Below are positions 1 through 64,000 of a DNA stretch of 64,000 nucleotides, one piece after another. The position numbers were made by a program, and so were the translations under genes. Each line of letters begins with the position of its first letter. Position 1 is the first letter of the stretch. Source of the stretch: Arenicella xantha (GTDB lineage Bacteria; Pseudomonadota; Gammaproteobacteria; Arenicellales; Arenicellaceae). Where the stretch lies: contig NZ_QNRT01000005.1 in NCBI RefSeq assembly GCF_003315245.1, forward strand, positions 186,001 to 250,000. Direction: 5' to 3'. The notes below the pieces were generated by a model. That model was not told the DNA's origin and did not search any database. It worked only from the letters and a program-made list of their open reading frames with translations.

Positions 1-182
1 ACGCCGTTATCGACCGCCCGTGCGACTTCTGCCGACAGCGCGATTGTCAGCTCTCCGTTGTGGTACTCAATGGCTTGAGGATCCGCTGCTTGGACTTGCC
101 CAGTTTGGGTCAATATCAGTATCGCCAGCAGAGCCCTAATGCCTGCGGGTAGGTGTCGCTGATAACTGCGTTTGGTGAGCAA
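1..182 (-). CDS. DUF4390 family protein, N-terminal part (cut by window edge)
   Basis: About 60 residues are visible, running off the left edge. Translation from a TTG at 182-180 gives a basic start (LTKRSYQRH), a hydrophobic stretch (ALLAILILTQ) and a probable cleavage region near VQA-AD, so it looks secreted or periplasmic. The next residues (IEYHNGELTIALSAEVARAV) resemble the start of DUF4390 proteins, whose function is not known to me. An in-frame stop lies just upstream, so TTG is the only reasonable start. It begins 22 bases after the rsmB stop. The order rsmB-DUF4390, often followed by an ntrY/ntrX two-component system, is common in gammaproteobacteria; that context is the main support. 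Confidence 0.6.
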   Translation of the reverse strand, partial: MLTKRSYQRHLPAGIRALLAILILTQTGQVQAADPQAIEYHNGELTIALSAEVARAVDNG

Positions 183-203
183 TGGTTTCTCTGTATAAGC
201 GGT

Positions 204-1517
204 TTAAGTGTCGGTGTTCGCTTTCTGTATGAGGCAATAATAAAACCCATCCATCGCATGCACACCAGGCAATGTCTGCACACCAGGCTCTACGGTTTGT
301 GCGACCGGATGTGGCGTGGCGATTAGCATAGCATCGTTTTGTTGCGCAACAAACTGGCTGACTTGAGCGTTATTTTCGGCCGGCAGTATTGAACAAGTCA
401 TGTATAACATTTTCCCGCCTGGTGCGAGATAAGCCCAAAGATTTTGTAATAACGCGGCCTGAATTGATTGCAGTTGTTCGATATCGCTGGGGCGGCGATG
501 GTGTTTGATGTCTGGATGTCGTCGTATTACGCCTAAGCCGCTACACGGGGCGTCTATTAAAATACGTTGGTAGCCTGTTGCTGGGGTTGGCCAACTGGGT
601 GTTTCGCTGGCATCGGCTACATAGACATTCGCATTCAGTTGTAGTCGGGCTAAGGTGCCATGTAATTGCTCGCAACGTGATTCTGAGATGTCTAGTGCAT
701 CCATGCTTAGTTGGTTATCGCAACGTTCCAAAATGTGCGCGGTTTTGCCGCCGGGAGCGGCGCAGGCGTCGAGTACGTGCATGCCTGGTTGGCAGTCGAG
801 CAGGTCGGCGGCAATTTGCGCTGCGGAGTCTTGTACTGAGCACGCGCCTTGATCGAATTGTGGTAGCAGTGTTACCGACACCGGTTGTTGCAAAATCAGG
901 CCGTCGCGGGTATTTGGGTCAATATCAGACGCTATACCAGCCTCAGCTAGTTGTGATTGGTAGTCATCGCGTGAAGCGTGTCTACTATTGACGCGCAAAC
1001 ACATAGGTGGGCGTTGGTTGTTGCCAGCCATGATGGCCGCAGCCTGTTGCGGCCAAGCAGTGTCAATGGCGTCGCGGATCCAGCTTGGATGGCTCAGCGA
1101 ATTCATGTCTTGCTCAAGTATTAACGGATCGCGCTGCGCGGTGCGCAGACAGCCATTAATTAAGTTCTTGGCCCATTGTTTATTTAATTGTTTGCAGGCA
1201 CTAACGGTTTCGGCCACCGCGGCATGTTCGGCGGTGTCTAATTTGCGAAGTTGGTATAAGCCCACGAGTAGCACGAAGTGGATAACTCGGTCTTTATTGC
1301 GAATCGGTGTTTTAAGCAAGCTTGCCGCAACGGTGTCTAATTCGCCGTACCAGCGGCACACACCATATATAAGTTCTTGAATGAATCCGCGGTCTTGCGG
1401 TGAAAAATCTTGTGTCTCAAACAAATCGGCCAGCGCTGCATCAAGCGAGTGTCCTTTGTCGATGATTTGCCAACAGAGTTTAGCCGCTGCTGCGCGCGTG
1501 TTTAGCGTCTTTGCCAT
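204..1517 (-). CDS. rsmB: 16S rRNA (cytosine-967-C5)-methyltransferase RsmB
   Basis: Methylates C967 of 16S rRNA using S-adenosylmethionine. The 437-residue length fits the family. The N-terminal ~140 residues form the NusB-like RNA-binding domain (QDRGFIQELIYGVCRW), followed by the Rossmann methyltransferase. The SAM motif is DACAAPGGKTAHI, motif IV is DAPCSGLGVIRRHPD, and the TCS motif (MLYMTCSILPAEN) holds the second conserved cysteine of the RsmB/Nop2 family. The ATG start follows fmt by 9 bases, so def, fmt and rsmB are probably one transcript, the usual gammaproteobacterial arrangement. Nothing odd was seen. Confidence 0.96.
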   Translation of the reverse strand: MAKTLNTRAAAAKLCWQIIDKGHSLDAALADLFETQDFSPQDRGFIQELIYGVCRWYGELDTVAASLLKTPIRNKDRVIHFVLLVGLYQLRKLDTAEHAAVAETVSACKQLNKQWAKNLINGCLRTAQRDPLILEQDMNSLSHPSWIRDAIDTAWPQQAAAIMAGNNQRPPMCLRVNSRHASRDDYQSQLAEAGIASDIDPNTRDGLILQQPVSVTLLPQFDQGACSVQDSAAQIAADLLDCQPGMHVLDACAAPGGKTAHILERCDNQLSMDALDISESRCEQLHGTLARLQLNANVYVADASETPSWPTPATGYQRILIDAPCSGLGVIRRHPDIKHHRRPSDIEQLQSIQAALLQNLWAYLAPGGKMLYMTCSILPAENNAQVSQFVAQQNDAMLIATPHPVAQTVEPGVQTLPGVHAMDGFYYCLIQKANTDT

Positions 1518-1526
1518 GTCGTCAAC

Positions 1527-2468
1527 CTATCCGAGTTGGTCGCCGACACTGAGCGGGTAACCGTTGCGGAACTCTTTATATGGCATGGCGCGACTACCAT
1601 CACGTTGCAGCGTACCAATCTTAAGTGAGCCGGTGGCACACGCTACCGATATGCCGTCATCATCCAGCGCAATAATTGTGCCTGGTGTGGGGGCGCTCTG
1701 TTGGCTCACTGTTGCGTCTTGCACATTTGGATGGGTGTCGCTGATTCGTAAGCGGGTATCGCCATGCTGAGTTTGGCAGCCTGGCCATGGAAAGAAGGCT
1801 CTGGCCTTTCGGTCGATTGCCGCTGCACTGAGATTCCAGTCGACGATTGATTCGTGCTTCTCGATCTTTTTGGCGTAGCAGGATTGGTCATGATCCTGCG
1901 GTGTAGGCACTAGTTTTGGGTTTTCTGCCAAGTTGGTGAGTGTCTCGATGATGCCTTCGGCACCTAATGCGGCGAGTTTGTCATGTAATGACGCGCTGGT
2001 TTCATCGGGGGCGATCATGATCTTGCGCATTTGAAATACCGGCCCCGTGTCGAGCCCGCGTTCCATTTGCATGATGCTTGCGCCGGTTTCACTGTCGCCA
2101 GCTTCGATTGCTCGTTGAATGGGCGCCGCACCGCGCCAGCGAGGGAGTAACGAGGCATGAATATTCAGGCAGCCTAATGCGGGAACATCCAGAATTGATT
2201 GGGGCAGTAACATGCCGTATGCCACGACCACCATGATGTCAGCATTGAGCGCCTGCACATTAGCCACCTCGTTTTTCAGGCTGGTGGGCTGAAAAACCGG
2301 AATATTGTGTTGTTCGGCAACCCGCTTAACCGGTGGGGGAGATAATTTCTTGCCGCGCCCTGAGCGCCGATCGGGTTGGGTAAATACCGCGACCACGTCA
2401 TGGCTATCTATCAATGCCGATAGCGGTGCCACCGCGAACTCGGGCGTGCCTGCGAAAATAACTTTCAT
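1527..2468 (-). CDS. fmt: Methionyl-tRNA formyltransferase
   Basis: Transfers a formyl group from 10-formyltetrahydrofolate to the initiator Met-tRNA. At 313 residues it is the normal length. The N-terminal formyltransferase fold starts MKVIFAGTPEFAV. The folate/active-site segment LGCLNIHASLLPRWRGAAP carries the conserved Asn-x-His, and MERGLDTGPV follows with the conserved Asp. A C-terminal OB-like domain follows residue ~205 (FFPWPGCQT). It lies between def and rsmB on the same strand, 27 bases after def, so formylation and deformylation functions are paired in one operon. Confidence 0.97.
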   Translation of the reverse strand: MKVIFAGTPEFAVAPLSALIDSHDVVAVFTQPDRRSGRGKKLSPPPVKRVAEQHNIPVFQPTSLKNEVANVQALNADIMVVVAYGMLLPQSILDVPALGCLNIHASLLPRWRGAAPIQRAIEAGDSETGASIMQMERGLDTGPVFQMRKIMIAPDETSASLHDKLAALGAEGIIETLTNLAENPKLVPTPQDHDQSCYAKKIEKHESIVDWNLSAAAIDRKARAFFPWPGCQTQHGDTRLRISDTHPNVQDATVSQQSAPTPGTIIALDDDGISVACATGSLKIGTLQRDGSRAMPYKEFRNGYPLSVGDQLG

Positions 2469-2495
2469 GCTGGTATGTGTCTCGTGTGAGAGCCG

Positions 2496-2993
2496 CTACA
2501 GACGTGCTCGCTTAACCATCTTCTTGCGAATGCGGTCCTGCTTGAGTCGTGATAGATAGTCGACAAATACTTTACCTGCCAAATGATCCATCTCATGTTG
2601 TATGCAAACGGCGAGCAGGCCCTCAGCATCAAGCTCAAAGATTTCACCTTGCTGGTCTAATGCGGTGATCTTTATGCGTTCGGCTCGTTTGACCGGCGCA
2701 TAGTATTCTGGAACCGATAGACAGCCTTCGTCGTATACTTGTTCGCCGTCACGTTCTATCACGGTAGGATTAATTAATATCAATGGAGAGTTGCGATCGT
2801 CGGACAAATCCATCACGATAACTTGTTCATGTACGTCGACTTGGGTAGCGGCTAAGCCGATACCGTTGGCGTCGTACATGGTGTCTATCATGTCGGAAAC
2901 GAGCGTACGAACGCGGTCATCCACCGTTTTAACGGGTTTTGCCACGGTTCTGAGGCGTTCATCGGGGTAGACTAATATTTCTAAAATCGCCAT
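2496..2993 (-). CDS. def: Peptide deformylase
   Basis: Metal-dependent hydrolase that removes the formyl group from nascent proteins. All three family motifs are present: [15 protein letters not shown] (metal-binding Cys) and QHEMDHL (HExxH metal ligands and catalytic Glu). I start at the ATG at 2993, giving 165 residues beginning [14 protein letters not shown] as in most deformylases; the longer frame opens with a TTG two codons earlier and is unlikely. No strong Shine-Dalgarno is visible. First gene of the def-fmt-rsmB operon, divergent from the LysM gene. Confidence 0.97.
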
Positions 2994-3074
2994 GTGCAAG
3001 CACTATTCTGTTGATTTACTTCAATTTTGCATACAGTTTGGCGTAAAAATAACGTAAACTGCATTCTACATTGT

Positions 3075-3104
3075 TTGCGTAACATACTAAATAAGCAGTA
3101 TTAT
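3075..3104 (+). promoter_or_regulatory. Candidate promoter for the LysM gene
   Basis: TTGCGT at 3075-3080 and TATTAT at 3099-3104 are separated by 18 bases in the 208-base divergent gap between def and the LysM gene. This is a sigma-70-like pattern seen by eye only. It would give a leader of about 90 bases. Confidence 0.35.
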
Positions 3105-3201
3105 TTGCTTTTCGAGTATGCGTTTCGGATGCGTGTATTATGCGTTATTCGGTATCGACATACCATGAAAACCAATTGCCTAACCAGCTGGTCAAAACAG
3201 A

Positions 3202-4299
3202 ATGACAACAAAAAAACTAAATTTACACCAAAATCGCGCACGCACTTCCTACCGAAAGTCTTTTCAAAAGACAATTGCTGGGTTCTTAATGGGACTGGTG
3301 CTTGGTAGTGTATCAATCGCAAGTCTCGCTCAGGATAACCCAGTTCTAGCGGATTCGTACCCAGATCGCTACACGGTGGTTGAGGGCGATACCTTATGGG
3401 GTATCTCGGCTCGGTTTCTGCGTGATCCATGGCGCTGGCCCGAAGTATGGCAGGGTAATCCTCAAGTTCAAAACCCAGATCTCATTTTTCCGGGTGACGT
3501 ATTGGTGATGACCTTTGTTGATGGTCGACCAGTATTGAAGTCATTGCGTCGAGAGACGGTCAAGATGTCGCCGTCAGCTCGCAGTGTTCGCTACGATTCC
3601 ATTCCGGTAATTGATCCTGCTGCGATCAGTGCTTATCTCGATGCGCCATTGGTGACTGATGATAATGAACTGAAAAATGCGGGGTATATTGTCGACGGAT
3701 TCGATAATCGATTGTTGATGGGCAAGTATGACCAGTTTTATGCCAGAAACATTCTTGATACCGAAGCCGATGCCTACCGCGTATTTCGTGCTGGCCGGCA
3801 CTTTATCGACCCATTTACTGGCGAAAGCTTGGGTTGGGAAGCGGTGCACTTAGGTGACGCAAATATGCTTAAAGGCGGCGATCCAGCTCGGCTCGTATTG
3901 ACCAAAGCCTACAAAGACGTGACATTACGTGATCGGTTACGCCCTATTTACGATAAAGAAGCGCTACCGTTCTATTTCCCTAAGGCGCCAGACAACGATG
4001 ACGTCCGTGGCGTTATCTTGGAGACCCCTAATGCGTCAACTGAATTGGGAGCGCTGTCGATAGTGGCGGTTAATCTCGGTATTCGTGAGGGTATGAAGGT
4101 TGGCGACGTGCTTAGAATACGAAGCCAATCTGTTGCCAAGAAAGATCCAATGACTGGCGAAGCATATAAAATTCCAGAAGAAAAGGTTGGCTTGGGAATG
4201 GTTTTCAGAACGTTTGAAAAGGTCAGTTATATGTTGATTACTGACACCAAGCGTCAAGTTCGCCCAGGTGATGTTGTGGTTAGCCCCAACCAAGAGTAA
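3202..4299 (+). CDS. LysM domain protein, exported
   Basis: A 365-residue protein with a basic N-terminus and hydrophobic segment (FLMGLVLGSVSIASLAQ, residues ~27-45), so it is probably exported. One LysM domain at about residues 54-100 (YTVVEGDTLWGISARFLRD ... NPDLIFPGDVLVM) should bind peptidoglycan. The rest (DKEALPFYFPKAPDNDD and the C-terminal region) has no motif I can assign. Proteins of this architecture commonly lie between def and dprA in gammaproteobacteria, but their role is unclear; cell-wall association is inferred from LysM. The ribosome-binding site before the ATG is weak. Confidence 0.85.
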   Translation: MTTKKLNLHQNRARTSYRKSFQKTIAGFLMGLVLGSVSIASLAQDNPVLADSYPDRYTVVEGDTLWGISARFLRDPWRWPEVWQGNPQVQNPDLIFPGDVLVMTFVDGRPVLKSLRRETVKMSPSARSVRYDSIPVIDPAAISAYLDAPLVTDDNELKNAGYIVDGFDNRLLMGKYDQFYARNILDTEADAYRVFRAGRHFIDPFTGESLGWEAVHLGDANMLKGGDPARLVLTKAYKDVTLRDRLRPIYDKEALPFYFPKAPDNDDVRGVILETPNASTELGALSIVAVNLGIREGMKVGDVLRIRSQSVAKKDPMTGEAYKIPEEKVGLGMVFRTFEKVSYMLITDTKRQVRPGDVVVSPNQE

Positions 4300-4374
4300 G
4301 CTTAAGCAGTACTAACAACATTGGGCCGGTTGCCATGCCGGCTCTCTACTGCAGATGGATCTGCTATTTAGGAT

Positions 4375-4404
4375 GAACCCGCTAGTTTTTTGCTTGGCGG
4401 GTTC
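4375..4404. terminator. Hairpin between LysM gene and dprA
   Basis: An 8-bp perfect stem, GAACCCGC (4375-4382) with GCGGGTTC (4397-4404), and a T-rich 14-base loop. A smaller GCCGG/CCGGC hairpin lies at 4324-4341. Neither has a T-run after the stem, so termination is uncertain; an mRNA-stability element is an alternative. Confidence 0.4.
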
Positions 4405-4442
4405 CTCTGATTATTGACCGCAAACCAAGGAGGGTCTTGCTT

Positions 4443-5555
4443 ATGAAGAAACAATCATCCCGAGATACCTGTCGCTCCGACTGGTGTGCTTTGATCCGAG
4501 ATCGACGTTGGTCGACTCGTCAGAAGCTTATTTTACTTGAGAGTATCGGTCCGCCAGCGGCAGTATTAAATGCACCTAGGTCGCGCATCCAAGAATTGAT
4601 AGGGCTGACTAAGCACTGGCATGCTGGGCGGGCGGCGGCGCGCGACGTTGAGCGAGACATGGATTGGTTGTCACAAGCCAGTCACCAGTTAATCGATTTT
4701 TGGCATGCGAGTTTTCCATCGGCATTACGGGAGTTGCCAGATCCTCCGATTGCCCTGTTTGCGATTGGCGATCTTACTTGCCTCAATGAGCCGAAGGTCT
4801 CAATTGTCGGGTCACGTCGTCCAACTCCGGTTGGCCGTCGTTTAGTCGCATCGATTGCGTCGGATTTGGCGCGGCTCGGAGTTGTGGTAACGAGTGGTAT
4901 GGCGCTTGGCATTGATGGTTTGGCGCATCAAGCGGCTCTGGCTGAAAATGCGAAGAGTATTGCAATTTTGGGTAGTGGTTTAGATCGACCTACACCAAGT
5001 AGGCATGAGAAGTTATATAAGCAGCTGTGTGAGACAGGATTGGTGTTGTCAGAATACCCTATTGGCACGCATGCGACCCGCTACACGTTTCCCGAGCGTA
5101 ACCGCCTAGTAAGTGGTGTATCGCTCGGTGTGGTGATTGTGGAGGCTGCTGAGCGCAGTGGAACGCTGATTACCGCGCGGCTGGCGATGGAGCAGAATAG
5201 AGAGGTCATGGTGTTGCCCGGTTCGGCTTTGAGTGCTCAATATGCTGGGTCGCATCGGCTTATTCAGCAGGGCGCTGGGTTGGTGCTTGACGGTCAAGAT
5301 GTCTTGAACTGTCTGGCCCTAGAGATTCAGCAGTCAGTGGCTGCCAGTAGTAAGACTGAAGCGGCTATTGTTCGAGGTTTGCCGTCAGATTGTGTCGAAT
5401 TATTGCATTGTATTGACGCTGCTGGTAGCACCGTGAACGACATAATTTTGGAGAGCGGATTGACGCCAGCAGAAGTTTCATCCATGCTAATAACGTTGGA
5501 GTTAGCTGGCGCTGTCGCGGTTGGGGTAGATGGAGGTTATGTCAATCTGTCGTAA
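4443..5555 (+). CDS. dprA: DNA-processing protein DprA
   Basis: Binds incoming single-stranded DNA during natural transformation and loads RecA. I use the ATG at 4443 (370 residues) because a strong Shine-Dalgarno AAGGAGGG (4427-4434) ends 8 bases before it; an upstream TTG at 4437 is too close. The Rossmann-like core shows SIVGSRRPTPVG, VVTSGMALGIDGLAH, AILGSGLDRPTP and RYTFPERNRLVSG, all DprA signatures. The C-terminal ~70 residues resemble the winged-helix DprA C-domain. Together with the pilus operon downstream, it would fit a transformable organism, though dprA is also kept in many non-competent bacteria. Confidence 0.94.
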   Translation: MKKQSSRDTCRSDWCALIRDRRWSTRQKLILLESIGPPAAVLNAPRSRIQELIGLTKHWHAGRAAARDVERDMDWLSQASHQLIDFWHASFPSALRELPDPPIALFAIGDLTCLNEPKVSIVGSRRPTPVGRRLVASIASDLARLGVVVTSGMALGIDGLAHQAALAENAKSIAILGSGLDRPTPSRHEKLYKQLCETGLVLSEYPIGTHATRYTFPERNRLVSGVSLGVVIVEAAERSGTLITARLAMEQNREVMVLPGSALSAQYAGSHRLIQQGAGLVLDGQDVLNCLALEIQQSVAASSKTEAAIVRGLPSDCVELLHCIDAAGSTVNDIILESGLTPAEVSSMLITLELAGAVAVGVDGGYVNLS

Positions 5556-5618
5556 TTTAGCAGATGCTAGCCCACAGTCTTTAGACGGCGGCTTTTTAAA
5601 GTGATGGGAGAGGTGGAT

Positions 5619-6101
5619 ATGAAAGAAGATATGTTGGAAGTCTTGATTTATCTCTTCGAGAATTACATTGCCGATGGCGTAGCACTTGACCCCAGTCACG
5701 ATGAATTGGCGGATGAACTTGCCGGTGCGGGCTTTCCCGGAGAAGAAATTGAGAAGGCGTTCGTTTGGCTCGAAGGTCTACTAGAAATTAGCGAGCAAGA
5801 CACACAGCACAATCAGCCACAGGCAGCCGAATCATGGCGCTATTACACGGCTGATGAGTTTGCGTGCTTGAAACTTGAAGGAACGTCGTTACTTACTCGA
5901 TTGGTTGATGCCGGCGTATTAGACCAGTTTCTTCGTGAGATGGTGATTGATCGTGTAATGGCGTTGGATTCCGCTGAAGTGAATATTGACCACATAAAAT
6001 GGGTCATTTTGATGGTGTTGAGTAACCAGCCAGGCTTCTCTGAGATTGCGGAATGGGCCGAAGTGGTAGTAACTGAAGACCTTGCGCCGGTGATTCATTA
6101 G
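5619..6101 (+). CDS. smg: Smg family protein (DUF494)
   Basis: A 160-residue protein beginning MKEDMLEVLIYLFENY, the characteristic start of the Smg/DUF494 family, and carrying SLLTRLVDAGVLDQFLREMV in its second half. The ATG at 5619 is chosen because GGGAGAGG (5606-5613) sits at good spacing; the frame extends to a GTG at 5601 that would cover this site. Smg has no established function. It lies between dprA and topA, as in many gammaproteobacteria, probably in the dprA transcript. Confidence 0.9.
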   Translation: MKEDMLEVLIYLFENYIADGVALDPSHDELADELAGAGFPGEEIEKAFVWLEGLLEISEQDTQHNQPQAAESWRYYTADEFACLKLEGTSLLTRLVDAGVLDQFLREMVIDRVMALDSAEVNIDHIKWVILMVLSNQPGFSEIAEWAEVVVTEDLAPVIH

Positions 6102-6308
6102 CGTTAAAGGCTTAATTTTGATCAACGCTTTTACGACTCAGGTAAGCGAAAAATATAATGCAGATTGGGTGAAACTTGCCCAATGACAGCAGAACGTGGA
6201 TACTTCTTCCACCAAACTATTCTTAGTCTGGACTCGAAGTGGCGCATAGTCAGTTACTATTTGTGCCGATTTGAGTGCAACTAATTAGACAACATATAAG
6301 CGAGCATA

Positions 6309-9047
6309 ATGGGCAAATCGTTAGTTATCGTCGAGTCACCAGCAAAGGCTAAAACGATCAACAAATATTTAGGTAGCGACTACATAGTTAAGTCCAGTGT
6401 TGGTCATATTCGAGATTTGCCAACCAGTGGTGGCGACAAAAAACCAATTGATGCCAAGGAGCGTGCGCGCCAAGCAGCAATTACGCGAAAGTTGTCACCA
6501 GAAGACAAAATCATCCACAAGCAAAAGAAAAGCAAGCAGCAGTTGATCAATCGAATGGGGGTGAATCCCGACAAAGATTGGGAGGCGCGCTACGAAATCT
6601 TGCCTGGTAAAGAGAAGGTGGTGGATGAATTAGTTAAGCTTGCCAAAGATGCTGACGTTATTTATCTCGCGACGGATATGGATCGTGAGGGAGAAGCAAT
6701 CGCATGGCATTTGCAAGAAGCCATCGGCGGCGACCCGTCACGTTATCGACGTGTGGTGTTTAACGAGATTACCAAGACGGCTATTCAAGCCGCATTTGAG
6801 AAGCCTGGCCCTGTTGATATGGCTAGAGTCAACGCTCAGCAGGCCAGACGATTTCTTGATCGCGTGGTGGGCTATATGGTGTCGCCACTATTGTGGGCTA
6901 AAATCGCGCGTGGCTTGTCAGCAGGCCGTGTTCAATCAGTCGCCTTGAGGTTGGTTGTGGAGCGCGAGCGCGAGATTCGGGCATTCATTCCAGAGGAATA
7001 CTGGGACTTATTTGCTGATCTGAAGACCGCCGGTAAAGATTCGGTCAATTTTGAGGTGAGAAAGCATCGCGGTGAGAATTTCAAGCCGTTGACTGAGGCG
7101 CAGACCTTAGCTGCTATTGATGAGTTAAAGGCGGCGGATTACCGTATTGCCGACATCAAAGAGAGGCCTACATCGACTAAGCCTACTGCGCCGTATATAA
7201 CGTCCACATTGCAACAAGCCGCAAGCACTCGGCTTGGGTTTGGTGTGAAAAAGACCATGATGTTGGCTCAGCGGCTCTATGAAGCCGGTTATATCACTTA
7301 TATGAGAACCGACTCGACCAATTTGAGTCAGGGCGCCGTTGCTCAGTGTCGTGACTACATTGCTGATAAATACGGTAAGAAATATTTGCCTGAGTCACCA
7401 ATTTCTTATGCGAGTAAAGAAGGCGCGCAGGACGCGCATGAGGCGATTCGCCCTTCGGATGTGTCAATACTGCCGACTCAGTTAAGTAATGTTGACCGTG
7501 ATGCCGAGCGCCTTTACACCTTGATTTGGCGGCAATTTTTGGCTTGTCAGATGACGCCAGCTAAGTTTATGAGCACCAGTGTGGTGGTTGAAGCTGGTGA
7601 CTATGAGTTACGCACACGTGGGCGTGTCATTTTGTTTGATGGCTATCAGAAGGTGCAGCCTCCAATGAGCGCCAAAGGCGACGATGATGCGGTATTGCCG
7701 CCGATGAAGGTCAATGAAGTGTTGGCTTTGCAGGCGCTAAACCCAACGCAGCATTTCACTAAGCCGCCAGCACGGTTTACCGAAGCGAGTTTGGTTAAGG
7801 AATTAGAGAAGCGTGGTATCGGTCGACCGTCTACTTACGCAGCGATTATTTCGACGATCCAAGACCGTGGCTATGTGCAAGTTGAAAAGCGTCGTTTTTA
7901 CGCACAAAAAATGGGCGATATTGTGACCGAGCGCTTGGTCGAGAGTTTTACTGAACTAATGGACTACGATTTTACCGCTAACATGGAAGATCGTTTGGAT
8001 GACGTAGCTAAAGGTCGACTGGAGTGGCGCGATTTACTTAATCGCTTTTATTCCGAGTTCTCAGAAACCTTGCTTAAGGCGCAGAATGACGATGACGGTG
8101 GCATGCGGCCCAATGAGCCGACTGAAACCGATATTGAATGCCCGACCTGTGGTCGGCCGATGCAGGTTCGCACCGGAACTACCGGGGTATTCCTTGGGTG
8201 TTCAGGTTATGTGTTGCCGCCGAAAGAGCGTTGCAAGTCCACTATGAACTTGGTGCCGGGTGATGAAGCCGTTAACGTTGATGAAGACGATGAAGCTGAA
8301 GCAAAGTTGCTTATCAAAAAGCATCATTGTGCAATTTGTCATTCGGCTATGGATAGTTATTTGCTTGATGAGTCTCGTAAGCTGCACATTTGTGGGAACA
8401 ATCCTGATTGTGCGGGCTTTGAGGTTGAGCAAGGTGTGTTCAAGATTAAGGGCTATGAAGGGCCGGTACTTGAATGCGATAAGTGTGGCAGCGACATGCA
8501 GTTAAAAAATGGTCGTTTTGGCAAGTATTTTGGTTGTACCAGCGAAGATTGTAAGAATACACGTAAGCTGCTTCGCAATGGTGAGGCAGCGCCGCCTAAG
8601 ATGGACCCAGTGTCGATGCCCGACTTGAAGTGCCTTAAGGTCGATGACCATTATGTGCTACGAGATGGTGCGTCCGGCTTGTTTCTAGCGGCGAGCGGGT
8701 TTCCTAAAAATCGTGAAACTAGAGCGCCTTTAGTGGCTGAAATTCTGCCATATAAGGATCAGATTGATAAAAAGTACACCTATTTATTCGATGCGCCTGT
8801 CGCGGATAAGGATGGTGTGCCGACGGTGATTCGCTACAGTCGTAAGACTAAGGAAATCTACGTTCAGTCAGAGGACGATGGTAAGGCGACTGGTTGGAAG
8901 GCTTTTTATGAGGGTGGCAAATGGGTCATCACTGATGGTAAGTCGGTGAAAAAGCCTAAAGCGAAGAAAAAAGCATCCAAGAAAAAGGCCAAGAAAAAAG
9001 TCACTAAGAAGAAGGCCAGCAAAAAGAAGGTTAGTAAAAAGCAGTAA
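6309..9047 (+). CDS. topA: DNA topoisomerase I
   Basis: Type IA topoisomerase relaxing negative supercoils. The 912 residues start with the Toprim domain ([18 protein letters not shown]; acidic triad in TDMDREGEA). The active-site tyrosine is Y331 in [14 protein letters not shown]. Three C-terminal zinc ribbons begin at about residues 611 (CPTCG), 674 (CAIC) and 723 (CDKCG). The last ~33 residues are a very Lys-rich tail of repeated KKA/KK units, likely DNA- or RNA polymerase-contacting as inferred from charge. The 207 bases upstream (6102-6308) contain no gene and no promoter I would defend. Confidence 0.97.
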
Positions 9048-9063
9048 TATTCTTATCTGTGAT

Positions 9064-9090
9064 GCGCCTCCGTTCAATTGACGGGTGCGC
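9064..9090. terminator. Possible bidirectional hairpin between topA and mrcA
   Basis: GCGC-CT-CCGT at 9064 onward pairs with ACGG-GT-GCGC ending at 9090, around the palindromic CAATTG, in the 103-base gap between convergent topA and mrcA. The stem has a 2-base internal mismatch and no clear T-run, so this is a weak call based on position and symmetry. Confidence 0.35.
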
Positions 9091-9150
9091 AGCGTAAGTT
9101 TGCTGGCCTAGCTAGTTGTATGGCCTGTCAATGAGAGGTAGTCGCGCTTG

Positions 9151-11889
9151 CTAGAATAGGCCTTCTGTTTCTTCCTCTGTCTCGATGATGCGTTCTTCTG
9201 GCTCAATGAGCTGACTCTCGTCTTCGAGGCTGTCAGGGTCTAGTTCTCCATCTATACCAAGGTTATCAAGAGACTCCATTGCTTGTTGGTTTGGCTGAAC
9301 GCCCTCTTCCCGTAACTGCTCAATAAATTGCTCTGCACTTAAGGTTCCGTCATCTAGATGTGTACGAAGCAGTGAGCGATAAAGGGCGTACTCTGGTGTC
9401 AGCGGCTTAACCACGAAATATTCTGGTATCGCATCTGGGCTGTCTTCAGTGGTGCGGCGTCCAGTCGCGCGATCGACGTACCCTGCCTCTATGTATTCAG
9501 GCAAATCCGTCGAGTCTTGAGGGATGCCTTTTAATGCTGTTTGCATATAGTCGACCCAGATGGGAAGGGCGGCTTTGCTGCCTGACTCACCTCTGCCCAT
9601 TGTTGTTGGGTCATCGAATCCAATCCACACGGTCGTCGCGATTTGTGAATTAAAGCCAGTAAACCATGCGTCTACATAGTCGTTAGTAGTACCGGTTTTG
9701 CCGGCTAAATCGGTGCGATTTAAGCTTTTTGCTCGCCGTGCAGTACCGTTCTGTACAACGTCTTTCATCATGCTGACAGTTAGGAAATTATTGGCATGCG
9801 ACATTACTCGCGGAGCTTCATATTCGCTCGGTGATCCGGCTTGATCCGCAGTTAGCGGCGAGTTGTTGGCTTCAGTTGAGTAGTCTGTATTGGGCTGCTC
9901 CGAGTCGTCTAATCTTATTTCTTGTTTGGCGGGCTCAAGTAACGGAGGCATTTCTATATACTTTCCATAACATTCGTCGCAAAACTTAGGTTCAGGTGCT
10001 TGGTATAGAATTTTGCCGTTACGGTCAGTGATGGTCTGAATAAAGTAAGGATTAATCCGGTAGCCGCCGTTTGCCAAGGTGCTGTACGCGTTCAAAACTT
10101 CTAGCGGAGTAGCGCCGCCAGAGCCAAGCGCCATTGTTAGGCTGCGTGAGAAGCGCTGCATATCGATGCCAAAGCGCGCGACGTACTCCCGTGCATACTC
10201 GATGCCGATAGCTCGCAGTAAGCGAATCGACACAAGGTTCATCGATTTTGCGAGGGCTTCCCGCATGCGGGTGGGGCCGTAAAATTTACCACCGTAATTT
10301 TCAGGTCGCCAGACTGTGCCGTGAGCTGGATCGGTGATAACGATAGGAGCGCCGCTAATGAGGCTGGCAGGTGTGAAGCCTTGGTCAAGTGATGCTGAGT
10401 ATATAAACGGTTTGATATTAGAGCCAGGTTGGCGTATCGATTGAATGGCGCGATTATACTTATTTAGGAAGAAGTCATAGCCGCCGACTAGCGAGATAAT
10501 TTCGCCAGTATTTGGGTTCATTGAAATTAGCGCTCCGCTTACCGATGGTATCTGTGATAGCTGCCATTGTATTTGCTCGGGTATTTGCTGCGCAGTCGCC
10601 TCGGTTGCATTGACTGTTGCGGGTTTTGTAGTAGCGGGTTCAACGTAAACAATATTTCCCGCCGCAACTAGGTCGGTCATTGATTTAACCGCATCACCAA
10701 TTAAATCTGCGGTCTTATGTCGTCGGGCCCACTTTGCTGAATCTAGGCTGATGGATGCTTGTCCATAGTCGCGTGTCCAAATAACCGCTGATTCCTTAGT
10801 GACGCTTAAGATCAACGCGGGTACTTGCTCTTGGCTAGAGGGGTATGCGCTCAAGGCGTTTTCATAGGCTTCGTCTAAAATGCCGTCTACTGGCTCAAAA
10901 CTCGCCAAATCAACTTTGCCGACGGGGCCGCGAAAGCCGTGGCGACGATCGTAGTCCTTGAGTCCGGAGCGTAGCGACTTAGAGGCGGCAAGTTGTGGCT
11001 TCGCTTGTATTGTTGTGTAAACATTTAGGCCTTGCCAGTAGGCTTCTTCGCCAAACTGTTCGGTCAGCTGAGCGCGTACCATTTCGGCGATATGGGGTGC
11101 GTTGAGGCCGGTTGGTCGTGAGTGCTTTTCAGCGCTTACAGCTTCTTCCGTCGCTATTTCTAGGTCTTCTTGCGTTATTAGCTTGAGTTCGTGGAGGCGG
11201 CCCAAGACGTAGTTGCGTCGAATGGTCGCGCGTTCCGGATTTCGCAGTGGATTAAAGGTTGAAGGAGCCTTGGGTAAACCGGCCAACATGGCCGTTTGAG
11301 CAAGAGTTAGCTCATTAATTGGCTTTCCATAGTAGACTTCGGCCGCGGCGCCGAAGCCATAAGCGCGATGTCCTAAGAATATTTTGTTTATGTACAGACC
11401 AAGGATTTCTTCTTTAGACAGTAGTTGCTCGAGCCGAATGGCGAGCAATATCTCCTTTATTTTGCGTGAGTATGTTTTATCTCGCGTGAGGAAAAAGTTA
11501 CGCGCGACTTGCATCGTTATGGTGCTCGCGCCTTGCCCGGATGAGCCGCTTTTGAAGTTCGATAATGCCGCGCGGACCAGCCCTTTCAAGTCAATTCCGC
11601 CATGCTCGAAGAAGCCGTCGTCTTCGCTCGCGAGCACAGCGTTTATAAGGGTTTGCGGGATATTTTCGTAAGCGAGAGGCTTGCGGCGCTCGTCACCAAA
11701 CTCAGAAATCAGGATGTTTTCAGATGAGTAAACACGTAGCGGAACTTTGAGTTCTAGCCCTTGAATCTGCGAGGCGTCTGGAAGCTCCCTGCTGAACTGA
11801 ACGACTAAAAAACCGGCCGTAATAAACCCGACCATAAATAGCCAGCTGCCAATCGTGGTCAGCCTCAGCCATAGTTGTGACTTTTTCAA
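9151..11889 (-). CDS. mrcA: Penicillin-binding protein 1A (bifunctional transglycosylase/transpeptidase)
   Basis: Inner-membrane class A PBP that polymerises and cross-links peptidoglycan. A single N-terminal membrane segment (TTIGSWLFMVGFITAGFLVV) is followed by the GT51 domain (catalytic ASEDDGFFEHGGID; ITMQVARNFFL; GAAAEVYYGK). An OB-like insert comes next, then the transpeptidase with SxxK in GSNIKPF, SMN (AKSMNLVSIRLL) and KTG in GKTGTTNDYVDAWF. At 912 residues it is slightly longer than E. coli PBP1A, with an acidic C-terminal tail ending EETEGLF. It is divergent from pilM, the common gammaproteobacterial order. Confidence 0.97.
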   Translation of the reverse strand: MKKSQLWLRLTTIGSWLFMVGFITAGFLVVQFSRELPDASQIQGLELKVPLRVYSSENILISEFGDERRKPLAYENIPQTLINAVLASEDDGFFEHGGIDLKGLVRAALSNFKSGSSGQGASTITMQVARNFFLTRDKTYSRKIKEILLAIRLEQLLSKEEILGLYINKIFLGHRAYGFGAAAEVYYGKPINELTLAQTAMLAGLPKAPSTFNPLRNPERATIRRNYVLGRLHELKLITQEDLEIATEEAVSAEKHSRPTGLNAPHIAEMVRAQLTEQFGEEAYWQGLNVYTTIQAKPQLAASKSLRSGLKDYDRRHGFRGPVGKVDLASFEPVDGILDEAYENALSAYPSSQEQVPALILSVTKESAVIWTRDYGQASISLDSAKWARRHKTADLIGDAVKSMTDLVAAGNIVYVEPATTKPATVNATEATAQQIPEQIQWQLSQIPSVSGALISMNPNTGEIISLVGGYDFFLNKYNRAIQSIRQPGSNIKPFIYSASLDQGFTPASLISGAPIVITDPAHGTVWRPENYGGKFYGPTRMREALAKSMNLVSIRLLRAIGIEYAREYVARFGIDMQRFSRSLTMALGSGGATPLEVLNAYSTLANGGYRINPYFIQTITDRNGKILYQAPEPKFCDECYGKYIEMPPLLEPAKQEIRLDDSEQPNTDYSTEANNSPLTADQAGSPSEYEAPRVMSHANNFLTVSMMKDVVQNGTARRAKSLNRTDLAGKTGTTNDYVDAWFTGFNSQIATTVWIGFDDPTTMGRGESGSKAALPIWVDYMQTALKGIPQDSTDLPEYIEAGYVDRATGRRTTEDSPDAIPEYFVVKPLTPEYALYRSLLRTHLDDGTLSAEQFIEQLREEGVQPNQQAMESLDNLGIDGELDPDSLEDESQLIEPEERIIETEEETEGLF

Positions 11890-11988
11890 AATAAGTTGAT
11901 TCGATCTAATAACCCAACAACGATCATATATTAAATTATGGATTTCCTAAATAGAATTGTGGCATTATTGGCGCGGGTTGGTTAGACT

Positions 11989-12019
11989 TTGAAGTAAGTG
12001 ATTACAAAAATGATATAAA
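11989..12019 (+). promoter_or_regulatory. Weak promoter candidate for the pil operon
   Basis: TTGAAG at 11989-11994 is followed by the AT-rich TGATATAAAT (12011-12020); GATATA is 17 bases and TATAAA 19 bases downstream. It sits just before pilM in the 152-base divergent gap with mrcA. Visual match only. Confidence 0.3.
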
Positions 12020-12041
12020 TAGCGGTTTTTATGGAGGTTTC

Positions 12042-13091
12042 TTGAAACTGTTCAGCTCAAAATCTAAGGCAGTAATCGGCATCGATATCGGAACTCATTC
12101 GATAAAACTAGTCGAATTGGCCGGCACCAGTGCCAACCCTAAGGTGGTTGCTTGGGGTGTCGCTCCGTTGCCCGCAGGTGCTTTTTCAGAAAATGCCATT
12201 GCAAATGCAGAAGTTATTTCTGAGGTCCTAATGCGTCTAATAACGCAGTCAGGGGTCAAGGGGGATACTGCTGCGGTAGCTGTGTCGTCCTCCCATGCAA
12301 TAACCAAAGTGTTGGGTATGCCGGCTGATATTGGTGAACTGGAATTGGAGGAGCAAGTCAGTATTGAGGCGCTTCACTTCATTCCGTATCCAATTGATGA
12401 AGTTAATCTCGATTTTGAGGTGCTCGGGGTGTCTGAGGCCAATGATCAAGAAAACGATGTCCTGCTAGTCGCATGTCGACGGAGCATTGTCGATGATTAC
12501 ATCGATTTAATGGCAAGCGCAGACTTAACACTCAATTATGTTGATATCGATACCTACGCTCTTGAGCGTGTGTATCGATCGCAAAATACATTGGGTTCTA
12601 ATTCAGATCAGCCAGTAGCGGTTTTTGATATTGGGTCTTCTAGCAGCCATCTAATGGTGCTAGACGATAGTCGCGTACTATATTCGCGTCATCAAAATTT
12701 CGGTGCAGGGCAGCTTATTAAGCTTATCCGTAAGGAGTATGGTGTCAGTGCTGATGAAGCAGAAGAAATTTTGCAGTCTTCACAGCCTCCAGGTGATTTT
12801 CTGACAGCTGTGCAGGAGCCATTTGTTGAAATGCTGCGGCAAGAAGTAAGTCGTGCGCTGCAATTCTTTTACTCTTCCAGTTCATTTTCAAACATTGATA
12901 GCGTCGTTTTGTCCGGTGCATGTTGCGCGCTAGCGGGACTTGCTGGCGATCTTGAAGTTAAATTGCGTACCAAGGTGACGGTATTAAACCCGATTGCAAA
13001 TGCGAACGTTCAGTCTCGTAGAGATGCAATTCTTGCTGCTGCGCCCAGTTTATCTATCGCGTATGGCTTATCGTTGAGAGGGCTGAACTAA
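12042..13091 (+). CDS. pilM: Type IV pilus inner-membrane platform protein PilM
   Basis: Cytoplasmic actin-like ATPase-fold protein that binds the PilN N-terminus and links the pilus alignment complex to the motor. 349 residues. It starts with the ATP-binding IGIDIGTHSIKLVELAG and has a second phosphate motif AVFDIGSSSSHLMVL and GACCALAGL near the C-terminus. The start is TTG at 12042: TGGAGG (12032-12037) precedes it at good spacing, and the ATG at 12031 runs straight into a stop. Its stop codon overlaps the pilN ATG by one base, implying translational coupling. Confidence 0.95.
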   Translation: MKLFSSKSKAVIGIDIGTHSIKLVELAGTSANPKVVAWGVAPLPAGAFSENAIANAEVISEVLMRLITQSGVKGDTAAVAVSSSHAITKVLGMPADIGELELEEQVSIEALHFIPYPIDEVNLDFEVLGVSEANDQENDVLLVACRRSIVDDYIDLMASADLTLNYVDIDTYALERVYRSQNTLGSNSDQPVAVFDIGSSSSHLMVLDDSRVLYSRHQNFGAGQLIKLIRKEYGVSADEAEEILQSSQPPGDFLTAVQEPFVEMLRQEVSRALQFFYSSSSFSNIDSVVLSGACCALAGLAGDLEVKLRTKVTVLNPIANANVQSRRDAILAAAPSLSIAYGLSLRGLN

Positions 13092-13666
13092 TGGCCAATA
13101 TTAATCTACTACCATGGCGTGAAGTCCAGCGTAGAGAGCGCAATCGCGCAACCTTAGTGATTTGTATCGCTATGTGGGTCGCAGCAGGTCTGGTCGTAAT
13201 GGCTGGTAAGCTGATCATGGATGCACGTATTAGCAACCAAGAGTCGCGTAACGCGTATTTGCAGTCTGAGATAAATGCGCTGGCGAAAGTAATCAAAGAA
13301 ATTGATGACTTGAAGGCCAAGCGTGACGCGCTACTGGCGCGTATGCAAGTGATCCAGAATTTGCAGCAGAATCGCTCTCAGATCGTTCATATGTTTGATG
13401 ATTTAGTTAATAAGTTGCCGAAAGGTGTCTTTTACGACCGAATCGCGAGGGCAAACAATCGTTTAAATATACGTGGTTACGCCCAGTCCAATGAGCGAGT
13501 TTCGGCGCTGATGAGAAACTTAGATGCTTCAGATTGGTTTGATCAATCGTCCCTAAAGCAAGTTGATGTTGTTGACAGAAGTGGGCTGCTTGTTAGTCAG
13601 TTTGTTATCGATGTTAAGGAGCAGAGCGGAAAGGTTAGTAAAAATGACGCGGAGGATATTCGTTAG
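13091..13666 (+). CDS. pilN: Type IV pilus alignment protein PilN
   Basis: 191 residues. The start MANINLLPWREVQRRERNR carries the INLLPWRE motif known to bind PilM. One membrane helix (residues ~23-40, LVICIAMWVAAGLVVMAGK) is followed by a coiled-coil region (QSEINALAKVIKEIDDLKAK) and a ferredoxin-like periplasmic domain. It pairs with PilO to connect inner-membrane components to PilP and the secretin. The start overlaps the pilM stop. Confidence 0.95.
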   Translation: MANINLLPWREVQRRERNRATLVICIAMWVAAGLVVMAGKLIMDARISNQESRNAYLQSEINALAKVIKEIDDLKAKRDALLARMQVIQNLQQNRSQIVHMFDDLVNKLPKGVFYDRIARANNRLNIRGYAQSNERVSALMRNLDASDWFDQSSLKQVDVVDRSGLLVSQFVIDVKEQSGKVSKNDAEDIR

Positions 13667-13676
13667 ATTGGCATAG

Positions 13677-14303
13677 ATGTCAGTTGTTAACGAGCATATA
13701 AATATGGGATTACTTGAAGAGTTAAACGGTTTAGATTTCAATGATATCGGTTCTTGGACGCGCCGAGTAAAGTTATTGATGGCTGGAATATTGTGTGTCG
13801 CTATTATTGTGGCTGGCTACAATTTTATTATTAAGGATCAAATAACCGCGTTACAAAAAGTTCAAAAACTCGAACCGCAGTTGAAACAGACATTTCTTGA
13901 GAAGAAGGCATTGGCAATTAATCTTGATGCTTATAAGCAGCAAATGATCGAAGCGGATGAGAACTTCAGTGTGCTGCGTAAGCAGTTACCAAACGAAAGT
14001 GAAATGCCTGATTTGTTGATTGATATGACGCAGGTTGGGTTATCTCGGGGGTTGCAATTTGAGCAAATTAAACCGGGAAGCCTGATTGAGAAAGATTTCT
14101 ATGCGGAAAAGTTGGTTAATATTTCTGCAAATGGAAGATATCACCAGATTGCTGAGTTCATTAGCGACGTTGCGGCTTTGCCCAGGATTATTAATGTGGC
14201 GGATTTTACGTTAGAGCGCAGAGGCGACGATCCTGAGATTTTGAGTCTTCGTGCAGTAACGAAGACCTATCACTACCTGGAGGATGCTTATGTTTCCGAA
14301 TAA
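13677..14303 (+). CDS. pilO: Type IV pilus alignment protein PilO
   Basis: 208 residues with one membrane helix (LLMAGILCVAIIVAGYNFII), a coiled coil (ITALQKVQKLEPQLKQTF...) and a periplasmic domain with LRKQLPNESEMPDLLIDMT, a typical PilO segment. Forms a heterodimer with PilN. The frame also offers an ATG at 13704 (MGLLEELNGLDFNDIGSW); neither start has a strong ribosome-binding site, so the N-terminus is uncertain by nine residues. Its 3' end overlaps pilP by 14 bases. Confidence 0.94.
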   Translation: MSVVNEHINMGLLEELNGLDFNDIGSWTRRVKLLMAGILCVAIIVAGYNFIIKDQITALQKVQKLEPQLKQTFLEKKALAINLDAYKQQMIEADENFSVLRKQLPNESEMPDLLIDMTQVGLSRGLQFEQIKPGSLIEKDFYAEKLVNISANGRYHQIAEFISDVAALPRIINVADFTLERRGDDPEILSLRAVTKTYHYLEDAYVSE

Positions 14304-14850
14304 TCTGCTAATGCAATCTTCTACCTTTTTGAGGGTGTCGCTAGTCGGTGTCCTAATGGCTGGTTTGCAGGCTTGTGGCGGTGGTAGTGCTCAAGATTTA
14401 CGCGACTTTGTTGAGACTGCGTATCAAGATAAGAAGCCTGATATTGAACCTTTACCGGTTATCGAGCCCTATCAAGGGTTCACGTATTCGGCGTTTGATC
14501 TTAATGACCCTTACTCACCTGGAAATATTATCAATGCGCGTGATGCAGAGAGTCGTGTTGCAGCGCAAAGAGATGTGAATCGTCGTCGTGAAGCGTTGGA
14601 GGAGTTTCCTCTGGATGCGCTCGCCATGGTTGGAACCATGTCTCAAAATGGTGCGCCTTGGGTGATTGTGCAAACAGCAATAGGTACCGCGCACCTAGCA
14701 ACTATTGGTAATTACCTTGGTCAAAATGAAGGGAAAATCAAAGAGATTTTTCCTGAAGAGCAGCGGATCGTAATTGAAGAGAGCGTACTTGACCCAGCAG
14801 GGCGATTGGTCGCTCGTGAAGTCGAAATGACCATCGATGAACTCCAATAG
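14290..14850 (+). CDS. pilP: Type IV pilus lipoprotein PilP
   Basis: Inner-membrane lipoprotein bridging PilN/PilO and the PilQ secretin. The ATG at 14290 (186 residues) is preferred to the one at 14284 because CTGGAGG ends directly at 14283. The signal peptide ends GVLMAGLQAC, a lipobox with an unusual Gln at -2. The central region (IEPLPVIEPYQGFTYSAFDL, DPYSP) and the later LVGTM-like GTMSQNGAPWVIV and EGKIKEIFPEEQRIVIEE match PilP. The start lies within the end of pilO. Confidence 0.93.
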   Translation: MFPNNLLMQSSTFLRVSLVGVLMAGLQACGGGSAQDLRDFVETAYQDKKPDIEPLPVIEPYQGFTYSAFDLNDPYSPGNIINARDAESRVAAQRDVNRRREALEEFPLDALAMVGTMSQNGAPWVIVQTAIGTAHLATIGNYLGQNEGKIKEIFPEEQRIVIEESVLDPAGRLVAREVEMTIDELQ

Positions 14851-14899
14851 ACATTAAAAACTAGAAGTAAATGAATAATAACAATCAGGAAGCACAATT

Positions 14900-17164
14900 A
14901 TGAATGCAAGCCACCTACCCGAAAGCATGTGCAAACGTATTACGCAGATTCTTGCATGCGTTGCTTTGGTAACTTTTGCAAACTTTAGTCTGGCTCAACA
15001 GAGCGCTGTTCTAACCGACGTACTTTATAGTGAGTTGAGCGGTGATACGATCCAAATCAACTTTGTGACCGATGCGAAGCTCGAAGAGCCCGGAAGTTTC
15101 AGTACTGAAACACCTCCGCGAATCGCACTCGACTTTTTTGGGCTGAAAAATGGCCTTGAAAAGAGCCAAATTGATGTTTCAAGTGGAAAAGTAGACAGCA
15201 TAGTAGCCGTTGAGACTGTTGATCGAACTCGCATTATTATCAATCTGTTCAGTTCGGCGCGATACACTTTGCTTCCGACCGATGATGGCTACTCGGTAAC
15301 TGTCCACAATACTGATTTTGATGACAGTCAAGTTCGCGCACCAAAGCCGTTCGCTTCGCGCCCAGATGTTCAGTCAGATGTGGCTATAACCAATGTTGAT
15401 TTCAGGCGTTCGGAAGCGGGCGGTGGAACATTGATTGTGGATTTTTCAGACGACAATATCTCGGTCGATACACGAGAGCGCGATGGTGAAATCGTTGTTG
15501 ACCTATTGGGTGTTAACCTGCCGCAGGAGATGGAGCAGCGTTTAGACGTTACTGATTTCGCTACGCCAGTACAAACTATTGATTCATTTCAAAACGCAGA
15601 TAATGTTCGAATGGTAGTGGTGCCTCAAGGTCGCTATCAACACTTGTCGTTGCAGGCTGGTAGTCGATACACGTTGGTTGTTGATCCGATTATCGAGACA
15701 GTCGAAGACGAGCGTGATCGAGCTGACAGTGAGCTTGGTTTTGAAGGTGAGCGTTTATCTATCAATTTCCAGAATATCGAAGTTCGTGCAGCACTGGCTA
15801 TTATCGCTGATTTTACCGGAATCAATTTTGTCACCAGTGATTCTGTTAGCGGTAAAATCACAATCAACTTAAAGGATGTTCCTTGGGATCAAGCGTTGGA
15901 TGTGATTCTGAGAACTAAGGGGCTAGCCAAGCGTCAAACCGGAAATGTGATTTGGGTTGCTCCAAGTGGTGAGATCCAAAAGGTAGAAGAAGAAGAGTTA
16001 AAGCAAAATGCCGTAGTAGCTGAGTTTGCGCCATTAGTCACCGAAGTGATTCGCATAAACTATGCTAAGGCTGAAGAAGTAGCTGATGTAATCAAATCTG
16101 TGAAAGTTATTAGGCAGGGTAATACTGCCTCTGGAACTGACTTTGATGGCCCTCGATCGAGTGCGGTTAATATCACGGAAACCGATAAGAACTCTTTGTT
16201 AAGTGCGCGCGGTAGCGTTACTGTCGACAAGCGTACTAATAGTTTGCTGGTTCAAGATGTGGCTAGCCAAATTAAGTCGCTTCGAAATGTGATTGCTAAG
16301 CTGGATAAGCCCGTTCGTCAAGTTTTGATTGAAACTCGAATAGTAGAAGCCAACGACACATTTAGTCGAGAGTTAGGCGCTCGTTTAGGTTTTCAGCGTA
16401 TTACTGAAAATGCACGCTTCCCAGGGGCTAACGGTTCAAATATTGGTGACTTTGTCGGCAGTGGCACGACTGAAGGCTTAACAACTATCAGCGATTCTTT
16501 GAATGATGATGAAGATGGAGTCATATTCGATAATTCGCGCGGTACCCCAGGAGGTCTTGCGGTAGATCTGGGTGCTGAATCAATAGAAGGCACCAACCCA
16601 GCTTCTTATGCATTTGATATTTTTCGTGCAGGTACGGGGTTTGCTCATTTAATCACGCTTGAACTTTCGGCACTAGAAGCAGATGGTCGCGGTCGAATTG
16701 TCGCAAGTCCACGCTTGTTAACAGCTAATCAAAAAGAGGCTCGGATTAGTCAAGGTCAGGAAGTTTATATAGCGATACCTGGTAACGGTGCTGGTGTCGG
16801 TGGCGGCGGTCAAGGCGGACTTGAGAAGATTGAGGCTGAATTGACGTTAATCGTAACGCCGCAGATAACTCCAGATGATCGTGTCATTCTTGATGTGAAA
16901 ATCTCACAAGACAATTTGATTACACCAACCATTGTTGGTACTAAGCAAATTGAGACACAGGTGTTAGCCGATAATGGTGAAACGGTAGTGATTGGCGGAA
17001 TTTATCAGGAAGATACCGCTAATTCTGAGACCAAAGTTCCGCTTTTGGGAGATATTCCAATCCTCGGTAACTTGTTCAAAAAGAAGACAAAACGTTCAAA
17101 TCGAACTGAGTTGTTGATCTTTTTGACACCAAAAATTATCAGTCCGAAATTGAATTTGGGATAA
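14900..17164 (+). CDS. pilQ: Type IV pilus secretin PilQ
   Basis: Outer-membrane secretin through which the pilus fibre passes. 754 residues: signal peptide (ILACVALVTFANFSLAQQ), two N-terminal AMIN domains (about residues 35-135 and 160-270) that usually bind peptidoglycan, a secretin/TonB short N-terminal domain (INFQNIEVRAALAIIADFTG), an N1 domain (IRINYAKAEEVADVI) and the secretin core (IETRIVEANDTFSRELGARL; VPLLGDIPILGNLFKKK). A Gly-rich loop (GAGVGGGGQGG) lies in the secretin domain. AGGAAG precedes the ATG. Last pil gene before a clear terminator. Confidence 0.96.
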   Translation: MNASHLPESMCKRITQILACVALVTFANFSLAQQSAVLTDVLYSELSGDTIQINFVTDAKLEEPGSFSTETPPRIALDFFGLKNGLEKSQIDVSSGKVDSIVAVETVDRTRIIINLFSSARYTLLPTDDGYSVTVHNTDFDDSQVRAPKPFASRPDVQSDVAITNVDFRRSEAGGGTLIVDFSDDNISVDTRERDGEIVVDLLGVNLPQEMEQRLDVTDFATPVQTIDSFQNADNVRMVVVPQGRYQHLSLQAGSRYTLVVDPIIETVEDERDRADSELGFEGERLSINFQNIEVRAALAIIADFTGINFVTSDSVSGKITINLKDVPWDQALDVILRTKGLAKRQTGNVIWVAPSGEIQKVEEEELKQNAVVAEFAPLVTEVIRINYAKAEEVADVIKSVKVIRQGNTASGTDFDGPRSSAVNITETDKNSLLSARGSVTVDKRTNSLLVQDVASQIKSLRNVIAKLDKPVRQVLIETRIVEANDTFSRELGARLGFQRITENARFPGANGSNIGDFVGSGTTEGLTTISDSLNDDEDGVIFDNSRGTPGGLAVDLGAESIEGTNPASYAFDIFRAGTGFAHLITLELSALEADGRGRIVASPRLLTANQKEARISQGQEVYIAIPGNGAGVGGGGQGGLEKIEAELTLIVTPQITPDDRVILDVKISQDNLITPTIVGTKQIETQVLADNGETVVIGGIYQEDTANSETKVPLLGDIPILGNLFKKKTKRSNRTELLIFLTPKIISPKLNLG

Positions 17165-17192
17165 TCGTCCCCACATACAGTTTCTCGTTCAG

Positions 17193-17217
17193 AAGCAGGG
17201 GCCGTGCCCCTGCTTTT
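17193..17217 (+). terminator. Rho-independent terminator after pilQ
   Basis: A perfect 10-bp stem AAGCAGGGGC (17193-17202) / GCCCCTGCTT (17206-17215) with loop CGT and a short T-run, 28 bases after the pilQ stop. It should end or reduce pil transcription before aroK. Confidence 0.8.
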
Positions 17218-17311
17218 GTGATTTATATTCTCCACAACTAAGTCGCCTAGCTCTTCGCGTTTAATCGCGATTGCGTGGTTGGCTTAGGCGTCTAAGAACA
17301 CATTGATTAAT

Positions 17312-17815
17312 ATGCAGAATTTGATCTTGATCGGCCCAATGGGCTCTGGAAAAACGACTGTTGGTAAACAGCTTGCCAAGCGTACACGTATGGATTTTGT
17401 AGATTCAGATCACATGATTGAGGAACGTTGTGGTGTGTCAATATCAACCATCTTTGATATCGAAGGCGAAGATGGCTTCAGAAAGCGTGAAACTAAAATG
17501 TTATCGGAGCTGTGCGAACGCAACGGCATCGTGTTGGCGACAGGTGGCGGCGCGGTAGTTAGTGAAGAAAATAGAATCTTATTAAGAAAAGGGTTTGTTG
17601 TTTATCTGAAAACGTCAATTGAAACCCAGCTAGCACGCACTCAGAAGAATCAGAATCGACCGCTTTTGGAGAATGTCGATGCCGAAACTAAACTCGAAGA
17701 GCTTATGGAAGAGCGAGGCAAATTATATGAGCAAGAAGCTGATTTAATTGTAATGTCAGGCGAACGAATCGTGTCCAAGGTAGTGGATGAAATTATAGAA
17801 GCACTCGAGAAATAG
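17312..17815 (+). CDS. aroK: Shikimate kinase
   Basis: Phosphorylates shikimate at the 3-OH in aromatic amino acid synthesis. 167 residues from the ATG at 17312 (a TTG at 17303 is less likely). The Walker A is GPMGSGKTTVGKQLA; shikimate-contacting DSDHMIEERCG, the following FRKRE and ATGGGAVV are all as in AroK; NRPLL marks the lid. The gene normally next to it, aroB (3-dehydroquinate synthase), is absent here: a gene-free gap and gltB follow. Confidence 0.95.
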   Translation: MQNLILIGPMGSGKTTVGKQLAKRTRMDFVDSDHMIEERCGVSISTIFDIEGEDGFRKRETKMLSELCERNGIVLATGGGAVVSEENRILLRKGFVVYLKTSIETQLARTQKNQNRPLLENVDAETKLEELMEERGKLYEQEADLIVMSGERIVSKVVDEIIEALEK

Positions 17816-18348
17816 TCTTATCGAGGTTTGTTTGTAAAAGTTGTTCTGTCAATATTGGAAATGCGTGCGTGAGTAGAGGTTGAGAGAGTGACATTTTCGC
17901 CTTCAGGCCTTATACTGGCGCTCCTTTTTCGCTTCGACTATCAATGTAGATAGTCTTACAGCAACTATTATTTGATTGCTATATTCTTATTTGGTTTGCC
18001 AATCGATTCGTTTCGGCGAGTTGAAGATCGGTAAACTGACGGAATTCTGCACGAATCATTGGTCATGATTGCTTTTGCAAAGTTTCGCCACTGGTTAGTT
18101 GGATGAGTTTTAGTCTGGTTCAAATATTGGTGTAGCTAGAGTGCCGTCATACCTGATTGTGGTGTTGCAACTTGAGTGCTTCTTCTCTCGAGTGCCATCA
18201 CTAAATCGAGACTCATTCTAATTATACCTAGTTAGCTGTTAGCGTAGAAAACGGGGGTTGAGACACCGTTCTCGCTTCTTCCACTGCATGAGCTATGCCC
18301 GGTGCTTCTCGGGCTACCCTATATGCGCGCTAATTGAAGGACTTTATC
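17816..18348. other. 533-base gene-free stretch between aroK and gltB
   Basis: No frame longer than a few dozen codons and no recognisable remnant of aroB or a SPOR-domain gene. It contains a candidate promoter (listed separately) and probably serves as a long gltB leader; several short repeats such as CTCGAG/ATCGAG near 18188-18209 are visible, but I cannot fold a convincing riboswitch or attenuator by eye. Confidence 0.5.
17887..17916 (+). promoter_or_regulatory. Candidate promoter upstream of gltB
   Basis: GTGACA (17887-17892) and TATACT (17911-17916) are 18 bases apart, a good sigma-70-like pair. If used, it would give a leader of over 400 bases before gltB. Confidence 0.4.
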
Positions 18349-21300
18349 GTGAGTAAAATGTATCACAGTGCTGGCGGACTATACCGCCCAGAGTTTGAAC
18401 GCGACAATTGTGGCTTTGGCCTTATTGCGCAGATGGATGGTGAGCCTAGCCATTGGTTGATTAGTACCGCTATTAGCGCCCTTGCGCGTTTAACGCACCG
18501 CGGCGCTGTTGCTGCTGATGGTAAATCGGGTGACGGTTGCGGAATTCTGATGAGCATGCCGAAGTCGTTCATGCGTCGTGTTGCCAGCGAGCAAGGCTAT
18601 CAATTGAGTGAGCTATTTGCCACTGGCCTAATCTTTCTTAATCGAGACCCTGCGCGCAGAGCCGAGTCAAAACGCTGCTTAACGTCGGAGCTAGAAGCTC
18701 AGGGCTTAGCGGTCGCAGGCTGGCGTGAAATACCGCTCGACGATTCAGCGCTCGGGGAGCAGGCTTTGGCTTCGGTGCCGGTGATTGAGCAGGTATTTGT
18801 TACTTGTCCTGATGGCATGCATGAAAATGACTTTGAGCGAAAAATATTTTTAGCTCGTAGGCTAACTGAAAAAGCCCTACAAGATTCAGACGACGAGTTC
18901 TATATTCCTAGTTTGTCTTGCAAGGTTTTGTTGTACAAAGGCCTGGTTTTGCCAGAGTTGTTGCCGGTCTTTTATCAAGATCTTCAAGCCGAAGACATGG
19001 CGTCATCCCTGTGTTTGTTTCATCAGCGGTTCTCAACTAACACTTTGCCCCAATGGCGCTTGGCTCAGCCATTTCGCTACTTAGCGCATAATGGTGAAAT
19101 TAACACCATTCGAGGCAACCGAAACTGGGCGATCGCGCGTGGCGCCAAATTGTCTTCACCGTTGTTTCCGAACCTCCATGAAGCGGCACCATTTGTAAAC
19201 ACCACAGGGTCTGACTCAATGAGTCTGGACAACATGCTTGAGGTGTTGCTGGCTGGTGGTATGGACGTCTTTAAGGCAACCCAAACCTTGGTTCCACCTG
19301 CTTGGCAAAACGCCGAGCACATTGATCCTGATTTAAAAGCCTTCTATCGCTTCCAAGCTATCCATGCTGAGCCATGGGATGGTCCTGCAGGGATCGTGCT
19401 AACCGATGGCCGCTATGCGTCTTGTGCATTAGATCGCAATGGCCTACGTCCAGCGCGTTACGTCATTACCAAAGATAGAATCATAACCTTGGCGTCAGAG
19501 GTCGGTGTCTACGACTATGAACCTAGTGACGTTGTCGAAAAAGGCCGGTTAAAACCAGGTCAAATGATGGCGGTAGATACGCATACTGGTAAGGTAATTA
19601 CGCCAGCGGATGTGCATGATCGTATTAAAAATGAGCATCCGTACAAACAATGGTTAACCAATAGCGTAGTGCGATTGAAGTCCGGCTTGACTGAAGAAGA
19701 GTCGACCATTTCATTGAACGCGGCGTCGTTGAAAATTTATCAAAAGCTTTATCAAGTCAGTAATGAAGAGCGAACCGATGTAATCCGCGTGCTAGCCGAG
19801 TCTGCGCAGGAGGCCACTGGGTCAATGGGCGATGACACGCCGATGGCGGTTTTGTCTTTACGAAATCGTTTACTGAGTGACTATTTCCGCCAACAATTTG
19901 CCCAAGTGACTAACCCGCCGATTGATCCGCTACGTGAGCAGATTGTGATGTCACTCGAAACGTATTTTGGGTCTGAAAGCAGTTTGTTTGCGCCGCATGC
20001 TGGAATGGCCAAAGCGATTGTGGTGGATTCGCCGGTTCTGTCCACTAGCAAATATCAGCGTTTGTTAGCTAATGACGATGCAGATTTTGCGGATTATCGA
20101 ATTGATATCACGTATGACGTTGATCAAGATCTTAAGCAACGCGTCATTGAAATTTGTGACGAAGCGGAACAAGCAATCCGTGACAAAGCCCGTATTATTG
20201 TGTTGTCGGACCGAGAGGTTAGTAAACAGCGGGTTCCGGTTCCGGCGCTCCTTGCCACCGGCGCTGTGCATCATCGCTTAACCCAAACTGGTTTACGTTG
20301 TGATGCCAATATTGTCGTAGATACAGGAACCGCCAGAGATTCTCATCAGTTTGCTGTATTGATCGGCTATGGCGCAACCGCAATCCATCCTTACTTGGCT
20401 TACGAAACGATCACCGACATGGCTCGTGACGGTCAAATCAAAGGCGATATTAATGTCTTATTGCGTCAATACCGCAAAGGAATCAATAAAGGCCTCTATA
20501 AGATTATCTCCAAAATGGGTATTTCCACGATCCACAGTTATCGCGGTGCACAGCTTTTTGAGGCGGTTGGACTCGATCGAGAGGTGGTTGATCTTTGCTT
20601 TAACGGTACGGTAAGTCGTATCCAAGGTGCTGGGTTTAAGCAACTGCAGAACGACCTGCGCATGGTGCGGGATTTCGCTTGGAATCCCCAGACTGGTTTG
20701 GATCAAGGTGGCCTGCTGAAATTTATGCATGGCGGTGAATACCATGCGTACAACCCAGACGTCGTGAGAACTATGCACGCAGCGGTGGAAAGCGGCGATT
20801 ATGAAATGTACCGAGAATACGCTGACACGGTTAATCTGCGTCGCCCGATGGTGCTACGTGACTTGTTGGGGCTGAAAGCTGACGTTGAGCCGGTAAATAT
20901 TGATGAGGTAGAACATTGGCAAGATATTGTTTTACGTTTTGATAGCGCTGGTATGTCGCTCGGGGCTTTGTCCCCAGAAGCCCACGAGTCATTGGCCGAG
21001 GCCATGAATCAGCTTGGTGGTCGCTCCAACTCTGGTGAGGGCGGTGAAGACGCCGTTCGATATGGCACGCCGAAGATGTCCAAAATTAAGCAAGTTGCTT
21101 CAGGCCGTTTTGGCGTGACACCGCATTATTTGGTCAATGCTGAAGTGTTACAAATCAAAGTGGCACAAGGCGCAAAGCCTGGGGAAGGAGGGCAGCTACC
21201 GGGTCATAAGGTCAATGAATTGATCGCACGGTTACGCCACTCTCGCCCTGGTGTGGCGCTAATTTCACCACCGCCGCATCACGATATCTATTCGATTGAA

Positions 21301-22812
21301 GATCTTGCGCAACTCATTTTTGACCTTAAGCAAGTTAATCCTAGTGCGCTGGTGTCGGTTAAGTTAGTTGCCGAAGCTGGAGTTGGTACGATTGCCGCGG
21401 GCGTTGCCAAGGCGTATGCCGATTTAATTACTATTTCAGGATACGACGGCGGCACTGGTGCAAGTCCATTGACGTCAGTACGCTACGCTGGTTCGCCATG
21501 GGAACTCGGTTTAACTGAGGCTCACCAAACTCTCCGAGCGAATGATTTGCGCGATAAAGTTCGTTTGCAAACTGACGGCGGTTTGAAAACCGGCTTAGAC
21601 GTGGTTAAAGCCGCAATTCTAGGTGCCGAGAGTTTTGGATTTGGCACTGGCCCTATGGTTGCCTTGGGCTGCAAGTATTTACGAATATGTCATTTGAATA
21701 ATTGTGCGACGGGTATTGCTACTCAACATGGTGTGCTGCGCAAGAAACATTATGTTGGTACGGTAGAACGCGCGGTAAATTACTTTAAGTTTATTGCAAT
21801 GGAAACCCGTGAATGGATGGCAGTTTTGGGCGTCACTCGCCTGACTGACTTGATTGGACGTACCGATTTACTCGTGATGCTTGAAGGTGAAACCGACAAG
21901 CAGCACCACTTAGATCTGTCGCAGTTGTTGTCAGATGGTGGAGTTGCTAAAGACAAGCCGCAGTTTTGCGTTGAACCCAAAAACACACCGTACGACAAAG
22001 GTGAGCTTGCGGAGCAAATGGTCTTAGATATGTTGCCGGCGATTCAAAATCGTACCGGTGGTGACTTTCATTACCAGGTCAAAAACATCCATCGTTCTAT
22101 TGGCGCGCGCCTGTCTGGTGAAATTGCAAAGGCACACGGTCATGATGGTTTAGCCGACGCGCCAGTTACTTTGCATTTAAAAGGCACAGCTGGTCAAAGT
22201 TTCGGAGTTTGGAATGCCAAGGGTTTAAATATTAACCTGGAGGGCGATGCTAATGATTATGTTGCTAAGGGTATGTCCGGCGGAGTGATTGCAATCTACC
22301 CAAGCGATGACGTGAGCTTTGTTCCAAGCCAGTCGACAATTATGGGTAACACCTGTTTGTATGGTGCGACCGGTGGTGAATTATTCGCAGCGGGTAAAGC
22401 TGGCGAGCGATTTGCGGTGCGCAATTCCGGAGCGTTTGCGGTTGTTGAAGGTCTCGGCGATCACGGTTGTGAGTATATGACCGGCGGTGCCGTATGTGTG
22501 CTCGGTGAAACCGGCGTAAACTTTGGTGCCGGCATGACCGGTGGTGTGGCTTTCGTTCTGGACGAAGATCGATCATTTATCGATCGCTACAATCATGAGC
22601 TGATCGACACATATCGATTGATGCCGGAAGCGATGGAGTCCTACGCCTTGTATTTGCAAAGCATGATCGAGCGACACCTAGCTGTGACCGGTAGCGCACG
22701 AGCCCGCGAAGTGCTGGAGAATTTCACCGACTATCTACCAAAGTTTTGGATGATTAAACCCAAAGCCAGCGATCTCGAAACATTAATAGATTCGCTATCA
22801 GCCGCGGCTTGA
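18349..22812 (+). CDS. gltB: Glutamate synthase (NADPH), large subunit
   Basis: Makes two glutamates from glutamine and 2-oxoglutarate, with electrons from GltD. I use GTG at 18349 (1487 residues): GAAGGA (18336-18341) is 7 bases upstream; the frame extends to a TTG at 18334 that overlaps that site. A short propeptide precedes the N-terminal nucleophile Cys in [11 protein letters not shown], followed by the class II glutaminase domain, a central domain, the FMN-binding synthase domain ([30 protein letters not shown]) and 3Fe-4S cysteines in [12 protein letters not shown]. The C-terminal GXGXG beta-helix is intact. It forms an operon with gltD, 12 bases downstream. Confidence 0.97.
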
Positions 22813-24237
<1,425 letters not shown>

Positions 24238-24258
24238 AGCTTTTACTGTGACACAGTT

Positions 24259-24285
24259 AAAGGCCGCTGACATCAGCGGCCTTTT
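24259..24285 (+). terminator. Rho-independent terminator after gltD
   Basis: Stem AAAGGCCGCTGA / TCAGCGGCCTTT with a CA loop and T-rich tail, 21 bases after the gltD stop. Near-perfect and GC-rich. Confidence 0.9.
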
Positions 24286-24347
24286 GTTTGGTCAAATCGT
24301 TATACTGCTGCCCCAAAACACACTGAGTACGGGTATAATCGGCGCCC

Positions 24348-25427
24348 ATGAATACGATGAAAAATGATTTATACCTACGAGCTCTACGCGGTGAACGCGT
24401 CGAGCGTACTCCAATTTGGGTAATGCGTCAGGCTGGACGATATTTACCTGAGTACCGCGCAACCCGTGCGCAGGCTGGCGACTTTCTAACTCTTTGCAAA
24501 ACTCCCGAGTTGGCTTGTGAAGTTACCATGCAGCCGATCGATCGGTTTGGCTTGGATGCGGCTATCCTATTTTCAGATATTTTAACTATCCCCGATGCGA
24601 TGGGCCTCGGTTTAGTATTGGAAGAAGGTGTCGGCCCGGTGTTTGAAAAACCACTGCGTAGCCAAGCTGACATTGATCGTCTTACCAAGACTGATGCTGA
24701 GCAGGACTTAGGCTATGTAATGGATGCGGTTCGTGTGATCCGAAAAGAACTCGATGGTCGCGTACCGTTAATCGGCTTTACTGGTAGTCCATGGACTCTC
24801 GCTAGTTATATGGTCGAAGGTCAAGGCAGTAAGGAGTTTCGTCGCATCAAGGGGTTAATGTTTGAATCACCAGCCGCGGCGCATCAGTTGTTGCAAGTGG
24901 TGACGGACTCGGTAATTGACTACCTCAAAGCCCAAGTAGCAGCCGGTGCTCAATCATTAATGGTATTTGATACGTGGGGCGGTATGTTATCGACATCAAA
25001 TTACCAGCAGTTTTCTTTGGCGTATATGGATCAAATCGTTAAAGCCTTGAAGGCGGATCCGGCAACCGCTGACACGCCAGTTGTGCTGTTTACTAAGGGC
25101 GGTGGGGCTTGGCTTGAAATGATGGCAGACACGGGTTGTGATGGTCTAGGACTGGATTGGACTGTCGACATGGCCGACGCTAAAGCCCGAGTCGGTGATC
25201 GCGTGGTGTTGCAAGGTAATATGGACCCGGTAGTTATGAATACGGGTTCTGAGCAAGTTACTGACCATGCGATGCAGGTGTTGCAGGCGTATGGGAATCA
25301 TGCTGAAACGGATCGAGGTCATATTTTTAATCTTGGGCACGGTATTCAACCGCACGCAAAGCCAGACAATATGCGAGCCTTAGTCGAAACGGTTCAGCAT
25401 AAGAGTGCGGCGTTCCATCAGGGATGA
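24348..25427 (+). CDS. hemE: Uroporphyrinogen decarboxylase
   Basis: Decarboxylates uroporphyrinogen III to coproporphyrinogen III in haem synthesis. 359 residues (350-ish usual). Family signatures: TPIWVMRQAGRYLPEYR near the N-terminus, FSDILTIPDAMG, and GFTGSPWTLASYMVEGQG. GNMDPVV and HIFNLGHGI lie near the C-terminus. A second ATG three codons in (24357) could be the true start. It follows gltD, as I recall for Pseudomonas, but behind a terminator. The stop overlaps the next gene's ATG in an ATGA. Confidence 0.97.
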   Translation: MNTMKNDLYLRALRGERVERTPIWVMRQAGRYLPEYRATRAQAGDFLTLCKTPELACEVTMQPIDRFGLDAAILFSDILTIPDAMGLGLVLEEGVGPVFEKPLRSQADIDRLTKTDAEQDLGYVMDAVRVIRKELDGRVPLIGFTGSPWTLASYMVEGQGSKEFRRIKGLMFESPAAAHQLLQVVTDSVIDYLKAQVAAGAQSLMVFDTWGGMLSTSNYQQFSLAYMDQIVKALKADPATADTPVVLFTKGGGAWLEMMADTGCDGLGLDWTVDMADAKARVGDRVVLQGNMDPVVMNTGSEQVTDHAMQVLQAYGNHAETDRGHIFNLGHGIQPHAKPDNMRALVETVQHKSAAFHQG

Positions 25428-25903
25428 TTAACTTCGGTCGCATCGAGCAAGATATCTTTATTGGTAGCGCTCCACAAAGCAATATCGACGTGGGGCGGCT
25501 CAAAGCTATGAAAATAACGGCGGTGCTGTCGCTCCAAAGCGATCAGGACTTAAAGGATTATAAAATCGCTTGGAGTAAGCTTGAGAGCGAGTATCGGGCT
25601 AACGCGATTTCAGTTCATCGTTTTCCGATTATGGATTTCGACGAAACTGATTTGGGCAATAAATTGGTCGACCCCGTTACTCAGCTGCACCGTCTGTTAT
25701 CGATTGGTCATCGTGTTTATGTGCACTGTAATGCTGGAATATGTCGCGCACCGGCTACCGTATTAGGCTACCTTTGTCATTACCGTGGCCTAACTATCGA
25801 TCAAGGGCTTGAGTATATTCGGCGTAATCGGCCTCAGGCGAATCCTTATGTCCGCGCCGTGACGAAAGGTTTAGTCACTTTGGAGAATACCGCTAAACGT
25901 TGA
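25424..25903 (+). CDS. Dual-specificity / Cys-based protein phosphatase family protein
   Basis: 159 residues with the P-loop signature of cysteine phosphatases, HCNAGICRAPA: nucleophile C102 and R108 in C-x5-R. The residue after Arg is Ala rather than the usual Ser/Thr, so catalysis may be altered. An upstream Asp in FPIMDFDETD could be the general acid. The substrate is not evident; the fold suits phosphoserine/tyrosine or other phosphoesters. Translationally coupled to hemE (ATGA overlap). It ends one base before the convergent tesA gene. Confidence 0.8.
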   Translation: MINFGRIEQDIFIGSAPQSNIDVGRLKAMKITAVLSLQSDQDLKDYKIAWSKLESEYRANAISVHRFPIMDFDETDLGNKLVDPVTQLHRLLSIGHRVYVHCNAGICRAPATVLGYLCHYRGLTIDQGLEYIRRNRPQANPYVRAVTKGLVTLENTAKR

Positions 25904-25904
25904 T

Positions 25905-26552
25905 CTATTCAGCATCGCTGAGCAAAGAATTCTCGTTTAGAAACTCGATTACGATATCTCGCACCAGCGGTTGTGTGATGGCGGTTGGATGCAGGCCATC
26001 TTCTTGGATATAGCCTGGTTTAAGAAAAAACTCTTCCCGATAAAAGTCGATAAACGGCAAGTTATATTGTTCAGCGAGATCGACGTAGGTTTTGCGAAAC
26101 TGGTCGATGTATCTAGGGCCATAAGACGCAGGCAGAGAGATTCCGACTAATGCGACCTTGGCACCAGAATCTTGACCGAGTTTTATCATGTTCTCTAAAT
26201 TCTGTTTCATGCTGTCAATCGGTAAGCCACGTAAGCCGTCGTTCGCGCCCAGTTCTAGGATAAGTACATCAGGTTTAAATTCGGCCAAAGTTAGCGGGAG
26301 TCGAGCTAACCCCGCAGCGGAAGTGTCGCCAGAAATAGAGGCGTTGATAACGGTATGGTTTGGCGCTAAGCTTTCAGCTAGGAGTGTTGCCCAGCCTTGT
26401 TCTAAGTCCATTCCGAATGCAGCGCTTAAGCTATCGCCATAAATTACCACACGTTTGGCAGCGGCGGCCTTGCCACTAACATTGGTGCTTAGCAGTAAAA
26501 TGCTGAATAAGATGGTGAGTGTGAACTTGATTTTCGAACGATTCGTTATCAT
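25905..26552 (-). CDS. tesA: Acyl-CoA thioesterase I / lysophospholipase L1 (GDSL), periplasmic
   Basis: SGNH-family hydrolase of acyl-CoA and other esters. I start at the ATG at 26552 (215 residues), giving a normal signal peptide (KFTLTILFSILLLSTNVSG); the frame extends 17 codons further with no typical export signal. Block I VVIYGDSLSAAFGM, block III LELGANDGLRG and block V DGLHPT carry the catalytic Ser, Asn and Asp-His. Divergent from ybbA-ybbP, the same order as in E. coli. Confidence 0.93.
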   Translation of the reverse strand: MITNRSKIKFTLTILFSILLLSTNVSGKAAAAKRVVIYGDSLSAAFGMDLEQGWATLLAESLAPNHTVINASISGDTSAAGLARLPLTLAEFKPDVLILELGANDGLRGLPIDSMKQNLENMIKLGQDSGAKVALVGISLPASYGPRYIDQFRKTYVDLAEQYNLPFIDFYREEFFLKPGYIQEDGLHPTAITQPLVRDIVIEFLNENSLLSDAE

Positions 26553-26753
26553 ATGACTATTATTGACTGTATGCGATACGTCGCGTGATTTTACATTGGG
26601 CATTGTGGGTATTAGATCATTTAATCACGCGCTTGCCGAAAAATCCGACTCACTTTTCACGAGCGAACTACTTTTAACCAAAATGTGCTCAAGCAAATCG
26701 ACGTAACTAGCGTGCGTTGGCGGGCGGCAGCGCGGCTAGGAATCTATTAATTT

Positions 26754-27431
26754 ATGAACGATATCATTTTACGTGCACAGAACGTGTCGAAGCGTGTGGC
26801 CACCGCTGATCACGAGTTGACTATTCTCGACGATGTGTCACTGTCTATTCCCGCCGGTCAGAGTGTCGCTATTATTGGCCCGTCAGGGGCGGGCAAGTCA
26901 ACTTTGCTGGGTCTGTTGGCTGGATTGGATTCGCCGTCTGCTGGATCCATATGGTTGGCGCAGCACGAAATCACGGCGATGGACGAGGAAGGGCGCGCGC
27001 GAGTACGCGCTGAGCTTGTTGGTTTCGTGTTTCAAACCTTCCAGTTGTTAGGCAGTTTAACCGCGTTGGAAAACGTCTCATTGCCGATGGAGTTGTCTGG
27101 GACACCTGACGCGCGATCTCGCGCTATAAGCTATCTGGAGAAAGTTGGCCTCGCAGCTAGAGTCGGACACTACCCCAAGCAGCTCTCGGGTGGCGAGCAA
27201 CAGCGAGTAGCCTTAGCCCGGGCATTTGCTTGCCAACCTAAAATACTATTTGCTGATGAACCCACTGGTAATCTAGATCAAGCGACTGGGCTAAAAATTA
27301 GTGATCTATTATTCGAACTCAATCAGCAAAGTGATACTACCTTAGTGCTGGTAACGCACGAGCAGCGACTTGCCGAGCGCTGCCAATCAATTATCACCAT
27401 CGACGATGGTAAAGTGGTGTCGCAATCATGA
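26754..27431 (+). CDS. ybbA: ABC transporter ATPase, YbbA family
   Basis: 225-residue cytoplasmic ATPase of the LolD/MacB-like group. Walker [18 protein letters not shown]-loop in [14 protein letters not shown], signature [16 protein letters not shown], Walker [13 protein letters not shown], switch His in [10 protein letters not shown]. Overlaps ybbP by 4 bases (ATGA), so the two are translationally coupled. The exported substrate is not established for this family; an envelope-lipid or lipoprotein role is conjecture. Confidence 0.93.
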
Positions 27432-29974
27432 ACTGGGTTGACTTAAGGCTGTTGTGGCGGGACTGGCGAGGTGGTCAGTTAAATTTAGTGGTGTCTGCTT
27501 TAGTATTGGCGGTCACGGTGGTTACCGCTGTCAGTCTATTTGCGGATCGTGTTGAGCGAGGTCTTAACCAGCAAATAAGTAGTTTTTTAGCCGCCGACTT
27601 AGCGTTGTCTGGAGGCATCGAAATTGCGCCGGAGTATCGTGATAAAGCGCAAGAGTTAGGTTTGGTCTGGGCTGATACAGCACAGTTTCGATCGATGGTT
27701 TTTGCCGGTGATTCGAACCACCTAGCTTCAGTAAAAGCCGTCAGTAGTACCTACCCTTTACGTGGCGTGCTGGAGTTAAGTGACAATGCGGCAGCCAACA
27801 ATGTCGTGAGCTTGGCGTATGGGCCCAGTTCTGGCGAAGCATGGGTTGAAGCACGTTTGCTGAATTTGCTAGGCATTGGAATTGGCGATGAGATTGAAGT
27901 TGGTTATGCGACGCTAAAAGTGTCGCAATTGATTGTAAATGAACCTGATCGTGGGACGGGTTTTTCGGGTGCTGGCGCGCGAGTCATGATGAGTTTGGAT
28001 GACTTGCCAAGCTCTCAATTAGTTCGTCCTGGCAGTCGCATCAATTACAAATTTCTGTTGGCTGGAAGCGAAACCTCAATCGCGGGCTATCAGACCTGGT
28101 TTGAGACGCTTAAAGATAATGTTAAGACCGATGAGTCGGTACCGCATTATCGTTTGTCGACGCCTGAAAATGCAGAAGAGCAACTATCCGATGCGTTGCA
28201 GCGTGGTCGAGCGTTTCTGCTGCTGAGCGGCACTATTGGTGTGCTGTTGGCAGGCTTAGCAATGGCGCTCGCCAGTCAACGCTATGCCAGTCGCCTTACG
28301 GATCAAGTGGCTTTGATGAAAGCGTGGGGGCAATCTACCGCATCAATTCGACGCAGTCAGTTTTTTCGATTATTTATCATTGCTGCTGTTTCAACACTGC
28401 TCGGAATCGCGTTTGGTTGGCTAGCGCATTACTTGCTATTAGAAGTGGCTCGCGGATTTCTTGATGTGGTGTTACCAATGCCAGGATGGCGTCCATGGGT
28501 CGTGGCGTTTTTTACCGGTTTTATCTGTGTTCTAGGGTTCGCTTTGCCGGCATTGTGGCATTTGCCGAAAATTGAGCCGTTACGAGTATTGCGAAGAGAT
28601 TTGCCGGATTCTTTGATGGGTCAAGGGAAGCGTTTGATCATTGGTGTGACGGCGTTGTTGCTGCTGACTTATTGGTATAGCAGTAACCTAATTATCTCGT
28701 TGATGTTTTTAGGTGCCCTTTTTGGTCTATTTGGAGTGTGCGCATTGATCGCGCTTCAGTTGTTACGCTTGGTCAAGGGCTTCGGTAGTTGGCAAGGCAG
28801 CTATGTACGACTAGGCCTAGCCAATTTATGGCGCCGTCGAGCACAAACCTTGGTGCAGTTAGTGGGCTTCTCAACTACGTTGATGCTGCTATTGGTGGTG
28901 ACGGGAATGCGTACCAATCTTATAGCTGAGTGGGAAGCGCAGTTACCAGCAGATACACCGAGCCATTTCTTGTTTAATGTTTCGACTGACGAAGTAGCCC
29001 CGGTTAAGGAATTGTTGGCGAACTCAAACGTTACCACTACGACGTGGTACCCCATGGTCCGTGGACGCTTGGTCACGATTAATGGCGAACCGATTTCACG
29101 CGAAAGAATGGCTCGATCTGACGGGCTCAGCCGTGAAGTAAACTTTACTCAAGCAACGGAGCTTCCAGCTGGCAATGACATCGTGGCAGGTCAATGGTGG
29201 TCGTCTAATTCTGAAATCTCGACCGCACCAGTGGCCGAATTTTCTATTGAGCAAGAGGTCGCATCCGAAATCGGTGTGGGAATCGGTGACGAGATTGAAT
29301 TCAGCGTCGGCGGACTACGATTTTCCGCTAAGTTAACCAGCATTCGTAGTGTTGATTGGCAAAGTATGAACCCAAATTTTTATGTAGTATTTCATCCCGG
29401 TATGTTGGACAAATACGCGCCTAATTGGGTTACTGCTGTTCGTGGTGGTGATTTAACTACCGCTAACCGCGGCGCGGTTAGTCAGCAGGCCCCTTTTGTT
29501 AGCGAAATGGTTAAGCAATTTCCAACCACCGTAGTGTTGGAGTTACGTGATGTTATTCAACGAATTCGTGACGTGATCGATCGTGTAACGCAAGGTCTTG
29601 AGTTGATTCTATTATTAGTACTAGCGTGTGGAGCCTTAGTATTATTTGCCGCGATCGGCGTATCTTACGATGAGCGTCTTCGTGAGAATGCGATTCTGCG
29701 GACTTTGGGTAGCTCGAAAAAAATCATTGTTGGCGCTTTGACGGTCGAATTTGCGATGTTAGGCGCAATTGCGGGTCTAATTGCTGCGTGTGGTGCTGAG
29801 CTGATTTTGTACTTTGTACAGAAAAATCTATTTGACCTTGTTCCGCAATGGCATGCTGAGTTGTGGTTGATGGGTATTGTTTCAGGGTTGGTTTTGATTA
29901 CTACTTTGGGATTGTTGCGCAGTCGAAAAATCATTACCGTGCCGCCGTTACAGTCGTTGCGGCAGCTAGCGTAG
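27428..29974 (+). CDS. ybbP: ABC transporter permease, YbbP family (FtsX-like)
   Basis: 848-residue membrane protein with an N-terminal helix (LNLVVSALVLAVTVVTAVSL), a periplasmic MacB-like domain, an FtsX-type helix bundle (LLLSGTIGVLLAGLAMALAS onward) and a second half repeating this layout (LVQLVGFSTTLMLLLVVTG; LELILLLVLACGALVLFAAI). This double FtsX architecture is that of YbbP. It partners YbbA. The adjacent tesA suggests lysophospholipid-linked work, but that is inference only. Confidence 0.93.
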   Translation: MNWVDLRLLWRDWRGGQLNLVVSALVLAVTVVTAVSLFADRVERGLNQQISSFLAADLALSGGIEIAPEYRDKAQELGLVWADTAQFRSMVFAGDSNHLASVKAVSSTYPLRGVLELSDNAAANNVVSLAYGPSSGEAWVEARLLNLLGIGIGDEIEVGYATLKVSQLIVNEPDRGTGFSGAGARVMMSLDDLPSSQLVRPGSRINYKFLLAGSETSIAGYQTWFETLKDNVKTDESVPHYRLSTPENAEEQLSDALQRGRAFLLLSGTIGVLLAGLAMALASQRYASRLTDQVALMKAWGQSTASIRRSQFFRLFIIAAVSTLLGIAFGWLAHYLLLEVARGFLDVVLPMPGWRPWVVAFFTGFICVLGFALPALWHLPKIEPLRVLRRDLPDSLMGQGKRLIIGVTALLLLTYWYSSNLIISLMFLGALFGLFGVCALIALQLLRLVKGFGSWQGSYVRLGLANLWRRRAQTLVQLVGFSTTLMLLLVVTGMRTNLIAEWEAQLPADTPSHFLFNVSTDEVAPVKELLANSNVTTTTWYPMVRGRLVTINGEPISRERMARSDGLSREVNFTQATELPAGNDIVAGQWWSSNSEISTAPVAEFSIEQEVASEIGVGIGDEIEFSVGGLRFSAKLTSIRSVDWQSMNPNFYVVFHPGMLDKYAPNWVTAVRGGDLTTANRGAVSQQAPFVSEMVKQFPTTVVLELRDVIQRIRDVIDRVTQGLELILLLVLACGALVLFAAIGVSYDERLRENAILRTLGSSKKIIVGALTVEFAMLGAIAGLIAACGAELILYFVQKNLFDLVPQWHAELWLMGIVSGLVLITTLGLLRSRKIITVPPLQSLRQLA

Positions 29975-30073
29975 TAGTCGCGTTGATTGGTAAATAGTCT
30001 AATGCGCGTTTTTCCACTACACTTAAGCTATATCAACGGGCCTGTTAGAAATAGGTCGAGGAGGAGGCAGCAC

Positions 30074-30667
30074 ATGATAAAGCAGATCAGTAGTGTGAGT
30101 CAGCGAGGGTTAATAGTAATGTGGGCATGTTTGTTCGCTAGTTCTGTAACGGCCCAGAATAGTACGTTGGTTGGCGGCGATTCTTTTGCGCGTGAATGTT
30201 ATTTGAACTCTCAGAGTGCGGCCCTTCAGAAAGGGGTTAACCGGCTTGATACAGTGCCGTGTAATCGCGCGATCGATGATGCCGGTCTGAATCAAGCAGA
30301 CCTGCTCGCAAGCTTGGTGAATCGAGGCATTATTTTCACTGCAATTGGTGATTATGTATCGGCCGCCAAAGACTACAATCGAGCGTTAGAGATCAATCCT
30401 GAGGTCGGTGAGGCTTACTTGAATCGCGGTAATTTGTGGTTTTTAGCGCAGCGTTATCAAGCGGCTATAGACGACTATGATGATGCACTGAAGTTCGGAG
30501 TTAAAGAACCTCATGTGGCGTACTTAAATCGAGGTATGGTACTTGAGAAAGTGAATGATCGTGATGCCGCAAAACTCAGCTATCAGCGCGCTTTGGAATT
30601 GGTTGAGGCTTGGGAGCCAGCAAAGCTTAGATTGAAACGACTTGATAAACTACCAGCCAGTGACTGA
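30074..30667 (+). CDS. Exported TPR-repeat protein
   Basis: 197 residues from the ATG at 30074, which has a strong GAGGAGGAGG site just upstream; an upstream start at 29987 is unnecessary. A signal peptide (GLIVMWACLFASSVTAQ) is followed by a Cys-containing stretch (ARECYLNSQSAALQ; TVPCNRAID) and about three TPR units, recognisable at LVNRGIIFTAIGDYVSAAKD, AYLNRGNLWFLAQRYQAAID and YLNRGMVLEKVNDRDAAKLS. Probably a periplasmic protein-interaction module. Its end overlaps the DUF1415 gene by 8 bases. Confidence 0.85.
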   Translation: MIKQISSVSQRGLIVMWACLFASSVTAQNSTLVGGDSFARECYLNSQSAALQKGVNRLDTVPCNRAIDDAGLNQADLLASLVNRGIIFTAIGDYVSAAKDYNRALEINPEVGEAYLNRGNLWFLAQRYQAAIDDYDDALKFGVKEPHVAYLNRGMVLEKVNDRDAAKLSYQRALELVEAWEPAKLRLKRLDKLPASD

Positions 30668-31208
30668 CCCAGTTAAGGCCGTTGAACGGTGGCTGACATC
30701 AATTGTTATAGACCTCAATTTGTGCCCGTTTGCACAACGTGAATACCGTTCTGGAAATGTACGTTTTAAGCAATCCAATGCTGATACCGAAGAACAAGTT
30801 CTCAAGGATTTAATCGTTGAATTGTCACTATTAAGCCGCCGGCCCGATGTTGAGACAACATTACTAATATTGCCAAATGCGTTATCTGATTTTTTGACCT
30901 TTAACGATTTTCTTGGGTTTGCGGAACATGTGTTGGCTGAAATGAAGATGGATGGAATGTATCAAATCGCCAGTTTCCATCCGGATTATCAGTTTGCCGA
31001 GACCGAGCCTGAGGATGCGCAAAACTACACTAACCGATCGCCGTATCCGATCTTGCATTTGCTGCGAGAAGCTAGCTTGAGTGAAGCGATCGACAGACAT
31101 CCAGACACGGCTAAAATTCCTGAGGATAACATCCGCTTGATGCGTTCACTGGGCGCACCACACATGCAAATCTTGCTAGCCCAATGTGGTAGCGGTGAAT
31201 CGACCTAA
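30660..31208 (+). CDS. DUF1415 family protein
   Basis: 182 residues, recognised by VERWLTSIVIDLNLCPFAQ near the start and QIASFHPDYQFAETEPED and NRSPYPILHLLRE later, both typical of DUF1415. Function unknown. GTG at 30660 is chosen as start because it overlaps the TPR gene's TGA; the frame also opens at TTG 30642. Its 3' end overlaps the permease start by 14-23 bases, so this is the middle of an overlapping chain. Confidence 0.85.
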   Translation: MTDPVKAVERWLTSIVIDLNLCPFAQREYRSGNVRFKQSNADTEEQVLKDLIVELSLLSRRPDVETTLLILPNALSDFLTFNDFLGFAEHVLAEMKMDGMYQIASFHPDYQFAETEPEDAQNYTNRSPYPILHLLREASLSEAIDRHPDTAKIPEDNIRLMRSLGAPHMQILLAQCGSGEST

Positions 31209-32496
31209 AGTTACATTTTCGCTGTGGACGCTCGTTGCACTCGTGGTCGGGAACGCTGTCGGTGCGGGAATTTATACGACGTCTGGATTTGCGCTAGCGG
31301 ATCTAGGTTCTCGAGAATGGGTACTGTTGGCTTGGTTGGTAGCTGGGTTTATCGCTCTGGCTGGCGCGATCAGCTATGGCATGTTAGTTCGTGGTTTGAC
31401 CGAGTCTGGCGGCGAATATCTGTTTTTGTCACGTTCAATTCATCCGCTGGCGGGTTTTATCGCCGGCTGGGTATCATTACTGGCGGGCTTCCCTGGCGCA
31501 ATCGCGTTTTCAGCATTAGCGTTTGATGCTTATATGCGTTCAGCGGTACCGAGTTTGCAGGCGTTGCCGCTGAATGCCTTAGCGCTAATAATTACTCTTG
31601 CGGCCGGCTTATTACATGGTGTTCGGGTCAAGGCTGGAAATCGGGGTCATGAAGGGTTTGTTAGCCTAATGCTTGGGGCGCTCTGTGTTGTGATTGTGTG
31701 GAGCGCAATACGTTTTTTTACCTCCGCGACGTTGCCAGTGACTACCGAGCTATCGTCTGGGCCGTTCAACGTGTTTGTCTTTGCTAACACCTTAGTTTGG
31801 GTGTCATTAAGTTACTCGGGGTTTAATGCGGCGGCTTATGTGGCGGGCGAAGTTGAGGATGCGCGACATATTGTCCCCAAAGGGATGATTCTAGGCACTT
31901 TGTTGACCATGCTGCTTTGCGTGTTGATTAACGCTATTATGATCTATGGTGTTGAGGCCAATGCCATTCGAGGGCGCCCAGATATTGCGACTCAGGCGGC
32001 TTTGGCATTGGGCGGTGAGCCGGCTCGTCGTATCGTTGAATTGATGATAGCGGTGTCGTTGTTGACGTCTATTACGGCGATGACGTTAGCTGGACCAAGG
32101 GTTTACGCTAAAATGGCAGATGATGGTGCGCTCCCTGCGTTGTTCAAACAATATGCTGGGTTGCCACCTCGCGCCGCCATCGGCTTGCAGGTAGCTATTG
32201 CGCTTACGCTGATCATGCTGTCTGATCTGCGTGGGCTGATGTCGTACCTCGGATTTACTTTGTCATTGTGCCTTGCGATGGCGGTGAGTAGCCTATTTGT
32301 GCGTCATTACCGGTTTGGTGAACGACCTGCGTCAATGTGGTATCCGGTTGCGCCAATCGTATTTGTTGGCTGTACCCTGTTGTTCGCTTGTTTGTCGGCC
32401 ATTAATGACTCTCGGCAGTTTATAGCTGCCATACCAACCGTGGTTATTGGTGTTCTTGCCTATTTTGTGTCGGTTAAATCTCGGAGAATGAAATGA
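31186..32496 (+). CDS. APC-family amino acid permease
   Basis: 436 residues with about 12 hydrophobic segments and the APC hallmark near the N-terminus, LVALVVGNAVGAGIYTTSG, which contacts the substrate in this family. The start is GTG at 31186 or 31195, both inside the DUF1415 gene. Substrate not predictable; a cationic or neutral amino acid is possible. Ends in a 4-base overlap with the YceI gene. Confidence 0.85.
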   Translation: MVAVNRPKVTFSLWTLVALVVGNAVGAGIYTTSGFALADLGSREWVLLAWLVAGFIALAGAISYGMLVRGLTESGGEYLFLSRSIHPLAGFIAGWVSLLAGFPGAIAFSALAFDAYMRSAVPSLQALPLNALALIITLAAGLLHGVRVKAGNRGHEGFVSLMLGALCVVIVWSAIRFFTSATLPVTTELSSGPFNVFVFANTLVWVSLSYSGFNAAAYVAGEVEDARHIVPKGMILGTLLTMLLCVLINAIMIYGVEANAIRGRPDIATQAALALGGEPARRIVELMIAVSLLTSITAMTLAGPRVYAKMADDGALPALFKQYAGLPPRAAIGLQVAIALTLIMLSDLRGLMSYLGFTLSLCLAMAVSSLFVRHYRFGERPASMWYPVAPIVFVGCTLLFACLSAINDSRQFIAAIPTVVIGVLAYFVSVKSRRMK

Positions 32497-33107
32497 CCAC
32501 TAAAAACATGTTTGTATTGCTTTTTGCCCTGTTTGTTTTAACTGGCTGTGTCGCGTTGATTACGCCAAAGGTTGAATCGTCTTTCACGCAACTAAAAGCG
32601 GGGGACTATGCGCTGGATCCTAGTCACGCCAGTGTGGTGTTCAAAGTGAAACATCTTGGGTTATCTAATTATGTTGGTCGTTTTAATACGGTGGCTGCGA
32701 GTCTGTCGTTCGACCCGAGCAATATTACTGCGTCGGCACTAGATGCGGTGATTGAAATTGATTCGCTGGATATCAACGACCCAAGTTTAAAGAACGACCT
32801 AATGGGGGGCACTTGGTTTGATCAAGCACGTTTTCCTCAAGCCCGATTTTCGACCGTTTCGGTAACTTCCGTGTCGGAATCAGAGTATGACTATGTCGGT
32901 AACCTGGAGTTTCGCGGGGTCACTAAACCGATTACGTTCCGAGTAACATTCTTGGGCGGCGCGAATAATATGTTAACTGGAAAATACACCTTGGGCTTTT
33001 CAGCTAGAGCGCAGTTTAATCGTTCGGACTTTGGTATGGATGCCTATATTCCGTTAGTCGGTGACGAAATTCAAATTGAAGCCGAGGCTGAGTTTCAACG
33101 AAATTGA
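32493..33107 (+). CDS. YceI-family lipoprotein
   Basis: 204 residues beginning with a lipoprotein signal peptide and lipobox LTGC (VLLFALFVLTGC). The rest is a YceI beta-barrel: YALDPSHASVVFKVKHLGLS, VEIDSLDINDP, LEFRGVTKPITFRVTF and FSARAQFNRSDFGMDAYIPL. YceI proteins hold isoprenoid or other long hydrophobic ligands in the periplasm. Overlaps the permease by 4 bases, closing the four-gene chain. Confidence 0.9.
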   Translation: MTTKNMFVLLFALFVLTGCVALITPKVESSFTQLKAGDYALDPSHASVVFKVKHLGLSNYVGRFNTVAASLSFDPSNITASALDAVIEIDSLDINDPSLKNDLMGGTWFDQARFPQARFSTVSVTSVSESEYDYVGNLEFRGVTKPITFRVTFLGGANNMLTGKYTLGFSARAQFNRSDFGMDAYIPLVGDEIQIEAEAEFQRN

Positions 33108-33274
33108 TAGACCCCGCTAGCCTCGCTTCAAGTGATGAGCGGCGCGCTCTGATTTTGAAGGCGCTATTCGTCGTATGGATGCGCGCTATTAGGTGATTGT
33201 CGATTTCACTTAGCTTGGTTAGCATAGGCGGCACAATCATTTGGCCATCAATGTACAGTGGCAAAGGAGTGAAG

Positions 33275-34405
33275 ATGGAAATACTAGAAGAGTTTCGAGA
33301 TATGGTGCAGCGTTTTTTGCAGCAAGAAGTGGCGCCACATTACCAAGATTGGGAAGCACAGAAAATCATGCCCAGAGGGTTTTGGAACGTGATGGGACAA
33401 GCTGGCTTGCTGTTGGTTGATTTCGAGTCGGAGTATGGCGGAGCTGAGGCGAGTTTCGATGTAAGTTTGATGGTGCAAGAAGAAATGTGTCGCGCTGGAT
33501 ACCATGCGCTGGCGTCGGCTTATAATATCCACGCTAATATTGTGGCTCCGTATATCGCCAACATCGGAACCGATGAGCAGAAGCAGACTTGGTTACCGGG
33601 CATGGCTAGTGGTGATATCGTCACCGCGCTAGGGATGACCGAACCTAGTGCGGGCAGCGATTTAGCGGCCCTAAGAACACGTGCTGATCGTGATGGTGAT
33701 GACTACATCATTAATGGATCGAAGGTGTTTATTACCAATGGTATTCACGCTGACATGGTTGTTGTCGCGGCAAAAACAGATCCTAGTTTAGGTTCTAAAG
33801 GAGTATCTCTATTCTTAGTTGATGCGCATCTTCCTGGATTTAGTAAAGGTAAAAAAATAGACAAAATGGGGCAGCACAGTGGCGATACCGCTGAATTGTT
33901 TTTCTCCGACGTCCGAGTTCCGGCGTCGGCTTTGCTCGGTTCCGCAGGGCGGGGATTCGGCTATATGATGCAAGAACTACCGCGCGAGCGTCTAGGGGTT
34001 GCGGTGCAGGCTATCGGGCATGTGCAAGGTGCGTTAGATATGACGGTTGCGTACGTTAAAGAGCGGCAAGCGTTTGGGCAATCAATTAGTCAGTTTCAAA
34101 ACACTCGGTTTAAACTTGCGGAGGCACAGACTGAATTAGCCATGTGTCGAGCGCTGATGGAAAAATGCTTGGCTAAGTTCTATCAGAAAAAAATGACAGT
34201 CGAAGACGCGGCGATGCTCAAGTATGCCGCGACGGATATGCAGGTACGGTTGATAAGCGAGTGCTTACAACTATTCGGAGGCTATGGTTATACCGATGAG
34301 TACCCAATATCACGTTTCTATCGGGATGCGCGCGTCCAGACTATTTATGCCGGCAGCAGTGAGATAATGAAAGAGATCGTGGCTCGAGGTTTACTTGGTC
34401 GATAG
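33275..34405 (+). CDS. Acyl-CoA dehydrogenase, long-chain-like
   Basis: 376 residues from ATG 33275, which AAGGAG (33264-33269) precedes; longer starts exist without support. FAD-dependent alpha,beta-dehydrogenation of acyl-CoA. Motifs: ALGMTEPSAGSDLAALRT, NGSKVFITNG, GQHSGDTAELFFSDVRVP, QLFGGYGYTDEYPISRFYRD. The position that holds the catalytic Glu in medium-chain enzymes is Ala here (TIYAGSSEIMKE). The Glu in LPRERLGVA (about E238) matches the alternative base location of long-chain/isovaleryl enzymes. The substrate is inferred only to that level. Confidence 0.92.
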   Translation: MEILEEFRDMVQRFLQQEVAPHYQDWEAQKIMPRGFWNVMGQAGLLLVDFESEYGGAEASFDVSLMVQEEMCRAGYHALASAYNIHANIVAPYIANIGTDEQKQTWLPGMASGDIVTALGMTEPSAGSDLAALRTRADRDGDDYIINGSKVFITNGIHADMVVVAAKTDPSLGSKGVSLFLVDAHLPGFSKGKKIDKMGQHSGDTAELFFSDVRVPASALLGSAGRGFGYMMQELPRERLGVAVQAIGHVQGALDMTVAYVKERQAFGQSISQFQNTRFKLAEAQTELAMCRALMEKCLAKFYQKKMTVEDAAMLKYAATDMQVRLISECLQLFGGYGYTDEYPISRFYRDARVQTIYAGSSEIMKEIVARGLLGR

Positions 34406-34427
34406 ACTTCGTGACCCCATAACGAGA

Positions 34428-34489
34428 TTCGCGCGAACCCCAATGGTCATCACTTCGGTACCAGTGCTGAGCTAGAACGTTCGCGCGAA
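34428..34489. repeat. Duplicated 10-bp palindrome TTCGCGCGAA
   Basis: The palindrome occurs at 34428-34437 and 34480-34489, 42 bases apart, extendable by one base to an 11-bp inverted repeat (TTCGCGCGAAC ... GTTCGCGCGAA) with a 40-base interior. It lies directly after the acyl-CoA dehydrogenase gene and before a separate terminator. Could be a protein-binding site pair or part of a 3' structure. Confidence 0.6.
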
Positions 34490-34515
34490 AAATTTTCCGC
34501 TGGTATCTGTTGGAA

Positions 34516-34550
34516 TTGCGACGACCGCTTAAACAGCGGCGGTCGCAAAA
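34516..34550. terminator. Bidirectional terminator between convergent genes
   Basis: GCGAC-GA-CCGCT at 34518 onward pairs with AGCGGCGGTCGC ending at 34546, a 12-position stem with a 2-base mismatch; flanked by A/T runs on the right (AAAA). It sits between the plus-strand acyl-CoA dehydrogenase and the minus-strand DUF4097-like gene. Confidence 0.65.
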
Positions 34551-34589
34551 TCTGCCCAGCGTTGCTTGATGCCCAGAGCTTTTTGATAG

Positions 34590-35372
34590 TTAGAGCTCTT
34601 TGATTCGGACGCTTCCACCGCTGGTTTTAAGTGTCAGTGTTGGACCACCGCCATTTATCTTACCGCGAATGCTGGTCTTCTTAACCTTGCCATCTACATC
34701 GAAATCGCTTGTGACGCGGCCACCACTAGTGCTGGCTGTAATGTCGACCGCAATGTCCTCCGCTAAATAGGCAGTGACACTGCCACCGGATGTGGTTAAA
34801 CGGCTATTCTCAGTGGGTTGCTTTGATATCTTAGCCTTGATGCTGCCACCGGAGGTATGTGCGTTGAGGTTACCTGCTACATCATCGATACTGATTGAGC
34901 CGCCTGAAGTTTTGACATCGACATCGCCGACAATCTTACCAAGCTCAATCGAGCCGCCAGAGGTTCGCGCTGCCACGGTGCCTTCAAGGTCGGTGATCTC
35001 AATTGATCCGCCACCAGTATCTAACTCAACGTTATACCGTTTAGGTACTTTGATTTCGTAACGTACACTGAGGTTGTAGCCAAAAAAGCCGCCGCCGTTT
35101 TTTTCACCAGCAATCATGATGTCGTCACCGATTTGCGAAATGGTGATCTTAAAGTCATCGGCATTTGCGCCCTTTTTCTCGACACGAACCTCGATTGAGT
35201 CTCGGTCGTGGGACTCAACTTCAACCGAGCCTGAGTCAGAGTCGAGATACAAAGTTCCACCAGAGTTGACCTTGTAAGTACGTTCGGTTTGGCTAGGTTT
35301 TGCTTGGCTTATGCCCAGCGCTAACAGGCCGATGACGGCTCCGCCAACCAGAAATGGTAGTTTTTTTGTCAT
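34590..35372 (-). CDS. DUF4097-like repetitive beta-helix protein, exported
   Basis: 260 residues from the ATG at 35372 (GAGG upstream). A short hydrophobic leader (LPFLVGGAVIGLLALGISQA) suggests export. The body carries a TSGGS-type motif about every 20 residues (DTGGGSIEI, RTSGGSIEL, KTSGGSISI, HTSGGSIKA, TTSGGSVTA, STSGGRVTS, KTSGGSVRI), alternating with beta-strand patterns, as expected of a small beta-helix. This layout is typical of DUF4097 or head-GIN adhesin-like proteins. Biological role unknown; a structural or envelope-stress role is speculation. Confidence 0.8.
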   Translation of the reverse strand: MTKKLPFLVGGAVIGLLALGISQAKPSQTERTYKVNSGGTLYLDSDSGSVEVESHDRDSIEVRVEKKGANADDFKITISQIGDDIMIAGEKNGGGFFGYNLSVRYEIKVPKRYNVELDTGGGSIEITDLEGTVAARTSGGSIELGKIVGDVDVKTSGGSISIDDVAGNLNAHTSGGSIKAKISKQPTENSRLTTSGGSVTAYLAEDIAVDITASTSGGRVTSDFDVDGKVKKTSIRGKINGGGPTLTLKTSGGSVRIKEL

Positions 35373-35523
35373 GCAATTCCTCACTTAGTGTTATGGCTCA
35401 ATTGAGCGGCTTATTATTACTTAGATGCCGATACGTCGAATATGGTTTACAGCAATTTGTAAAAAACTTGAATAACACTCAGTGCTTGGTCAACTCGCCA
35501 GTGCTTAAGTCAGTGGCTAGTCG

Positions 35524-36087
35524 CTAAGGCGACGTCAGCAAGAAGTCTTCGATCGACTGATCGCCAACCGATAGCTTCGCGATTACGCCGCGTCCGTTTT
35601 TCACGCGCACCGTCGCTGTGACTGTTTGCGTTGGGTCAATACGGCGCTGATTTCTGACGGTGGTTTCCATGCTCGGCGCTTTTGCCTCGTTTGCGTAGTA
35701 ACGGTTGAACGGGAACTTCAGTGAGTAGAGCTGCTTACTCGAAACGCCAACCTGAACTTCAATAAAGTCATCGTATAACGGTTTGACAACTGACAGCGAC
35801 GTCACTTTCGCGAGCCCGGAGTCATCAATGCTTAGCTGTGCATAGGCTGTTTGTCGACCGGGCGGCAGCAGCTCAACACCAGGTAACTGGCGTTGCTCAC
35901 CGCCTAATAGCTCCTGTTCAAAGGCGAGTCGCACGTAGCGTCCGCGAAATGGGTCTGCCGGATCAACTGGGCGAACCTCAAAGCGATATGCAGTGCCGTT
36001 TTTTAATGTGGACTCATGCTGATAAATCATCGAAGCGGGTACGCTTAACTGTGCAAGGCTGGCAAGGGTTATTAATAATATCTTCAT
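35524..36087 (-). CDS. GDYXXLXY-domain protein
   Basis: 187 residues from the ATG at 36087, overlapping the upstream gene's TGA by four bases. A signal-like start (KILLITLASLAQLSV) precedes YRFEVRPVDPADPFRGRYVRLAFEQE-type sequence, the hallmark of the GDYXXLXY family (here the motif reads GRYVRL). These proteins are usually encoded beside DUF2157 membrane proteins, as here. Function unknown. Confidence 0.82.
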   Translation of the reverse strand: MKILLITLASLAQLSVPASMIYQHESTLKNGTAYRFEVRPVDPADPFRGRYVRLAFEQELLGGEQRQLPGVELLPPGRQTAYAQLSIDDSGLAKVTSLSVVKPLYDDFIEVQVGVSSKQLYSLKFPFNRYYANEAKAPSMETTVRNQRRIDPTQTVTATVRVKNGRGVIAKLSVGDQSIEDFLLTSP

Positions 36088-37382
36088 GCTGATTTCCTCC
36101 GGCTGTGCCAAATGTTCATTCCGATTAATGTGAGCCCCATGGCAATGAATGCGACGCCGCGAGCGATAAAACTCAAGTCCTGATCAAAGAATCGTAGCGT
36201 TAGCAGGGTCATTAACAGTAGTAAGCCAAAGTTCAGTTGACTCGTGCTATTGAGCGCTATGCCTTGTTGCACATACCAAATGCCTAGCCCAATTACTGCG
36301 ATGGTAATGACCGCAGCGGGAATCACCGGGCTGGTGAACGCAAAGGGGAGTATTAGTAAAATTAAAATCAGTGGCACTAAACTACCAATCGGTACTGCGC
36401 GCCAATGACTTCGTTTAATTACGATTCCCAGCAACGTAAGTGCCGTTAAGATTAAGCCGATTGCAAAGGTGTGATCATGCCAGCCGCTTGCCGTGATGCT
36501 TGACCATTCGAATACTCCGGTATTGTGGCGCTGGTCCGACCACGGCTCTTGATAAGTCAGGACGAGTGCGGTTATCGACATGGCGATTGCGCCGATATTG
36601 GTGCATGGTTTGTCGCGAAACCGATTTGAGTGTTCCATCAGAACACCCGTAAAATAAAGTACAGCGGCGCCGGAGATAAACGAGAGAAGCACTAATTGCG
36701 ATTGCTGATCCTTGAAAAGCAGGAATGGACAAGCAATCGCGTAGGCAATCGCAAACAGCCAACCAAATTGTAAGGTGCGTAGTCGAAAGCCCTTATGTTT
36801 TACTAACCAGTAGTACGGCGCTAACATGAGCAATGCCAGCCAATAGGGTGACTGATAGGCGATGATTAAGCAGACACTCAGTGCGAGCATCAGTGATGCT
36901 AATAAGTGTGAGCGCAGCCAATAAATAAACGGCACCAGTAACACGAACCACCAAGTCAGAAACGACTGCGTGTCATTACTCAAATGGTAGGTCTGCCCGA
37001 TAATGCTGATGCTGGCTGGAACGGCACAAAACAGCAAGGCGCCAGCGGTTTCGAGCCACGCTTGATTATTCGGTTTGCGCATTACGCTATAGAGCGTTAA
37101 GCCTTGAGCAACGAGTAATGGTAGAAAAGCCAGGATTGCCCGTGTGGTACGACCGAAGTGTTCCCAATTGTGCGCGAATATGAGAATAATGCCGCCACCA
37201 ACCAACAAGCCGCCAAACGCGGCAAGAATAATGGTGATTAGCGAGACTGAGCGCGATGCCTCTGCCAGCGAGTCGAGTTGGTAGTGATTGCGTAGGCGTT
37301 GGGCGTTGTCTTGGTCCAACACTGCGTCGTCAACCAGTGCAGGTAATTCGTCTTTAAGCCACTTGCGATGGGTTTCAGGCAT
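36084..37382 (-). CDS. DUF2157 multi-pass membrane protein
   Basis: 432 residues. A soluble N-terminal part (WLKDELPALVDDAVLDQDNA, then RLRNHYQL) precedes about 10-12 hydrophobic helices (ITIILAAFGGLLVGGGIILI; RAILAFLPLLVAQGLTLYS; and so on). This is the DUF2157 layout. Function unknown. Overlaps the GDYXXLXY gene by four bases, so the two are made together and may form a complex. Confidence 0.85.
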   Translation of the reverse strand: MPETHRKWLKDELPALVDDAVLDQDNAQRLRNHYQLDSLAEASRSVSLITIILAAFGGLLVGGGIILIFAHNWEHFGRTTRAILAFLPLLVAQGLTLYSVMRKPNNQAWLETAGALLFCAVPASISIIGQTYHLSNDTQSFLTWWFVLLVPFIYWLRSHLLASLMLALSVCLIIAYQSPYWLALLMLAPYYWLVKHKGFRLRTLQFGWLFAIAYAIACPFLLFKDQQSQLVLLSFISGAAVLYFTGVLMEHSNRFRDKPCTNIGAIAMSITALVLTYQEPWSDQRHNTGVFEWSSITASGWHDHTFAIGLILTALTLLGIVIKRSHWRAVPIGSLVPLILILLILPFAFTSPVIPAAVITIAVIGLGIWYVQQGIALNSTSQLNFGLLLLMTLLTLRFFDQDLSFIARGVAFIAMGLTLIGMNIWHSRRKSA

Positions 37383-37559
37383 ATATTTCTCCGTGTCCGA
37401 GTGGAAGCTCTAGCGACATCGTATTGTGAATGGTCTCAGCCGCAAAGCGCGAATCCGAGAAGTAGTACATGCTTATGCTTGAAGGTTAACCTGATGGTAC
37501 TTTTTGTGCCCAGTCCTTAGTCTGCGGTGCGCCGTAATGGCGATTCAGGTTCAATATTG

Positions 37560-38168
37560 CTACACCGGAGCGCTCAGGCTTGCAGCTACATCAGCGATTA
37601 GGTGGTTTGCACAGTTTAGCGTGGAGACTTGCCAAGGTTGGCGGCCTTCAACGATGGTTAATGAGGTGTTTTGTACGTCTGCGTTGCTTGCTAATGTTGG
37701 CGGTATGTTTAGGTGGTTTTGGCACAGTGCGCGGCAGACAAAGCCATGTGTCATTACTAACAGCGCCCCGTCTGTCTGGTTTGCATGCTCAGTCACTGAT
37801 TGCCATGCAAGCGCGACGCGCGCGAAAAAATGCTCCCAGCTCTCGCCTTCTGGCGGCTCATAGCTTGGTGAAAATGGGTCGAGCTCGAGTTCGTCATAGG
37901 AGCGGCCTCGAAGTTCTCCAAAGTTTCTTTCGCGTAATAACGGCGTTAGCGTTAGGTTGGCGCCAGTGGCATTAGCAATCGGTTCAGCGGTTTGCACGGT
38001 TCGGAGATAGTCGCTACATAGAATATGCGAGATGGGTACCTCACGTAGGCGCTCAGCCAGAAGCCTCGCTTGAGTTTGCCCAAGCTCAGACAGCGGCGAA
38101 TTCGGTTGCTGTAGTATTCGAGCGGCATTATCGAAGGTCTGACCATGTCGAGCGATATACAATTTCAT
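37560..38168 (-). CDS. Histidine phosphatase family protein (phosphoglycerate mutase-like)
   Basis: 202 residues. The family RHG motif is at the N-terminus, LYIARHGQTFDNA, with the phosphorylated His at about residue 8. ERNFGELRGRSYDEL supplies the catalytic acidic residue and VMTHGFVCRAL the second His. Resembles cofactor-dependent phosphatases (GpmB/CobC-like) more than glycolytic mutase, given length. Substrate not determined. The 177 bases before it (37383-37559) hold no gene on this strand. Confidence 0.9.
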   Translation of the reverse strand: MKLYIARHGQTFDNAARILQQPNSPLSELGQTQARLLAERLREVPISHILCSDYLRTVQTAEPIANATGANLTLTPLLRERNFGELRGRSYDELELDPFSPSYEPPEGESWEHFFARVALAWQSVTEHANQTDGALLVMTHGFVCRALCQNHLNIPPTLASNADVQNTSLTIVEGRQPWQVSTLNCANHLIADVAASLSAPV

Positions 38169-38174
38169 AGCGGA

Positions 38175-38351
38175 TTAGCTAGCCTTAGCTTCAGCGCGCA
38201 ACTTGTCCACAGTTGCTTGCCATTTGGCCATTGCATCGTAATAGTAATCGTAGACACAGGGCACGCAACCGCCACCACAGCATTCTTCTGGGGCCGGTCG
38301 TTCTGGTTTGGGGGGTAGGTTAAGTTGATGGTCAGGGCTTTCAGTTGACAT
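38175..38351 (-). CDS. Small oxidoreductase-like domain protein
   Basis: 58 residues from the ATG at 38351 (MSTESPDHQLNLPPKPERP). The core PAPEECCGGGCVPCVYDYYYD matches the oxidoreductase-like N-terminal domain (CC-x3-C-x2-C cysteines followed by a Tyr-rich helix). The four cysteines could bind metal or form disulfides. Function unknown. It precedes the histidine phosphatase by 6 bases, so the two are cotranscribed. Confidence 0.8.
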   Translation of the reverse strand: MSTESPDHQLNLPPKPERPAPEECCGGGCVPCVYDYYYDAMAKWQATVDKLRAEAKAS

Positions 38352-38419
38352 GGTTCGAGTCAAAGTTAGGCTGCGAGTATGACCCGAGTATAGCGTTGAT
38401 TAGATGTCGAGGCGATTAT

Positions 38420-40573
38420 CTAGCAGGACGCATTTTGATCTTGTATAAGCCGCAGTAAGTGCGCCGTGGCACGGGCATCGTTGAGTGCTCGGTGTGCGCC
38501 TACAAGGTCGATATCGAAGTGAGTGGTTAACGCGCCTAAGCTATATGACTTTAGGCCTGGAAACGCCTTGCGCGAATTTCTCACGGTGCAATATTTTGGT
38601 TTTCGAAACGATTGACCAATGGCCTCATACGCGGCTTTAATAAAGCCATAGTCAAAACCAACGTTATGCGCCACGAAAATGCAATCGCGCAGCTGGTCTC
38701 GCAATTGGTCGGCGATTTCGGCAAATACTGGCGCATTGGCGACCATGGCATCGTCTATGTGAGTCAAGCGGGTAATGTAGGCTGGAATCCGTCGCTGAGG
38801 ATTCACCAATGTCGACCATTCGCTAATGATGTTACCGCCACGAACCTGTACTACGGCAACTTCGGTAATCGCATTACCGCCTTTCATCGACCCAGTGGTC
38901 TCGATATCGACGACCGCATAAACTTGATCTGGGTTGGTGGACCAATGAACTTGGCTAATATCGACTCGATAGCCGGCTCGTCGTAGTCGGTTGATACTTA
39001 CTAGTTGGTTGGGACGTAGGCTATCTCCCGGCGCTTTAATTTCTTCAAAACGTAATTCGCTGTTTTCTACCACCAGCAAGTCGGGGTAGCCATCGCGGGC
39101 ATGTTGATAGTTCATTGCCATGCGTCTGAGTACCTGAGCGATCGCTGTTGGCGGGCTGTGTAGAACACATGGTTTTAGTAAGTCCAAAAGGTTGGCACGC
39201 CATCGAAAAATGCCATTTGGCTGGCCATAGTTAATGGTGGCGCAGCGAGCAATTGATTTAAGCATGCGCTGAGGGTCGTCAAAACCGAGTAATATCTGCT
39301 CGATGCGTGTCTCTAGAGATTGATAAAACTGCCCATTGCGTAATAGTGGCGGTAAGCGATCAAATTCACCGTAATTGATTTCTTGCTCGCCAAACAATAA
39401 CTCCCAAAAAGTCAGCGCGAATAAAGCCCGCCAACACTTGTTTTCGCTAAACTGAGCACTAATACCCTGCCGTTGATAGTGTTCAATAACGCCGTCTTCA
39501 ACGTCATTTATGTAGGCCTCGTCGAGCTGCAATGCTCGGGTCGGTTCTCGTACCAAATCGGTATAGACGCTGGTGCGCTTGCCCTGATATTTTCTGGCAT
39601 AAAAGTCTTCAATGAAAACTTGGCAGCTTGCGGGTAAATCCTTCTCACGAAGGGTCTCTAATTCCACTTTTAATGCGCTGCGGTCGCCTTGACGATGGGT
39701 TTCGCGAACCCATTTTTCGACGGCTTGTGGTTCATTAGACGTGCGCCACAACTGCAGTGCTCGGTCTGCATTTTGGCTTAGTAATTCATTGCCGACCTCT
39801 AGCAGTAGCTTGCTATGGGTTTGTTGTGCTGCAAACCCAACCGGGTGTTTGCTGAGTAAGTAGTCCGCAGCCGCTTCTTGTGTGGCTTGAGGGTCGGCTT
39901 GAAACGATCTCCGTAGTTGCTGCAGCTCGAATGCGCTATACGCGTCATCAGCCTGCTCAAAGCGAGCTACCGGTTTGCTATTACTTTTTCGTGTGCGTAA
40001 CACTCCAAGATCACGCATTGCAAACTTCTGAAAGCGATTGCGCAAATCCCCAAAAAATAGAAAGAAGATATAGTCTACAGTTTGGCTTTGTCGACGCACT
40101 ACGAAATTGTTTAGCAGGTCGGCATCAGTTAAATGGCTGGCGTCGAGTTGTTGTGTGCTGAATTCGACGACTTCCTGACGGCTTACCGATGACTTGACCG
40201 CATGTCCGTAAAGTCTGACTAGCGCCAGTAGCTCAGGCTTAGTTAGCGCAGTTGCTAAGTTCGGCCAATCTGAAGGCGTGGCCAATGCAAGAAATTCCTG
40301 CTCCAGTAGGGTATTGAGAGCGGAGCTAAGGGAGTCGATTTCAGGATAACTTAAGCTGGCGCGCTTAATGAATTTTGGCTTGCGTGCTAAACAACGGATT
40401 AACAGACATTGACTGTTTTCATCGAGTTCATTAAAACGCTGCAAATAGTCAAGATGATGTTTATCGAGTAGGTGCGAGCACTCTAACCGTACGAAATCAA
40501 ATAGCTCTCTGGCGTGCGACAAGTAGTACTTTTGTGGGAGGCTAGTGCTGGCAGTGCTTGGCATATCGGGCAT
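38420..40573 (-). CDS. FAN1-like VRR-NUC nuclease fused to DEDDh 3'-5' exonuclease
   Basis: 717 residues from the ATG at 40573; a longer frame to 40672 is rejected because a promoter-like sequence lies inside it. Residues ~1-450 resemble FAN1: an N-terminal helical part, a SAP-like LTKPELLALVRLYG, and TPR-like helices. The VRR-NUC nuclease follows with the PD-(D/E)xK residues in DGYPDLLVV (about D498) and FEEIKAPGDSL (about K513). A DnaQ-type exonuclease is then fused: VVDIETTG (D556, E558), FVAHNVGFDYGFI, and HRALNDARATAHLL (His/Asp). FAN1 resolves interstrand crosslinks and flaps; an added 3'-5' proofreading-type activity is inferred from the domain. Confidence 0.85.
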   Translation of the reverse strand: MPDMPSTASTSLPQKYYLSHARELFDFVRLECSHLLDKHHLDYLQRFNELDENSQCLLIRCLARKPKFIKRASLSYPEIDSLSSALNTLLEQEFLALATPSDWPNLATALTKPELLALVRLYGHAVKSSVSRQEVVEFSTQQLDASHLTDADLLNNFVVRRQSQTVDYIFFLFFGDLRNRFQKFAMRDLGVLRTRKSNSKPVARFEQADDAYSAFELQQLRRSFQADPQATQEAAADYLLSKHPVGFAAQQTHSKLLLEVGNELLSQNADRALQLWRTSNEPQAVEKWVRETHRQGDRSALKVELETLREKDLPASCQVFIEDFYARKYQGKRTSVYTDLVREPTRALQLDEAYINDVEDGVIEHYQRQGISAQFSENKCWRALFALTFWELLFGEQEINYGEFDRLPPLLRNGQFYQSLETRIEQILLGFDDPQRMLKSIARCATINYGQPNGIFRWRANLLDLLKPCVLHSPPTAIAQVLRRMAMNYQHARDGYPDLLVVENSELRFEEIKAPGDSLRPNQLVSINRLRRAGYRVDISQVHWSTNPDQVYAVVDIETTGSMKGGNAITEVAVVQVRGGNIISEWSTLVNPQRRIPAYITRLTHIDDAMVANAPVFAEIADQLRDQLRDCIFVAHNVGFDYGFIKAAYEAIGQSFRKPKYCTVRNSRKAFPGLKSYSLGALTTHFDIDLVGAHRALNDARATAHLLRLIQDQNASC

Positions 40574-40600
40574 CGGATTGGTTGATGCGAAGATACTATA

Positions 40601-40628
40601 ATTATATACAGTTAATTTCAATTGTAAG
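40601..40628 (-). promoter_or_regulatory. Candidate promoter for the FAN1/exonuclease gene
   Basis: On the minus strand, TATAAT (40606-40601) is preceded by CTTACA (40628-40623) at 16 bases spacing. It is 27 bases before the chosen ATG, and so supports that start over the longer frame. Confidence 0.5.
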
Positions 40629-40727
40629 ATTATCAATCCGACCATGTAAAAACTGCCTGCGGGCGTGTTCAATCGCGACTTTACGTGCTAACGTCACGCC
40701 TCTTTCGATCTGAGAGCAGGAGTCAAC

Positions 40728-41618
40728 GTGTCGCAAAAACAAGCCATGTATTACGGATTAGCAGCCGTGCTGTGCTGGTCGACGGTCGCGACCGCGTTTA
40801 AATTGAGCTTAGTTCACTTGAGTCCTACCCAGTTAATCCTGCTGGCGTCAGTGACCTCTTGGTTGTTTGTGACGGTGATGCTTGCGATCCAGGGTAAGTT
40901 TACCGATCTATTTCAACAAACTAGGCAGACGTATATCGCGTCTTTTTTATATGGCTTGTTGAATCCTACGCTTTACTATCTACTGTTATTTACCGCCTAC
41001 GATTTGTTACCAGCGCAGGAGGCGCAGGCGATCAATTACAGCTGGGCAATCGTAATGTCGTTTCTCGCGGTTCCCTTGCTTGGTCAGAAACTCACGCGCA
41101 GCGATATTCTAGCAGCGGTCATTTGCTATTTAGGTGTGCTGGTGATTGCCACGCGAGGAAATGTACTGGGGCTTGAGTTTGCCAACCTACAGGGTGTGCT
41201 GTTTGCGGTAATCAGTACCGTTGTTTGGTCGCTGTATTGGATTTTGAATCGACGTGACAATCGTGACGCGCTGCTCGGCCTGTGTTTAAATTTCACCTTC
41301 GCCGTTCCGTTGATAGCCGTGTATGCGTGGTGGAGTGGCGAGCTGCAGGGGCTTGATAGCACAATCCATTGGCAAGCATGGGTTGGCGGTGTGTATGTGG
41401 GGTTGTTCGAAATGGGTATTGCGTTTGTCTTATGGTTGCAAGCTATGAAGCGAGCCACGAATACATCGCGGATCGCGAATTTAATTTTTGTGTCGCCGTT
41501 TCTTTCACTGGTGTTAATTGCGACATTTTTGCATGAACCTATTTTACCTAGCACTGTGGTTGGCTTGGTGTTGATTCTTGGTGGACTGGTATTACAGCAG
41601 CGCTATTCGACTAAATAG
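40728..41618 (+). CDS. EamA/DMT-family transporter
   Basis: 296 residues, two EamA domains with ten predicted helices (first: YYGLAAVLCWSTVATAFKLS; second half from LQGVLFAVISTVVWSLYWIL). GTG start at 40728 with CAGGAG (40717-40722) upstream. Drug/metabolite exporters of this type carry amino acids or other small solutes; no specific substrate can be read from sequence. The neighbour metC is on the same strand after a 185-base gap. Confidence 0.9.
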   Translation: MSQKQAMYYGLAAVLCWSTVATAFKLSLVHLSPTQLILLASVTSWLFVTVMLAIQGKFTDLFQQTRQTYIASFLYGLLNPTLYYLLLFTAYDLLPAQEAQAINYSWAIVMSFLAVPLLGQKLTRSDILAAVICYLGVLVIATRGNVLGLEFANLQGVLFAVISTVVWSLYWILNRRDNRDALLGLCLNFTFAVPLIAVYAWWSGELQGLDSTIHWQAWVGGVYVGLFEMGIAFVLWLQAMKRATNTSRIANLIFVSPFLSLVLIATFLHEPILPSTVVGLVLILGGLVLQQRYSTK

Positions 41619-41803
41619 TCCGTCGCCAGAAGTGTCATTCTGAGAGACGAAGACTTGCGCTCAGTCATACTGTCAGGATTGTTACTAAGCAAAAATACGC
41701 GTACCCTGAAGCGTATCTGACGGAGCAGCATTAGGCTCAGGCTGGCACCGTCCTGTAGCATTGCAGTGAGCGGCGACCAGGCCGCAACGAGGAAGCTAAT
41801 TTT

Positions 41804-42973
41804 ATGAAAGACGATACCCAGCTAGTCGCGGTCGGGCGCAACAAAAAGTACACCGGGTCAGCGGTCAATCCGCGAATTGCTCGTGCGTCGACTATTGTAT
41901 TTGATTCAGTCGAAGAAATGCTGGCAGCGGGGCGAGAGAAAGACAACGGTGCCGAATTTTATGGTCGTCGTGGCACCGCCACTACCTTCGCATTTACTGA
42001 GGCTATGTGTGAGCTTGAGCAAGCAGCAGGCTGCTATGTGTACCCTTGCGGAACATCGGCGATCACCGCATCGTTAATGTCGTTTCTTTCGGCTGGTGAT
42101 CATTTGTTGGTGGTCGATTCAGTGTATGAACCGACGCGTGAATTTTGCGACGGAACCTTGGCGCGATACGGCGTTGAGACGAGCTATTACGACCCGCTAA
42201 TAATTCCTGAGGCTTCTATTCGAGAAAATACCAAAGTCATTTTTATTGAGTCGCCCGGCAGTCTGACCATGGAGGTTCAAGATATTGTGGGAGTCGTGGC
42301 CGCGGCAAAGGCACACGGTATCACCACAATAATGGATAACACCTACGCTACGCCACTGAATTTTAAACCGTTAGCCGTCGGCGTCGATATTTCAGTGCAC
42401 TCGGCGACCAAATACCTAAGTGGGCATTCAGATGTGATGCTAGGCGTGGCCAGTGCTAATCAAGCGCATTGGCCGCAGCTGCAGGCGCGTAGTTATGAGT
42501 TAGGCCTGTGTGCGTCGGTAGATGACATCTACACTACCTTGCGTGGAATTCGAACCTTGGGCGTTCGTATGCGTGAACAAGCGAGCAATGCGCAACTGAT
42601 TGCCGAGTGGCTAGCAGAGCAGCCTGAGGTTGATCATCTGCGCCATCCGAATTTTTCGAGCTGCCCAGGTTACGAGTATTTCGCGCGCGATATGTCTGCG
42701 AGTAATGGACTATTCTCGGTGGTCCTAAGACAGAATAATCCCGCCGCAATTAACGCGTTAGTTGATGGTATGCGACACTTTAAGATAGGTTTTTCATGGG
42801 GCGGTTATGAGAGTTTGATCCTGGCGGCCAGTGAGTTTTCGGCACGTCGTACGGCAACCGCTTGGGACGAATCCAAGGGCCTGATAAGGCTCAGTATTGG
42901 TTTGGAAGATCCACAGGATTTAATCGACGATTTGAATATGGCATTCGTACGTTACCGCGAGGTCCTGAGATGA
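41804..42973 (+). CDS. metC: Cystathionine beta-lyase
   Basis: PLP enzyme cleaving cystathionine to homocysteine, pyruvate and ammonia in methionine synthesis. 389 residues. FYGRRGT near residue 47, PCGTSAIT, ESPGSLTMEV and the PLP lysine K203 in HSATKYLSGHSD fit MetC. SWGGYESL and IGLEDPQDLIDDL close it. The sequence agrees closely with the E. coli enzyme from memory, favouring MetC over MetB. GAGGAAG precedes the ATG. Overlaps the following antiporter gene by four bases. Confidence 0.95.
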   Translation: MKDDTQLVAVGRNKKYTGSAVNPRIARASTIVFDSVEEMLAAGREKDNGAEFYGRRGTATTFAFTEAMCELEQAAGCYVYPCGTSAITASLMSFLSAGDHLLVVDSVYEPTREFCDGTLARYGVETSYYDPLIIPEASIRENTKVIFIESPGSLTMEVQDIVGVVAAAKAHGITTIMDNTYATPLNFKPLAVGVDISVHSATKYLSGHSDVMLGVASANQAHWPQLQARSYELGLCASVDDIYTTLRGIRTLGVRMREQASNAQLIAEWLAEQPEVDHLRHPNFSSCPGYEYFARDMSASNGLFSVVLRQNNPAAINALVDGMRHFKIGFSWGGYESLILAASEFSARRTATAWDESKGLIRLSIGLEDPQDLIDDLNMAFVRYREVLR

Positions 42974-44355
42974 CTAACTTACCGAATTGGCTGAGTCTAC
43001 TGCCCGCCACTGTGGCAATTGTCTATGTGCTGTGGCGGCGTGAAGTGGTGATCGCCCTAGCTCTGGCTATTTTTACCTCGGAGTGGTTGTTAGTGCTGGA
43101 TGCTGGCAGTGGATCGCCAGTGAATGGTTTGTTGAACACCATTGAGCGCGTAGTCAGCGTTTTTTCTGATGCTGGTAATGCTCGGCTATTATTATTCAGT
43201 GTGTTGGTCGGTGCGCTGCTGGCCTATATGCGCTTTTCAGGTGGGGTCCAAGCCACGGTTCGGAAATTAGTTAACTCCGGACTTGCGACCAATGCTCGGC
43301 GCACCGGCTTGGTAACCTATTTTACCGGCGTGGTTATTTTTATTGAGTCTAATTTGAGCGTGTTAACGGCCGGTATTTTATCGCGCGGCTTGTTTGATAA
43401 ATTTGCTATGAGTCGAGAACGGCTGGCCTATATTATTGACAGCACCTCGGCGCCGATCTGCATTCTCATTTTGTTGAATGCTTGGGGCGCCTTTATTCTC
43501 GGTTTGATTGCGCCGTATGTTGGCGAACAGTCAGCGGTCTCGGTGTTAGTCGCGACTATTCCACTTAATATCTACGCCATTACTACGTTGTTGTTGGTTT
43601 TCTACACGGTCTGGACCGGCAAAGTTTATGGTCCGTTGGCACGCGCTGAGTCTAGCTCAGTAGCGCCCGCTGACGCAGATGTCACATCTGCTAATGGGCG
43701 TGCGCGTGATATGTTGATTCCGTTAGTTGTACTGGTCTTTTCAATGCTGGGTTTTATGTTCTGGACTGGCGATGGGAATGTTTTGGCAGGCAGCGGTTCT
43801 AAGTCGGTGCTGTATGCCACGGTGCTTGCGACCACTGTGGCGTTTTTGATGTTAGTGACGCAAGCTCGGTTTACCCATAAGCAGGTGCTAGATGAAGGGT
43901 TCAAAGGCATGGGCGAGTTATTGCCCTTGGTGACTATTTTACTGTTGTCCATCGCGTTAGGCGCCAGTGTTAAACAGCTTGGAACCGGCGTGTTTATTTC
44001 GGGTTTGGTAGCAGACTACCTGCCGTTATTCATGGTGCCGGCGATCGTTTTTATTGCTGGTGCGTTTGCGTCATTCACCACTGGTACTTCGTGGGGCACG
44101 TTTGCGTTACTCGTGCCGATTGCCATGCCCATTGCATTGAACCTAGGTTTGCCACCATCCTTAATGTTGGCCGCAGTGCTCGGTGGTGGTATTTTTGGGG
44201 ATCATTGTTCGCCGGTCTCCGATACCACAGCGGTATCGTCTTTGGCGGCAGGCTGCGACATTCTTGAGCATGTCAAAACGCAGTTGCCGTATGCGCTGGT
44301 GGCGGGAGCCATCACTGTTGCGGCGTATTTAATTATTGGCTTATTAGTTGTTTGA
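42970..44355 (+). CDS. NhaC-type Na+/H+ antiporter family protein
   Basis: 461 residues from ATG 42970, overlapping the metC stop. About 11 hydrophobic helices. Characteristic segments are FIESNLSVLTAGILSRGL, IDSTSAPICILILLNAWGAF, FTTGTSWGTFALLVPIA and GGIFGDHCSPVSDTTAVSS, all matching the NhaC/ion-transporter group. Exchange of Na+ or an amino acid/organic ion is possible; the family is broad. The tight coupling to metC might hint at transport of a sulfur amino acid or related solute, but that is inference. Confidence 0.85.
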   Translation: MTNLPNWLSLLPATVAIVYVLWRREVVIALALAIFTSEWLLVLDAGSGSPVNGLLNTIERVVSVFSDAGNARLLLFSVLVGALLAYMRFSGGVQATVRKLVNSGLATNARRTGLVTYFTGVVIFIESNLSVLTAGILSRGLFDKFAMSRERLAYIIDSTSAPICILILLNAWGAFILGLIAPYVGEQSAVSVLVATIPLNIYAITTLLLVFYTVWTGKVYGPLARAESSSVAPADADVTSANGRARDMLIPLVVLVFSMLGFMFWTGDGNVLAGSGSKSVLYATVLATTVAFLMLVTQARFTHKQVLDEGFKGMGELLPLVTILLLSIALGASVKQLGTGVFISGLVADYLPLFMVPAIVFIAGAFASFTTGTSWGTFALLVPIAMPIALNLGLPPSLMLAAVLGGGIFGDHCSPVSDTTAVSSLAAGCDILEHVKTQLPYALVAGAITVAAYLIIGLLVV

Positions 44356-44359
44356 AAAT

Positions 44360-44848
44360 ATGAAATATAGGCAGCAGTCAGTTGGTTTTTCTTTGCTTGA
44401 ATTGATGGTGGTGATTGCAATTATCGCGATTCTAGCAACCTTAGCGATGCCGTCGAATGTTGGGCGAATTACGCAAAAGCGCATGGTCGAAACTATTGAG
44501 CTAGTCGAGCCCTACAAAGCCTATGTCGCGGCCTCCTATTTAGCCAATAGCGGGACGTTCCCCGCAGATAATGCGGCGGCGGGCATGCCCGATCCAGACA
44601 AAATCAAAGGCAATTACTTGCGCAAACTTGAAATCCGAGATGGCGTAATGCACCTAACATTAGGTCAAAAATTACCGGCCAGCTTGCATGATAAAATTTT
44701 ATCTATTCGGCCAGTCTACGTTAAGGACGAACCCAGCGCGCCGATCTCTTGGATTTGTGGCAACGAAAAAGTTCCGCAAGGGATGTTTGCGGCAGGTACT
44801 AATCTAACCGACCTTGACGTGAGCTTTCTGCCAGGGCGTTGTCGCTAA
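44360..44848 (+). CDS. Type IV pilin-like prepilin
   Basis: 162 residues from ATG 44360, four bases after the antiporter stop. A six-to-eight residue leader ends at Gly before Phe (SVG|FSLLELMVVIAII), the exact prepilin peptidase site, with Glu5 conserved. A hydrophobic alpha1 helix and a C-terminal cysteine pair (WICGNEK ... PGRC) follow, so a disulfide loop is likely. The rest is unlike the main pilin families I recall. It may be a minor pilin or PilA variant for the pilMNOPQ machine, but its location behind an antiporter is odd. Confidence 0.88.
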   Translation: MKYRQQSVGFSLLELMVVIAIIAILATLAMPSNVGRITQKRMVETIELVEPYKAYVAASYLANSGTFPADNAAAGMPDPDKIKGNYLRKLEIRDGVMHLTLGQKLPASLHDKILSIRPVYVKDEPSAPISWICGNEKVPQGMFAAGTNLTDLDVSFLPGRCR

Positions 44849-44945
44849 CGTTTCGCACTAAGCCGGGTTGCGGTGATAATTGACACACTGTCGATTACTC
44901 TGTTTGTTAAGATTAATGCTACGACTTATTTTTTCCAGAGCTGTT

Positions 44946-45926
44946 ATGTTTAGAATTGTACTAATTTGCCTTACGCTGGCCACGACCTTGGTCACATCAG
45001 CGGTGGTTTATGCCGTCGACGATGCGCCGTCTGCTCGTCATGTTGAATACCCAACCTACACTGCACACGCAAACGGTATTAGTCTCGCGTATCAAGATTT
45101 CGGCGAACCACGCGAGGGTACAGTTTTGTTAGTCATGGGCTTGGGCGCTCAGCTGGTTGCGTGGAACGATGAGTTGGTATTTAGCTTAGTTGATGCGGGA
45201 TATCGGGTGATACGCTTTGATAACCGTGACACGGGCTGGTCTGAGAAATTCTATGACGCGCCCACACCTAACTGGCTGACTGGTATCCGCTTTAAGTTCG
45301 GCTGGTCGATGAATCCGCCGTATTTACTTAGCGACATGGCGGCCGATGCCAACGCTTTGCTTGAGCACCTCGGAGTTGAACAGGCTCATGTAGTGGGCGC
45401 TTCGATGGGCGGAATGATTGCGCAAATTATGGCGGCTGAATACCCGCAGCGAGTCGCCTCATTAACCTCGATTATGTCTACTAGTGGCGCCGCAGAGTTA
45501 CCGCAAGGCAAGGTGCAGCTGGATTTTTCATCGGATGCTACAACACGTGATGAAGCGATACAGGCCACGGTGCAGCTGGTGAAACAGTTTGGCGGGCGTA
45601 CCGCTGACATCGGCGACGAGGCGTGGACTAAACGGTTATCTCGATTTTACGATCGCTCACATTATGCGCCAGGCACTGCGCGTCAGATATGGGCTATTAT
45701 TGCATCAGGCGACCGTGTTGAATTACTGCAAACCATAGAGCAGCCGACGGTTGTCATTCATGGTTCTGATGACGCTTTAATACCATATCAAGCTGGCGAG
45801 CACACAGCACAACTAGTGCCGGGCGCTAAATTCGTGTTGCTCGATGGCATGGGGCATCATATTGATGCCGAGAGCTTGCCGATTATTGTTGACGAAATTC
45901 TATCCGTCGCGCAGCGAGCCAAGTAA
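44946..45926 (+). CDS. Alpha/beta hydrolase, probably exported
   Basis: 326 residues from ATG 44946 with a signal peptide (FRIVLICLTLATTLVTSAVVYA); in-frame starts at 44916 and 44880 are weaker. The nucleophile elbow is VVGASMGGMIAQIMA (Ser at about residue 154). The acid is likely the Asp in VIHGSDDALIPY and the His is in GMGHHID. The HGNxG-like segment is VLLVMGLGAQLVAWND. Substrate unknown. Its stop codon lies in a perfect inverted repeat that separates it from uup. Confidence 0.85.
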   Translation: MFRIVLICLTLATTLVTSAVVYAVDDAPSARHVEYPTYTAHANGISLAYQDFGEPREGTVLLVMGLGAQLVAWNDELVFSLVDAGYRVIRFDNRDTGWSEKFYDAPTPNWLTGIRFKFGWSMNPPYLLSDMAADANALLEHLGVEQAHVVGASMGGMIAQIMAAEYPQRVASLTSIMSTSGAAELPQGKVQLDFSSDATTRDEAIQATVQLVKQFGGRTADIGDEAWTKRLSRFYDRSHYAPGTARQIWAIIASGDRVELLQTIEQPTVVIHGSDDALIPYQAGEHTAQLVPGAKFVLLDGMGHHIDAESLPIIVDEILSVAQRAK

Positions 45927-45959
45927 GTCAGAGCTAAACCTAGCAGAACTTACTTGGCT
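45917..45959. terminator. Bidirectional terminator overlapping a stop codon
   Basis: A perfect 12-bp inverted repeat, AGCCAAGTAAGT (45917-45928) and ACTTACTTGGCT (45948-45959), with a 19-base loop. The hydrolase TAA stop is inside the left arm. The repeat lies between convergent genes, which fits a shared terminator, though no strong T-run follows. Confidence 0.6.
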
Positions 45960-45975
45960 TGTTAGGGACTAGGCC

Positions 45976-47820
45976 TTAACTGTCTTCCAGTTCTTCCCAG
46001 CGTGAATAGGCTTGCTCGAGTTGGTCTTGCATTTCTTTGAGTTCGCCACCGACCTTGGCGATTGTTTGTGCGTCCTGCTGATAGAATTCAGGAGCGGCCA
46101 TCGATAGTGTGAGTTTCTCTATTTTTTCTTCTAGTCCGCTAATCACGGCCGGTAGTTGGTCGAGTTCGCGTTGCAATTTATAACTGAGTTTCTTGGGCTT
46201 GACGATCGGCGTAGGAGCGCTAGGTTCTTTTTTATCTGACTTAGTTTGTTGCTCTTTGGCATCGCTGCGTTTTTGTCGTAACCAGTCGTCATAACCGCCA
46301 ATATATTCAAATACTTTGCCATCACCTTCAAACGCAATGGTGGAGGTCACCACATTGTCGAGGAAAGTTCGGTCATGGCTAACCAGCAACAAAGTGCCCG
46401 AATAATCCATTAGTAACTGCTCGAGTAGCTCGAGGGTTTCGTAGTCTAGATCATTAGTCGGTTCGTCTAAAACTAAGAAGTTGAATGGTTGAGTGAACAG
46501 CTTGGCTAGCATTAAGCGATTACGTTCTCCGCCGGATAACTTGGCTGCCGGTGCGCGTGCTCTGGCAGGACTGAACAAGAAATCTTGTAAGTAACCCATG
46601 ATGTGTTTGCGCTGACCGTTAATCTCAATCTCGGTATTGCCGGAGACGTTGTCTTGCACGCTTAGGTCGTCGCGGATGGCTGACCGATGTTGGTCCAAGT
46701 AAGCGATCTCTAAGTTGGTGCCAATCTTGATCTTGCCGGACTGAGGCGGATTCTCGCCCGTGAGCATCTTGATCAAAGTTGACTTGCCGCAACCGTTAGG
46801 GCCGATAATTCCAACTTTGTCGCCGCGTAAAATACGGCAGCTAAAGTCGTGCATAATCACTTTGTCGTCGAATTTGGCTGATAAGTGCTCCGCCTCGATG
46901 ACGATCTTGCCCGATTTGCCACCTTGGTTTAGGTTTATTGATGCGGTGCCTTGGCGTTCGCGTCGTTGTCGACGTTCTTCACGCATTTTTTTAAGGGCTC
47001 GCACTCGACCTTCATTACGCGTACGTCGTGCTTGAATGCCCTGACGAATCCAAACTTCTTCTTGTGCTAGGCGTTTATCGAACTTTGCGTGATGCTTTTC
47101 TTCGTCTTCTAGTGCTTTGGCTTTGGTGGTTAAATAGCTGGTAAAGCTGCCTGGATACGACGTGATGATGCCGCGGTCGAGTTCGATAATGCGAGTACAC
47201 AAGGAATCAATAAAACTACGGTCGTGCGACACAATAATAAGCGTGACGTTTAATCCGAGTAATAAGTTCTCAAGCCAGATGATGGTGTCGATGTCCAAAT
47301 GGTTGGTCGGCTCGTCGAGTAATACGATATCCGGTTCATCTACTAAGGCGCGGGCCATCAATACCCTTCGCTTCATACCGCCAGATAAGTCAGAGAATGA
47401 CATCTCTGGGGTTAAATCAAATTTTGAGCAGAGTGTTTGCACGCGTCGATCCAATGACCAACCGTCGAGCTCGGTGAGCGCTTGTTGTACGTCGAGGTCT
47501 TCTTCGCCATCTAAGTAAAACTTAGCCAGTGTTTGACCGCTTTCGGTATTACCGAGCGCAATCACGCTACGGATATCGTAGTCCAGATCATTCGGCACTT
47601 CTTGGATTAGCCGACCAGTACGCGTGCCCTGCTGGATCATCAGCTCGCCTTCATCCGGTAAAATTTCTCCGTCGATGAGTTTGAGTAAGGTGGATTTGCC
47701 GGCCCCATTTCGGCCAATTAAGCCAATACGCTCGTTTGGTTCGATTACCAGATCGGCTTGGTCTAGAATGGCATCAGCACCAAAACTGATGCTCACCTGC
47801 TTTAATGAAATTAACGACAT
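45976..47820 (-). CDS. uup: ABC-F ATPase Uup
   Basis: 614 residues with two ATPase domains in one chain and no membrane segments. Domain 1: [40 protein letters not shown]. Domain 2: IIGPNGCGKSTLIKML, LSGGERNRLMLAKLF, DEPTNDLDY. The linker has WIRQGIQARRTRNEGRV, typical of Uup, and the C-terminal end is a coiled coil (LSYKLQRELDQLPAVISGLE). Uup affects precise transposon excision and binds branched DNA/ribosomes. Convergent with the hydrolase and divergent from gloB. Confidence 0.93.
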   Translation of the reverse strand: MSLISLKQVSISFGADAILDQADLVIEPNERIGLIGRNGAGKSTLLKLIDGEILPDEGELMIQQGTRTGRLIQEVPNDLDYDIRSVIALGNTESGQTLAKFYLDGEEDLDVQQALTELDGWSLDRRVQTLCSKFDLTPEMSFSDLSGGMKRRVLMARALVDEPDIVLLDEPTNHLDIDTIIWLENLLLGLNVTLIIVSHDRSFIDSLCTRIIELDRGIITSYPGSFTSYLTTKAKALEDEEKHHAKFDKRLAQEEVWIRQGIQARRTRNEGRVRALKKMREERRQRRERQGTASINLNQGGKSGKIVIEAEHLSAKFDDKVIMHDFSCRILRGDKVGIIGPNGCGKSTLIKMLTGENPPQSGKIKIGTNLEIAYLDQHRSAIRDDLSVQDNVSGNTEIEINGQRKHIMGYLQDFLFSPARARAPAAKLSGGERNRLMLAKLFTQPFNFLVLDEPTNDLDYETLELLEQLLMDYSGTLLLVSHDRTFLDNVVTSTIAFEGDGKVFEYIGGYDDWLRQKRSDAKEQQTKSDKKEPSAPTPIVKPKKLSYKLQRELDQLPAVISGLEEKIEKLTLSMAAPEFYQQDAQTIAKVGGELKEMQDQLEQAYSRWEELEDS

Positions 47821-47891
47821 GGCGGATGTGAGGGATGAAAAAACGGTGTGCAGTGTATCATCAATAACCTTAATTTGTGCCGAGAGAAACC

Positions 47892-48689
47892 ATGTTAGTC
47901 GAACAGATAGCCGTCAACAATAGCCTTAGAAACTACATGTACTTGCTTGCGTGTCCGGAGACTCGTGAAGCGGTGGCCATTGATCCGCTGGATCATGCTG
48001 TCTTATTGCAGCGTGCTAACGAGTTAGGCTGGTCGATTCGAGGCGTTATTAATAGCCATGAACATCACGATCATATTGGCGGTAATGGGCCGGTTATTTC
48101 GGCTACCGGTGCGACGCTCTACGCTCATCATCAAGCGGTAGATAAGATCCCAAATGTAGACGTAGCATTACGCGCAGGTGATGCCATTCAAGTTGGAACC
48201 TCCGTCGAGTTGATTGCACTGGATACGCCTGGCCATACCTTTTGCCACTCGTGCTTCTATTTTCTTGGTAATGACCAGCAGGCACCAGCGTTATTTAGTG
48301 GTGACACATTATTTAATGCAGGGGTTGGTAATTGTCATAATGGCGGTAATCCTCAAACCTTGTATCAAACTTTTGTTCAGCAAATATTTGTGTTGCCGGA
48401 TGAAACTATGGTGTATCCAGGCCACGATTATATTGAGAATAATCTCGAGTTCACTCTCGATCGAGAGCCCAATAATGCCGCAGCCCAAAGCCTATTAGCA
48501 GCGATTAAACAGTGGCCAGGCGATAAACACTTTATTTCCAATATTGGCATGGAGCGTCTGGTAAACACTTTTTTCCGATTACAGAGCGAAGAATTGATCG
48601 CTCGATTGCGCAGCCAATTTCCTAATCTACCAAATGATGATCCGGAGGCGGTATTTGTTGGGTTACGCGAATTGCGGAATAAGTGGTAG
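47892..48689 (+). CDS. gloB: Hydroxyacylglutathione hydrolase-like (glyoxalase II)
   Basis: 265 residues from ATG 47892 (GAGAGA upstream; a GTG at 47877 opens the longer frame). Metallo-beta-lactamase fold with metal motif NSHEHHDHIGG (H56, H58, D60, H61), then HTFCHSCFYFLG, LFSGDTLFNAGVGNCHNGG and VYPGHDYIENN. These match the family that hydrolyses S-lactoylglutathione in methylglyoxal detoxification; whether this copy uses glutathione is not shown. The DUF4846 gene starts two bases after its stop. Confidence 0.88.
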   Translation: MLVEQIAVNNSLRNYMYLLACPETREAVAIDPLDHAVLLQRANELGWSIRGVINSHEHHDHIGGNGPVISATGATLYAHHQAVDKIPNVDVALRAGDAIQVGTSVELIALDTPGHTFCHSCFYFLGNDQQAPALFSGDTLFNAGVGNCHNGGNPQTLYQTFVQQIFVLPDETMVYPGHDYIENNLEFTLDREPNNAAAQSLLAAIKQWPGDKHFISNIGMERLVNTFFRLQSEELIARLRSQFPNLPNDDPEAVFVGLRELRNKW

Positions 48690-48691
48690 GT

Positions 48692-49453
48692 ATGAAGTAT
48701 TGTCAGAGATTTGCCTTGTTGTTCGCGCTGGTGATGGCGGCTTCGGGCGTAGTCTTTGGGCAGAACAACATTGCTAGCATTCCGGTGCCGACTGGTTATC
48801 AACGTGTTCCGGTTGCCGCAAATAGCTATGCTGAGTATCTTCAGCAGCTTCCACTCAAGCCCAGTCACAGTATCGATTTGTGGAATGGCGATGTGCTGAG
48901 CGATGACGCATATGAAATACTAGCCGTAGTTGATGTGCCGTTGTTGTTTAAACAAGATTTAGAACAATGTGCGGATTTTGCTATGCGCTTTTGGGCTGAG
49001 TATCTCAATCACAACGATGCGCTTAGTGAGCTCAGTTTGTATGATTTTAATGGTCGAAAGAAATCATTTACGACGTCGCAGAAAACCTTCCGCGAGTACT
49101 TAAAGTGGCATATGGCCTATTCGAATTCATACTCAATAAAACGTGGCGGAGCAAAAGTCCATATGCTGAGCGAATTGGAGTCAGGCGATATGATTGTTCA
49201 GAATAATGGGCAAGGTGGCATTGGCCATGTCTCAGTGGTGGTCGATGAGGCTGCGAGTGACTCGGGGCTTAAGGTGTTTCTAGTTGGCTATAGTTATATG
49301 CCTGCGCAGCAGTTTCATATTGAGCAAGCGAGCGATGAATTTGGTGCGTCTGGTTGGTTTACCGCAGAGGGATATATGCGGTACGCACAACGCGTGTTTG
49401 GCACGTTTGGAAAGCCGGTAATTCGACGATTTGAGCGTGTAAGAGCGGACTAA
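48692..49453 (+). CDS. DUF4846 family protein, exported
   Basis: 253 residues from ATG 48692. A signal peptide (ALLFALVMAASGVVFGQ) precedes a domain with MRFWAEYLNHNDALSEL, GDMIVQNNGQGGIGHVSVVVDE and VGYSYMPAQQFHI. These segments, especially the SYMPAQ-type motif, match DUF4846. The His in GIGHVSVVV lies in an NlpC/P60-like position, so a peptidase-like fold is possible but not established. Probably cotranscribed with gloB. Confidence 0.78.
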   Translation: MKYCQRFALLFALVMAASGVVFGQNNIASIPVPTGYQRVPVAANSYAEYLQQLPLKPSHSIDLWNGDVLSDDAYEILAVVDVPLLFKQDLEQCADFAMRFWAEYLNHNDALSELSLYDFNGRKKSFTTSQKTFREYLKWHMAYSNSYSIKRGGAKVHMLSELESGDMIVQNNGQGGIGHVSVVVDEAASDSGLKVFLVGYSYMPAQQFHIEQASDEFGASGWFTAEGYMRYAQRVFGTFGKPVIRRFERVRAD

Positions 49454-49507
49454 TTTTTTAGACTCCCAGCAAAAGCGAAGCTTTAAAGTTGACTAATATT
49501 ACCCGCC

Positions 49508-50413
49508 TCATACGACTCGAGTCGGTTCTCGCCCCAATAGTTCTTTGAGCCGATTTGGTTTGGGTATATTGTCGCGACAGAGTAATTCCCAATGACCAAA
49601 CGAGAACGGGCTGAAATGCAACACATCACAGATATGCGCACCTAAGCGCGCTAGTGTTCCAGGAATCGGCACACACCAAGCTCGCTTGTCGGTATGACGT
49701 AGGCGCAGGCCTCGAATGTATGCTTCAAACCCCAAAGGCTGTTCTCCGCCCAACTCAAACACTCGATTTTCTGCCAGTTGTAAGGTTTGCTCGGAGCCGA
49801 CGCACAACTGACTCAAAGCCATGCCTGCATCGTCAGCAGTGAGTGCCGCAATCTTCCCTTTTGCAGAGGTCGGAATAATAAACAAGGGGAGTTTTGCCAC
49901 GCCCCTCAGCCACGTTGCGCCGTACCCGCCTTCGCCGTCCAGCAGAGATATTTTGGCGATGATCCAATCTGAGCCAGAACTTGAAATTGCCTCTTCGCCA
50001 CGATGTTTAGAGCTAAGAAAGCGGCTCTTCGCATTTGCCGATAGCCCGAGCGCAGATACATGCACAAAACGAGTGCCGGCGCGTTGGCAAGCCGCGGCAA
50101 TTGCCATCGGTGCTAAATGGTGTACTGCTTCATAGCTTTCGCCAATGCGCTGCCGCAGAATGCCAACGCAGTTCAGCACCGCGTCGTATTGCTGAGCTGT
50201 TTCTAACCATTCGTCTGCGGTTGTTGCGCGATGCAGAAGATGTTGTTCTTCAGTAATTGACGGCTGACTAACTTTGACTGTGTCTTGGCGTTTGTCGTTC
50301 TTGGGGGAGCGTGTGCCCACCGTAACATCGCAACCGAGTGCCGTTAAACTCGCAACAGCATGGCGACCAATAAATCCTTTGCCACCGAGTACCAATACCT
50401 TTTTGTTAACCAT
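49508..50413 (-). CDS. NAD(P)-binding atypical SDR / epimerase-like protein
   Basis: 301 residues. The Rossmann motif is VLVLGGKGFIGRHAVASL, followed by a NAD-side segment (VGTRSPKND). The Lys/Tyr catalytic pair of classical SDRs is not obvious, and later KISLLDGEGGYGATWLRG resembles the complex-I NDUFA9-like or UDP-epimerase-like atypical SDRs. Possible roles include nucleotide-sugar or quinone/lipid chemistry; not determinable. Convergent with the DUF4846 gene. The 268 bases upstream (50414-50681) contain no gene. Confidence 0.8.
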   Translation of the reverse strand: MVNKKVLVLGGKGFIGRHAVASLTALGCDVTVGTRSPKNDKRQDTVKVSQPSITEEQHLLHRATTADEWLETAQQYDAVLNCVGILRQRIGESYEAVHHLAPMAIAAACQRAGTRFVHVSALGLSANAKSRFLSSKHRGEEAISSSGSDWIIAKISLLDGEGGYGATWLRGVAKLPLFIIPTSAKGKIAALTADDAGMALSQLCVGSEQTLQLAENRVFELGGEQPLGFEAYIRGLRLRHTDKRAWCVPIPGTLARLGAHICDVLHFSPFSFGHWELLCRDNIPKPNRLKELLGREPTRVV

Positions 50414-50681
50414 TGTTGCTGTCAGCTCTATAATTTTTGTCTGCGCTTAGTATGACATTATGGGCGGTTATCTGGGTTAGGTTATTTATGCTGGCGCTGG
50501 CAAGATATGGTGAACTAGACATATCTAAAGTTAGCCAATAATTCTCACTCATGTTTAGCTGAGAAACTTAAAAGGGTAACGATACCAAGTGTTATCAAGC
50601 CGGATGAAGATAAAACATCGAGGCTTTATAATGGGTTTAAAATCATGAGGGCTGGTCAACTATAGGAATAAACTTTACACA

Positions 50682-51578
50682 ATGAACTACACGTATTATA
50701 TCTGCGACGTTTTTACAACTAAGCGTTTTAGTGGGAACCAATTGGCGGTTTTCCCTAGCGCGGATGGGCTGACCGACAAACAAATGCAGAGCATTGCGCG
50801 CGAGTTCAATTTCTCCGAGAGTACTTTTGTGTTTTCACCGAGCAAGGACAATACGCGAAAGGTTAGGATCTTTACACCATCCATCGAGGTGCCTTTTGCT
50901 GGGCATCCAAATATTGGCACTGCATTCGTATTGGCCGTTACAGGTGAAATTGAAGAGTTTGAAAGTTCTACAGAGATTACGTTTGAGGAAAAGGCTGGAT
51001 TAGTTCCTATCGTCATACGTAAGCAAGACCATCAAATATGGTGTGAATTCCGAGCGCCAGAAAAGCTTTCATTTGGTGAGCTCGTGACAACTAACTCAAT
51101 GGCCGCAGTGCTGTCACTTAAAGAAAATGAGATCGTTACGAGTACGCATTATCCGCAAGTCGCCTCGGTGGGATTGCCTTTTCTGATTGTCGAGCTACGT
51201 GATCGAGCAGCGTTAGCGCGCGCTAAAATAAACCTGCGTAAGTTGGAAAAACTCGCTGAGCGAGGTGTGACCCCAGATATTCATGTTTATATAAAAAGTG
51301 ACGACGAGTTTGATATTCGTGCGCGTATGTTCGCGCCGCTTGATGGCGTACCTGAAGATCCAGCCACTGGAAGCGCAAATTGCGCTTTAGCAGCATTGCT
51401 CGCACATCATGACTCATCCAATTCCTCGATTTTGGAGTGGCGAATTGCTCAAGGTTGTGAGATGGGGCGCCCAAGCATACTTAATGCGCGCACAGAAAAA
51501 ATAGCGGGGAAAGGCACGTTCACTTACATTGGTGGTGAGAGTGTGATGGTTAGCCAAGGTACTCTGTATTGTGGTTAG
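50682..51578 (+). CDS. PhzF family isomerase
   Basis: 298 residues. FTTKRFSGNQLAVFPSADGL and REFNFSESTFVF (catalytic Glu) near the N-terminus and GVPEDPATGSANCALAALLA near the C-terminus are the PhzF signatures, with VEVPFAGHPNIG-type sequence (TPSIEVPFAGHPNIG) between. PhzF in phenazine makers isomerises DHHA, but no other phenazine genes are near, so this is a broad-family member of unknown substrate. Stands alone on the plus strand. Confidence 0.9.
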   Translation: MNYTYYICDVFTTKRFSGNQLAVFPSADGLTDKQMQSIAREFNFSESTFVFSPSKDNTRKVRIFTPSIEVPFAGHPNIGTAFVLAVTGEIEEFESSTEITFEEKAGLVPIVIRKQDHQIWCEFRAPEKLSFGELVTTNSMAAVLSLKENEIVTSTHYPQVASVGLPFLIVELRDRAALARAKINLRKLEKLAERGVTPDIHVYIKSDDEFDIRARMFAPLDGVPEDPATGSANCALAALLAHHDSSNSSILEWRIAQGCEMGRPSILNARTEKIAGKGTFTYIGGESVMVSQGTLYCG

Positions 51579-51586
51579 TCTTGTGC

Positions 51587-51946
51587 TCAGCAGGCGTTCT
51601 CTATTTCGTCTAAAAATCGTTTGGCGAGGTCTATTGCATTTGCTCGATGATGATTTTTGGTGTTTCCCCATTCTCTACAATACCAACAAATCCGCGCGGC
51701 AACCGTGCCTTCAGACGGTTCATCTAGTTTTAGTTTGAGCGATAAAATTTGTGCTCCGAGTTCAATTAACTCTTCCGTGCGGCTATCGGTTTTATGTTTC
51801 AATTGGCGAAACGGGTTAAATGCTGTTACACAGAACACCAAGTCATTCCCTCCATTCGCGGCTAGAGTTAAGTGAGGGACGAGACCTTCTAATAACTGAG
51901 CTTCGAGCGAGTCGAGCTGAGCATAGAGTTTGGCTTTTGATACCAT
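51587..51946 (-). CDS. Hypothetical protein
   Basis: 119 residues starting MVSKAKLYAQLDSLEAQLL. Mostly helical-looking with a Cys-containing segment (ICWYCREWGNTKNHHR) whose CWYC plus HH could bind metal. I recognise no family. No signal peptide or membrane helix. It converges on phzF with an 8-base gap. Coding status rests on length and helical pattern only. Confidence 0.6.
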   Translation of the reverse strand: MVSKAKLYAQLDSLEAQLLEGLVPHLTLAANGGNDLVFCVTAFNPFRQLKHKTDSRTEELIELGAQILSLKLKLDEPSEGTVAARICWYCREWGNTKNHHRANAIDLAKRFLDEIENAC

Positions 51947-52024
51947 AGTTATTAGCTATTGAGCTCGTTTCTCAAGTCAGTTTAAATGCCGCCTAGAAAG
52001 TAGTTTGTTGGCACATTTTATTGT

Positions 52025-52351
52025 TTAGATTGCGTTACCCATTGTGATCATAGGGCCGTAGATAAAACCAATCAAAAACACTAAGCAGATCAGTGATGTT
52101 ACTAGGCTAAGGTATTGATATTTGCCACGCAGAAAAAGTGGTGCGTAACCCACAGCCATGCAGAATTGCAAGCCAAGCCACCAATACTGAGCCGATTCGA
52201 AAAGCCAATTGCTGATGGCCGGCGGTGTAGCGCCAAAGCTGCTGTAGGTTTGTTGGAATTGGCCTGCGCCACCGTTATCAAGCGCGTACAGCAATAACCC
52301 GCAAAACGTCAAAATGATGGTTGTGGCTATAAAAAGAAGCATGGTTTTCAT
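52025..52351 (-). CDS. Small hypothetical membrane protein
   Basis: 108 residues with probably three hydrophobic segments: a leader-like MLLFIATTIILTFCGLLLYA, SAQYWWLGLQFCMAVGYAPL and LSLVTSLICLVFLIGFIYG. No family recognised. Same strand as the preceding unknown gene but 78 bases upstream of it, so cotranscription is possible. The 257 bases to the next gene (52352-52608) hold nothing I can assign. Confidence 0.6.
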   Translation of the reverse strand: MKTMLLFIATTIILTFCGLLLYALDNGGAGQFQQTYSSFGATPPAISNWLFESAQYWWLGLQFCMAVGYAPLFLRGKYQYLSLVTSLICLVFLIGFIYGPMITMGNAI

Positions 52352-52608
52352 GGTGAATATGCCTTTAGTCGCTCACTATGGCGCTATGTGCTAAATGGGT
52401 TGCTGGTCAAGTGTTTGGAGTCTAAAGCGGAGCGCCTTGGCGGCTATATCTTAGCAATTAGATGCTTTGCTAAATTATCACAGACATCTCTCTACGGCGC
52501 CATTCTAATCGATTTGCCTTATCGATTGGTAAGCTATTCGCTTTGACAGGTAGTACCGTGGTTATGATGTGCTTCTACTGAACTAATGGAAAAAACTAGG
52601 CTTAACGT

Positions 52609-53934
52609 ATGACTTCGTATTGGCTCCGACGACTACTATTGACGCTCTGCGGCTGTGTGTTTTGGGGCAGCGGTGTCTGTCAGAGTATTCAGACCTCAAT
52701 TATTAAGTCTGACGATGGTGGTTGGAGCATTACCTATAGTGCGAGTAAGCCGGTCCAGCGAATCGCGTTTAGCCGCAACCCAGATGATTCTCGAACACGA
52801 CGTTGGCGGCCGGTTGATAGTGGTTTTGAGGTGCGCTACGCCAACGGCGAAGAGTTTGTGGTGAGGGCAGATAAACAATCTTTTTCAAGAGTTACGCTTG
52901 CGCTAACGCCAAGTTATCGGCATTTAGTCAAAGATTACGCGCCATTTTCACCGTTTTCAGATGGTGGAATGTTAATCCATAGCGGGCGATTTTTTGCCTG
53001 TGCGGAAGTGTGTAATGACGATTTAAATCAGTGGGCATTCAAGCTTTCGGTGCCTGAGCAAGATCATATTTTATTGCATGGCGGCAAGCATTTATCGACA
53101 GTGCAGTGGGTCGATTCCAATGACGGCACTAATGTCTATGTTGGACAGCAAGAGCCAATACGATCGAATGGATTCTTGGTGATGATCGATGCTGGTTTGC
53201 CGGCCGCGATTCATGATTCTCTGCTGACGGATATTCCTAAACTTACCGCGTATTTTGAGATGAAAATGGGTGCTATCGGTGCTCCCACGGCACCGAGCTT
53301 GTTTGCCTCGTATGCCAATGTGCCGGGAACCTCGGTACAGGGCGGTGTATTGCCCAACCAAATATTTATTCATTGGAATAAAGACAACTTGGAGCAAGTT
53401 GCCGACAATGACAGGTTTAAGTTTGACCTGCTGTGGACCTTTGCTCATGAAGTTGGGCATTACTACCAGGACGTCGGTTCGCAGCGGATTAAGCCCGGTG
53501 AGTCATGGATCCACGAAGGGCATGCCGAGTTTCTTGCTTATGACGCACTAACGGTGTTGTATCCAGCTGCTGGTTCATACCTCAAAAATAAGGTGGCGGG
53601 TTTTAGTACCGAGTGTTCTGAGTCATTGGCAACCACATCGTTGGATCATGCGCATGAGAATTCCCAGTTTGGTGCCTATTACTCGTGTGGATTTTTGATA
53701 TATCAGGCAATTACGCGAAGTACTCCCTCAAACAGTCAATCGGTAACGAGTGTCTATACAGTTTGGGATCTGTTTAAGGCGGCGGTGCGAAATGACAACA
53801 TCTCTGCGACAGCTGCATTTATGTCGGTTATTACGCAGCGGGTCAGTGATACAACTGTCGAATCCATTAGTAACCTTGTGTACGCTGATTGTTCGACGTC
53901 AAAATGCGCATTAGCGCCGTTATTGAAACCTTGA
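52609..53934 (+). CDS. Secreted gluzincin-type metalloprotease, family unclear
   Basis: 441 residues. The N-terminus (WLRRLLLTLCGCVFWGSGVC) looks like a signal or lipoprotein leader. The catalytic motif HEVGH (H280, E281, H284) is followed after 18 residues by Glu303 in SWIHEGHAEF, giving HEXXH-X18-E, the gluzincin pattern of M1 peptidases; the N-terminal half (beta-rich; SDGGMLIHSGRFF, then NPDDS) is not M1-like. It carries several cysteines (CAEVCND; FSTECSES; ADCSTSKC). Likely a periplasmic or outer-membrane zinc protease. Unlinked to neighbours in function. Confidence 0.75.
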   Translation: MTSYWLRRLLLTLCGCVFWGSGVCQSIQTSIIKSDDGGWSITYSASKPVQRIAFSRNPDDSRTRRWRPVDSGFEVRYANGEEFVVRADKQSFSRVTLALTPSYRHLVKDYAPFSPFSDGGMLIHSGRFFACAEVCNDDLNQWAFKLSVPEQDHILLHGGKHLSTVQWVDSNDGTNVYVGQQEPIRSNGFLVMIDAGLPAAIHDSLLTDIPKLTAYFEMKMGAIGAPTAPSLFASYANVPGTSVQGGVLPNQIFIHWNKDNLEQVADNDRFKFDLLWTFAHEVGHYYQDVGSQRIKPGESWIHEGHAEFLAYDALTVLYPAAGSYLKNKVAGFSTECSESLATTSLDHAHENSQFGAYYSCGFLIYQAITRSTPSNSQSVTSVYTVWDLFKAAVRNDNISATAAFMSVITQRVSDTTVESISNLVYADCSTSKCALAPLLKP

Positions 53935-54030
53935 CTCGTGTCAAATTAGAACGTGGCTTTAGATTGGTTTAGCGCTAGAATAATAATGCAACTAATTTAG
54001 CATAGAGCGAAAAAATCGCCGTTACACAGC

Positions 54031-54873
54031 ATGGATGGATCGTTACAGAGGCTCAAAGCAGATTTTGAGAGAGAGGGTTTTGTGATTCTCGACTCGGGGA
54101 TTGATGAGTCGATTCTGGACGCGACAGTCGGCGATTTGCAGAAGCATTTTGGCAATGACAGGGATATACCCGTTCATGTACCTTACTCCGACCCTTGGCG
54201 AATTCAAGACGCATGGCATATCAACCAAAGTGTATTAGCTATTGCCACGGCGCCGTCTGTTTTAGAAGTTTTGCAGTCGCTGTATCAAAAGCCTCCGCAG
54301 CCATTTCAAACGCTTAATTTCTACAAGGGCACGCAACAGCCGGTGCACTCTGACAGCATTCATTTCAACTCGGAGCCGTTTGGTGCTATGTGCGGTGTGT
54401 GGATGGCGCTTGAGGATATTGGGCCAGATCAAGGCCCGTTAATTTACTATCCGGGAAGTCACAAACTAGCTGAGATGAACTACGCCGACTTAGATTTAGA
54501 AGCCTGTGAAGCATCATATCCGCAGTACCTTGAAAAAATTCAAGGTTTGATCAATGAGCATAAATTTCAACCGGAATATGGGTTGCTGAAAAAAGGGCAA
54601 TGTTTGATTTGGTCCGCGAATATTCTGCATGGTGGGGCGGTTCAACACGACCGTGAGTTAACGCGCAAATCTCAAGTGACGCATTATTACCTTGGTAAAC
54701 CTAAAGCGTGGCGACCGGTGCAAAGCGCCGCAGGTCGCTTTTACTTCGAGCCGGAAGTGGTGAGAGATGTTAGCGGGGAATCGTACAAATATCCCGAGGC
54801 GGTACCGACAGTGACGTTTGTTGATCGTGTGAAAAGTGCGATTAGGCGTCGTGTTTTGAGGCTGAGCGAGTAG
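54031..54873 (+). CDS. Phytanoyl-CoA dioxygenase (PhyH) family protein
   Basis: 280 residues. Fe(II)/2-oxoglutarate oxygenase fold with the metal motif HSD (H106, D108 in QPVHSDSIHF) and a distal His in NILHGGAVQHD (H200) followed by Arg (ELTRKSQ). The substrate is unknown; members act on small molecules as well as acyl-CoAs. The ribosome-binding site is weak. It sits upstream of the iron-uptake genes, but on its own transcript as far as visible. Confidence 0.85.
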   Translation: MDGSLQRLKADFEREGFVILDSGIDESILDATVGDLQKHFGNDRDIPVHVPYSDPWRIQDAWHINQSVLAIATAPSVLEVLQSLYQKPPQPFQTLNFYKGTQQPVHSDSIHFNSEPFGAMCGVWMALEDIGPDQGPLIYYPGSHKLAEMNYADLDLEACEASYPQYLEKIQGLINEHKFQPEYGLLKKGQCLIWSANILHGGAVQHDRELTRKSQVTHYYLGKPKAWRPVQSAAGRFYFEPEVVRDVSGESYKYPEAVPTVTFVDRVKSAIRRRVLRLSE

Positions 54874-55024
54874 GTGTTTAGTGCTTGTGATGGCATGGTT
54901 GTGCGGCGGCATGCTCTTTTCATTCAAGCTGTTTGTAACTAGGTACTGCCATTGACGGTTTTACATTGCTTGGTTTGCCAGGCAATTTTGAGCGAGATCG
55001 ATTCTATTTGGGGTTTTTAATCTT

Positions 55025-55043
55025 AATGATAATGATTCGCATT
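55025..55043 (+). promoter_or_regulatory. Fur box upstream of the TonB receptor
   Basis: AATGATAATGATTCGCATT closely matches the 19-bp Fur consensus and the common AATGATAATnATTCTCATT form; the core 7-1-7 TGATAAT-G-ATTCGCA lies at 55027-55041. It lies 105 bases before the receptor ATG, in the otherwise empty 275-base gap, so the receptor is probably repressed by Fur in iron-rich conditions. Confidence 0.8.
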
Positions 55044-55148
55044 TACATCAGTAGAAAACTCTGTTAGTTTCTCCACTTCTCCAGTGGGCAGCGTTGTGCG
55101 CTTGCTGTTTTTTATGGTTCGTAAGCAACTAAGTGAAGAAGGTAAACA

Positions 55149-57485
55149 ATGAGTATTGAAACGGGTAAGCAGAATAAGCCGTTGAGTTTGAGAGCGCGGA
55201 ACACAGGTTCAAGTTTCGCCCAAAGTGCCGTGGCACTGGCGATCGGTGTGGCTGGTTCAGGTGTGGGCAGCGTGTCTGCGCAAGAAAATCAAGACGACAG
55301 CAGTGTGTCTGATACTAACGCGATTGAGTTAATCGAGGTTTACGGACAGCGAACAGCCCCTTATAAAGCTTTACGCTCCGGTGATGAGCGTCGCGGTGCT
55401 GCATTAGCAGATACTCCGCAAACGTTAACTATTCTTACTCAGACCCAAATCGAAGACTCGGGTAAAACGGATCTTAAGGAAATTCTCGCTGCTCAATCTG
55501 GCATTACTTTGGGTACCGGTGAAAATGGGAACGCATTTGGTGATCGATACATCATTCGTGGCCATGAAGCCCGCAGCGATGTGTTTGTTGATGGTGTGCG
55601 TGATCCAGGCATGACGACTCGTGAGAGCTTCGCCACTGAACAAATTGAAATTACCAAAGGCCCGAGTTCAACCTTTGCTGGCAGGGGTTCGAGCGGTGGT
55701 GCGGTGAATGGCATCAGTAAGCAAGCTAATGCGCAGCAAGATTTTTCTATGGTTAAAGGTGGTGTGGGGTCAGATGGTTATCATCGTGTCACGCTCGATT
55801 CGAATCATGTCATTAATGACCGAGTAGCCGTGCGCGCAAACCTTTTGCATGCAGAAGAAGAGGTGCCTGATCGCGACCCAGCAAGTAAAGAGCGCATCGG
55901 TGGATTGTTATCAGCAAAGTTCCAAGTTACCGATCAGTTTAGCCTGCTTGCCGACTACTATCATTTGGAAGCCAATGATGTTCCTGACTTAGGTAGTTAC
56001 TTTGATCAGGCAACACGTAAGCCTGTTTCAGATATCGCTGCGTATTCACAAGATAGTGATTTTCTTGAGACGCAAGTCGACGCGTTTACATTTAAAGCGG
56101 ATTATCAGTTTACCGATAATTTGCGGCTACAAAATGCCACTCGCTTTGGTAAAACCGACAACGGTTATATCGTAACCGGTCTGCGTGGTACTGCGCGTTC
56201 AGAAGGGGATCCAGTTGCGCCTGGTGTCGCGACCGCAAGTTTGAGTACTCATCAGGGCTGGCAAGAGGTTGATTACACGGTCAATCAAACCAACTTGTTT
56301 TGGGATCTTGCGCAAGGCGATGTCGAGCATAAATTGGTTTTCGGTTTCGAGTATTCAGATGAGCAGGTTGCTAACGGCGTATTCAATACCGAAAATACCG
56401 GCGCCACTAACTGTGTGGTTAGCGGGCGTGGTGGTGATTCAGAGGGCTATTGTGCAATCGACGCAAACGGCAATTATGTGACCAACTTAAATAGTCTGCT
56501 TGGGCGTACCTTTGAGCGCGGCAGTCAAGATTCTGATTTTAACGTAGAAACTATCTCAGCCTATGTGATGGACAGTGTCATGTTGAACGACCGATGGTCT
56601 GGTTTCTTCGGCGTGCGCTACGACGACTTCGATTACAGCAATCGCGTGGTCAGTCGAGGCAATGAAACAGAGTATGACTATTCAGACGGTATGTGGAACG
56701 GTCATGCGGGCATCGTGCGTGCTTTAGGTGATAACGGGAACGTGTATTTGACATACAGTACGGCGACTAACATCAATGGTGGTGAGTCGGATGTAGGCGG
56801 CAGTTGCGGCTACGGTGGGCTGTGTGGTGATCCCGATCAAGTCGGGTTATCGGATCCAGAGCAAGTGACTAACTTTGAGCTCGGCACCAAATGGGAGTTA
56901 TTCGACGATCGTTTGTTAGCCACCGCGGCTTTGTTTAGCATTACCAAAGATGATGTAATGGAAAGCGTTGGTGACTCGTATTCCACACTGGGTACGCTGA
57001 ATACTGGTAAAAATCGCGTGCAAGGTATCGAGCTGTCGTTAACCGGTGCGATTACCGAAAAGCTAAGCGCTCAGTTCAATGCTGCGTTTATGGACTCTGA
57101 GGTGCTCGAGGCGTTTAACCCAGAGCAGGTTGGTCTAGCGTTAAGTAACTTCGCTGATAATCACGCGTACCTGCAACTACGTTATGATGCGACTACGCAA
57201 TTTTCATTTGGCGGCGCAATTACGTACAAGAGTGAAATGTATGGTGGTCAACCTGACACCGCTGCCGGCTTCAATCAAGAGATCGGCGATTACTCTATCG
57301 TGGTACCGTCTTATCAAGTGGTAGATTTGTTTGTGAATTACTACCCAAGTGAGAAAGTTAATCTAAAATTGAGTCTCAACAATGTGACCGATGAAGAGTA
57401 CTGGACCGCGGCCTACCGTTCGGGTGCGTTTATGTATCTCGGTGAAGCGCAAAGTGTACGTGCTACATTGACTTACAATTTTTAA
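55149..57485 (+). CDS. TonB-dependent siderophore receptor (catecholate type)
   Basis: 778 residues. A signal peptide-like N-terminus (SAVALAIGVAGSGVGSVSA) is followed by a TonB-box-like region (IELIEVYGQRT), a plug domain (ADTPQTLTILTQTQIEDSG; YIIRGHEARSDVFVDGVRD; EQIEITKGPSSTFAGRGSSGG) and a 22-strand barrel ending ATLTYNF with terminal Phe. This matches Fiu-like catecholate receptors. A Fur box lies upstream and a PKHD-type hydroxylase downstream, the same pair found as Fiu-YbiX and PiuA-PiuC. Confidence 0.93.
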   Translation: MSIETGKQNKPLSLRARNTGSSFAQSAVALAIGVAGSGVGSVSAQENQDDSSVSDTNAIELIEVYGQRTAPYKALRSGDERRGAALADTPQTLTILTQTQIEDSGKTDLKEILAAQSGITLGTGENGNAFGDRYIIRGHEARSDVFVDGVRDPGMTTRESFATEQIEITKGPSSTFAGRGSSGGAVNGISKQANAQQDFSMVKGGVGSDGYHRVTLDSNHVINDRVAVRANLLHAEEEVPDRDPASKERIGGLLSAKFQVTDQFSLLADYYHLEANDVPDLGSYFDQATRKPVSDIAAYSQDSDFLETQVDAFTFKADYQFTDNLRLQNATRFGKTDNGYIVTGLRGTARSEGDPVAPGVATASLSTHQGWQEVDYTVNQTNLFWDLAQGDVEHKLVFGFEYSDEQVANGVFNTENTGATNCVVSGRGGDSEGYCAIDANGNYVTNLNSLLGRTFERGSQDSDFNVETISAYVMDSVMLNDRWSGFFGVRYDDFDYSNRVVSRGNETEYDYSDGMWNGHAGIVRALGDNGNVYLTYSTATNINGGESDVGGSCGYGGLCGDPDQVGLSDPEQVTNFELGTKWELFDDRLLATAALFSITKDDVMESVGDSYSTLGTLNTGKNRVQGIELSLTGAITEKLSAQFNAAFMDSEVLEAFNPEQVGLALSNFADNHAYLQLRYDATTQFSFGGAITYKSEMYGGQPDTAAGFNQEIGDYSIVVPSYQVVDLFVNYYPSEKVNLKLSLNNVTDEEYWTAAYRSGAFMYLGEAQSVRATLTYNF

Positions 57486-57527
57486 ATCACACTCGACTTA
57501 ATTGCTGCCCTTGGGCGGTGTCTAATC

Positions 57528-57563
57528 GCCATCAGTACCCTTCAAACGGGTGCTGGTGGCTTT
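57528..57563 (+). terminator. Terminator-like hairpin after the TonB receptor
   Basis: A 13-bp stem, GCCATCAGTACCC (57528-57540) with GGGTGCTGGTGGC (57548-57560), including two G-T pairs, then TTT. Loop TTCAAAC. It sits between the receptor and the hydroxylase, so it may limit read-through to the downstream gene. Confidence 0.7.
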
Positions 57564-57580
57564 CGCATATTTGAAACGCT

Positions 57581-58264
57581 ATGTTAGTAACCATTGATAA
57601 ATTTCTAAACGCTGACGAACTAAGTCAAATGCATGCTCATCTCGAAAGTGGTGAATGGAACGATGGACGACTAACCGCTGGCGGTTTAGCGGGTAGCAAG
57701 AAGAATAATCAGCAGCTTGATGATCATTCTGATCTGGCGATTAGCTTAGCCAATTTTCTGTTAGAAAGGCTTGGTAACCATCCTCAATTTGTATCAGCGG
57801 CGATTCCGCATCGAATTCATCCGCCAAGATTCAATCGCTATGCTGGTGGAGAGTCATATGGTGTGCATGTGGATGCGCCGATCATGTCGATGCCACACTC
57901 CAATGAAGTGCTCCGTAGTGACGTGTCGGCCACGCTTTTTCTGAATAATCCAGAAGACTATGATGGTGGTGAGTTGGTGGTCGAAACCGAATTTGGTAGT
58001 CAGCAGGTCAAGCTTAATGCTGGTGATATGGTGTTGTACCCGTCGAGCAGCTTGCATCAAGTATTGCCAGTGACTCGCGGTGAGCGTGTGTGCGCTATCT
58101 TGTGGGCGCAGAGTATGGTGCCGGATGTGAGCGCGCGTGCCATATTATTCGATTTAGACCAGTCGATTCAGGCTCTTACTGCCGAGCAGCGGGTTGATCA
58201 AGACGAGCTGATGCGCTTAACCGCGGTGTACCACAACTTGGTACGTCGCTGGGCGCAGGTGTAG
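57581..58264 (+). CDS. piuC: PKHD-type Fe(II)/2-oxoglutarate hydroxylase (YbiX/PiuC)
   Basis: 227 residues. Iron ligands H96 and D98 in GVHVDAPIM and H159 in SSLHQVLPVTRGERV, followed by the 2-oxoglutarate Arg and AILWAQSMVP. FNRYAGGESYG and the length match YbiX/PiuC. These genes travel with siderophore receptors but their substrate is not known to me. Here the gene follows the receptor after a terminator-like hairpin. Confidence 0.93.
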   Translation: MLVTIDKFLNADELSQMHAHLESGEWNDGRLTAGGLAGSKKNNQQLDDHSDLAISLANFLLERLGNHPQFVSAAIPHRIHPPRFNRYAGGESYGVHVDAPIMSMPHSNEVLRSDVSATLFLNNPEDYDGGELVVETEFGSQQVKLNAGDMVLYPSSSLHQVLPVTRGERVCAILWAQSMVPDVSARAILFDLDQSIQALTAEQRVDQDELMRLTAVYHNLVRRWAQV

Positions 58265-58400
58265 GCAGCGACTAGGTGGCGTCAGTCGAATTATCTTGAT
58301 GATTAAAAGTGTGATTCTGCGGGGCTATTGCTGGATTAAATAAGTCGCGAGATTTTCGACACTTTTGTAAAAAAAAACGGTCATATTTTGAGCAAAGCCT

Positions 58401-58438
58401 TATAATTGCCGACCACGCGCTGTTTATGGCGCTTTTTT
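58401..58438 (+). promoter_or_regulatory. Possible ilvE promoter/leader element
   Basis: A perfect -10 hexamer TATAAT (58401-58406) lies in the 219-base gap before ilvE, without a convincing -35. Just after it a small hairpin GCGC(T)/(G)GCGC (58417-58432) is followed by six T's, which looks terminator-like. The two together are odd and could be an attenuator or the end of an upstream transcript. Confidence 0.3.
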
Positions 58439-58483
58439 ATGGCGGTAATTCCGCACAGAAACTGAAATTTCGGAGATAAGGCA

Positions 58484-59407
58484 ATGTCGTTTGATGATCG
58501 TGATGGTTTCATCTGGATGGATGGAGAATTTGTAGATTGGCGCGAGGCGAAAGTCCACGTGTTAACACACACATTGCATTACGGGGTTGGCGTCTTCGAA
58601 GGTGTCCGAGCCTATGCAACAGACCGCGGTCCAGCGATTTTTCGGCTTAATCGTCATACTGAACGTTTGCTGCAGTCAGCCAAGATAATGGGCATGAATA
58701 TTCCATTTTCAGCCGACGAGATCAGCGCTGCGCAGTGCGAAATTGTGCGTAAGAATGGTTTGAAATCTGCCTATCTGCGTCCGATGGCGTTTTATGGGTC
58801 GGAAGCCATGGGTTTGCACGCTAAGGGGTTAAAGGTTCACCTGAGCATCGCGGCTTGGGAATGGGGCGCCTACTTGGGCGACGAAGCGCTTGAAAAAGGC
58901 ATTCGAGTTAAAACCTCATCGTTCAATCGTCATCATGTCAACAGCACCATGGCGAAGTCAAAAACCAATGGGCATTACACTAACTCTATTATGGCCTTGC
59001 AAGAAGCTGAGAACGCAGGTTATGACGAAGCATTGATGCTCGACACTACGGGTTATGTGGCTGAAGGTAGCGGTGAAAATATCTTTATTGTGCGACGTGG
59101 CAAAGTGTATACGCCGTCGCTCACGTCAGCACTGGAAGGCATTACGCGCGATACCATTGTGCAATTGTTGCAAGAAGATATGGGGTTGGAAATTGTCGAG
59201 AAGCAAATTACGCGCGACGAGGTCTACACTGCCGATGAAGCCTTTTTCACTGGCACGGCGGCTGAAGTGACACCGATTAACTCATTAGACGATCGAATCA
59301 TTGGCGACGGTAAGCGTGGCCCCGTGACAACCGATATTCAACGTCGTTATTTTGATGTGGTTAATGGCCGTAACCCAGATCGTTTAGACTGGCTGACGGT
59401 AGTTTAA
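58484..59407 (+). CDS. ilvE: Branched-chain amino acid aminotransferase
   Basis: Class IV PLP transaminase for Val, Leu and Ile. 307 residues. WMDGEFVDWREAKVHVLTHT and HYGVGVFEGVRAY at the start; PLP lysine K160 in MAKSKTNGHYTNS; EGSGENIFIVR; ALEGITRDTI; FFTGTAAEVTPI. GGAG lies at good distance before the ATG. It is followed by the LPS heptosyltransferase genes, the same neighbour order I recall in P. aeruginosa. Confidence 0.96.
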   Translation: MSFDDRDGFIWMDGEFVDWREAKVHVLTHTLHYGVGVFEGVRAYATDRGPAIFRLNRHTERLLQSAKIMGMNIPFSADEISAAQCEIVRKNGLKSAYLRPMAFYGSEAMGLHAKGLKVHLSIAAWEWGAYLGDEALEKGIRVKTSSFNRHHVNSTMAKSKTNGHYTNSIMALQEAENAGYDEALMLDTTGYVAEGSGENIFIVRRGKVYTPSLTSALEGITRDTIVQLLQEDMGLEIVEKQITRDEVYTADEAFFTGTAAEVTPINSLDDRIIGDGKRGPVTTDIQRRYFDVVNGRNPDRLDWLTVV

Positions 59408-59437
59408 CTAACTCGGTGTTCGCGCCGATTTCTCGGC

Positions 59438-60460
59438 ATGTCCGATTCGATTAAAAAGTATCTGATCATCGGCCCATCGTGGGTCGGTGATATGGTAATG
59501 GCTCAGAGTCTGTTTATTGATATTAAGCAGCGTGAGCCACATGCGCATATTGATGTGTTGGCACCGGCATGGACGGCGGCTATCGTCGACCGTATGCCGC
59601 AAGTTAGTGAGTTGGTGGCGGCGAACTTTAATCACGGTAAGCTAAGTTTGGCGGAACGCTTTTGTCTCGGTAAAGCGTTACGCAGTAAAGGCTACACGCA
59701 TGCTATTCTGCTGCCCAATTCCCTCAAGTCGGCGATTGTGCCTGCGGTTGCTAGAATTCCTGTACGAACCGGTTGGTTGGGCGAGCAACGTTGGGGCTTG
59801 CTGAATGATATTCGACGTTTAGATAAGCAGCGCTGGCCTATGACCGTGCAACGCTTTATCGCGCTTGGGCTGGCCAAAGACGATCCGGTTCGGCCGATTT
59901 CTGAGGTGCCGGCCCCATTACTCGAAGTCGATGCTGAATCGGTAGCGCAGGTCTTAAAAGCGAATGCCTTGCATCGTGACAAGCGGATCTTGGTTTTATG
60001 CCCAGGCGCTGAGTTTGGGCCCTCTAAGCAATGGCCCGCAGAGCATTATGCTAGCTTGGCCAGACACTATTTAGGTGAAGGTTGGCAGGTATGGTTAATG
60101 GGCTCTGATAAGGACCTGCCGACGTGCCAGCAGATATCGCTCGCGAATGAGAATCAATGTGAAGTGTTAGCCGGCAAGACTACCTTGCCTCAGGCCGTAG
60201 ATTTGATGTCATTGGCATCATTGGTTGTGAGTAATGATTCGGGCTTGATGCATATAGCGGCGGCGTTGCAGAGGCCGTTAGTGGCGATTTATGGCTCAAC
60301 TGACCCAGGGCATACTCCACCGCTCAGCGCTAACCATGTGGTGGCACGCCTCGGTTTGGATTGCAGCCCTTGTTTTAAGCGCGAGTGTCCATTGCAGCAT
60401 TTAAATTGTTTAGTGCAACTATCTCCTGAGCATGTGATAAAGCTCAGTGCGGCGGTATAA
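59438..60460 (+). CDS. waaF: ADP-heptose:LPS heptosyltransferase II
   Basis: GT9 enzyme adding the second L-glycero-D-manno-heptose to the LPS inner core. 340 residues. LIIGPSWVGDMVMAQSLF at the start, HAILLPNSLKSAIVPAVA, LCPGAEFGPSKQWPAEHYA and SNDSGLMHIAAAL are all WaaF signatures. GSTDPGHTPPLS near the end contacts the sugar nucleotide. Its TAA overlaps the waaC ATG (TAATG), so the cluster is translationally coupled. Confidence 0.95.
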   Translation: MSDSIKKYLIIGPSWVGDMVMAQSLFIDIKQREPHAHIDVLAPAWTAAIVDRMPQVSELVAANFNHGKLSLAERFCLGKALRSKGYTHAILLPNSLKSAIVPAVARIPVRTGWLGEQRWGLLNDIRRLDKQRWPMTVQRFIALGLAKDDPVRPISEVPAPLLEVDAESVAQVLKANALHRDKRILVLCPGAEFGPSKQWPAEHYASLARHYLGEGWQVWLMGSDKDLPTCQQISLANENQCEVLAGKTTLPQAVDLMSLASLVVSNDSGLMHIAAALQRPLVAIYGSTDPGHTPPLSANHVVARLGLDCSPCFKRECPLQHLNCLVQLSPEHVIKLSAAV

Positions 60461-61479
60461 TGCGCGTTCTGGTAGTTAAGCTCACGTCGATGGGAGATGC
60501 CTTGCATTTGCTGCCGGCGTTGACTGATTTGCAATCGCATCACGCTGATGTGACGGTCGACTGGATGATCGAAGACAGTTTTTCCGAAATTCCACGATGG
60601 CATGCAGCCGTGGATCGAGTTATTCCGGTAGCAACGCGTCGTTGGCGCAAATTTAATTTAGCTTCGGTGCGTGAGTTTTTGTCGTTTTGGCGTGTCTTGC
60701 GTGGGCAACACTACGATGTCGTTATTGACGCTCAAGGCTTAATGAAGAGTGCCGTATTTGCGCGCTTTGCCAAGCTTGCTAAAGGCGGTGTGCGAGCGGG
60801 TTTTAGCGGTGATTCTATCAAGGAATCGCCGGCCGCTAAGTTGTATCAAAAACGCATTGCAGTGAAGCGTGAGCAGCACGCGATTGATCGCTTGCGAGCG
60901 TTATTTGCTGGCGTGTTCGGGTACACCGTTAAGTCTGCTCATCTCGATTATCAACTTGAGCTTGGGAGTCCGCCTGCTGCACCGCGGCAATCAGTGATGC
61001 TGCTGCATGGCACCACGTGGTCGACCAAGCATCTACCTGATGCTGTGTGGCGAGAGCTGGCGGATCTTGCGGCCGATGACGGTTACCAAGTGCAGCTTGC
61101 TTGGGGCAATGAAGTTGAGCGCCAACGGGCAGAATGGATCGCCAAAGGTAAATCGAACGTTACCGTGTTAGAAAAATCGAATTTAACCGAGCTGGCACAG
61201 GTATTGCGTACCGCGAGTGGTGCGATCGCGGTCGACACTGGCTTAGGTCATCTCGCCGCAGCGTTGGGGGTTCCATGTGTATCGGCTTATGGCGCCACTG
61301 ATGCAAATCTAACGGGTACACGCGGTCAGCATCAAGTTCAATTGCAAAGTAGTTACCCTTGCTCTCCTTGTTTATTAAAAACCTGCCCCAAACTAACTGC
61401 TCAGGTACTGACTCCTCCTTGCTACCAGCAACTGGATGCTGACCGGTTGTGGCAGGCCCTCTATCAGCAAATTGTCTAA
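60460..61479 (+). CDS. waaC: LPS heptosyltransferase I
   Basis: GT9 enzyme adding the first heptose to Kdo2-lipid A. 339 residues. MRVLVVKLTSMGDALHLLPA, VVIDAQGLMKSAVFARFA, LLHGTTWSTKHLPDAVWREL and AIAVDTGLGHLAAALGVP, then YGATDANLTG, as in WaaC. Overlaps waaF by one base. The downstream glycosyltransferase-kinase fusion follows after 52 bases. Confidence 0.95.
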   Translation: MRVLVVKLTSMGDALHLLPALTDLQSHHADVTVDWMIEDSFSEIPRWHAAVDRVIPVATRRWRKFNLASVREFLSFWRVLRGQHYDVVIDAQGLMKSAVFARFAKLAKGGVRAGFSGDSIKESPAAKLYQKRIAVKREQHAIDRLRALFAGVFGYTVKSAHLDYQLELGSPPAAPRQSVMLLHGTTWSTKHLPDAVWRELADLAADDGYQVQLAWGNEVERQRAEWIAKGKSNVTVLEKSNLTELAQVLRTASGAIAVDTGLGHLAAALGVPCVSAYGATDANLTGTRGQHQVQLQSSYPCSPCLLKTCPKLTAQVLTPPCYQQLDADRLWQALYQQIV

Positions 61480-61531
61480 TCTGCTTAATAATTAAGCGTA
61501 TAATTCGTCTAACAGACTATTGAAAAACACT

Positions 61532-63625
61532 ATGCACTTCGCGTTTTGCCTATATAAACACTTCCCATACTCTGGGCTTTCTCTGGATATGCTGCGTATC
61601 GCTAATGAGTGTACCCAGCGTGGTCACAAAGCGACAGTGTTTACTGGCAGCTGGGAGGGCGATGTTCCCGACGGTCTAGAAGTCGTGATCATTAAGCATT
61701 TTGGCTTGACCAATCACACGCGCGCGCACACCTTCCACCGTAAGCTTAAACGCTTACTTGCCGAGTACGAGTTTGATGTGGTGGTTGGTTTCAACAAAAT
61801 CCCCGGTATGGATATCTATTACTGCGGTGATTATTGCTATGTCGGGCGATCCTTTTTAAGGCACTCATTTTTTTATCGATTTACGCCGCGTTTTCTGTAT
61901 TTTTCCAGTTTCGAGCGCGGTGTGTTTGATGCGTCGTCTAAGACTAATATATTGTCGTTGTCGAATCGTGAGAAGCTGATTTACCAGCAGTATTATCTGA
62001 CTCAGGATTCCCGCTTCTTGTGCTTGCCGCCAACCCTTGAGAAAGAGCGTTGGGCGAACCTGGCGGACTTGCCTGACCGTCAATCTTTGCGTACCTCGCT
62101 GGGTATTAAACAAGACGAAAACTTGGTGTTGCTGATCGGCTCCGGCTTTGCCACCAAGGGTCTTGACCGCGCTATTATTGCGCTGGCAGCACTGCCGGAA
62201 GACTTACTTGCTAAAACTAAATTATTTGTGGTTGGGCAAGACAAGATCGATTCGTTCCAGCGTTCCGCTAAACGTCTTGATGTGGCTGACCATATTCACT
62301 TTTTAGGTGGCCGTAAAGACGTACCAGCGTTAATGAAAGCCGGCGATATGCTATTGCATCCAGCTTATGCTGAAACCACCGGTGGTGTCTTGCTAGAAGC
62401 AATTGTTTCTGGTCTGCCTGTGCTTGCTACACCGGTATGTGGGTATGCCCCGCATATAAAGACCGCGAATGCTGGCTACGTGCTGCGTAAACGTTTCTCA
62501 CAGGATGAGTTAAACGATAAGTTACAGAAGATGTTGTTGTCGGAACGTAAGGAAGAATGGCGACAAAATGGGTTGAAATACGGTCAGAACCCGAGTTTGT
62601 ACGTGATGCCTCAGCGCGCGGTCGACTTTATCGAGCAGACGTGCGCTCAGCAGCGCTTGTACCTGCCGAGTCATGAGCGTCAAAAGCGGGACGAGTCGTT
62701 GTATATCACGAATGAGTTACGTCAGGCGCTTAAAGGTGAGGACTCGTTTTACCAGATGATGAATATCGATGGTAAGGTCTACCGAGAAGCGTTAGGTCGA
62801 CGTACGCTTCGTTTTACCCGCGGCGACAAAGACTATTTCTTGAAGATGCACACTGGTGTTGGCTGGGGAGAGATCATCAAGAATATTACTTATCTGCGAG
62901 CACCGGTGGTTGGCGCGTTGAATGAATGGCATGGCGTGCATCGCTTAAAAGATTTGGAGATCGACACCATGACGGTCGCGGCCTACGGTATACGCGGTCG
63001 TAATCCGGCAACCAAGCATTCGTTTATTGTCACTGAAGCGTTACCAACCGAAACCAGTTTGGAAGATTTTTGTGCCGATTGGAAGTCCAATCCGCCTCGG
63101 ACCCTCAAGCAAATACGACTCAAGCGCTGGATTCTTAATAAGGTGGTTGAGACTGCGCGCGTGATCCATGAGAACGGGGCTAATCACCGTGATTTCTACT
63201 TATGTCATTTTTTGTTGGATGCGCATTTTCAGGCGGATGACATGGTCTCGCCTGAGAGTAAGCTGTATTTAATTGACTTGCATCGTATTCAAATGCGTCG
63301 TAAAACGCCTGAACGTTGGGCGGTTAAGGATATTGCTGGCTTGTATTACTCCAGCAAGGATATTGGTTTGACTAAGCGTGACTTGTTGCGGTTTATGAAG
63401 CTGTATCGAGGTAAGCCTCTGCGCGAAATATTGCGCACTGAGACGGGGTTTTGGCGCAAGGTAGTAAGTCGTGGCAATAAGCTGTATGAGTCCGAGAAGC
63501 GTAAGGCCTTGGTGATGGAGAAGGTGTTGCGACAAAAAGCAAAAGAGCGCCTGTTGGATTCGCTACCTGATGAAACAACTTCTACAAAAACAGCTGACCA
63601 GCCTCGTTCGGTTGTCGGTAAGTAA
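61532..63625 (+). CDS. Fused LPS glucosyltransferase WaaG and LPS heptose kinase WaaP
   Basis: 697 residues from ATG 61532; a TTG at 61520 opens the same frame. Residues ~1-375 are a WaaG-type GT4 glycosyltransferase: AFCLYKHFPYSGLSLDML, LLIGSGFATKGLDRAI, and HPAYAETTGGVLLEAIVSG. Residues ~395-660 are a WaaP kinase: YFLKMHTGVGWGEIIKNI, the catalytic loop NHRDFYLCHFLLD (D554) and metal-binding LIDLHRIQM (D582). A short linker joins them in one frame. WaaG adds the first outer-core hexose and WaaP phosphorylates heptose I. In P. aeruginosa these are separate, adjacent genes. Confidence 0.92.
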   Translation: MHFAFCLYKHFPYSGLSLDMLRIANECTQRGHKATVFTGSWEGDVPDGLEVVIIKHFGLTNHTRAHTFHRKLKRLLAEYEFDVVVGFNKIPGMDIYYCGDYCYVGRSFLRHSFFYRFTPRFLYFSSFERGVFDASSKTNILSLSNREKLIYQQYYLTQDSRFLCLPPTLEKERWANLADLPDRQSLRTSLGIKQDENLVLLIGSGFATKGLDRAIIALAALPEDLLAKTKLFVVGQDKIDSFQRSAKRLDVADHIHFLGGRKDVPALMKAGDMLLHPAYAETTGGVLLEAIVSGLPVLATPVCGYAPHIKTANAGYVLRKRFSQDELNDKLQKMLLSERKEEWRQNGLKYGQNPSLYVMPQRAVDFIEQTCAQQRLYLPSHERQKRDESLYITNELRQALKGEDSFYQMMNIDGKVYREALGRRTLRFTRGDKDYFLKMHTGVGWGEIIKNITYLRAPVVGALNEWHGVHRLKDLEIDTMTVAAYGIRGRNPATKHSFIVTEALPTETSLEDFCADWKSNPPRTLKQIRLKRWILNKVVETARVIHENGANHRDFYLCHFLLDAHFQADDMVSPESKLYLIDLHRIQMRRKTPERWAVKDIAGLYYSSKDIGLTKRDLLRFMKLYRGKPLREILRTETGFWRKVVSRGNKLYESEKRKALVMEKVLRQKAKERLLDSLPDETTSTKTADQPRSVVGK

Positions 63626-63630
63626 GCTTG

Positions 63631-64000
63631 ATGAACGATCAGGCATGGGCCGAGCAAACGGTGTTGCGATCGGTCGATTGGTTTTCACGTGTTTATGTGA
63701 GTCAATCCGACGCGGCGAACTTTCCTACCGACATTGCGGCACTTGAGAGACTGCTCGCGGATACGGCTGATGCTTTAAAGCATGATCGAACCACGACAGT
63801 GATGCGAGTGCCTGTGCGTGATGATTGGCTGATACTAAAGCGGTATAACCCACGTAATGCTTGGCATAAAGTGAAGCGTGCACTCCGTCGCTCGCGAGCC
63901 CGACGTTGTTGGAATATGAGCTATGCGTTTCAACAGGCTGGTTTAAATGTGGCTCGACCGATCATGATGTGTGAACATCGCTTTGGCCCATTTCGTGGCA
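63631..64000 (+). CDS. LPS-kinase-like protein (InaA/WaaP family), 5' part
   Basis: About 123 residues are visible from ATG 63631, cut by the right edge. RVPVRDDWLILKRYNPRNAW, then KVKRALRRSRARRCWNMSYA and AGLNVARPIMMCE are typical of the N-lobe of the small LPS/Kdo kinase family that follows waaP. Starts 5 bases after the waaG-waaP stop. The catalytic residues lie beyond the window, so activity cannot be judged. Confidence 0.75.
   Translation, partial: MNDQAWAEQTVLRSVDWFSRVYVSQSDAANFPTDIAALERLLADTADALKHDRTTTVMRVPVRDDWLILKRYNPRNAWHKVKRALRRSRARRCWNMSYAFQQAGLNVARPIMMCEHRFGPFRG

What the first reader, a model, noticed from the sequence alone, without database searches (positions are those of the whole stretch)
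38420..40573. Single protein joining a FAN1-like VRR-NUC nuclease to a DEDDh 3'-5' exonuclease
FAN1-type bacterial nucleases that I know of end at the VRR-NUC domain. Here the frame runs on into a complete DnaQ-type exonuclease with DxE, AHN and HxxxxD motifs. Joining a structure-specific 5' flap/crosslink nuclease to a 3'-5' exonuclease in one chain would let one protein work on both strand polarities at a lesion. The PD-(D/E)xK and DEDDh residues are both present, so both halves could be active.
Basis: partly seen in the sequence, partly recalled or inferred. Interest (0 to 1): 0.62.

Follow-up and report, generated by a model that had tools for sequence, protein, structure and literature searches.

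The report
SOS-linked FAN1 nuclease–exonuclease fusion
This bacterial gene joins a DNA-crosslink-repair nuclease of the FAN1 type to a second enzyme that chews DNA from the opposite end, both with intact active sites, and DNA-damage control sites next to the gene suggest one protein made on demand to repair badly damaged DNA.

Summary
The fusion is real. Minus strand, 38420-40573, 717 aa: a FAN1-type nuclease (FAN1_HTH, VRR-NUC; aligns with PaFAN1 over 9-544) running straight into a DEDDh exonuclease (554-706). No artefact: it recurs in 13 of 18 genomes of the genus, a 14th copy cut by a contig end, in other Gammaproteobacteria, and on Pseudoalteromonas and Bradyrhizobium replicons. In 26 of 26 fusions both catalytic sets are invariant, and 11 residues separate W/Y544 from the first exonuclease aspartate. 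FAN1 halves form one clade. New here: LexA (SOS)-type boxes precede the gene in 25 of 28 gamma fusions (controls 14 of 129) and 7 of 7 alpha fusions (controls 2 of 66); the other three share a third palindrome with their second lexA. Most likely: a damage-inducible repair nuclease that cuts 5'-flap or crosslinked DNA and trims 3' ends from a fixed position; activity untested. Such boxes also precede 22 of 30 stand-alone FAN1 genes (3 of 10 in another set), so SOS control is not peculiar to the fusion. Paper searches found no description. New variant of a known kind.

The parts
38420..40573 (-). CDS of the FAN1-DEDDh fusion nuclease, 717 aa, ATG start
   Evidence: open frame without stops; homologous over full length in other genomes
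40289..40528 (-). FAN1_HTH domain (residues 16-95)
   Evidence: Pfam PF21315, E 1.9e-17, 63.4 bits against cut-off 27
38942..39229 (-). VRR-NUC nuclease domain (residues 449-544) with D498, E511, K513; catalytic E377 lies upstream of it (codon 39443-39445)
   Evidence: Pfam PF08774, E 1.8e-13; aligned to PaFAN1 4r89 over 9-544; the four residues invariant in 26 of 26 fusions
38915..38941 (-). junction (residues 545-553) between the two nucleases
   Evidence: 11 residues between W/Y544 and D556 in 26 of 26 fusions; [DN]P.Q.Y in 24 of 26
38456..38914 (-). DEDDh 3'-5' exonuclease domain (residues 554-706); D556, E558, D641, H694, D699
   Evidence: Pfam PF00929 RNase_T, E 3.3e-33; the five catalytic residues invariant in 26 of 26 fusions; this part of the model has pLDDT mostly above 90
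40596..40611 (-). LexA (SOS) box-like palindrome CTGTATATAATTATAG, 22 bases lie between it and the ATG; one mismatch to CTGT-N8-ACAG
   Evidence: position; comparison across fusions; recA of the same genome carries CTGTATAAATTAACAG

Best explanation
It is a DNA-damage-inducible, two-headed repair nuclease. Damage relieves LexA repression and the protein is made. Its FAN1 half (HTH, middle helical region, VRR-NUC) recognises a nicked or 5'-flap junction next to a blocked site, such as an interstrand crosslink, and cuts the 5'-ended strand in steps, as PaFAN1 and human FAN1 do. The DEDDh domain, held by a fixed-length junction at the end of VRR-NUC, removes nucleotides from the 3' end that lies at the same junction or is freed by the cuts. 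The lesion-bearing piece is thereby removed or the gap widened for recombination or synthesis. Shown: fusion, both catalytic sets, fixed junction, one FAN1-half clade, SOS-type boxes of the host's kind. Inferred: that LexA really binds, that both domains are active, that crosslinks are the main target, and that the two cuts are coordinated at one lesion.
For: Full-length FAN1 plus DEDDh by Pfam and by PaFAN1 alignment. Active-site residues of PaFAN1 (D507, E522, K524: passage in PMC9635880; E386 recalled) align with D498, E511, K513, E377. All nine catalytic residues are invariant in 26 of 26 fusions; identity to the window protein is 34-60% in the 24 compared. So both halves are under selection. 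Junction of constant length in 26 of 26. FAN1 halves of the 20 fusions put in the tree are one clade against 11 stand-alone FAN1, 100/100. SOS-like boxes: gamma 25 of 28 against 14 of 129 control upstream regions (at 30-90 bases: 24 of 28 against 3 of 129); alpha 7 of 7 against 2 of 66, plus two further alpha fusions with a perfect match, one of them 193 bases away; the remaining three gamma fusions carry GTTCTC-N6-GAGAAC, as do 3 of 3 of their second lexA genes. Precedents for DEDDh in crosslink repair: exonuclease-DinG of S. aureus, where both activities are needed for crosslink resistance (abstract of PMC12345164), whose exonuclease is the best PDB match here, and MrfB (abstract of PMC10889028).
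Against: No activity, binding or expression has been measured. The window's own SOS box has one mismatch. SOS-type boxes also precede many stand-alone FAN1 genes (22 of 30; 3 of 10 by the same criterion in the first set, two perfect; two genes are in both sets), so SOS control says 'repair gene', not what the fusion adds. The AlphaFold model could not place VRR-NUC (block means of pLDDT 23-54 across 441-550, pTM 0.44), so whether the two sites can reach one junction is unknown. Four of 18 genomes of the genus have no FAN1_HTH match at all, so the gene is dispensable. The exonuclease halves alone do not form an exclusive clade: a long-branched viral sequence falls among them (8% of 200 bootstrap trees keep them as one side of a branch). 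PADLOC models match the exonuclease half (candidate system PDC-S48, 4.2e-47).
Confidence: 0.6

Rival explanations
1. The exonuclease is an independent end-cleaning activity tethered to FAN1 only so that both are made together; the two domains work on different DNA ends.
For: Similar DEDDh domains are fused to quite different partners: GIY-YIG-like (17 bacterial sequences labelled so by a loose motif in a script, and viral L113), DinG helicase and PolC. The module is promiscuous.
Against: A tether for co-expression should vary in length. The junction is exactly 11 residues in 26 of 26 fusions, with [DN]P.Q.Y in 24 of 26, which points to a fixed geometry.
Confidence: 0.25
2. It is a defence or anti-mobile-element nuclease rather than a repair enzyme.
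For: Patchy distribution; presence on conjugative plasmids of Bradyrhizobium, one of them with a GASH (GTPase-associated system) gene and an AbiEii/AbiGii toxin gene annotated within 12 kb; a broken copy in G406; the exonuclease half matches PADLOC models, the candidate system PDC-S48 and a CRISPR-associated DEDDh.
Against: All four PADLOC matches cover the exonuclease half only, about 549-714, a domain shared with many repair proteins. No neighbour occurs in more than 8 of 27 loci. SOS-type boxes. FAN1 relatives are repair enzymes. Neighbours were not searched against PADLOC.
Confidence: 0.07
3. The exonuclease domain is structural: a 3'-end clamp that positions FAN1, with little or no catalysis.
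For: FAN1-type enzymes work at nicked or flapped junctions where a 3' end is present (established knowledge); a 3'-end-binding domain could help placement.
Against: All five DEDDh catalytic residues are invariant in 26 of 26 fusions.
Confidence: 0.08

Closest known systems
PaFAN1 (Pseudomonas aeruginosa PA1865; PDB 4r89, 5y7g, 5z6w) and other stand-alone bacterial FAN1
   Same: PaFAN1 is co-linear over residues 9-544 with the PD-(D/E)xK residues; SOS-type box in front of 22 of 30 stand-alone gamma FAN1 genes read
   Different: End at VRR-NUC; stand-alone FAN1 proteins of other gamma genomes are 22-26% identical to the window's (12 compared), and the 11 put in the tree fall outside the fusion clade (PaFAN1 itself was not in it)
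Human FAN1
   Same: FAN1-type VRR-NUC, best stretch 356-542
   Different: Has an N-terminal UBZ domain (passage of PMC9635880) and no DEDDh domain (established knowledge)
Exonuclease-DinG of Staphylococcus aureus (SaDinG, PDB 8zef)
   Same: DEDDh domain fused to a second DNA-damage enzyme in one chain; best PDB match to the exonuclease half (5.8e-29); both activities needed for crosslink resistance (abstract)
   Different: Exonuclease is N-terminal and the partner is a helicase, not a nuclease
DEDDh-GIY-YIG (PRK07883-like) proteins
   Same: Closest exonuclease domains found outside the fusions (up to 50.7% identity; neighbouring group); PRK07883 is the best NCBIfam match (4.9e-51, below its cut-off)
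   Different: Partner is GIY-YIG-like and follows the exonuclease; no FAN1 part seen
MrfB of Bacillus subtilis
   Same: DEDDh 3'-5' exonuclease important for repair of mitomycin C damage (abstract)
   Different: Separate protein, encoded with helicase MrfA; not a nuclease fusion

Membership tests
FAN1 (KIAA1018 branch of VRR-NUC) | VRR-NUC domain with PD-(D/E)xK residues E, D, E, K | tested here: met
   PF08774 above cut-off; E377, D498, E511, K513 align with PaFAN1 and are invariant in 26 of 26
FAN1 (KIAA1018 branch of VRR-NUC) | N-terminal FAN1 HTH and helical middle region before VRR-NUC | tested here: met
   PF21315 above cut-off; co-linear with PaFAN1 over 9-544; model mostly helical over 14-368, with low-confidence stretches at 65-75, 175-203 and 334-355
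FAN1 (KIAA1018 branch of VRR-NUC) | helical insertion in VRR-NUC that keeps the protein monomeric (Pennell et al., PMC4103454, passages) | tested here: inconclusive
   Co-linear with PaFAN1 through the region without large gaps, but the model is too poor there to see it
[quoted passage not shown]
   needs purified protein
FAN1 (KIAA1018 branch of VRR-NUC) | chain ends at VRR-NUC | tested here: not met
   runs on into RNase_T 554-706; treated as a variant, since this is a common habit and not a definition
DEDDh (DnaQ-like) 3'-5' exonucleases | five catalytic residues D, E, D, H, D in the three motifs | tested here: met
   D556, E558, D641, H694, D699 invariant in 26 of 26; RNase_T 3.3e-33
DEDDh (DnaQ-like) 3'-5' exonucleases | 3'-5' exonuclease activity | not testable with these tools
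   needs purified protein
LexA (SOS) regulon | LexA operator of the host's type in the promoter | tested here: met
   gamma 25 of 28, alpha 7 of 7, third type 3 of 3 with the same palindrome at the second lexA; the window copy has one mismatch; gamma and alpha consensus are recalled
LexA (SOS) regulon | LexA binding and induction by DNA damage | not testable with these tools
   needs binding and expression assays
Anti-phage defence systems (PADLOC) | match of the whole protein to a defence model | tested here: not met
   four matches, all to the exonuclease half only

The most novel reading that the evidence does not exclude
A previously unnamed SOS-controlled excision enzyme, found in at least two classes of Proteobacteria, that carries 5'-flap/5'-3' (FAN1) and 3'-5' (DEDDh) nucleases rigidly joined in one chain, so that a single polypeptide can cut out a crosslinked stretch from both sides.
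Probability: 0.4. Interest if true: 0.75.

Novelty: new variant of a known kind. Interest (0 to 1): 0.58.

Why it matters
FAN1 matters for crosslink repair and, in people, for triplet-repeat expansion, while I know of little genetics on its bacterial relatives. A natural fusion that fixes a 3'-5' exonuclease at the end of FAN1's nuclease domain suggests what partner activity FAN1 needs, and offers one gene to delete and two residues to mutate. The SOS-type boxes in front of fused and many stand-alone FAN1 genes make a direct prediction (LexA control of bacterial FAN1). In P. [quoted passage not shown] whether PA1865 itself has such a box was not tested here.

Tried and rejected
Frameshift or assembly artefact: rejected, because the same full-length fusion occurs in many genomes and in named replicons. 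Operon or system partner: not found. In 27 loci no neighbour cluster occurs in more than 8; five clusters are shared between distant groups and by eye look like common transporters, a hydrolase and a LysR-type regulator (recalled, no family search). Phage origin: no phage record covered 80% of the protein (0 of 52 with a match), and the 51 viral loci matched it only from residue 465 onwards, most of them within the exonuclease (its scan used two exonuclease patterns). The best, L113, continues into a GIY-YIG-like part, and the ORFs read at L115 and L143 show no VRR-NUC by eye; for L133 and L149 the script printed other ORFs, so those two were not settled. Matches over 490-710 in G153 and G273 turned out to be long proteins with an exonuclease and no FAN1 part. 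Domain arrangement by AlphaFold: tried once with 15 rows; the exonuclease and much of the helical part are good, VRR-NUC is not. A script failed on a motif and was rerun corrected; the rerun left out two of 22 comparison sequences whose motif did not match (L031, L044). Distribution outside Proteobacteria was not mapped by genome search (one search returned an error). PHROGs and fold searches were not run.

Limits of the SOS-box count: the third palindrome was found after looking at the three genomes that lacked the usual box, so it is post hoc. Start sites of control ORFs were taken as the first M of each frame. The shuffles keep single-base content only. Sequences within a genus are not independent, so the Fisher values overstate the evidence. 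L039 was dropped from the stand-alone set for lack of upstream sequence.

Full report
OBSERVATION. The gene is on the minus strand, 38420-40573; ATG to stop gives 717 aa. Pfam finds FAN1_HTH at 16-95, VRR_NUC at 449-544 and RNase_T at 554-706, all above their cut-offs. Of the 25 NCBIfam matches shown (of 29), all lie in the exonuclease half; no equivalog model reaches its cut-off, and only the domain-level TIGR00573 (dnaq) is exceeded, 101.7 against 71.5 bits. Against the PDB the first 546 residues align with PaFAN1 (4r89) over 9-544 (E 3.7e-21), and the last part with the exonuclease of S. aureus DinG (8zef, 5.8e-29) and of PolC (2p1j). The window's genome has this one VRR-NUC match.

HOW WIDESPREAD. 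Genus: 13 of 18 genomes carry it full length, the window's included, and one more has a copy cut by a contig end; FAN1_HTH is found in the same 14 and in none of the other four. One named record of this set is an Arenicella MAG contig with the same length and cut as the G016 copy. Own order: 17 of 109 genomes pass, the same 14 and three of family f9, one of which has the gene in two pieces at contig ends. Order of G406: 8 of 148, one of them (G406) broken. Phylum sample: 17 of 398 pass the threshold and 11 of these are fusions; the other six match in one half only. Class of G645: 3 of 385, the centre included. Plasmid collection: 5 records with at least 80% coverage, three Pseudoalteromonas and two Bradyrhizobium, out of 188 with any match. 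Phages: none of 52 with a match. In the phylum sample FAN1_HTH matches 56 places in 55 genomes; 12 are fusion genes and 44 lie in frames of 539-687 aa, three of which were read. I call G645, G710, G753 and G852 alphaproteobacterial because they are of another class of the phylum and their fusions are 65-89% identical to the named Bradyrhizobium ones and each other, against about 35% to the window's.

CONSERVATION. In an alignment of 26 fusions the nine catalytic residues of both nucleases never vary; identity to the window protein is 34-60% in the 24 compared. The stretch from W/Y544 to D556 holds 11 residues in 26 of 26 and reads [DN]P.Q.Y in 24 of 26. This is not how a loose tether behaves.

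ORIGIN. In a tree of 20 of the FAN1 halves of fusions and 11 stand-alone FAN1 proteins the fusions are one side of one branch, 100/100. In a tree of exonuclease domains the fusions group with one long-branched viral sequence, next to DEDDh-GIY-YIG-like proteins; only 8% of bootstrap trees keep the fusions apart from all others. One fusion event followed by descent, loss and some transfer fits best; the exonuclease tree alone does not prove it. None of the 11 stand-alone loci showed an exonuclease ORF of 150 aa or more in the flank held (10, L089; one flank of L039 is short).

SOS BOXES. In the 220 bases before conserved residue 13, 25 of 28 gammaproteobacterial fusions have CTGT-N8-ACAG with at most one mismatch (8 perfect), against 14 of 129 upstream regions of other ORFs in gamma loci (1 perfect); within 30-90 bases it is 24 of 28 against 3 of 129 (per-gene list). 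All 7 alphaproteobacterial fusions examined have a perfect GAAC-N7-GAAC, against 2 of 66 controls with either orientation of that box. Two further fusions of that class also have a perfect match, one as GTTC-N7-GTTC at 193 bases. The three gamma fusions without the usual box, all of family f9, share GTTCTC-N6-GAGAAC, which also stands in front of the second lexA gene in 3 of 3 of those genomes. In the window the box is CTGTATATAATTATAG at 40596-40611, one mismatch; recA of the same genome has CTGTATAAATTAACAG and its lexA a one-mismatch site. So the operator type changes with the host while the gene keeps one. Against a special role: stand-alone FAN1 genes have such a box in 3 of 10 (two perfect) and 22 of 30 (two genes are in both sets), so SOS control is widespread in gammaproteobacterial FAN1 and may be older than the fusion. 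Of 17 related DEDDh genes read (16 labelled GIY-YIG-like), two have a one-mismatch site.

NEIGHBOURS. In 27 loci no neighbour cluster occurs in more than 8, and those 8 are all of the window's genus; five clusters are shared between distant groups. In the two f9 loci with flank the gene directly upstream reads like a uracil-DNA glycosylase (recalled signature). A PolX-like gene lies in 3 of 7 alpha loci (cluster 17; annotated PolX in one, where a Ku gene is also near). In one Bradyrhizobium plasmid the gene follows a SOS response-associated peptidase gene, with GASH and AbiEii/AbiGii genes within 12 kb.

DEFENCE CHECK. PADLOC gives four matches at 0.01, all to the exonuclease half (PDC-S48 4.2e-47 and 3.2e-36, CRISPR-associated DEDDh 4.4e-37, an exonuclease effector 6.2e-05). 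They say that this exonuclease type also occurs in candidate defence proteins; none covers the FAN1 half.

MECHANISM. From these facts I take it as a damage-inducible repair enzyme. FAN1-type enzymes cut 5' flaps a few bases past the junction and act 5'-3' (passages of PMC9635880); DEDDh enzymes remove 3' ends. Exonuclease-DinG needs both of its activities for crosslink resistance (abstract), and MrfB is a DEDDh exonuclease in mitomycin C repair (abstract). A joint action on both ends at a crosslink is the natural reading, but it is inference. The AlphaFold model is good for the exonuclease and much of the helical part and poor for VRR-NUC, so geometry is open.

LITERATURE. Full-text searches for the fusion or for bacterial FAN1 and for LexA with VRR-NUC, FAN1 or Bradyrhizobium exonucleases gave no paper that, from the listing or passages seen, describes the fusion or LexA control of bacterial FAN1. 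Passages were read in PMC4103454, PMC9635880, PMC12721341 and PMC12796719; abstracts in PMC10889028 and PMC12345164; the rest only as search listings. The library lacks most subscription papers, and InterPro was not available, so prior listing of the architecture cannot be excluded.

Noticed in passing
L174-L203 (stand-alone FAN1 loci): 22 of 30 stand-alone gammaproteobacterial FAN1 genes also have a LexA-box-like site within the 220 bases upstream (Fisher against 14 of 129 controls 1.8e-11). This may explain the UV and ciprofloxacin induction of PA1865 that PMC12796719 leaves open; PA1865 itself was not examined.
   Followed up: partly
L063, about 7252-8540: In G406 the fusion gene is interrupted after about residue 107 by an element with two ORFs that look like an IS3-type transposase (recalled; no family search made).
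   Followed up: partly
L171-L173 and L076, L077, L079: Genomes of family f9 in the same order have a second lexA whose upstream palindrome GTTCTC-N6-GAGAAC also precedes the fusion gene: a third operator type.
   Followed up: partly
L076 and L077: Directly upstream of the fusion, on the same strand, lies what reads like a uracil-DNA glycosylase gene (recalled signature).
   Followed up: no
L087, L103, L105: A PolX-like gene lies near the fusion in 3 of 7 alphaproteobacterial loci.
   Followed up: no
L018 (G011): A genome of the same genus that lacks the fusion carries a DEDDh-GIY-YIG-like protein in a 529-aa frame.
   Followed up: no
L103 and L104 (G645): One genome holds two copies of the fusion at distant places, 88.7% identical, each with its own SOS-type box.
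   Followed up: no
L020, L061, L062: Long proteins with a DEDDh domain at the C-terminal end behind what reads like a sensor or kinase-like region; not searched against families.
   Followed up: no
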